A DNA stretch of 10,234 nt from Acidobacteriota bacterium. Lineage in GTDB: Bacteria > Acidobacteriota > Aminicenantia > UBA2199. The notes beneath the pieces were generated by a model. It was not told where the DNA came from. It was given only the letters and a program-made list of their open reading frames with translations, and ran no database searches. The position numbers and the translations under genes are program-made. The stretch spans positions 1 through 10,234 of the forward strand of contig JAKAGC010000085.1 of assembly GCA_021817755.1 (NCBI GenBank), read 5' to 3'. Positions 1 to 10,234 of the stretch are shown here, piece by piece (the first letter of the stretch is position 1; each line of letters starts with the position of its first letter).

Positions 1-1
1 T

Positions 2-1741
2 CCGGAGGCATTATGTATGCAATGTCACCAGGGAAGAACATCCAAAGCAACAGTAGATACAAATATTACAAATTCGGGAGCAGCAACAGAAGATACTGTG
101 AGTACAAAAATATCTTTTAGCAACATCCATTATCTGGCTGCTGCGGCTACGATGTATGGAAAAGTTGTGAACGGTGGCTATCAATACACTGGCAAAACTT
201 ATGATGCCAAATTTGCTCATATAGATGGATATGGGGCCTGTACGGATTGTCATAACCCTCATTCGCTAGAAGTAAAATTTGAGAACTGTAAAACCTGCCA
301 TACATATGTTAAAAAGGAAGCAGATCTCAAAAATATACGCTGGCTGGGTTCAGAGGTGGATTATAATGGAAATGGGAGTATGACGGAAGGGATTTATTAT
401 GAGGTAAAGGGAATACACGATCAACTTTTAACTGCTATCCAATACTATGCAAGAACTAAAGTAGGAGTTCCTATCGGATATAATGGGGATGTTTATCCCT
501 ATTTTTTCAAAGATTTGAATGACGATGGAATTATCGATACATCCGAAGCAGTAAGTGCGAACGGATATAAGTCATTTACTCCAAGATTACTGAAAGCCTG
601 TTATAATTACCAGGTAGTGAAAAAGGATCCGGGTGGATTTGCACATGGTGGAAAATACTTGATCCAATTAATGTATGATTCCATTGAAAACTGTTATTCG
701 GTATTCCCGAGTTTTGCGACATTAATGGGGAATATACACCGTGATGATGAAGGTCATTTCGATGGCTCATCGGAAGCGTGGCGCCATTGGGATACAGAAG
801 GTGAAGTGCCGTCGAGTTGTGCACGTTGTCACAGCTCGAAAGGTATTGCAACTTTCTTGTCGACAGGTGCAAATACAGCAGAAGAAACTACCAATGGAAT
901 GCTTTGTACGACTTGTCATACATCGCCTCCTTCGGTTCGACAGGTATCGAGTGTGAAATTCCCTTCAAATGTGACGGTGAATATTGGAGATGTTAGCAAT
1001 CTTTGTATGATCTGTCATCAGGGTAGGGCTTCAAATAATTCAATCGATTCGGCTATCGCTGCATCGGGTGGTCCATATTCTTTTACCAATATTCATTACT
1101 TCCCTGCTGCTGCAGTTTTATTCGGCGGCGATGTTCACGGTGGATATGAATATACTGGCAAAACATATGCAGGGAGACAGGAATTTCCGAATCACAACGG
1201 TAAATTTGTAACCTGTGTCCAATGTCATATGGGAGTGGAAGGTAAAAAAGGCCATAATGTGGCAGAACCGCAGAAAGAAAACTGCGTACTTTGTCATGGT
1301 CAGGATATCGCGCAGCCGATACCGGGTTCTGATCCGGAAAACTTCAGCTTCGACGGTATCCGTCCGGGTTCCATCCCTGATTATGATGGTGATGGAGATA
1401 TCACAGAATCGCTGAAAGATGAAATCAAAGGTTTGGAAGCTGCATTATATTTACATTTACAAGCTTATGGCCAGTCTATCGGCAAACCGATGGTTTATGA
1501 TGCGAATACATATCCTTATTGGTTTAAAGATACAAACGGTAACGGTATTGGGGATCCATCGGAACTGGTTTCCTCGAATGGATATAAGTTTGATGCGAAA
1601 GGATTAAAAGCCGCTTATAACTACCATATGAGTATTAAAGAACCGCATGGTTATATACATAATGCTCTTTATATTGCCCAGTTGATGGTAGACGGAATCC
1701 AGGACCTTGGCGGCAGTGTGGCTGCTTATGCCTGGAGATAA
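2..1741 (+). CDS. Multiheme c-type cytochrome with tandem five-heme/EF-hand modules (5' end outside window)
   Basis: The reading frame is open from the window edge. The first heme motif, CMQCH (14-28), begins upstream of the first ATG at 17, so that ATG is internal and the signal peptide is not visible. Eight CXXCH motifs are seen, starting at 14, 239, 287, 818, 905, 1004, 1214 and 1283. The protein is a tandem duplication. The second module has five hemes followed by two EF-hand-like loops (DYDGDGDITE at 1379, DTNGNGIGDPSE at 1529). The first has its last three hemes in the window, then matching loops (DYNGNGSMTE at 359, DLNDDGIIDTSE at 512). Shared blocks include LCMxCHQGR, GGYxYTGKTY, TYPYWFKD/VYPYFFKD and SSNGYKF/SANGYKS. 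The loops suggest calcium binding, which is inferred. Such proteins are normally exported to the periplasm or cell surface as electron carriers. No catalytic domain is recognised. It ends at a strong terminator, so it closes an upstream transcription unit. Confidence 0.9.
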   Translation, partial: PEALCMQCHQGRTSKATVDTNITNSGAATEDTVSTKISFSNIHYLAAAATMYGKVVNGGYQYTGKTYDAKFAHIDGYGACTDCHNPHSLEVKFENCKTCHTYVKKEADLKNIRWLGSEVDYNGNGSMTEGIYYEVKGIHDQLLTAIQYYARTKVGVPIGYNGDVYPYFFKDLNDDGIIDTSEAVSANGYKSFTPRLLKACYNYQVVKKDPGGFAHGGKYLIQLMYDSIENCYSVFPSFATLMGNIHRDDEGHFDGSSEAWRHWDTEGEVPSSCARCHSSKGIATFLSTGANTAEETTNGMLCTTCHTSPPSVRQVSSVKFPSNVTVNIGDVSNLCMICHQGRASNNSIDSAIAASGGPYSFTNIHYFPAAAVLFGGDVHGGYEYTGKTYAGRQEFPNHNGKFVTCVQCHMGVEGKKGHNVAEPQKENCVLCHGQDIAQPIPGSDPENFSFDGIRPGSIPDYDGDGDITESLKDEIKGLEAALYLHLQAYGQSIGKPMVYDANTYPYWFKDTNGNGIGDPSELVSSNGYKFDAKGLKAAYNYHMSIKEPHGYIHNALYIAQLMVDGIQDLGGSVAAYAWR

Positions 1742-1794
1742 GCGACAGGTGAACCATTATTAGTCAACACCAGAAGACCTCGTATATTATTTTG

Positions 1795-1831
1795 AAGGGG
1801 CGGCATCTTCGGATGCCGCCTTTTCTTTTTT
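1795..1831 (+). terminator. Rho-independent terminator after the EF-hand cytochrome gene
   Basis: A perfect 9-bp stem (GGCGGCATC at 1799-1807 with GATGCCGCC at 1812-1820) closes a TTCG tetraloop. It is followed by TTTTCTTTTTTC. G-U and A-T pairs extend the stem by four into the T tract. This is a textbook intrinsic terminator and separates the first gene from the HybA-like operon. Confidence 0.93.
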
Positions 1832-1858
1832 CGGGGAATTTTTTCCCATCGAAAAATG

Positions 1859-1867
1859 TGATATGAT
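1859..1867 (+). promoter_or_regulatory. Possible extended -10 promoter for the HybA-like/HybB-OTR operon
   Basis: TGA-TATGAT matches an extended -10 element (TGn plus TATGAT, four to five of six consensus bases) and lies between the upstream terminator and the operon's first start codon. No convincing -35 hexamer is seen at 16-18 bases upstream, where the DNA is T-rich. The position is right, since the terminator means a new promoter is needed. The motif alone is weak. Confidence 0.35.
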
Positions 1868-1870
1868 AGG

Positions 1871-1886
1871 AATTCTTAATAGAATT
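1871..1886. repeat. Short inverted repeat in the leader of the HybA-like operon
   Basis: AATTCT-TAAT-AGAATT is a perfect 6-bp inverted repeat just downstream of the possible -10 element and just before the ribosome binding site. It could be an operator half-site pair or a small hairpin. In AT-rich intergenic DNA it could also be chance. Confidence 0.3.
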
Positions 1887-1892
1887 ATAATT

Positions 1893-1896
1893 GGAG
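1893..1896 (+). promoter_or_regulatory. Ribosome binding site deciding the HybA-like start
   Basis: GGAG lies nine bases before the ATG at 1906. The alternative in-frame TTG at 1891 would overlap this site and add five residues before the Tat signal, so ATG 1906 is preferred. Confidence 0.7.
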
Positions 1897-1905
1897 ATAG
1901 ATAAA

Positions 1906-2844
1906 ATGGATCGACGATTATTCTTAACAACAGGTTTCGCTGCCCTTTCAGGAGCAGTTTTGGCTTCAGAAACCAAATCTTCGGAAAATAGAGAGATAAA
2001 AGCGATCGAGTCGGCACAAGTGGGATGCCTGGTTGATACAACTTTATGTATCGGGTGCCGGAAATGCGAGGAAGCATGTAATAGGAGAAATAATCTCCCG
2101 AGACCGGAAAATCCATTTACAGATCAAACAGTTTTTCGGGATCGCCGTCGTCCAACAGAAGGTGCATTTACTGTAGTAAATGAATATCCGGGAATGCCTT
2201 CGCCGGATCAGAAACAGATTGGTACGACTCATTGTAAAGTTCAATGTATGCATTGTTTAACGCCTTCATGTGTTTCAGCATGTTTGGTGGGAGCGATGAC
2301 AAAACAGATGGATGGTTCTGTGGTTTATAATAAGAACATTTGTCTGGGATGCAGGTATTGTATGGTAGCCTGTCCTTTCGAAATTCCGGCTTATGAATTT
2401 TCAGAGCCATTGAAACCGAAGGTCAGGAAATGTGAATTTTGCGCAGATTATAAAACAAAACAAGGAGCGAATCCTGCCTGTGCTGCGGCCTGTCCAACAG
2501 AAACCCTGGTATTCGGGAAACGTCAGGAGTTATTGGCGCTGGCACGGAGCCGGATAAAAAACCGTCCGGATCGCTACCTGGATTATATATATGGAGAATA
2601 TGAAGCGGGTGGGACCTCCTGGTTGTATCTAACGGGCCGCCCGATGAAAGAGATCGATCTTGTTCCAATGCCTATCAAATCTCCTGCGGTAACGACGGAA
2701 TCGATCCAACATGGTATTTTTAAATTTGGTATTATCCCGATGGCTCTTTATGGATTTTTAGCGGGTTTGATGTGGAAAAACAGAAAATCAGAAGAAAAAA
2801 ATGAATTAAAAAAAACAGAACAAACAGAGAGAGGTAAACAATGA
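1906..2844 (+). CDS. HybA-like Tat-exported ferredoxin subunit with four [4Fe-4S] clusters and C-terminal anchor
   Basis: A 312-residue iron-sulfur electron-transfer subunit of the HybA/DmsB/NrfC family. The N terminus MDRRLFLTTGFAAL is a twin-arginine signal, so the folded protein should sit on the periplasmic side. Four cysteine groups are visible: CIGCRKCEEAC (48-58), CMHCLTPSCVSAC (114-126), CLGCRYCMVAC (146-156), and CEFC (176) with CAAAC (192-196). This is the usual set of sixteen ligands for four cubane clusters; C41 and C110 are additional. Residues about 270-289 form a hydrophobic C-terminal helix followed by a basic and charged tail, as in HybA, anchoring it to the membrane. The stop overlaps the next start (ATGA), implying translational coupling to the HybB-type partner. 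In known systems HybA and HybB link a periplasmic hydrogenase to the quinone pool. No hydrogenase subunit is in the window, so the partner here is probably the heme domains of the next gene (inference). Confidence 0.9.
   Translation: MDRRLFLTTGFAALSGAVLASETKSSENREIKAIESAQVGCLVDTTLCIGCRKCEEACNRRNNLPRPENPFTDQTVFRDRRRPTEGAFTVVNEYPGMPSPDQKQIGTTHCKVQCMHCLTPSCVSACLVGAMTKQMDGSVVYNKNICLGCRYCMVACPFEIPAYEFSEPLKPKVRKCEFCADYKTKQGANPACAAACPTETLVFGKRQELLALARSRIKNRPDRYLDYIYGEYEAGGTSWLYLTGRPMKEIDLVPMPIKSPAVTTESIQHGIFKFGIIPMALYGFLAGLMWKNRKSEEKNELKKTEQTERGKQ
2827..2834 (+). promoter_or_regulatory. Ribosome binding site for the HybB-OTR fusion, inside the preceding gene
   Basis: GAGAGAGG sits six bases before ATG 2841, inside the last codons of the HybA-like gene. 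With the ATGA stop/start overlap it indicates coupled, roughly equal translation of the two subunits. Confidence 0.65.
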
Positions 2845-5800
2845 GTCCCCACCATTTCCACCCTCAACCACTTAAAAAGAAGTTCTTTACTCCGGGAACG
2901 TTCGTGTTAATGGTCTTGATGGGAATCGGAACATCCTTTGGACTGGCACGACTTTTAACGGGTTTGCAATCGGTTACGAATTTAAATAACAGTTACCCAT
3001 GGGGAATCTGGATCGCAATCGATGTTGCGTGTGGTGTGGCATTGGCAGCAGGAGGATTTACCACAGCGGCATTGGTTGATATCTTCGGAGGGAAAAAGTA
3101 TCATCCTCTATTACGACCGGCAGTTCTAACGGCATGGCTGGGTTATGTGATGGTAGCGATTGGGTTGATGTTCGACTTAGGCAGATACTGGAATATCTGG
3201 CAACCGATGTTTCACTGGCAAGGTAACTCGGTGATGTTCGAATTGGCAATGTGCGTTATGGCTTACCTGATCGTTTTAACATTCGAAATCGCTCCTTCAA
3301 TACTTGAAGGATTAAAAGAGCGAATAGCAAAAAATGAATGGGGGGCGGGTTTACTAAAAAAAGTTGAGAAACCTGTTCTTGTTATTCACTCCTGGATAAA
3401 AATCATACTTCCTATTTTTATTATAGCGGGCGTTGTTCTTTCGAGTATGCATCAATCCTCATTGGGAACGGTAATGGTTATATCACCTACAAAATTGAGT
3501 ACGTTATGGTATACACCATGGCTTCCGCTTCTCTTTTTATTATCAGCAATCATGGTAGGGTTTCCAATGGTTATCCTGGAGTCTATCAGCTCAAGCAAAG
3601 GATTGAAACGTCCGGTTGAAATGGAACTTTTAGAACCGTTGTCATCAAAAATTCCAATATTTATCGGTGTGTATGCGTGGTTTAAATTTGGTGATCTGGC
3701 ATTCAGGTTCAATGAGCTAAACTTCGTTGAATACCCGGGAGCCACTGTAGCATTCGCAATCGAAATCATCATGGGAATCATAGTACCTTTTATCCTTCTC
3801 TCTATGAAATCGGTTCGCCGATCAAAAGGATGGCTTTTAACTTCCTGTTTATTGGTGATATTCGGAGTGGCTTTGAACCGGATTAATGTATTCCTTGTGG
3901 GTTATCACCCGACATTCGCAAAAGTAAATTACTATCCGGCAGTAGGCGAAATTGCTCTGACAGTGGGATTAATTGCGTTTCTTATTTTTCTGTACCGGTT
4001 TTTTGTAAACTATTTTCCGATATTACCTGCAATTGAAGAAATATCGGAAGCAGAACCGTCTATTGAAGAAAAAATGGAAAAAGAAGAGCATATTCGACCT
4101 GTTACTGCATGGGTTTTCCGGGGAATAGCGGTTGTATTTTTGCTGACATTCATTATATTATATGTGGTTATCCATCAGAAAGCAATCAAAGCATCTTCAT
4201 TAACTTATGGAGAGGCATTTATTACAAAGATTCTTCAACCTCAAGTGGAAGAAGAAAAAGGATCACCTCATCAATTCCGTCCTGAAAAATACAGAAATTA
4301 TTATATGATGAACAGCCCGTTACTAAATGAAAAAATTAGTTATTATGAGCCTGTTCGGTTCAGTCATAGGAGTCATGATAATTATGTCAATGGAGATTGC
4401 GGGAAATGTCATCACAGGGTAGGGGATTCGTCAAATAGAATCGGAGATGATCTAAAAGAGATGCATGCCTCTATTGAAGTAAAGATTGGAGGGTCATGCT
4501 CAAATTGTCATAAAGACCTTGCAGAAAAGACATTCCAGAAATGCGGGGATTGTCACGCGAGTTCGAATGAAGCTGATTATCCAACGAGGATCGGGTTAAA
4601 AGGTGCTTACCACCGCCAGTGCATCGGATGTCACAGGGAACAACCACCTACGACGAAAGCACCTGTAGATTGTGTTTCTTGTCATCATCCGATTACTCCG
4701 GATCATACGGAGCTAATAAAAATGGCGGGCAATATTTCGCCACAAGCGATTACGCTTCAATGTCTGGAGTGTCACCCGAAAGTAGGACAGGATGTTATGA
4801 ATTCGGCACACTGGAACTGGAAAGGATTGACTCCTTCAATATCGGGGCATGAGCACAGTATAACCACAGGCTTGTTAATGGTAATGGATAATTATACGAT
4901 TTCATTAAGGCCAGACCTGGTAAATAGTAGTGCTCTTCACATTGGATATAGCCCTAAACCGGGGGATATCGATTTTAATAACCTTCGGAGTATCGATTGT
5001 CTGGTATGTCATGATACCACGGGTACTTATCGAAAGGATGAAAATCGAGGGGGTTTACCGGTAGCTTCAGTTAACCTGGTTGAAGTGGCACATAAAGTGG
5101 GGCGTCCTTCGCGTTCCAATTGCGGTCTATGTCATTATTATGCAGCAGGTGGACCGAATTATAAGCATGGAGACCTTGAAGGTGAGGCTGTAAATGCAGA
5201 TCCGGAGATGGATGTTCATATGGGAATGGCTGATATGCGTTGCCAGGAGTGTCATAAAACAAGTGCTCATCAGATAGCGGGAATGTCTTTTAATGTACCT
5301 GTAACAGAAGGCCGGGTAAGATGCGAATCGTGTCACAGCGAAACACCTCATGGTATAACGGGTTATTTGAGTCGCCATCTTGATGACCATGTACGTACGG
5401 TATCTTGTGAAACATGTCATATTCCATCTTTTGCAAGAAAAGCACCAACTCTGATGGCTACGGACTTCTCAACTGCGGGACAGGATCGAACTACAAAATT
5501 AGATAGTCTTGGTATGCCGGATTATAATAAGAATCAGGGTTCTCTTACCTGGGGCAAAAATGTAGTTCCGGTTTATAAATGGTATAATGGAACCCGGAAA
5601 TCCTATATTATGGGAGATAAAATCGATTCAATTGATTATATGGAACTGAATACACCGCAAGGTGAGAAACATATTCCTGAATCCCGGATTTTTCCATTTA
5701 AATTGCACACGGCTGTTCAACCTTACGATACTGAGAATAATATACTGGTTCCAGTAAAATTCAAAGATGAGTTTGAAAAAAATAATGATTGGAATAAGGC

Positions 5801-6125
5801 GATTACGAGTGCAATGAAATCAGTAAATCTGGATTATTCTGGGAAGTACGGTTTCGTAAAGACAGGGATGTATACTTCCATTCATCATGAAGTTGTTAGA
5901 GCAAAGCAAGCTTTGGGTTGTGCAGATTGTCACCGGGTAGAAGCGGTAAGCTGTAAGCGATGTCATAAAAATGCACAGGGAATGGATGAATTATCTCATA
6001 CTCAGATGATGTACCCGGAAGTGAAAAACAGGATGGATTTCAAATCCTTGGGGTATGAAGATGATCCGGCGATTATGGGAGGACGCTTCTATATGAAGTT
6101 GGGTCGTGGAAAACCTCCTGAATAA
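2841..6125 (+). CDS. HybB/NrfD-type membrane quinone module fused to five-heme and OTR-like octaheme cytochrome domains
   Basis: One uninterrupted 1094-residue frame. Residues 1-395 match HybB (about 390 residues): roughly ten hydrophobic helices and the HybB-like block NSVMFELAMCVMAYLIVLTF (129-148). This family exchanges electrons with quinone and has no heme of its own. An eleventh helix (about 422-445) follows a charged cytoplasmic-type linker and should carry the remainder to the periplasm. A five-heme segment has CXXCH at 520, 553, 568, 594 and 611. Residues about 625-1094 follow the octaheme tetrathionate reductase family: CLECH (641) with HWNW, DCLVCHDTTGTY (719-730), VGRPSRSNCGLCH, KHGDL, DVHM, CETCHIP (856), NVVPVYKWYNGT and MDFKSLGY. 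Hemes here are at 641, 720, 761, 801, 828, 856, 1027 and 1038. Compared with OTR as I recall it, the active-site heme motif is replaced by SSALH (696-700), and a new motif, CKRCH, appears at 1038. The likely role is quinone-linked electron transfer to or from the periplasm. The terminal acceptor is unknown. Confidence 0.88.
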   Translation: MSPHHFHPQPLKKKFFTPGTFVLMVLMGIGTSFGLARLLTGLQSVTNLNNSYPWGIWIAIDVACGVALAAGGFTTAALVDIFGGKKYHPLLRPAVLTAWLGYVMVAIGLMFDLGRYWNIWQPMFHWQGNSVMFELAMCVMAYLIVLTFEIAPSILEGLKERIAKNEWGAGLLKKVEKPVLVIHSWIKIILPIFIIAGVVLSSMHQSSLGTVMVISPTKLSTLWYTPWLPLLFLLSAIMVGFPMVILESISSSKGLKRPVEMELLEPLSSKIPIFIGVYAWFKFGDLAFRFNELNFVEYPGATVAFAIEIIMGIIVPFILLSMKSVRRSKGWLLTSCLLVIFGVALNRINVFLVGYHPTFAKVNYYPAVGEIALTVGLIAFLIFLYRFFVNYFPILPAIEEISEAEPSIEEKMEKEEHIRPVTAWVFRGIAVVFLLTFIILYVVIHQKAIKASSLTYGEAFITKILQPQVEEEKGSPHQFRPEKYRNYYMMNSPLLNEKISYYEPVRFSHRSHDNYVNGDCGKCHHRVGDSSNRIGDDLKEMHASIEVKIGGSCSNCHKDLAEKTFQKCGDCHASSNEADYPTRIGLKGAYHRQCIGCHREQPPTTKAPVDCVSCHHPITPDHTELIKMAGNISPQAITLQCLECHPKVGQDVMNSAHWNWKGLTPSISGHEHSITTGLLMVMDNYTISLRPDLVNSSALHIGYSPKPGDIDFNNLRSIDCLVCHDTTGTYRKDENRGGLPVASVNLVEVAHKVGRPSRSNCGLCHYYAAGGPNYKHGDLEGEAVNADPEMDVHMGMADMRCQECHKTSAHQIAGMSFNVPVTEGRVRCESCHSETPHGITGYLSRHLDDHVRTVSCETCHIPSFARKAPTLMATDFSTAGQDRTTKLDSLGMPDYNKNQGSLTWGKNVVPVYKWYNGTRKSYIMGDKIDSIDYMELNTPQGEKHIPESRIFPFKLHTAVQPYDTENNILVPVKFKDEFEKNNDWNKAITSAMKSVNLDYSGKYGFVKTGMYTSIHHEVVRAKQALGCADCHRVEAVSCKRCHKNAQGMDELSHTQMMYPEVKNRMDFKSLGYEDDPAIMGGRFYMKLGRGKPPE

Positions 6126-6144
6126 AAATATCGGGATGTAAGGG

Positions 6145-6165
6145 GGCAGGCGGGTAACGCCTGCC
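6145..6165 (+). terminator. GC-rich hairpin after the HybB-OTR gene, possible terminator
   Basis: GGCAGGCG (6145-6152) pairs perfectly with CGCCTGCC (6158-6165) around a GGTAA loop, 20 bases after the stop codon. The downstream DNA (TCAATTTGAATTTCATTTT) is T-rich but has no clean T run. It may be a weak intrinsic terminator or a 3'-end-stabilising hairpin. Confidence 0.55.
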
Positions 6166-6200
6166 TCAATTTGAATTTCATTTTAAATAGTAAGATTTTG

Positions 6201-6222
6201 GGGCGTGTACAAAAACACGCCC
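6201..6222. repeat. Second intergenic hairpin
   Basis: GGGCGTGT (6201-6208) pairs perfectly with ACACGCCC (6215-6222) around an ACAAAA loop. No T tract follows on either strand. It lies between the first hairpin and the promoter at 6263, so it could be a processing or protein-binding site, or a second part of the transcription end. Confidence 0.45.
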
Positions 6223-6262
6223 ATTATATTTATAATAGGTGATTATATATGCAAAATAAAGA

Positions 6263-6291
6263 TTGAAACTGGTTCCGTTTTTTTTTATAAT
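6263..6291 (+). promoter_or_regulatory. Sigma70-like promoter for the 18-heme cytochrome gene
   Basis: TTGAAA (6263-6268) and TATAAT (6286-6291) are separated by exactly 17 bases. The -10 is a perfect consensus and the -35 matches four of six. Transcription would start near 6298, only about a dozen bases before ATG 6311, giving a very short leader beginning at the Shine-Dalgarno sequence. A run of nine T (6278-6286) fills the end of the spacer. Position after two hairpins and before a gene supports the call. The AT-rich context is the main reason for doubt. Confidence 0.6.
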
Positions 6292-6298
6292 TATGAGC

Positions 6299-6304
6299 AG
6301 GAGG
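6299..6304 (+). promoter_or_regulatory. Full-consensus Shine-Dalgarno deciding the start of the 18-heme cytochrome
   Basis: AGGAGG ends six bases before ATG 6311. Alternative in-frame starts at TTG 6263 and ATG 6293 lie in or before the promoter/SD sequence and have no comparable site, so 6311 is chosen. Confidence 0.8.
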
Positions 6305-6310
6305 AAGACG

Positions 6311-8446
6311 ATGAGTGATGAACAGATGATCGATGAAAAGGAAGAGGGTTTAAACACAACTAAAACAAAGAAAAAGGGAAAATTCAGATTGGTGATGAGA
6401 TTACTCAAACAGAATTTTATCTCATTACACCGTTTGATTTGGGGGAAAGGATGGAGAAGATTCATTTTCGCAATCGTTATTACATTGTTCCTGTTAACGG
6501 TTTTAATGTTCCTTAGCCTTGAGTTGACTTCGAAACCGAAATTCTGCAGTCTTTGTCATAATATGAAACCATATTATGCAAGCTGGATTAATTCCTCTCA
6601 TAAACATGTAACCTGTACGGATTGCCATTTTCCTCCGGGATTAAAAAATAAGCTAAAAGGAAAGTTTACTGCATTATCGATGCTGATGAATTATTTTACG
6701 GGTATTTACAAACGGAATAAGCCGTGGGCTGAAATTTCGGATGAAAGTTGTCTTCGGTCGGGATGTCATGATACGCGTTTATTACAAGGGAAAGTGAAAT
6801 TTAAAGAGAATATTACATTCGACCATGCTCCTCACTTAATAGAATTACGAAGAGGAAAAAAGTTACGATGTACGAGTTGTCATTCGCAGATTGTTCAAGG
6901 GAGTCATATGACAGTTACGGAAAATACCTGTTTCTTGTGTCATTTTGCAAAGAATCCGGGAGTGAATGAAACAAATAACAATCATGAAATGATCGTTTCT
7001 CAAAATTCATTAAATAAATGTACTCGGTGCCACTCCGCTCCTGTGAAAGACAAAGGGGTAAAAGCCGGAATTGGTGAAACTCCGATTTATGATCATAAAA
7101 TTGTGGTAGAAAAAAATATAGATTGCCAGAGATGCCATGGTTCTATGGTTATTGGGGATGGTTATGTTCCGAAAAGCAGGTGTGATACCTGTCATGGCGA
7201 AGCAGATAAAATTAAACTTTATAATAATACAGCTTTGATTCATAAGAATCATATCACGGATCATAAAATCGAATGTGAACAATGCCATACAGAAATCCAG
7301 CATAAATCGGTTTCTCGTACTGAAATGGTAAAACCGGATTGTTCGGGATGCCACCCGCAATTCCATAATGCTCAATTGGATATGTTCGCAGGAAAGGAAG
7401 GAAAAGGAGTTCCTCTTCATCCATCATCGATGTTTGAAGCGGGCTTAAACTGCCGTGCCTGTCATATGCATAAAAAAACAACTGGGGATTTCGAATTGAA
7501 TGGTGAAACCTATTATCCATCAGGAGAAGAATGCAATTCCTGTCATGGCAAGGGTTATGATAGAGTGATGAATAATTGGATTACGCAGTCAGAAAGCCGT
7601 TTAAATCAACTTTCTAAAGTATTGGATACGGCTGGAAATTTAGTGAAAACTAAAACGTCGAATGCAAATTACGGGGATGCTTCCCAATTGTTAAAAGATG
7701 CAATCTATAATTTCAAGCTGGTTAAATTCGGAAAAGCAGTTCATAACATCGACTATGCAAATCAATTAATGATGGCTTCATACAATGGAGCGGAACAGAG
7801 TCTTAAATTACTGGGAATCAATGTTTCGCTTCCTTCATTCGATAAGACTTTGTCATTGATCCCTGGAGAATGTTCGAGTTGCCATTCAGGATTCGAGCGT
7901 AAACCGATCGATATTTTCGGATGGAAATTTTCCCATAATATCCATCTTGAAAAAGGGGCACTTGATTGTAAAAATTGCCACTCTAATGATCCGAAACATG
8001 GGACTCTTATGATCGACAAACAAGGTTGTATGAATTGCCATCATAAACAAGCACAGGGGACAAAAGAATTGGATTGCAAACAGTGTCATAATGTTCAACA
8101 GAACATCTATTATAGCACCCTTGAATTTTATACGTTTAAGCTTCCGAATGTAATGAGTGAAAGTGTGACTTGTACGGATTGCCATTTGGATCAAAACAAA
8201 AAGATTATTCGTCCGAATAAAACTGTATGCACCTCGTGTCATGATAAAGATTATGAACAAATGTTCGATGATTGGCAGGAAACTGCAAAATCCCTGATGG
8301 AGCAACTGCGTGATAAAGTAAAACGGGAAAAATTAAAGCCGGGAGATCGAGCGTATGATATACTAATGCTGTTAGAGAAAGATGGGAGTAAAGGAATCCA
8401 TAATACTGAATTGTATGATAAACTTATAGAAGAAGCTAAAAAATAG
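6311..8446 (+). CDS. NapC/NirT/NrfH-like quinol dehydrogenase fused to a long multiheme cytochrome (18 heme motifs)
   Basis: A 711-residue protein. A basic cytoplasmic N terminus (1-50) is followed by one membrane helix (about 51-71) and the NapC/NirT signature: CSLCHNMKPYYASW (79-92), SSHKHVTC, CTDCHFPPG (102-110). This family takes electrons from menaquinol or ubiquinol at the outer face of the inner membrane. The third site is CLRSGCH (147-153), a CX4CH motif. Further CXXCH motifs begin at 187, 207, 237, 272, 291, 322, 344, 381, 408, 521, 553, 573, 589, 621 and 640, making 17 CXXCH plus one CX4CH. Two stretches look related: each is a heme array ending in CxSCH-x3-Y-x6-W, then a helical heme-free segment with an HN motif (AVHNIDYANQL near 476-486; GIHNTELYDKL near 695-705). 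It has its own promoter and probably feeds periplasmic or outer-membrane acceptors. No catalytic site is recognised and the substrate is unknown. Confidence 0.88.
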   Translation: MSDEQMIDEKEEGLNTTKTKKKGKFRLVMRLLKQNFISLHRLIWGKGWRRFIFAIVITLFLLTVLMFLSLELTSKPKFCSLCHNMKPYYASWINSSHKHVTCTDCHFPPGLKNKLKGKFTALSMLMNYFTGIYKRNKPWAEISDESCLRSGCHDTRLLQGKVKFKENITFDHAPHLIELRRGKKLRCTSCHSQIVQGSHMTVTENTCFLCHFAKNPGVNETNNNHEMIVSQNSLNKCTRCHSAPVKDKGVKAGIGETPIYDHKIVVEKNIDCQRCHGSMVIGDGYVPKSRCDTCHGEADKIKLYNNTALIHKNHITDHKIECEQCHTEIQHKSVSRTEMVKPDCSGCHPQFHNAQLDMFAGKEGKGVPLHPSSMFEAGLNCRACHMHKKTTGDFELNGETYYPSGEECNSCHGKGYDRVMNNWITQSESRLNQLSKVLDTAGNLVKTKTSNANYGDASQLLKDAIYNFKLVKFGKAVHNIDYANQLMMASYNGAEQSLKLLGINVSLPSFDKTLSLIPGECSSCHSGFERKPIDIFGWKFSHNIHLEKGALDCKNCHSNDPKHGTLMIDKQGCMNCHHKQAQGTKELDCKQCHNVQQNIYYSTLEFYTFKLPNVMSESVTCTDCHLDQNKKIIRPNKTVCTSCHDKDYEQMFDDWQETAKSLMEQLRDKVKREKLKPGDRAYDILMLLEKDGSKGIHNTELYDKLIEEAKK

Positions 8447-8459
8447 AAATACGGTGAAA

Positions 8460-8489
8460 TAGGAAACCCTTTTAAATAAGGGTTTCCTA
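8460..8489 (+). terminator. Hairpin after the 18-heme cytochrome gene, likely transcript end
   Basis: AGGAAACCCTT (8461-8471) pairs perfectly with AAGGGTTTCCT (8478-8488), plus one outer T-A pair, starting 14 bases after the stop. The loop is TTAAAT. No T run follows, so it is not a classical terminator, but it is well placed to define the 3' end. Confidence 0.55.
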
Positions 8490-8530
8490 ACTATTCTCAA
8501 ATTATAATTTCAAAAATTTTTGAATAGTTA
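8488..8530. repeat. AT-rich nested inverted repeats in the convergent spacer
   Basis: TAACTATTC (8488-8496) is the inverse of GAATAGTTA (8522-8530). The 14-bp palindrome TCAAAAATTTTTGA (8510-8523) abuts the right arm. TATCTA/TAGATA (8531-8536, 8545-8550) forms a further small arm pair. The AT richness makes chance pairing easy, and no function is assigned. Confidence 0.35.
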
Positions 8531-8588
8531 TATCTAAAAATTTGTAGATAGGGGATTGAAGGAATTATCTGTTGGGAGTAGAAAGCTA

Positions 8589-8624
8589 CGGGCAGAAGGT
8601 AAGCGGTTTCTTACCCTCTGCCCG
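8589..8624 (-). terminator. Long GC-rich hairpin after the minus-strand gene, probable 3' end structure
   Basis: Arms 8589-8603 and 8610-8624 form 15 pairs around a six-base loop. On the plus strand one position (8597/8616) is an A-C mismatch. On the minus strand it becomes a G-U pair, so the RNA of the minus-strand gene folds fully. It lies 46 bases after that gene's stop. There is no strong T run after it on the minus strand. Confidence 0.5.
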
Positions 8625-8670
8625 CAACCAACAAAAATCGGGATCTTTATTTTAAGAGGTCTAATTTATC

Positions 8671-10233
8671 CTAACTTTTAAACCGTAGAGCGGTTTCTAT
8701 TTCTTTATAATAGCTCTCAGAACTCAATAGATGTGGAATATCGGGATTAAACGTTTTTATTTCAGAGGGGGTGGGGTCAAATTGGGGAGCTCCCGTTTCA
8801 TTTGGATAATTTTTAATCTCACCGGAGAAACGATTGACTTCCTTAATTTCAGAGGTAATCTGTTCTACGGACGAATAATTCATCTTTAAGTTGAACTTTT
8901 CAGCAAGAGAGAGAAGGATTTTCCAGTTTTCCATACCACTTTGAGGAGGAACGATTTGTTTAACGAATTGAACGCGCCTGTCACATGCGGTATATGAACC
9001 ATCCTGTTCAATAAATGAAGCTGCTGGAATTACGACATCTGCGGCATCGGTGGTAGAAGTTACGAACATATCCTGTACCATCAGGAATTCGATTCCTTTA
9101 AAATACTTGAGGTTATCCTGAATGTACAGTGGATCTTCTCCAAAAACGAGGAGAGCTTTTATACTTCCATGGAGTAGTTTCTCGGCAACATCGGTGGGTT
9201 TGAATATTCCGGTCAAATCAACTCCCCATTTGGAACCGATCCGTTTGATTTCCTGGGTTTCAAAAGGCTTCACATATCCGGGGAGGTAGTTGGGTGTTAA
9301 ACCGACTTCCTTTACACCGGTTGAATTGGCGTATTCCCGAAGAATGATAATACCGTTTCCGGGTTTCGCAATTCGACCTGTTAACATCAGGAAATTTCCA
9401 ATGGCTTTCAAATCGCCGGCTGACTTTTCACGTAATGAATCGAGATTGTAAACAAATACGATTTTCTGTTCGGGGTTTTCAAGAAGCGTCAGAAGCTCAT
9501 GGTATTTCTGAGGGAAAATATCAGTAATTTCAACAACTTTTTCGGGTGTAAACGGTTCAACCATTTTACCGAGTTCTTCAAAACCGGTATTATTGGATTG
9601 AGCATTATCATATTGTTTGCCTTTGAGTAAATGGCGGATAATACCGTTCAATAATACAGTGTTGGAACCTTTTCGTGAATCGATCCAGAGGTCGGCATGC
9701 TTGGTGAGTTTGACTTCAGAGGAATTGATAAGTACGAGTTGAGTACCATTTTTCTTCTGGGCTTCTTTGATCTGGAGTTCCACAATGAGTTTTTCTTCTG
9801 ATAGACTTCCATTTATCACGACTACGACATCGGCGGATTTAATATCATCCATTGAAGCAGTAGAAGCTGTAACACCGAGCATAGTATCGAGACTATCCTG
9901 TTCCTGTCCGTACAATGTATCAGAGAAAGTACCGACATTATTGGTTTTCAAACCGGCGCGGCTGAATTTCTGAAGGAGGTATAATTCCTCATTGGAGAGC
10001 TTGGGAGAACCAAATATGGCGACAGAATCGGGACCATATTTTTGGATGGTTTCCTTTACTTTTTGAGCGGTGTAATCGATGGCTTTTTCCCATGTTACCT
10101 GGTTATAAACACCTGAGGTTTTATCTTTGAGCATAGGAGTTTTTAGTCTGTTATCTTCCATGAGGTAACGATGACCGAACCGTCCTTTTACACACAAATA
10201 ACCTTTATTCAACGAATCCATAACATTTTGGGT
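8671..10233 (-). CDS. FdhA/NuoG-type molybdopterin-oxidoreductase-family protein lacking formate dehydrogenase catalytic residues (5' end outside window)
   Basis: The frame stays open upstream of the ATG at 10221 (TQNV-MDSLNKGYLCVKG), and the region resembles the last-cysteine segment of the family's [4Fe-4S] domain (GxLCVKGRFG). The start and the other cluster cysteines are therefore outside. Family blocks: RLKTPML, TWEKAIDY, NEELYLLQKFSRA, TNNV (93-96 counting from that Met), ADVVVVINGS, HADLWIDSRKGSN, GNGIIILRE, LPGY (313-316), ADVVIPAASFIEQDGSY and DRRVQFVKQ. Where formate dehydrogenases have a Cys or Sec followed by His after TNNV, this protein has LY (103-104). The NNVQG-type motif is replaced by ANSTG. 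The C-terminal molybdopterin-dinucleotide barrel domain seems absent: the protein ends soon after NWKILLSLAEKF. It may therefore be a non-catalytic NuoG-like subunit carrying iron-sulfur clusters in an NADH- or ferredoxin-linked cytoplasmic complex. The partner genes are not visible. Confidence 0.8.
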   Translation of the reverse strand, partial: TQNVMDSLNKGYLCVKGRFGHRYLMEDNRLKTPMLKDKTSGVYNQVTWEKAIDYTAQKVKETIQKYGPDSVAIFGSPKLSNEELYLLQKFSRAGLKTNNVGTFSDTLYGQEQDSLDTMLGVTASTASMDDIKSADVVVVINGSLSEEKLIVELQIKEAQKKNGTQLVLINSSEVKLTKHADLWIDSRKGSNTVLLNGIIRHLLKGKQYDNAQSNNTGFEELGKMVEPFTPEKVVEITDIFPQKYHELLTLLENPEQKIVFVYNLDSLREKSAGDLKAIGNFLMLTGRIAKPGNGIIILREYANSTGVKEVGLTPNYLPGYVKPFETQEIKRIGSKWGVDLTGIFKPTDVAEKLLHGSIKALLVFGEDPLYIQDNLKYFKGIEFLMVQDMFVTSTTDAADVVIPAASFIEQDGSYTACDRRVQFVKQIVPPQSGMENWKILLSLAEKFNLKMNYSSVEQITSEIKEVNRFSGEIKNYPNETGAPQFDPTPSEIKTFNPDIPHLLSSESYYKEIETALRFKS

Positions 10234-10234
10234 T

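Follow-up and report, generated by a model that had tools for sequence, protein, structure and literature searches.

In the NrfABCD and MccACD systems, a multiheme reductase receives electrons from an NrfD-type quinol module by way of an Fe-S protein (excerpts of PMC8076601), the parts being separate polypeptides with NrfA or MccA as the catalytic cytochrome. The Hmc and nine-heme (Nhc) complexes combine a separate multiheme cytochrome c (16 or 9 hemes) with HybA-like and ten-helix HybB-like proteins (PMC8076601 and PMC6303296, both in excerpt), and alternative complex III (ACIII) is a quinol:acceptor oxidoreductase with an NrfD-type subunit and a periplasmic pentaheme cytochrome (PMC8076601, in excerpt). 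The HybB, HmcC and QrcD modules cluster as ten-helix proteins and are argued, in passages of PMC6303296, to be quinone reductases with proton uptake from the cytoplasm. In E. coli HybB, replacement of R89, Y99, E148 or H184 lowers H2 oxidation (passages of PMC8076601). In Shewanella, quinol electrons reach octaheme tetrathionate reductase (OTR) through a small multiheme shuttle; the S. oneidensis enzyme can receive them via CymA and STC, and its catalytic heme is heme II (parts of PMC4484225), to which a lysine is a ligand (parts of PMC12285233).

The stretch analyzed here (the window) is an entire contig of 10,234 bases from a draft acidobacterial genome that is 80% complete. Its central gene joins modules of these known kinds in one polypeptide, a variant of architecture that is apparently undescribed in the open-access literature, in which our search (with most subscription papers outside it) found no description of the fusion. 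The gene and its parts are as follows.

2841..6125, forward strand: fusion gene, HybB part, TM helix, pentaheme segment and OTR-like heme domain (reading frame, profiles, homologues)
2841..4040, forward strand: HybB/NrfD-like membrane half, residues 1-400 (profiles, Foldseek, comparison of HybB residues)
4101..4181, forward strand: additional TM helix, residues about 421-447 (hydropathy peak 426-444; helix 420-458 in the model, its ends at low confidence)
4329..4700, forward strand: pentaheme segment, residues 497-620 (five CXXCH motifs)
4701..5942, forward strand: OTR-homologous domain with seven of the eight OTR hemes, residues 621-1034 (TIGR04315, phmmer, Foldseek)

From its ATG start the gene is a single frame of 1094 aa with zero internal stops, as an earlier note on this DNA had stated, and a motif scan agrees with that note's division of 13 CXXCH motifs into five (520, 553, 568, 594, 611) and eight (641, 720, 761, 801, 828, 856, 1027, 1038). 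The domains it had named were recovered in a profile search, in which PF03916 (NrfD; residues 45-355, 76.3 bits, cut-off 25.8), PF11783 (872-1032, 162.9 bits, cut-off 22.1) and TIGR04315 (621-1034, 408.6 bits, cut-off 375) scored above their cut-offs, with the HybB equivalog model PRK10881 (8-397, 323.1 bits, cut-off 450) below. A search for the same fusion across genomes found PF03916 and PF11783 together in all 120 homologues (1033-1105 aa) among the matches listed, which were the best 120 of 402 to 529 per search. With 31 sequences from further searches and the window itself, these made up an alignment of 152 rows, 151 of which span both domain stretches to 90% or more; in the remaining row (P0122, 947 aa) coverage of the NrfD stretch is 69%.

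A window that is one whole contig of an incomplete draft might suggest a frameshift, a chimeric assembly or a misbinned contig, but a full-length relative 96% identical to the fusion lies on a 23-kb contig, 119 further listed relatives are of like length, and a 5.1-Mb single-contig genome also carries the fusion. In the tree, the sampled fusions form one clade, parted from 18 stand-alone OTRs by a branch with SH-aLRT 100. Because the listed relatives share the architecture, the sampled fusions form this one clade and an Fe-S gene stands upstream in every locus with a readable 5' end, an assembly join is excluded; homologue architecture, alignment coverage, tree and carrier genomes led us to reject an artefact, the chance of which we regard as negligible, and the fusion is confirmed as a genuine single gene.

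The membrane half is 32% identical to E. coli HybB. Of the 25 HybB residues that the accessible part of PMC8076601 lists for the quinone site and proton channel, the window has 17 unchanged, among them R89, Y99, E148 and H184 and also Y84 and H85, which are variable across the family. T63, Y77, S95, S105, S190, H200, R265 and E268 differ, R265 being replaced by Lys and E268 by Asp, and the residues of both sites thus appear mostly, not fully, kept. The HmcC (257.6 bits, cut-off 550) and QrcD (106.5 bits, cut-off 570) models stayed under their cut-offs. In Foldseek the membrane half of the predicted structure, a model without hemes of middling confidence (mean pLDDT 66.5), matched subunits C and F of ACIII, with a TM-score of 0.62-0.65 for subunit C (normalised by targets). 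The additional TM helix follows the HybB part and precedes the hemes, and is expected to bring the heme arm to the periplasmic side.

All five motifs of the pentaheme segment are present in 152/152 rows, and the segment is partly like the C-terminal end of HmcA and the nine-heme cytochrome (HmcA model, 45.1 bits over 551-616, cut-off 400). The domain that follows matches the OTR structure 1sp3 by phmmer (7e-93) and, for the predicted model, by Foldseek (TM-score 0.87, normalised by target). Its description in the earlier note as an OTR-family octaheme domain holds for the homology, which TIGR04315 supports, but not for the eight OTR hemes: seven heme motifs lie in OTR register, that of heme II is absent, and an extra one stands at 1038. 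The features concerned are these.

4926..4940, forward strand: site of the absent OTR heme II, residues 696-700, SSALH against C74-T-S-C77-H78 of 1sp3 (alignment; His kept)
5163..5165, forward strand: Lys775, aligned with OTR Lys153 and kept despite the absent heme II motif
5952..5966, forward strand: extra C-terminal heme motif CKRCH, residues 1038-1042 (motif scan, alignment)

We take number 153 to be the lysine ligand of OTR heme II and Cys64 to be the active-site cysteine beside that heme. The window shares with OTR the fold and the equivalents of Lys153 and His78, and differs in its tether to the membrane via HybB and pentaheme and in the replacement of C64, C74 and C77 by T686, S696 and L699. 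A motif at the CKRCH position is present in 152/152 fusion rows and absent in 17/17 whole stand-alone OTRs, all of which have just eight CXXCH motifs and nothing aligned at 1038 (the alignment covering 1sp3 over residues 15-416 only). Judged from these alignments, the "octaheme" count in the window is a coincidence, heme II having been lost and motif 1038 restoring the number. With neither heme II nor a counterpart of Cys64, the C-terminal part falls short of a full OTR octaheme centre, although its TIGR04315 score stays over the cut-off. Of the 152 fusion rows, 43 have no heme II motif, nearly all in one clade, a count that is not a natural frequency since the rows were chosen by similarity to the window and two relatives; on the tree the loss amounts to two changes. 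Loss of the Cys64 equivalent alone is not diagnostic, because it is absent too in 24/109 fusions with heme II.

The fusion gene is preceded by a partner gene.

1891..2844, forward strand: HybA/HmcB-like Fe-S subunit, 317 aa from a TTG start (profiles, motifs)

The sixth codon of this gene is an ATG at 1906, which opens the twin-arginine stretch MDRRLFL, and the protein has four Fe-S Cys motifs and a C-terminal TM helix (276-294). It is 34% identical to E. coli HybA and scores 315.5 bits with the HmcB model (cut-off 420) and 262.4 bits with the HybA model (cut-off 263), 0.6 bits short. An ATGA overlap joins it to the fusion gene. The earlier note had proposed a self-contained quinone-to-periplasm module; a HybB module, a HybA-like partner and a covalent heme arm are present and the direction is plausible, but the module is not fully self-contained, because the gene immediately before the fusion codes for a separate HybA-like Fe-S protein in 15/15 loci with a readable 5' end. 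No hydrogenase family (HybO/HybC) was found among the window's five main proteins, the scope of that scan.

The resemblance to hydrogenase-2 extends to the HybB half and to the partner with its four Fe-S motifs and twin-arginine motif, whereas the electron partner in the window is a fused heme arm and both equivalog cut-offs are missed. Unlike the Hmc and Nhc cytochromes, which belong to another family, the heme arm is the OTR-derived C-terminus of the membrane subunit, and it is likewise unlike NrfA and MccA. ACIII, which offers the closest solved folds, differs in that the window has neither a Mo-family-like large subunit nor a second NrfD, and carries its hemes covalently on the membrane subunit. 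In contrast to CymA-STC-OTR, the quinone module, a shuttle-like pentaheme and the OTR-like domain lie in one chain, and such a fusion could replace the CymA/STC route. A segment of a respiratory chain (quinone module, shuttle hemes, reductase-type domain) would be compressed into one conserved protein.

Among 60 near-relative genomes, source included, the fusion was found in G000 (the source), G001 and G003 only, all of one genus, with G003 split over two contigs. A restriction to this lineage was rejected, as 13 other genomes in a 396-genome phylum sample (source included) carry the fusion; matches at E<=1e-100 came from 15 genomes, namely the source, these 13 and G341, which has a stand-alone OTR only. 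In G268 and G367 the fusion is divided between contigs, and in G249 and G361 a contig end truncates it. Besides Acidobacteriota, single matches bear the names of Binatia and Methylomirabilota, and the design is common to many uncultured bacteria. A stand-alone OTR over the TIGR04315 cut-off occurs in 4/4 genomes whose fusion was read as lacking heme II (G000, G001, G003, G116) versus 0/11 with a 14-heme fusion, G074 reaching 273 bits, below the cut-off. Three of those four genomes are of one genus. In G367 the fusion is unreadable at heme II and the genome has no stand-alone OTR. A scan of genome contigs returned eight loci, every one a stand-alone OTR and none a fusion. In the plasmid collection, none of 21 records covers 80% of the query, and in the 20 rows listed the match is to either the HybB part or the OTR part, each by itself.

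We propose that the two genes of the window, for the HybA-like Fe-S protein and the HybB-multiheme fusion, specify a membrane complex carrying electrons from quinol to the periplasm with the OTR-derived domain as a relay, and we put the chance of this marginally above even. Menaquinol would bind the HybB half at the periplasmic face, and electrons would cross the HybA-like subunit's Fe-S clusters, enter the tethered pentaheme segment and move along the OTR-derived heme array, to be handed on to cytochromes or reductases of the periplasm; one possible acceptor is the complete OTR encoded separately in the same genome. We infer the detailed topology, the order of electron flow, the partners and the lost activity; the fusion, the partner gene, the kept quinone and proton residues and the absent heme II motif are read from the DNA. 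In the 13-heme subfamily the OTR-derived domain would function in electron relay or docking and not in tetrathionate/nitrite reduction: a probable electron wire rather than the named reductase, because the catalytic heme of its best-known relative has been lost. The 14-heme relatives could remain quinol-fed reductases. The co-occurrence of complete stand-alone OTRs with fusions lacking heme II is in favor of a relay.

The direction from quinol to periplasm seems somewhat probable. The same complex might instead run in reverse, with low-potential periplasmic cytochromes reducing menaquinone, protons taken from the cytoplasm and energy conserved as in Qrc, Nhc and hydrogenase-2, which we consider possible but rather unlikely. 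The kept channel residues of the HybB half, the best score of the Fe-S partner being with HmcB and the likeness of the pentaheme to the end of HmcA and the nine-heme cytochrome fit such a flow, and the opposite direction argued for the HybB, HmcC and QrcD cluster in the passages of PMC6303296 also speaks against the outward relay. Set against it are the missing hydrogenase family, the stand-alone OTR co-occurrence and the catalytic heme of a high-potential-acceptor reductase retained in 14-heme relatives, which suggests an ancestral quinol-oxidizing direction.

Two further readings give the OTR-derived domain a reaction of its own. The conservation of His700, Lys775 and Asp683 is higher than would be expected of a site that had just been given up, which counts against the relay: in rows without the heme II cysteines the axial His is kept in 43/43, Lys in 40/43, and Asn61 has become Asp in 42/43, the second Cys is replaced by Phe in 34/43, and Phe817, rare in the rows that have the cysteines, occurs in 42/43 (one gap). 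Heme II might be bound non-covalently (b-type), or another metal held among these three residues, forming a new catalytic centre; a salt bridge and packing could equally fill the emptied pocket, however, P0061, an independent loss, keeps the His but has Ala for Lys, and the only structure is an apo prediction, so that we think a remodelled site improbable. That the 13-heme clade has such a heme or metal, which would be the reason for the kept His and Lys and the fixed Asp, and wires a different reaction to the quinone pool within one polypeptide is a shade less improbable. Very unlikely in our estimate is a working single-chain quinol:tetrathionate (or nitrite/hydroxylamine) reductase, as the OTR name would predict. 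The TIGR04315 score, the OTR fold and the kept Lys153 equivalent agree with it, and it would suit the 14-heme relatives well, but the window and the other rows of its kind (43/152 in all) lack both heme II cysteines and the Cys64 equivalent, and the window's own genome also encodes a complete stand-alone OTR. An Acidobacteriota otr transcript (Ca. Sulfomarinibacter), which may or may not come from a fusion, rises 36-fold with tetrathionate (excerpts of PMC8528874) and would fit a reductase. It was set aside as proof for the fusion, primer matching being negative: neither published otr primer was found in any examined locus at up to 3 mismatches, and when 1 mismatch was allowed, 8/396 genomes had a site for the forward primer, but in frames without CXXCH and with no reverse primer in the examined stretch.

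The automatic name "tetrathionate reductase family octaheme cytochrome" covers the clade without the catalytic heme motif, and metagenome surveys that take such genes as a sign of tetrathionate or nitrite reduction could be misled. A natural experiment is offered by the 14- and 13-heme forms, an OTR domain with and without its active site.

Hairpins lie on either side of the two-gene operon.

1794..1825, forward strand: strong terminator-like hairpin 3' of the preceding cytochrome gene, with 14 pairs and a T run, at the upstream end of the operon
6143..6222, forward strand: two hairpins (6143-6167 and 6201-6222) with weak T tails, 3' of the fusion gene, a possible operon end

The number of terminator-like sites in the region (7; mean in shuffled sequence 5.8, sd 2.5) is no evidence in itself, being close to that mean, which applies to the downstream pair as well; hairpin 1794..1825 is notable for its stem length. 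Membership of the flanking multiheme genes (17-1741 and 6263-8446) in the complex is not favored, as the hairpins lie between, and neither gene was matched in 18 other loci (E<=1e-10, >60 bits). In G116 an unrelated 11-heme gene (L052, 5111-7066) adjoins the operon, an observation that counts against dismissing the flanks.

As the earlier note had proposed, one open frame (2841–6125; product of 1094 aa) joins a HybB-type module to a multiheme segment and a domain of the octaheme tetrathionate reductase (OTR) family. Pfam placed NrfD at residues 45–355 and PF11783 at residues 872–1032 of this fusion, and its 13 CXXCH motifs lie within residues 520–1042. Among NCBIfam models, HybB matched residues 8–397 with 323.1 bits (cut-off 450, not reached), and the OTR profile TIGR04315 matched residues 621–1034 with 408.6 bits, over its cut-off of 375. 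A sequence comparison with solved structures matched the OTR of S. oneidensis (1sp3; 7e-93 over residues 634–1032). An AlphaFold model (72 sequences, mean pLDDT 66.5, pTM 0.46) gave a TM-score of 0.87 against 1sp3, normalized by 1sp3, and of 0.54–0.65 against subunits C and F of alternative complex III, normalized by the targets. The pentaheme part resembles the C-termini of HmcA and of the nine-heme cytochrome. An extra transmembrane helix is located at approximately 421–447, and the heme arm should therefore be periplasmic.

A search of 5.8 billion proteins returned 402 matches at E ≤ 1e-3 from 7,993 scored candidates, and all 120 of the matches listed contained both PF03916 and PF11783 (length 1033–1105 aa; 13 CXXCH motifs in 41 proteins, 14 in 79). 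Two more searches (529 and 503 matches, 120 listed each) enlarged the set to 151 proteins. When these were aligned with the window's sequence, 151 of 152 rows spanned 90% or more of each of the two domain stretches, the exception being the fragment P0122. Names among the matches listed included Acidobacteriia (P0036), Acidobacteriota (P0134, whose sequence is the same as the G200 protein), the Acidobacteriota class Thermoanaerobaculia, Candidatus Binatia, and Methylomirabilota. In a sample of the phylum, 15 of 396 genomes (the window's own included) had a match at E ≤ 1e-100; that of G341 was a stand-alone OTR, so the fusion occurs in 13 genomes besides the window's own, split over contigs in two of them and on a 5.1-Mb single contig in another, G200. 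Among 60 near relatives (own genome counted), 10 matched at E ≤ 1e-3, with the fusion present in the window's genome (G000) plus only the same-genus G001 and G003. Full-length relatives with both domains, including that on the single contig of G200, rule out an assembly artefact, and the fusion is not rare.

Relatives carry automatic names such as "octaheme c-type cytochrome (tetrathionate reductase family)" and "Ni/Fe-hydrogenase cytochrome b subunit." The earlier note did not know this architecture as a characterized enzyme, and within the portion of the open-access literature searched we likewise found no description of a HybB–multiheme–OTR fusion. In a review of NrfD proteins, the Figure 1 legend lists 14 complexes by name, and no word beginning "fused" or "fusion" occurs in the main text (PMC8076601). 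An Acidobacteriota otr gene, which may or may not be a fusion, is described as 36-fold up with tetrathionate (PMC8528874).

The gene neighborhood in the window is as follows:

2–1741 (+), upstream multiheme cytochrome with 8 CXXCH, cut by the contig end
1794–1825, terminator-like hairpin on the upstream side of the gene pair
1891–2844, HybA-like Fe-S protein
2841–6125, fusion
6143–6222, terminator-like hairpins on the downstream side of the gene pair
6263–8446 (+), 17-heme protein whose N-terminal anchor is NrfH/NapC-like
8671–10221 (−), molybdopterin protein resembling formate dehydrogenase alpha, left open by the contig end and convergent with the cytochromes

The HybA-like gene and the fusion make up the conserved unit, an operon of two genes in which the fusion's start overlaps the HybA-like gene's end by ATGA. 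Among 19 loci compared (window plus relatives, from 16 genomes), four are cut by contig ends and lack the fusion's 5′ end; in all 15 others the HybA-like gene is directly upstream. Its product has a twin-arginine motif, four Fe-S cysteine motifs, and a C-terminal transmembrane helix, and scored 315.5 bits against HmcB (cut-off 420) and 262.4 bits against HybA (cut-off 263). Seven terminator-like sites were found vs. 5.8 expected, so only the long stem at 1794 speaks for bracketing of the operon. At the threshold used, the window's flanking multiheme genes, the 17-heme gene among them, had no match in the relatives' 18 fusion loci; in G116 an 11-heme gene of another kind (L052, 5111–7066, −) lies divergently beside the operon. 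The upstream cytochrome has an internal duplication (40% identity), acidic loops reminiscent of calcium-binding repeats, and no PDB match at E ≤ 1e-3.

We take the active-site cysteine and lysine ligand of OTR to be Cys64 and Lys153, which agrees with the numbering of the 1sp3 alignment. The Cys64 equivalent and the heme II CXXCH are present in all 18 stand-alone OTRs (1sp3 plus 17 others) aligned with the OTR-like part of the fusion. In the window, the heme II motif is absent (1sp3 C74-T-S-C77-H78 corresponds to S696-S-A-L699-H700), and N61-N-F-C64 is replaced by D683-N-Y-T686. According to two papers, heme II, numbered by motif order, is the catalytic heme of OTR (PMC4484225) and a lysine is a ligand of the active-site heme (PMC12285233). 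An extra CXXCH at residue 1038 is found in 152 of 152 fusion rows and in none of 17 whole stand-alone OTR proteins, which is why eight C-terminal motifs are retained despite the loss. The octaheme domain of the earlier note thus keeps its OTR homology and its count of eight, but not its identity motif by motif, since heme II is missing and motif 1038 is extra.

The heme II motif is missing in 43 of the 152 rows and present in 109, a ratio that is not a natural frequency because rows were sampled for their similarity to the window, the 13-heme P0049, and the G200 protein. The 43 rows retain none of the three cysteines; His700 is kept in all, Lys775 in 40, Asp683 replaces Asn61 in 42, and Phe817, which is outside the four most frequent residues of 14-heme rows, occurs in 42 (one gap). 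Judging from these residues, the pocket of the former heme II may have been repacked, or the site may have been put to another use. In the 109 rows with heme II, His is always kept, the Lys153 equivalent is Lys in 96 but replaced by Arg in 12 and by Leu in one, and only 85 have the Cys64 equivalent; the arginine and the 24 missing cysteines represent further active-site states. A quick tree without bootstrap (112 rows, heme II columns excluded), built before the set grew to 151 proteins and leaving out every second 14-heme database match, L046, L035, and the pieces L043 and L045, separated all 94 fusions from the other rows by a branch with SH-aLRT 100. It required two changes at heme II, one for a clade of 43 rows (98) and one for P0061 alone. 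P0061 is an independent loss inside a 14-heme clade, with His kept and Lys changed to Ala.

All four genomes with a fusion read as lacking heme II (G000, G001, G003, and G116) also encode a complete stand-alone OTR that scores over the TIGR04315 cut-off; none of 11 genomes with a 14-heme fusion does, G099 being placed among the latter by its count of 14 motifs only. G074, in this second group, has a further OTR-like protein below the cut-off (273 bits), with the heme II CXXCH and no Cys at the Cys64 place. The fusion of G367 is split at heme II and so could not be read at that place; this genome had no stand-alone OTR over the cut-off. If G367 is treated as a genome without heme II and G074 as one with an OTR, a Fisher test gives 0.013; the association is a hint only, because three of the four positive genomes belong to one genus and genomes are incomplete. 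NrfA-type nitrite reductase (PF02335) matched strongly in only one of 16 genomes (G268), with no match in G000. At 1615–5530 of L049 (G000 C115), the window's genome has its stand-alone OTR with a large multiheme frame of about 780–840 aa directly after it. This frame, also found in the same-genus G001 (C52), is possibly the redox partner of that OTR.

The HybA-like protein and the fusion would form a complex linking menaquinone to periplasmic hemes, with the OTR-derived domain of the 13-heme clade acting as an electron relay. Direction is the weakest point of this proposed mechanism. For proteins of the HybB/HmcC/QrcD kind, a case has been made for quinone reduction using cytoplasmic protons (PMC6303296), and the complex could run this way; however, the reductase-type heme of the 14-heme relatives and the complete OTRs encoded in the same genomes as fusions speak for quinol oxidation, and we somewhat favor electron flow from quinol to the periplasm.

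In the quinone half, the window has the same residue at 17 of 25 E. coli HybB positions checked (D58, Y84, H85, R89, Y99, D109, S129, E133, Y141, E148, E155, H184, S186, S187, K198, E291, and R329). Apart from Y84 and H85, each of these is conserved in 137 or more of the 152 rows. The eight that differ are T63, Y77, S95, S105, S190, H200, R265, and E268, the last two being Lys and Asp in the window. Replacement of R89, Y99, E148, or H184 is described in the NrfD review as lowering H2 oxidation in E. coli (PMC8076601), and all four are among the identical residues.
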